7,772 nucleotides of DNA from an uncultured Rubrobacteraceae bacterium (GTDB lineage Bacteria; Actinomycetota; Rubrobacteria; Rubrobacterales; Rubrobacteraceae). Location: NCBI GenBank assembly GCA_902806105.1, contig CADCVI010000142.1, forward strand, positions 1 through 7,772, written 5' to 3'. The position numbers were made by a program, and so were the translations under genes. Positions 1 to 7,772 of this stretch are shown in pieces; position 1 is the stretch's first letter, and every line of letters begins with the position of its first letter. Under the pieces are notes generated by a model. It saw nothing but the letters and a program-made list of their open reading frames with translations. It made no database searches and was not told the DNA's origin.

Positions 1-88
1 CTGGCGGTGAACCTTCGATGCTGCCGCAGTCTTGCGTCCAGGGGAGACGGCTATGCCCCCTCGGCACATGGTTGACTAGGGGCAAGAA

Positions 89-149
89 GGAGGGCCGGAG
101 CCGCCCAGCCGTGAGCGACCCCGCTCGCACATACGTTGCGTGGCCCTCC
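89..149 (-). terminator. Stem-loop downstream of the GDSL hydrolase, candidate terminator
   Basis: An 8-bp perfect inverted repeat, GGAGGGCC at 89-96 and GGCCCTCC at 142-149, encloses a second perfect hairpin: GAGCG (113-117), loop ACCC, CGCTC (122-126). Read on the minus strand it begins 21 nt after the stop codon of the hydrolase gene. The last arm is followed by a short pyrimidine stretch (TTCTT) rather than a true U-tract. The 45-nt spacing between the outer arms is long for a classical intrinsic terminator, so it could instead be a structured 3' end that protects the mRNA. The inverted repeats are seen directly; the terminator role is inferred from position. Confidence 0.45.
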
Positions 150-169
150 CTCATATCACCCCGGGAACA

Positions 170-865
170 CTAGGAGGCCGTGGAGGGGCCTGCGGGGGCG
201 CTACCACCGAGCGCCATTGCCTCGACCTCTCGTGCCATGGCCTTCCCCAGCGCTTCGTTGTTCTCGGCGGTGAAGTGGATGCCGTCCACCCCGTCGGTCG
301 ACGTCACTTCCCCGGCGTTGAGGAACGGGATGCCCAGGAACGTCGCGAGCGCCCCGTAGTGGTGCGCCAGCTCTGCGCTCTTCTCAAGGCCGCCCTTGAA
401 CAACTCGGCGAACCACACATGTTGCATGGTCCCGAGGGGTGGTGGGGCTACCAGCAGCACCTGCGGGGCGGGGTACGCCGTGCCGACGCCGCCGGCCGAC
501 TTGGCGATCTGGTCGATGAGAATAGACACGCCCGCCGCTATCTCGAAGGGGGAGCGGTTGAAGTAGACCTTGGTGTCGTTGGTGCCCAGTAGCAGGATGA
601 CCAGGTCGAGCGGCAGGTGGCTTGCCAGCGACGACGGCAGGTAGCTCGCCCCGTTCAGGCGCGGGTCGGTCGGGTCGTCGACGGCCGTCGTGCGCCCACT
701 CAGCGCCTCCTCGACGATCTCGTAGCCGTCGCCGAGTTCGCGGGCCATGACGCCGGCCAGGCGCTGCTCGTACGGGTAGCGATGGGTGGGGACTGCGTTG
801 TCCATGGGGACCCAGCCCCAGGTCAGGGAGTCCCCGTAGCAGAGGATTCGCTTCTTCTCGGCCAC
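170..865 (-). CDS. SGNH/GDSL hydrolase, MsAcT-like arylesterase/acyltransferase
   Basis: A 231-residue cytoplasmic serine hydrolase without signal peptide or membrane segment. Block I has GDSL with nucleophile Ser13, block III has GTND with Asn96 in the oxyanion hole, and block V is DGVDGIHF with Asp194 and His197 completing the triad. From memory it is very close to Mycobacterium smegmatis MsAcT, an octameric arylesterase that also transfers acyl groups to alcohols in water. All positions are shifted by +2: Ser11/Asp192/His195 become 13/194/197, and the channel residues Leu12, Trp16, Thr93, Phe150, Phe154, Phe174 and Ile194 are all kept. One visible change near the oxyanion hole is Gly57 where MsAcT has Ala55. 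The C-terminus runs about 15 residues past MsAcT with an Ala/Gly/Ser/Pro-rich tail. The GTG start is fixed by AGGAGG six nt upstream (872-877). It is a single-gene unit and its natural substrate cannot be read from context. Confidence 0.95.
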   Translation of the reverse strand: MAEKKRILCYGDSLTWGWVPMDNAVPTHRYPYEQRLAGVMARELGDGYEIVEEALSGRTTAVDDPTDPRLNGASYLPSSLASHLPLDLVILLLGTNDTKVYFNRSPFEIAAGVSILIDQIAKSAGGVGTAYPAPQVLLVAPPPLGTMQHVWFAELFKGGLEKSAELAHHYGALATFLGIPFLNAGEVTSTDGVDGIHFTAENNEALGKAMAREVEAMALGGSAPAGPSTAS

Positions 866-917
866 CTCGTGCCTCCTGTCTCTGTGGGGACACGCTCGGT
901 CGGTGCGAGGGTGTGCT

Positions 918-925
918 CCACGTGG
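918..925. promoter_or_regulatory. CCACGTGG palindrome in the hydrolase leader
   Basis: A perfect 8-bp palindrome sits about 15-20 bases downstream of the -10 box, roughly where transcription should just have begun. That is a common place for a repressor operator. No regulator is encoded nearby, so the operator role is only a suggestion. GC-rich genomes contain such palindromes by chance. Confidence 0.2.
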
Positions 926-939
926 GTGTGCGAGGCGGC

Positions 940-945
940 ATTATA
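940..945 (-). promoter_or_regulatory. Candidate -10 box of the GDSL hydrolase promoter
   Basis: On the minus strand these bases read TATAAT, a perfect sigma-70/SigA-type -10 hexamer in an otherwise GC-rich region. It lies 75 nt upstream of the GTG start, which would give a 5' UTR of about 65-70 nt ending in the AGGAGG ribosome site. No good TTGACA-like -35 box is seen 16-18 bases further upstream, so the promoter may need an activator or may tolerate a poor -35. Confidence 0.45.
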
Positions 946-1040
946 CGGTTAGCCACACCCGGGGCGCTATCGTGGCCCGCGCACAACCCGACGAAGCACC
1001 CAGCGCCCGGCCTGGAAGCTCCCGGGCGCGGGCGCGACCG

Positions 1041-1671
1041 CTACCAGGCAGTGAGGTCGGGCTCCAAGCCCGTCAGCCCGAGGCCGGTGAATCGTTCGGT
1101 CTGGGAGCCTGGAGTAGCTTCCCATCAGCGATCAGCGCCCCCAAGTATCCGAAGCGGCGAAGTCCTTGACGTTGCGCGACACGAGGGCTAACCGCTCTTA
1201 GTACGCGATCGGTCCCGCAGCTTGGGGAGATCCAGCCCAGATCACAGCATCACGCGTTCCCTAACCGCCGGATCTCCATGGCGGAATTCGCCCGTCGACC
1301 TTCCCAGCGCCTTCCCTTACCGCATCGGCGCTGATAGGCGAGCGCTGCACCGAACGTTACCTCGTACAAGCGCTCCTCCCGCTTGGCGTAGCCACCCACA
1401 GCCGCATCGTCGGCGTCGAACTACGGGAGGCCCAGGAGGGCCTGCCCTCGGGCGTCACTCAACGCCTTTGAGATCTTCCCTGCCCCTCGGCTTGCAATGC
1501 CAGCCTTGTACGCGCCTTCGCCTCCGCCCCGACCACTTCGCTGAGCACAAGCCGCTACGGCATTTATCCCGAGGAGTCGATCGGGACGCGCGTGCCTTGC
1601 TTCTCCAGCCAGCGGTCGGCGATGAAGACGTTGCTGTCAAGCGCCGGGTGCACGCTCAAAGACCAAGACAT
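1041..1671 (-). pseudogene. Decayed VapC-type PIN-domain ribonuclease toxin
   Basis: Read on the minus strand, PIN-domain blocks occur in the right order but broken by stops and frameshifts. ATG at 1671 opens a 35-codon piece holding ALDSNVFIADRW, the N-terminal block with the first acidic residue, and it stops at 1564-1566. In the same frame beyond two stops comes VLSEVVGAEAKAR (about 1513-1551), matching the block with the second catalytic acid. A shifted frame then holds FDADDAAVGGYAKRE (about 1375-1420), like the segment before the third motif. Back in the first frame are DAVIWAG (around 1245) and LALVSRNVKDF (around 1160-1191), the second typical of VapC ends. Another frame gives FTGLGLTGLEP and a stop at 1041. 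VapC toxins are normally 130-150-residue RNases paired with a VapB antitoxin. No antitoxin was found. The span is longer than one PIN domain, so insertions or a mixed relic are possible. Confidence 0.6.
1348..1369. repeat. Imperfect direct repeat, copy 1 of 2
   Basis: The segment CACCGAACGTTACCTCGTAC closely matches CACCGAACGTTGCCTCGGTAC at 1706-1726, differing by one substitution and one inserted base, about 360 bp apart. One copy lies inside the decayed toxin gene and the other just upstream of it. It may reflect a partial duplication in the relic region; no transposon ends were seen. Confidence 0.4.
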
Positions 1672-1923
1672 GATGCGGAACCGTTCATGTAGTTCGGGGA
1701 TTGATCACCGAACGTTGCCTCGGTACAGGAGAACGATCTGTACGCTGTGCAAAATCCAACGGGCAGGGGACTCTGAAGATCCTGCATCATCCGCGCCAAG
1801 CCATGCGCCTACGGATCGGTGACGGCTTCTTCTTTACTACAGGGCAGTGTAGGAAGCATGGCGCGAGGATTCGACTGGCACTATGCTTCATAAGTGTCGT
1901 GTGGTCCGCGGGAGGGGAATGCT
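1672..1923. other. Region without an intact gene, upstream of the Excalibur lipoprotein
   Basis: No frame on either strand shows a recognisable product here. The stretch must hold the promoter of the downstream lipoprotein gene, but no convincing -35/-10 pair is visible. The place where a VapB antitoxin would be expected for the decayed toxin gene (minus strand, 1672 upward) contains only short open stretches with stops and no recognisable antitoxin motif. Confidence 0.4.
1706..1727. repeat. Imperfect direct repeat, copy 2 of 2
   Basis: Second copy of the repeat described at 1348-1369. It is followed directly by a 6-bp inverted repeat, GTACAG at 1723-1728 and CTGTAC at 1738-1743. No role can be assigned from sequence. 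Confidence 0.35.
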
Positions 1924-3159
1924 TTGGGTGCGCTGCCGCTTTTGGAGATATCGAGGTATGCAGTGCTCTCGATGCTTGTCGCTCTCGCGCTGTCCTCCTG
2001 CAGCACCGGGCAGGACGGTCAGGCCGGCGAGGAAGCGGAGCCGCCGCGCGAGGTCACGAAAGAGGTGACGAAGACCGTTACGGTGGCGGAGGCCCCGAAA
2101 GCCCCGGAAGCGGAGAAAGAGGCGCCGGCGGCCCCCGTGCCGGCTGAGAGGCCCTCCGCCGAAATCGACCCCGACTACGTCACGGTTGCAGACGGCGCCC
2201 TGAGCGTCGAGGTCCCTTCCTCCTGGGGCGAGGTCCAAACCGGCGAAGGCTCGGAGGCGGGGAGCAGCTGGTCGGAGTTCGCGGGCGAAGGCGTCGACTA
2301 CTCGCTCACCGCCGCGCCCTCCCTGGACTCCTGGAGCGGCGTTCCCGGCGCCCCCGGCATCTACGCCGTTGCCTCGGCGGGGCTAGCGCAGAGCTACGTC
2401 AACGAGGAACTGGTGGCCGCGGGACCCAACGACCTGTCGGGGACCTGCGAGGCCGGGATGCGGAGCGCCTTCGAGCGCGAGCCCTACTCCGGATTCGTGC
2501 AGGATTGGAAGGACTGCGGCGAAGATGGGAGCGGCTACCTCACGCTTGCCGCGACGCCCCGAGACGGGGAGTGCGTAGTGCTCTTGACGGTGGGGACTGC
2601 GGGCCAGGAGGGGGAGGCAGCCGGGCAGCACGCCCTCGACACGTTCGCCGCCGCCTGCTCCCCCCTCGCCCCCGAGGCGGCCTCCGCCGCAGCCTACGAG
2701 TACAGAGCCGAGACCACGGAGGAAACAGAGGAGTACGATCTCCCCCCCGACGACAGCGAGGAAGAAGACTCGCTAGATTGCTCGGACTTCGCGACCCAGG
2801 AGGAGGCACAGGCCGCATTTGCGGACGATACGGGGGACCCGAACGGGCTGGACCCGGACGCGGACGGTCTGGCATGTGAGGACATGTACCCCACCTCAAC
2901 GCTCGAGCTTGAGCCTGTGCCGCAATACGGAGGACCCGAGCCATACGACGGCGAGGGAACAACGACCGTACCCGAACCGACTACACCTAACCCCGGCGTT
3001 GATATCCCACCGCCCACGGACGGGGACTACGACTGCGACGACCTCACACAGGAGCAGGCCCAGTACATCTACGATCAGAACCCGAGCGATCCCTACGGCC
3101 TGGATGGTCCGATAGGGGAAGAATCCTCCGGCGAACCGGGCGTAGCTTGCGAGTACTAG
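1924..3159 (+). CDS. Secreted lipoprotein with four-Cys domain and two Excalibur-type repeats
   Basis: A 411-residue protein from a TTG start at 1924, chosen because GGAGGGG (1911-1917) lies 6 nt upstream. A GTG at 1894 (421 aa) lacks an SD; GTG 1963, with GAGG six nt before it, would leave too short a signal peptide. A hydrophobic stretch ends in the lipobox LSSC, predicting lipid attachment at Cys26. Then come an acidic, Pro/Ala/Glu-rich spacer (about 27-83) and a compact domain (about 84-245) with Cys175, 198, 217 and 245 that probably form disulfides. It resembles an extracellular domain found in actinobacterial surface proteins, but I cannot name it. After an acidic linker comes an Excalibur repeat (about 285-320) with the calcium-loop motif DPDADGLACE. 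A second diverged copy (about 370-411) keeps YDCDD and ends in ACEY but lacks the DxDxDG loop. Likely role: calcium-dependent function outside the membrane. The gene appears to be transcribed alone. Confidence 0.88.
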   Translation: MGALPLLEISRYAVLSMLVALALSSCSTGQDGQAGEEAEPPREVTKEVTKTVTVAEAPKAPEAEKEAPAAPVPAERPSAEIDPDYVTVADGALSVEVPSSWGEVQTGEGSEAGSSWSEFAGEGVDYSLTAAPSLDSWSGVPGAPGIYAVASAGLAQSYVNEELVAAGPNDLSGTCEAGMRSAFEREPYSGFVQDWKDCGEDGSGYLTLAATPRDGECVVLLTVGTAGQEGEAAGQHALDTFAAACSPLAPEAASAAAYEYRAETTEETEEYDLPPDDSEEEDSLDCSDFATQEEAQAAFADDTGDPNGLDPDADGLACEDMYPTSTLELEPVPQYGGPEPYDGEGTTTVPEPTTPNPGVDIPPPTDGDYDCDDLTQEQAQYIYDQNPSDPYGLDGPIGEESSGEPGVACEY

Positions 3160-3544
3160 ACCTCAGCAAGAGGTAGGAGCACGATTTGACCACGAACTCG
3201 AGGCGCTGCGAAAGCCCTACGCCCATGTCGCCGGCATCACCGAGCTCGTGAAGCCGCAGACTTCCCGCGCATTCCGGATCAGCAGCTCCGCTACGTCGCA
3301 CCCATGCTTCCCCGCTACAAGGTGACGGAGCGGCGATACATCTACTACCGCCGTGATCATCGAGCCGGATCCTCCATAGACTCGTAGAGGAGTGAGAGAG
3401 GATCCTGCAACACAAGACGACGTATACGCTGACGTACACCTGGACTCACACACGGGACCGAGAGACCCTTACCTTTCGGCCCCGACTCACCTGTTCACAC
3501 CCTGACTCAAGGGGTATGAGTATGAGAACCATCCACGTTCCCGG
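3160..3544. other. Intergenic stretch with an unrecognised gene remnant and small repeats
   Basis: Just after the lipoprotein stop there is a weak 5-bp hairpin (ACCTC 3160-3164, GAGGT 3170-3174). AGGAG at 3175-3179 with TTG at 3186 looks like a translation start, but that frame stops after 21 codons. An overlapping frame reads ELEALRKPYAHVAGITELV, and a third, further on, reads LRYVAPMLPRYKVTERRYIY and ends at a TAG near 3388, as if one gene had been broken by frameshifts. I do not recognise the family. Further on are an 8-bp inverted repeat (GGATCCTC 3367-3374, GAGGATCC 3398-3405) and three copies of GACTCA (3443, 3484, 3504). None of these has an evident function. Confidence 0.35.
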
Positions 3545-3596
3545 GCCTCCCGCGTAGGCGCTGCTCACGCATCGCTCTGTCCCCTACGCGGGAGGC
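3545..3596 (-). terminator. 14-bp GC-rich hairpin between convergent genes
   Basis: Bases 3545-3558 pair perfectly with 3583-3596 (14 bp, loop 24 nt), the strongest stem in the window. It starts 27 nt beyond the stop codon of the minus-strand carbonic anhydrase-like gene, in the gap between that gene and the convergent lipoprotein gene. There is no U-tract on either strand, which is common for actinobacterial terminators. Function is inferred from strength and place; because the stem is symmetrical it could act on transcripts from both sides. Confidence 0.65.
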
Positions 3597-3623
3597 ATTA
3601 TGTCCTCTTCGGGCATCGTCGCC

Positions 3624-4976
3624 CTAGTGGGAGGAGTGCGGGTCCATATCCTTGAGCTCCGCGGCGGCGACCTCGTCGCCGGTCACGGGGTTGCCCGCGA
3701 TGGCCTGCTGGAGGCTCTCCTCGTCGGTGATAATGGCGCCGTCCGGTATGACGCTGCCCGCCGGGATGGTGAAGGAGAGCTCCTCCCCCTCCTCCAGAGC
3801 CGGGCCGGCAATGACGACATCCTGGCCGATCTCGACGTTATCCTCCACGATGGTGCGGAAGACCACGGATCGGTCCTCGGCGGTGATCCCATTGCCCATC
3901 TCGAGCGGCCCGTGGAACACGACGTCGTCCGCGGAGGTCAGGTTGTCACCGATCTGGATCTCCGTCTCCTCCAGGGCGTGGAAGGTCACCCTATCGTCGA
4001 GGTCGGCGTTCGCGCCTATAACGATGGGAGAGCCCTCGTCGGCGCGGATGGCCGTCCTCTGGGCGATCTGGGCGTTCGGGCCGATGCGCACATCGCCCAC
4101 GATCCTGACGAACTCCTGGATCTCGAAGGGCTCCGCGACCTGCGGCTCCGCCCGCTCGTTGAAGGAGGTGGCCGGGTTCGGGCCCGTAACGCCCACGACG
4201 CTCTCGTAGCCCTCGGTCTCGTAGAGCTCGATGTACCCCTCGGCGAACTCGGCGTTGACGTCGAGGACGCCCTCGCGGAACTCCTCGGTGGAGGCGTCGG
4301 CCTCTGGCAGGGCATTGGCCTGCTCCTGCGTCGTGATCTCCTCGCCCGGCCCGACGAGCCTGTTCTCCGGAATGGTCACGTTCTCGACCGACGCGCCGTG
4401 CAGCACGAAGGCCCCGTTCTCGAGCGTCGAGTTGATGATCTCGGCGTTAAACCCGACGAACGCGAAGTCGCCGACCTGGGAGTCCCGGATGATGGCATGG
4501 TGGGCCAGGCTGGTCCTGTTGCCTATAGTCGAAGTGTCTTCAAGAGAGCGCACGATGATGTTGTCCTGCGCGTTGGTCTCGTTCCCGATCGTCACCTGCT
4601 GCTCGGGCGCGGCCCGCAGGATCGTGTTCGAAGCGACAAAGCTGCGCTCCCCGATCCGCACGTCGCCGAAGAGCTCCACCAGAGGCGCCACGTAGCTTGT
4701 CCCGACGATCGGATTACCAGGCTCGACGCGCATGAGCCCGCCGCTCTCGCCGCCGGTCGTGCCACCCTGCATACCCCCGGTCGTGCCGCCACCGGTAGAA
4801 CCACCGCCAGCGAAACCACCACCGGTAGAACCGCCACCGGACTGGGCCTGTTCCTGCGTGCTAGCTTCCTGGCCCCCGCTCTCCTGAGCCGCCTGCTCGC
4901 CGCCACCGCCACCGCACGCGGCTACCGAGGCGGCCACGCTTGCCGCGAGAAGTGCAAGTAATGCTTTCCGACCCAT
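3624..4976 (-). CDS. Lipoprotein with two tandem gamma-carbonic anhydrase-like beta-helix domains
   Basis: 450 residues; ATG preceded by GAAGGAG (4982-4988) at 5 nt. Residues 1-21 are a signal peptide ending in the lipobox VAAC (lipidated Cys21), followed by a Gly/Ser/Thr-rich linker (about 22-80). Two left-handed beta-helix domains follow, about 88-270 and 280-430, both aligning to Methanosarcina Cam without gaps around the active site. Half 1 keeps Asn135, Gln137 and His159 (Cam 73, 75, 117) but has Pro124, Arg143 and Arg164 at Cam 62, 81 and 122. Half 2 keeps Glu314, His333, Glu336 and His355 (Cam 62, 81, 84, 122) but has Asp325, Asp327 and Asp350 at Cam 73, 75 and 117. Half 1 has a Cam-like C-terminal helix ending in AEGY; half 2 lacks it, and both lack Cam's acidic loop. 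Since His117 comes from the neighbouring subunit in Cam, a full His3 zinc site is possible only between half 2 and half 1. CO2 hydration outside the membrane is plausible but unproven. Confidence 0.93.
   Translation of the reverse strand: MGRKALLALLAASVAASVAACGGGGGEQAAQESGGQEASTQEQAQSGGGSTGGGFAGGGSTGGGTTGGMQGGTTGGESGGLMRVEPGNPIVGTSYVAPLVELFGDVRIGERSFVASNTILRAAPEQQVTIGNETNAQDNIIVRSLEDTSTIGNRTSLAHHAIIRDSQVGDFAFVGFNAEIINSTLENGAFVLHGASVENVTIPENRLVGPGEEITTQEQANALPEADASTEEFREGVLDVNAEFAEGYIELYETEGYESVVGVTGPNPATSFNERAEPQVAEPFEIQEFVRIVGDVRIGPNAQIAQRTAIRADEGSPIVIGANADLDDRVTFHALEETEIQIGDNLTSADDVVFHGPLEMGNGITAEDRSVVFRTIVEDNVEIGQDVVIAGPALEEGEELSFTIPAGSVIPDGAIITDEESLQQAIAGNPVTGDEVAAAELKDMDPHSSH
4753..4832 (-). 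repeat. Imperfect tandem repeats coding the Gly-rich linker
   Basis: Within the carbonic anhydrase-like gene, CCACCGGTAGAACC occurs at 4789-4802 and again at 4819-4832 (30-bp period), and CCGGTCGTGCC occurs at 4753-4763 and 4777-4787 (24-bp period). They encode the GGGSTGGG-type linker after the lipidated cysteine. Such repeats can vary in length by slippage, which would change how far the enzyme domains stand from the membrane. Confidence 0.6.
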
Positions 4977-4987
4977 CTATTCTCCTT

Positions 4988-5092
4988 CTATGCCGCGCAC
5001 GGCAAGTTCTTTGATCGATGGATGGAACGAGGTCCGAAGCATGGGCGGATGTCCGCGTTCGCACGCAGCCGCACGATCTTCAATTCGTCCAT
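4988..5092 (-). CDS. Possible 34-codon leader ORF upstream of the carbonic anhydrase-like gene
   Basis: ATG at 5092 opens a frame of 34 codons (beginning MDELKIVRLRANADIRP) that ends in a TAG whose bases adjoin and partly overlap the GAAGGAG ribosome site of the downstream gene, 11 nt before its ATG. A purine-rich AGGGGTGG lies 5 nt upstream of the ATG. The peptide is basic and matches nothing I know. The position suggests a leader peptide or translational coupling, but short open frames are common by chance in GC-rich DNA. Confidence 0.2.
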   Translation of the reverse strand: MDELKIVRLRANADIRPCFGPRSIHRSKNLPCAA

Positions 5093-5104
5093 GACTACCA
5101 CCCC

Positions 5105-5124
5105 TATATACCGAACATAGTATA
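5105..5124 (-). promoter_or_regulatory. AT-rich patch with -10-like hexamers upstream of the carbonic anhydrase-like gene
   Basis: On the minus strand the patch holds TATACT (5119-5124, five of six matches to TATAAT) and TATATA (5105-5110). Both sit in the most AT-rich stretch of the window (about 5101-5165), 130-150 nt upstream of the lipoprotein start. No clear TTGACA-like -35 is found at 16-18 nt from either. This suggests that the gene has its own promoter and does not depend on read-through from argH. Confidence 0.35.
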
Positions 5125-5257
5125 CAAGAGCGACATTGAAGCCAGGTTAAAATACTCTAATGTGAAGCCCTGGGGAGGCTGGAACTTATCGAATGCCGGT
5201 CGACTTCGCCCTTTGATCCGGATCGATCATCTCCCTGTTCTCGCGCCCCTCGGCAGC
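5125..5257. other. Intergenic DNA between argH and the carbonic anhydrase-like gene
   Basis: Together with the neighbouring sites this forms a 375-bp gap (4977-5351) between two genes on the same strand. A plus-strand frame is open across part of it, but it has no ribosome site, no recognisable motif and runs into argH antisense, so I do not treat it as a gene. I see nothing else in this part. Confidence 0.4.
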
Positions 5258-5289
5258 GCCCCCCTGAGACCAATGGGGGCTATGTCTCA
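5258..5289 (-). terminator. Two mutually exclusive hairpins downstream of argH
   Basis: GCCCCC (5258-5263) can pair with GGGGGC (5275-5280), and TGAGAC (5265-5270) can pair with GTCTCA (5284-5289). The pairings overlap, so only one can form at a time. They lie about 60-95 nt past the argH stop codon, on the side from which its transcript leaves. There is no U-tract. A weak terminator for argH is the simplest reading. Confidence 0.35.
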
Positions 5290-5351
5290 TGCGCGAAACG
5301 TTCAACCTGCTCGCGGGGGTGTTTGTGTGGGCGGGCGAGCGGCTCTTGCTT

Positions 5352-6749
5352 CTAGGCCCCCGCTAGCTCGTCCAGGCGCGCGCGGGCCCTCGTGAGCTGC
5401 GCGTCCACGGAGTCCGGGGATGTCGAGCCCGGGGACCTCTTGTTCGCGACGCTGCCCGCCGGGGTCAGGAGCTTGCGGGGCAGGTCGGCGAGGGCCGGGT
5501 GGGCGGCGGTCAGGTCCTCTTCGGAGACGTCTTCGAAGGGGAGCCCGGCCTCCTCGCAGTGTCGGACGAGGACTCCGATGGCGCGGTGGGCCTCCCGGAA
5601 GGGCACGCCTCGCGCGGCGAGAAAGTCGGCGAGCTCGGTGGCGAGGGCGAAGCCCCCGGCGGCCTCGGCCATACGGTCGCCGTCGAAGGTCGCGGTGCGG
5701 AGCATCTCGGGGAGGACGGCGAGGACTGCGAGGATGGAATCGACCGAGTCGAAGATGGGCTCCTTGTCCTCCTGGAGGTCCTTCTGGTAGCCGAGCGGGA
5801 GGCCCTTCAGGGTGATGAGGAGGGCGTTGAGGTTGCCGATCAGGCGCCCCGCCTTGCCGCGCATCAGCTCGTAGGCGTCGGGGTTCTTTTTCTGCGGCAT
5901 GATCGACGAGCCGGACGAGTACGCGTCGCTCAGCCGGGCGAAGCCGAACTCGGCGCTCGTCCACAAGACCCACTCCTCGCCGAGGCGGCTGAGATGGACG
6001 CCCAGAACGGCCGCGGCGTAGAGGAGATCCAGGGCGAAGTCCCGCTCCGAAACGGCGTCGAGCGAGTTGGAGAACGGCTCCATCCCGAGCTCACCGGCCG
6101 TGAATCCCGGCTCTACGGGGTGCGGCGTCCCCCCGAGCGCCGCCGCGCCCAGCGGCGAGACGGAGGCCGCCTCGCGAGCCGCTTCGAGCCGCGCCAGGTC
6201 CCGCTCGAAGGCCCGGAAGTGGGCGAGGAGGTGGTGGGCGAGCAGGATAGGCTGCGCCCGTTGCAGGTGCGTGTATCCCGGCAGGATCAGGCCGCGGTTC
6301 TCCCCGGCGACCTCGACGAGGGCGCGCATGACCGCCGCGAGGGCCTCCCCAATCCGCTCGGCCGCATCCCGGACAAAGAGGTGAAGGTCGAGCGCTACCT
6401 GATCGTTGCGGCTCCGGCCCGTGTGCAGCTTGAGCGCGACGTCCCCGACGGTCTCGCGCAGGCGGCGCTCGACCGCCGTGTGGACGTCCTCGTCAGCGAG
6501 GGTCCACGCGAACCGCCCCGCCTCGACCTCCTCCAGCACGCTCAGCAGCCCTTGCTCCAGCTCACCGGCCTCCTCCGCCGAGACGATCCCCCTCGCACCA
6601 AGCATCCTGGCGTGCGCGATCGAGCCCCGTATATCGTACGGCGCGAGCCGCGCGTCGAAGGGGATCGAAGCGTTCAACCTCTCGAACGCCTCCGCGGGCG
6701 TCGTACCGAACCTGCCGCCCCACAGGGGGCTCCTGTCTTTTTCGCTCAT
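5352..6749 (-). CDS. argH: Argininosuccinate lyase
   Basis: A complete 465-residue cytoplasmic enzyme of the fumarase/aspartase superfamily. It splits argininosuccinate into arginine and fumarate, the last step of arginine biosynthesis, and works as a homotetramer with active sites built from three subunits. The N-terminus begins with the typical SPLWGGRF. HTGRSRNDQV (109-118) binds substrate, and PGYTHLQRAQP (157-167) carries the catalytic His161. The superfamily signature GSSIMPQKKNPD (280-291) holds the catalytic serine on its flexible loop, and GSTSPDSV (441-448) is the usual C-terminal GGT-P-V motif. Length is normal and no key residue is missing. The ATG at 6749 starts the conserved N-terminus, yet there is no SD upstream; instead TAAACT lies 8 nt before it, which would suit a leaderless transcript. 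argG and the other arg genes are not in the window, so argH appears to be a lone unit here. Confidence 0.98.
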   Translation of the reverse strand: MSEKDRSPLWGGRFGTTPAEAFERLNASIPFDARLAPYDIRGSIAHARMLGARGIVSAEEAGELEQGLLSVLEEVEAGRFAWTLADEDVHTAVERRLRETVGDVALKLHTGRSRNDQVALDLHLFVRDAAERIGEALAAVMRALVEVAGENRGLILPGYTHLQRAQPILLAHHLLAHFRAFERDLARLEAAREAASVSPLGAAALGGTPHPVEPGFTAGELGMEPFSNSLDAVSERDFALDLLYAAAVLGVHLSRLGEEWVLWTSAEFGFARLSDAYSSGSSIMPQKKNPDAYELMRGKAGRLIGNLNALLITLKGLPLGYQKDLQEDKEPIFDSVDSILAVLAVLPEMLRTATFDGDRMAEAAGGFALATELADFLAARGVPFREAHRAIGVLVRHCEEAGLPFEDVSEEDLTAAHPALADLPRKLLTPAGSVANKRSPGSTSPDSVDAQLTRARARLDELAGA

Positions 6750-6757
6750 AAGGCGGC

Positions 6758-6763
6758 AGTTTA
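6758..6763 (-). promoter_or_regulatory. Candidate -10 box giving a leaderless argH mRNA
   Basis: The minus strand reads TAAACT, fitting the actinobacterial TANNNT -10 pattern, with 8 nt between it and the argH ATG. A start of transcription 7-9 nt downstream would fall on or next to the A of ATG. The absence of any SD sequence before this ATG agrees with that. No good -35 hexamer is visible. Confidence 0.4.
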
Positions 6764-6822
6764 GCCGAGTGTCCGGGGATAGGTTGCACCGGCCACAGTG
6801 GCGCCCATATCGTCGACGAAGT

Positions 6823-6828
6823 TAAGAT
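6823..6828 (+). promoter_or_regulatory. Candidate -10 box for the membrane protein gene
   Basis: TAAGAT fits TANNNT and lies 33 nt upstream of the GTG start in the 112-bp divergent gap between argH and the membrane protein gene. It would leave a short 5' UTR holding the GAGGAG ribosome site. No matching -35 is seen, so this is weak. Confidence 0.25.
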
Positions 6829-6861
6829 CACGTACAACGTCTTTACTCGAGGAGATCCGTG

Positions 6862-7719
6862 GTGAGCAGGAGTCCTTTCGGAGCGATTCTTCGGACCATG
6901 AACGAGGCGGGTGCAATGGGATTGAGGTACTGGTGGGTCGCACCGCTGCTTCTCGGGTTCCTCCCCGCTCTGCTCTTCTCCAGCGTGTTGCTGGGCTCGA
7001 TCTCCGCAGCGAACTGGTCCTGCACGAGCGTCGCCTTCGGCGCCTCGGGTAGCCGGTACGGCGGTTGCTCCATCATCGCCGGGGAGCTTATCGTGGTAGT
7101 GACGATCTCCTGGCTGGTGCCGCTGTTCGTACTATCCGCCCTGCTGTACCTTCGTGGGCGATCCCACGAGCCCGCGGGGGATCGTGAAACCGGCGCGTTC
7201 GAATACCGAACGGGTATCTTCGTGAGGGTCGTAGCAATCCTCGTGGGCTTCGGCAACATGCTGTACATCGGCGATCCGTTCGACGTCGTCGGTGGCCCGT
7301 CCGGACGCCCGACGGCGACGTTGATCGGGGTGTTGCTCCTGTCGGTGCCCGCCGGGCTCGTGGCCTCCGGGATCGTCCTGAGACGGGGACGGGCGGCTCT
7401 CGCCGGGGATTTCTTCGCCCGCTACGGCGTCACGGTGCTCGGCCTGTGCCTCGGCGGCGCGATCCTCGGGGGCTCGTCCTCGGTGCTCACCGCGATACTC
7501 AACTACGATCCCGGGCTACCGCCGGGCCCCGAAAGCGGCATCTTCTTTATCCTGTACGGCACCCTGGCATACGGAGCGATCGCGGCCGTTGTCGGAGGGG
7601 TTCTAGGGCTGATGGAAGGGCTGGTCCTGGGTCTCCCGCTAGCCTTCGTACTCGGGCGGCTGCGCCAGCCCCCTCGGAGGCCAGCACACGACGCCTCGTT
7701 CCCGCGTACGATAAGCTGA
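6862..7719 (+). CDS. Polytopic membrane protein of unknown function
   Basis: About 285 residues from the GTG at 6862, chosen because GAGGAG (6849-6854) is 7 nt upstream; the adjacent GTG at 6859 would be only 4 nt away, and ATG codons at 6898 and 6916 are also possible. Hydrophobic stretches, numbered from GTG 6859, lie at about 26-49, 72-98, 118-137, 152-174, 189-213 and 227-265. The last is long enough for two passes, giving six or seven membrane segments. Cys55 and Cys70 flank the loop between the first two segments and could form a disulfide if that loop is outside. Arg-rich stretches (residues 99-110 and the C-terminal tail) suggest those parts face the cytoplasm. I recognise no family motif, catalytic residue or transporter signature. 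The gene is divergent from argH with no evident functional link. It is a real gene by length, start site and codon use; its function is unknown. Confidence 0.8.
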   Translation: MSRSPFGAILRTMNEAGAMGLRYWWVAPLLLGFLPALLFSSVLLGSISAANWSCTSVAFGASGSRYGGCSIIAGELIVVVTISWLVPLFVLSALLYLRGRSHEPAGDRETGAFEYRTGIFVRVVAILVGFGNMLYIGDPFDVVGGPSGRPTATLIGVLLLSVPAGLVASGIVLRRGRAALAGDFFARYGVTVLGLCLGGAILGGSSSVLTAILNYDPGLPPGPESGIFFILYGTLAYGAIAAVVGGVLGLMEGLVLGLPLAFVLGRLRQPPRRPAHDASFPRTIS

Positions 7720-7744
7720 CCGTTGACGCGCGCGCAGACATACC

Positions 7745-7760
7745 GTCGCACTTCTGCGAC
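7745..7760 (+). terminator. Small hairpin after the membrane protein gene
   Basis: GTCGCA (7745-7750), loop CTTC, TGCGAC (7755-7760) form a perfect 6-bp stem with a tetraloop, 25 nt after the stop codon. The bases after it (TAGCATCTTC) are only mildly T-rich. It may be the terminator of the membrane protein gene; the window ends 12 bases later, so what follows cannot be judged. Confidence 0.45.
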
Positions 7761-7772
7761 TAGCATCTTCAA

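Follow-up and report, generated by a model that had tools for sequence, protein, structure and literature searches.

A tandem gamma-carbonic anhydrase whose two halves keep complementary faces of a putative composite zinc site

Introduction

Gamma-carbonic anhydrases (gamma-CAs) are usually described as trimers with their active sites lying between subunits. Cam of Methanosarcina thermophila (PDB 1THJ, 3OU9) is a homotrimer of a one-domain protein with three sites, an acidic loop and Glu84; according to PMC4519908 its zinc is held by His81 and His122 of one monomer and His117 of the next, with Asn73, Gln75 and Asn202 forming a hydrogen-bond network and Glu62 and Glu84 serving proton transfer. 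The carboxysomal gamma-CA domain found at the N-terminus of CcmM (3KWC, 7D6C) is likewise described as homotrimeric (PMC12646314). In plant complex I a gamma-CA/gamma-CAL heterotrimer has been reported in which two neighbouring subunits make up a single three-histidine site (PMC7447434, PMC7567890). The CAL subunit in that complex is described as having Ala-147 and Arg-152 in place of two histidines spaced five residues from each other (PMC7447434), which by their spacing we map to the Cam H117 and H122 positions and not to H81 and H122.

In this work we analyzed a stretch of 7,772 nucleotides (the window) which encodes two fused gamma-CA domains, each of which has shed most of the half-site that it would not use. 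Compared with Cam, the tandem protein has two domains instead of one, a single possible site and no acidic loop, and the position of Glu84 is mostly Lys among its close relatives; compared with CcmM, it is tandem and probably exported. The plant heterotrimer differs in being built from separate genes, in having a third subunit and in being of CamH type, and since CAL lost another pair of histidines it is a looser analogue than an earlier note on this DNA had proposed, although the likeness of one complete site made by two neighbours stands. A fusion with a single surviving site is also found in CsoSCA, the beta-carbonic anhydrase of alpha-carboxysomes, which consists of fused beta-CA repeats of which only one active site survives; its fold is unrelated, and there one repeat is wholly dead, in place of a single site shared through complementary loss.

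Results

The tandem gene occupies 3624..4976 of the minus strand (stop included) and encodes 450 amino acids from an ATG start, an assignment which is supported by the open reading frame, by 731 relatives and by a structure model. A stretch resembling a ribosome-binding site, AGAAGGAGAA in minus-strand letters (4980..4989, minus strand), carries AAGGAG 5 bases before the ATG, as read from the sequence. Judged by eye, residues 1-21 (4914..4976; this and all further coordinates within the gene refer to the minus strand) form a signal peptide with a lipobox-like end at Cys21, and a Gly/Ser/Thr/Gln-rich linker of about 60 residues follows (residues 22-80; 4737..4913). Two hexapeptide beta-helix domains make up the remainder: half 1 (residues 81-255; 4212..4736) is a left-handed beta-helix with a long C-terminal helix (residues 228-255), and half 2 (residues 263-450; 3627..4190) begins with a Cam-like N-terminal extension (GPNPATSFN) followed by its beta-helix and is without the long C-terminal helix in the monomer model. 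The short linker between the halves (residues 256-262; 4191..4211) was placed by alignment to Cam and by the monomer model. The lipobox-like Cys21 suggests that the product is probably an exported lipoprotein, and together with the signal-like N-termini seen by eye in at least nine of 11 relatives inspected it points to a probable location outside the cytoplasm. An antisense open frame of 453 amino acids (3600-4961, plus strand) spans nearly the entire tandem gene and most likely owes its existence to G+C-rich codon usage.

The residues of both halves were placed by alignment with Cam letters taken from structure-database alignments. Half 1 retains Asn135 (Cam N73), Gln137 (Q75) and His159 (H117), and has Pro124 at the E62 position, Arg143 at H81 and Arg164 at H122; half 2 retains Glu314 (E62), His333 (H81), Glu336 (E84) and His355 (H122), and has Asp325 at N73, Asp327 at Q75 and Asp350 at H117. 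All residues named in the earlier note were found where it had put them in both halves. The face kept by half 1 comprises the N73/Q75/D76/H117 positions together with N202, that is N135-A-Q137-D138 (4563..4574), the putative zinc ligand His159 (4500..4502) and Asn241 in the C-terminal helix (4254..4256); the face kept by half 2 comprises R59/D61/E62/H81/H122, that is R311-A-D313-E314 (4035..4046) and the putative zinc ligands His333 (3978..3980) and His355 (3912..3914). Each of these features was recognized by its conservation in relatives, and for R59 and D61 of half 2 and D76 and N202 of half 1 the split in invariance extends beyond the residues noticed earlier. CcmM and Cam are the best sequence relatives among solved structures; what aligns with 3kwc, 3kwd and 3ou9 is the early stretch of half 2 together with the later stretch of half 1.

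Close two-domain relatives, here called family A, were collected in two ways. A protein-database search gave 731 matches, of which the best 120 were used, and a profile search gave 546 matches, 8 of them new among the 120 listed, for a set of 128 proteins; a scan of genomes, one for each species, found 66 loci, of which 42 were two-domain (L001-L042) and 24 single-domain. The 128 proteins and the 42 loci may overlap, and partial frames were included and counted as gaps. These 170 relatives come from Rubrobacter, Solirubrobacter, cyanobacteria, Chloroflexota and unnamed sources, and their effective sequence number is about 29. In half 1, the kept face has Asn at N73 and Gln at Q75 (each in 125/128 proteins and 39/42 loci), Asp at D76 (127/128 and 40/42), His at H117 (128/128 and 41/42, with one gap) and Asn at N202 (123/128 and 42/42, with D, S or H in the other five proteins). 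In half 2, R59 and D61 are each kept in 128/128 proteins and 41/42 loci, E62 in 127/128 and 41/42, H81 in 128/128 and 40/42 (two gaps) and H122 in 127/128 (one gap) and 39/42 (three gaps). The few exceptions at kept positions are P0119 and P0125 (T/H for N73/Q75), P0026 (D for E62), L005 (R for Q75) and L028 (S for N73). The three zinc histidines are present wherever they are covered in the 170 relatives, and the free variation at face positions that the earlier note had named as refuting its proposal was not found.

The unused, or dead, faces behaved differently. Histidine stands at the histidine positions of the opposite half in only four of the 170 family A sequences. The H81 position of half 1 is R in 82, K in 22, E in 8 and His in one of the 128 proteins, among others, and L in 28, R in 6 and never His in the 42 loci; its H122 position is R in 81, E in 32, K in 11 and His in two proteins, with no His in the loci. 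The H117 position of half 2 is D in 108 and N in 18 proteins, none having His, and D in 34 and His in one of the loci. The exceptions in half 1 are P0039 at H81 and P0119 and P0128 at H122, and for half 2 the locus L025 is alone among the 170, its second half carrying all three histidines yet having D at both N73 and Q75. No first half with both H81 and H122 was seen among the 170 family A sequences and 120 listed relatives of a second family described below. On the dead faces the residues other than ligands are relaxed, and their loss is incomplete: in half 1, R59 persists in 96/128 proteins and 30/42 loci, D61 in 21/128 and 24/42 and E62 in 18/128 and 3/42, and in half 2, N73 persists in 22/128 and 1/42, Q75 in 0/128 and 4/42 (N73 and Q75 never together in one protein) and D76 in 53/128 and 32/42. 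The locus L025 itself lies in a metagenome-assembled genome labelled Klebsiella pneumoniae and carries a cyanobacteria-like two-domain protein, which is perhaps a binning error.

The same division was found in a divergent two-domain protein of Scytonema (L072) and five other cyanobacterial genomes (L099, L100, L102-L104), which we call family B and whose halves share about 32% identity with those of the window protein (51/157 and 48/150 positions). The set consisted of 120 listed of 505 matches to L072. In their first halves N73 and Q75 are each kept in 113/120 (7 gaps each), H117 in 114/120 (5 gaps, one T) and N202 in 120/120; the H81 position is T in 58, I in 34 and L in 13 and the H122 position K in 116, with no His at either. 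In their second halves R59, D61 and E62 are each kept in 119/120 (1 gap each) and H81 and H122 each in 118/120 (2 gaps each), and the dead face has G in 106 at N73, A in 112 and Q in 3 at Q75, N in 107 and D in 7 at D76, and P in 111 and no His at H117. The predicted structure of family B is poor (pLDDT 63.5, pTM 0.72). The face pattern is accordingly conserved across homologues from three or more phyla and again in the divergent family B, and the occurrence of the same pattern in 170 and 120 relatives rules out chance or misalignment as its source. This bears out the claim that each half keeps one complementary face, and the face-specific conservation supports the further claim that a complete three-histidine site could form only where half 2 meets half 1. 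We read the protein as a single-chain gamma-CA with one composite zinc site at the contact of half 2 with half 1, and put the probability of such a composite metal site at about 0.8; the rival readings considered below overlap with it in part.

The split also reaches the interface beyond the ligands. PMC8000050 gives the contact residues on each side of the gamma-CA trimer interface and describes a salt bridge in which Arg45 of one monomer pairs with Asp61 of its neighbour; we took the AB interface of gamma-PhCA as set out there and transferred it to Cam numbering through fixed offsets from catalytic residues, without superposition. Two positions belonging to both sides and one outside the alignment were left out, as were the terminal extensions because the halves do not share them. 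On the A-side so mapped (the H81/H122 side, 17 columns) half 2 is more conserved, with a mean entropy difference of +1.00 bit, and on the B-side (the H117 side, 12 columns) half 1 is more conserved (-0.77 bit); the remaining 132 columns have a mean difference of +0.08. In a permutation of labels which treats columns as independent, 12 of 100000 reached as high a value, and 668 of 100000 when the eight catalytic columns were left out. Columns S119 (-1.61), A137 (-0.38) and A169 (+0.61) run against the split, and Q37 and P54 are flat. The share of charged residues on the H117-type face is 62% where unused (half 2) versus 9% where used (half 1), and on the H81/H122-type face 33% where unused (half 1) versus 22% where used (half 2). 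By our mapping the Arg45/Asp61 bridge corresponds to Cam R59/D76, of which the Arg is invariant in half 2 and the Asp in half 1 wherever covered; the opposite copies are relaxed (Arg of half 1 in 96/128 and 30/42, Asp of half 2 in 53/128 and 32/42).

Membership of the gamma class follows from fold and residues. The left-handed beta-helix is present, and so in the sequence are the three zinc histidines, divided between the halves of one chain. Neither subclass fits cleanly, the protein combining E62 without the acidic loop: Glu62 is found in half 2 (E314; 127/128 and 41/42), as in Cam and against the CamH pattern, which is without acidic loop and without Glu62, and the acidic loop with Glu84 that marks Cam is missing from both halves, though Glu336 occurs in the window protein. 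Glu336 had been counted in the earlier note among the kept residues; it is present in the window protein but is not a feature of family A, in which the E84 position of half 2 is mostly Lys (K in 74 and E in 37 of 128 proteins, K in 33 and E in 5 of 42 loci), and in family B it is E in 87 of the 120 listed relatives. The best NCBIfam match was the CcmM model NF053794, with 164.7 bits (E 3e-48) where the cut-off is 550; NF040597, a carbonic anhydrase model, reached 132.5 bits, its cut-off being 380. The cyanobacterial genomes G002, G003 and G005, which carry the tandem protein, also hold a separate frame of 567-668 amino acids, which would be CcmM.

The variability at E84 bears on what the site may do. 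A metal site kept for another role, such as bicarbonate or metal binding or a hydrolase or acyltransferase activity, would accommodate it, and the hexapeptide fold is common to acyltransferases, database names of family B relatives include acetyltransferase (as well as carbon dioxide concentrating mechanism protein), and some CamH-type gamma-CAs are reported in PMC7447434 to be inactive. Such a role is nevertheless rather improbable, since E62, N73, Q75 and N202, which in the account of Cam given in PMC4519908 serve proton transfer and the hydrogen-bond network, are kept on the live faces.

Single-domain relatives provided a comparison. In all 21 (the 24 loci minus three from Methanococcoides with an in-frame TAG) R59, D61, E62, N73, Q75, D76, H81, H117, H122 and N202 are kept; these loci were found by a scan which required a RADEG-like or VNxE-like stretch, so that some of the ten residues are partly selected. 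In a tree of split halves from a sample of 25 of the 170 two-domain proteins and 15 single-domain proteins, all first halves fell on one side of one branch and all second halves on one side of another, both with 100/100 support, and in a tree of 15 family A and nine family B proteins the first halves of the two families joined with 97/93 and the second halves with 100/99; both trees are unrooted and built from samples. These topologies fit a tandem protein that arose once, before families A and B parted.

With an A1 profile at E under 1e-100, two-domain matches were found in six of the 39 genomes of the R. marinus order (in two of these the frame is broken, and in a third it is truncated at the end of a contig), and among the matches listed family A occurs in at least four of 292 cyanobacterial genomes (one with broken frames) and family B in at least five. 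Weaker matches to the profile, mainly single-domain, bring the genomes with any match to 37/39 and 220/292. A search of viral contigs with one close query (P0100) gave 15 pattern matches, none of them confirmed. Genome copies with broken or cut frames, and the fact that neither half alone has the full ligand set, could be taken as signs that both halves are pseudo-enzymes in decay, in a protein serving as a structural scaffold. We regard this as very improbable, as the kept residues are near-invariant in two divergent branches and the losses track the face; simple decay is ruled out, since it would not leave near-invariant residues over two branches.

No hexapeptide or carbonic anhydrase family that might supply a third domain, and no complex I family, was matched in Pfam by the 20 flanking ORFs scanned at 14 loci, and five of these ORFs matched nothing in Pfam; other gamma-CA-like frames exist elsewhere in the genome and may be partners. 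The only recurrent same-place neighbour among the ORFs scanned is argH in the Rubrobacteraceae, which lies upstream of the tandem gene on the same strand in the window (5352-6749, minus strand) and likewise in L001, L002 and L005; it is absent from the one ORF scanned beside Rubrobacter L028 and from the loci of other phyla which were sampled. In Oculatella (L008) a gene of the CobW family (4755-5822) immediately precedes the tandem gene, and none was seen in the other flanking ORFs scanned. In the window, the frame at 1894-3159 (plus strand) has a weak Excalibur calcium-binding match in its C-terminal part (E 0.0075, below the cut-off), with a second Excalibur-like stretch recognizable by eye further on.

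Discussion

The explanation that we favour is a head-to-tail fusion of two ancestral subunits, each of which later became specialised. In it, half 1 would represent the subunit giving the third histidine, His159, together with Asn135, Gln137, Asp138 and Asn241, and half 2 the neighbour giving His333, His355, Glu314 and Arg311/Asp313. Where the kept faces meet, one metal site per chain would result, with the remaining interfaces of the ancestral trimer dead. The metal, zinc or possibly iron or cobalt, would be held by His333 and His355 of half 2 and His159 of half 1, with Glu314 of half 2 acting in proton transfer and Asn135, Gln137 and Asn241 of half 1 providing the hydrogen-bond network, and CO2 would be hydrated outside the cytoplasm. 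The ancestral ring of three would thereby have opened to two.

Whether the two faces meet within one chain or between chains is a separate matter, and we consider that the contact is probably made within the chain, because half 1 ends in a helix that continues directly into the N-terminal extension of half 2, and these are, by our mapping, the elements that touch across the gamma-CA interface described in PMC8000050. Half 2 might instead meet half 1 of the next chain in a domain-swapped dimer or a closed multi-chain assembly, perhaps as pseudo-trimers, each made up of three halves and having one live site. Gamma-CA beta-helices are described as assembling into trimers (PMC4519908, PMC7567890), the existence of such rings is shown by the plant trimer, in which one site is live, and conservation alone cannot separate cis from trans. 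We hold an arrangement between chains to be unlikely, however, as the fusion joins chain ends that by our mapping touch across the live interface, the dead faces are more variable, that of half 2 being 62% charged, and the AF2 monomer model (pLDDT 94.0, pTM 0.92) suggests a defined arrangement of the halves in a lone chain, though a pTM of 0.92 does not say which faces touch. The Foldseek and VIA matches mostly span one domain, and the longer rows, to lipid A pathway acyltransferases and GlmU over about 320-380 columns, carry no meaning at TM values no higher than 0.27; the placement of the halves relative to each other is therefore unreadable from these matches.

We infer a monomeric protein, or in any case one that forms no closed ring of three. 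The sequence rules out a ring of like halves with three like sites, because neither half has all the ligands, and a ring of three built only of halves 1 and 2 would hold at most one correctly directed contact of half 2 with half 1; as the unused faces are also more variable and more charged, an open arrangement appears likelier than a hexamer. Some caution is needed, since dead faces can also occur in a closed ring, as the plant complex I trimer with one complete site of three shows, and the open-ring step is an inference here. In that complex the Arg at a lost histidine position is described as sitting inside the trimer (PMC7447434), so a charged dead face alone is no proof of an open ring. 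On balance we lean slightly towards a natural monomeric gamma-CA, with the ring opened to two fused domains and one asymmetric site, which would make up an overlooked exported family in actinobacteria, Chloroflexota and cyanobacteria.

With two subunits fused and most of the unused half-site lost from each, the family is a clear example from nature of how an interface can be subfunctionalised. If our reading is correct it would offer a one-site and possibly monomeric gamma-CA for study, in which a catalytic residue could be altered by a single change at a single position. In cyanobacteria the family would add carbonic anhydrases that are probably exported: in the available part of a survey of carbon concentration (PMC9120777) CcaA, CcmM, EcaA, EcaB and CsoSCA are named, and no such exported tandem gamma-CA stands beside them. 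Searches of the open-licence PMC literature brought up no account of a tandem gamma-CA whose halves share a site, from which its absence from print does not follow.

A separate observation concerns the single-domain Cam genes of Methanococcoides that were set aside above (L061, L062, L066). No account of an in-frame TAG in these genes was found in a literature search judged by titles and abstract openings. All three have it at the same spot in the region of the acidic loop (6247-6249), with good similarity on either side, and pyrrolysine would be the obvious idea for what is encoded there.
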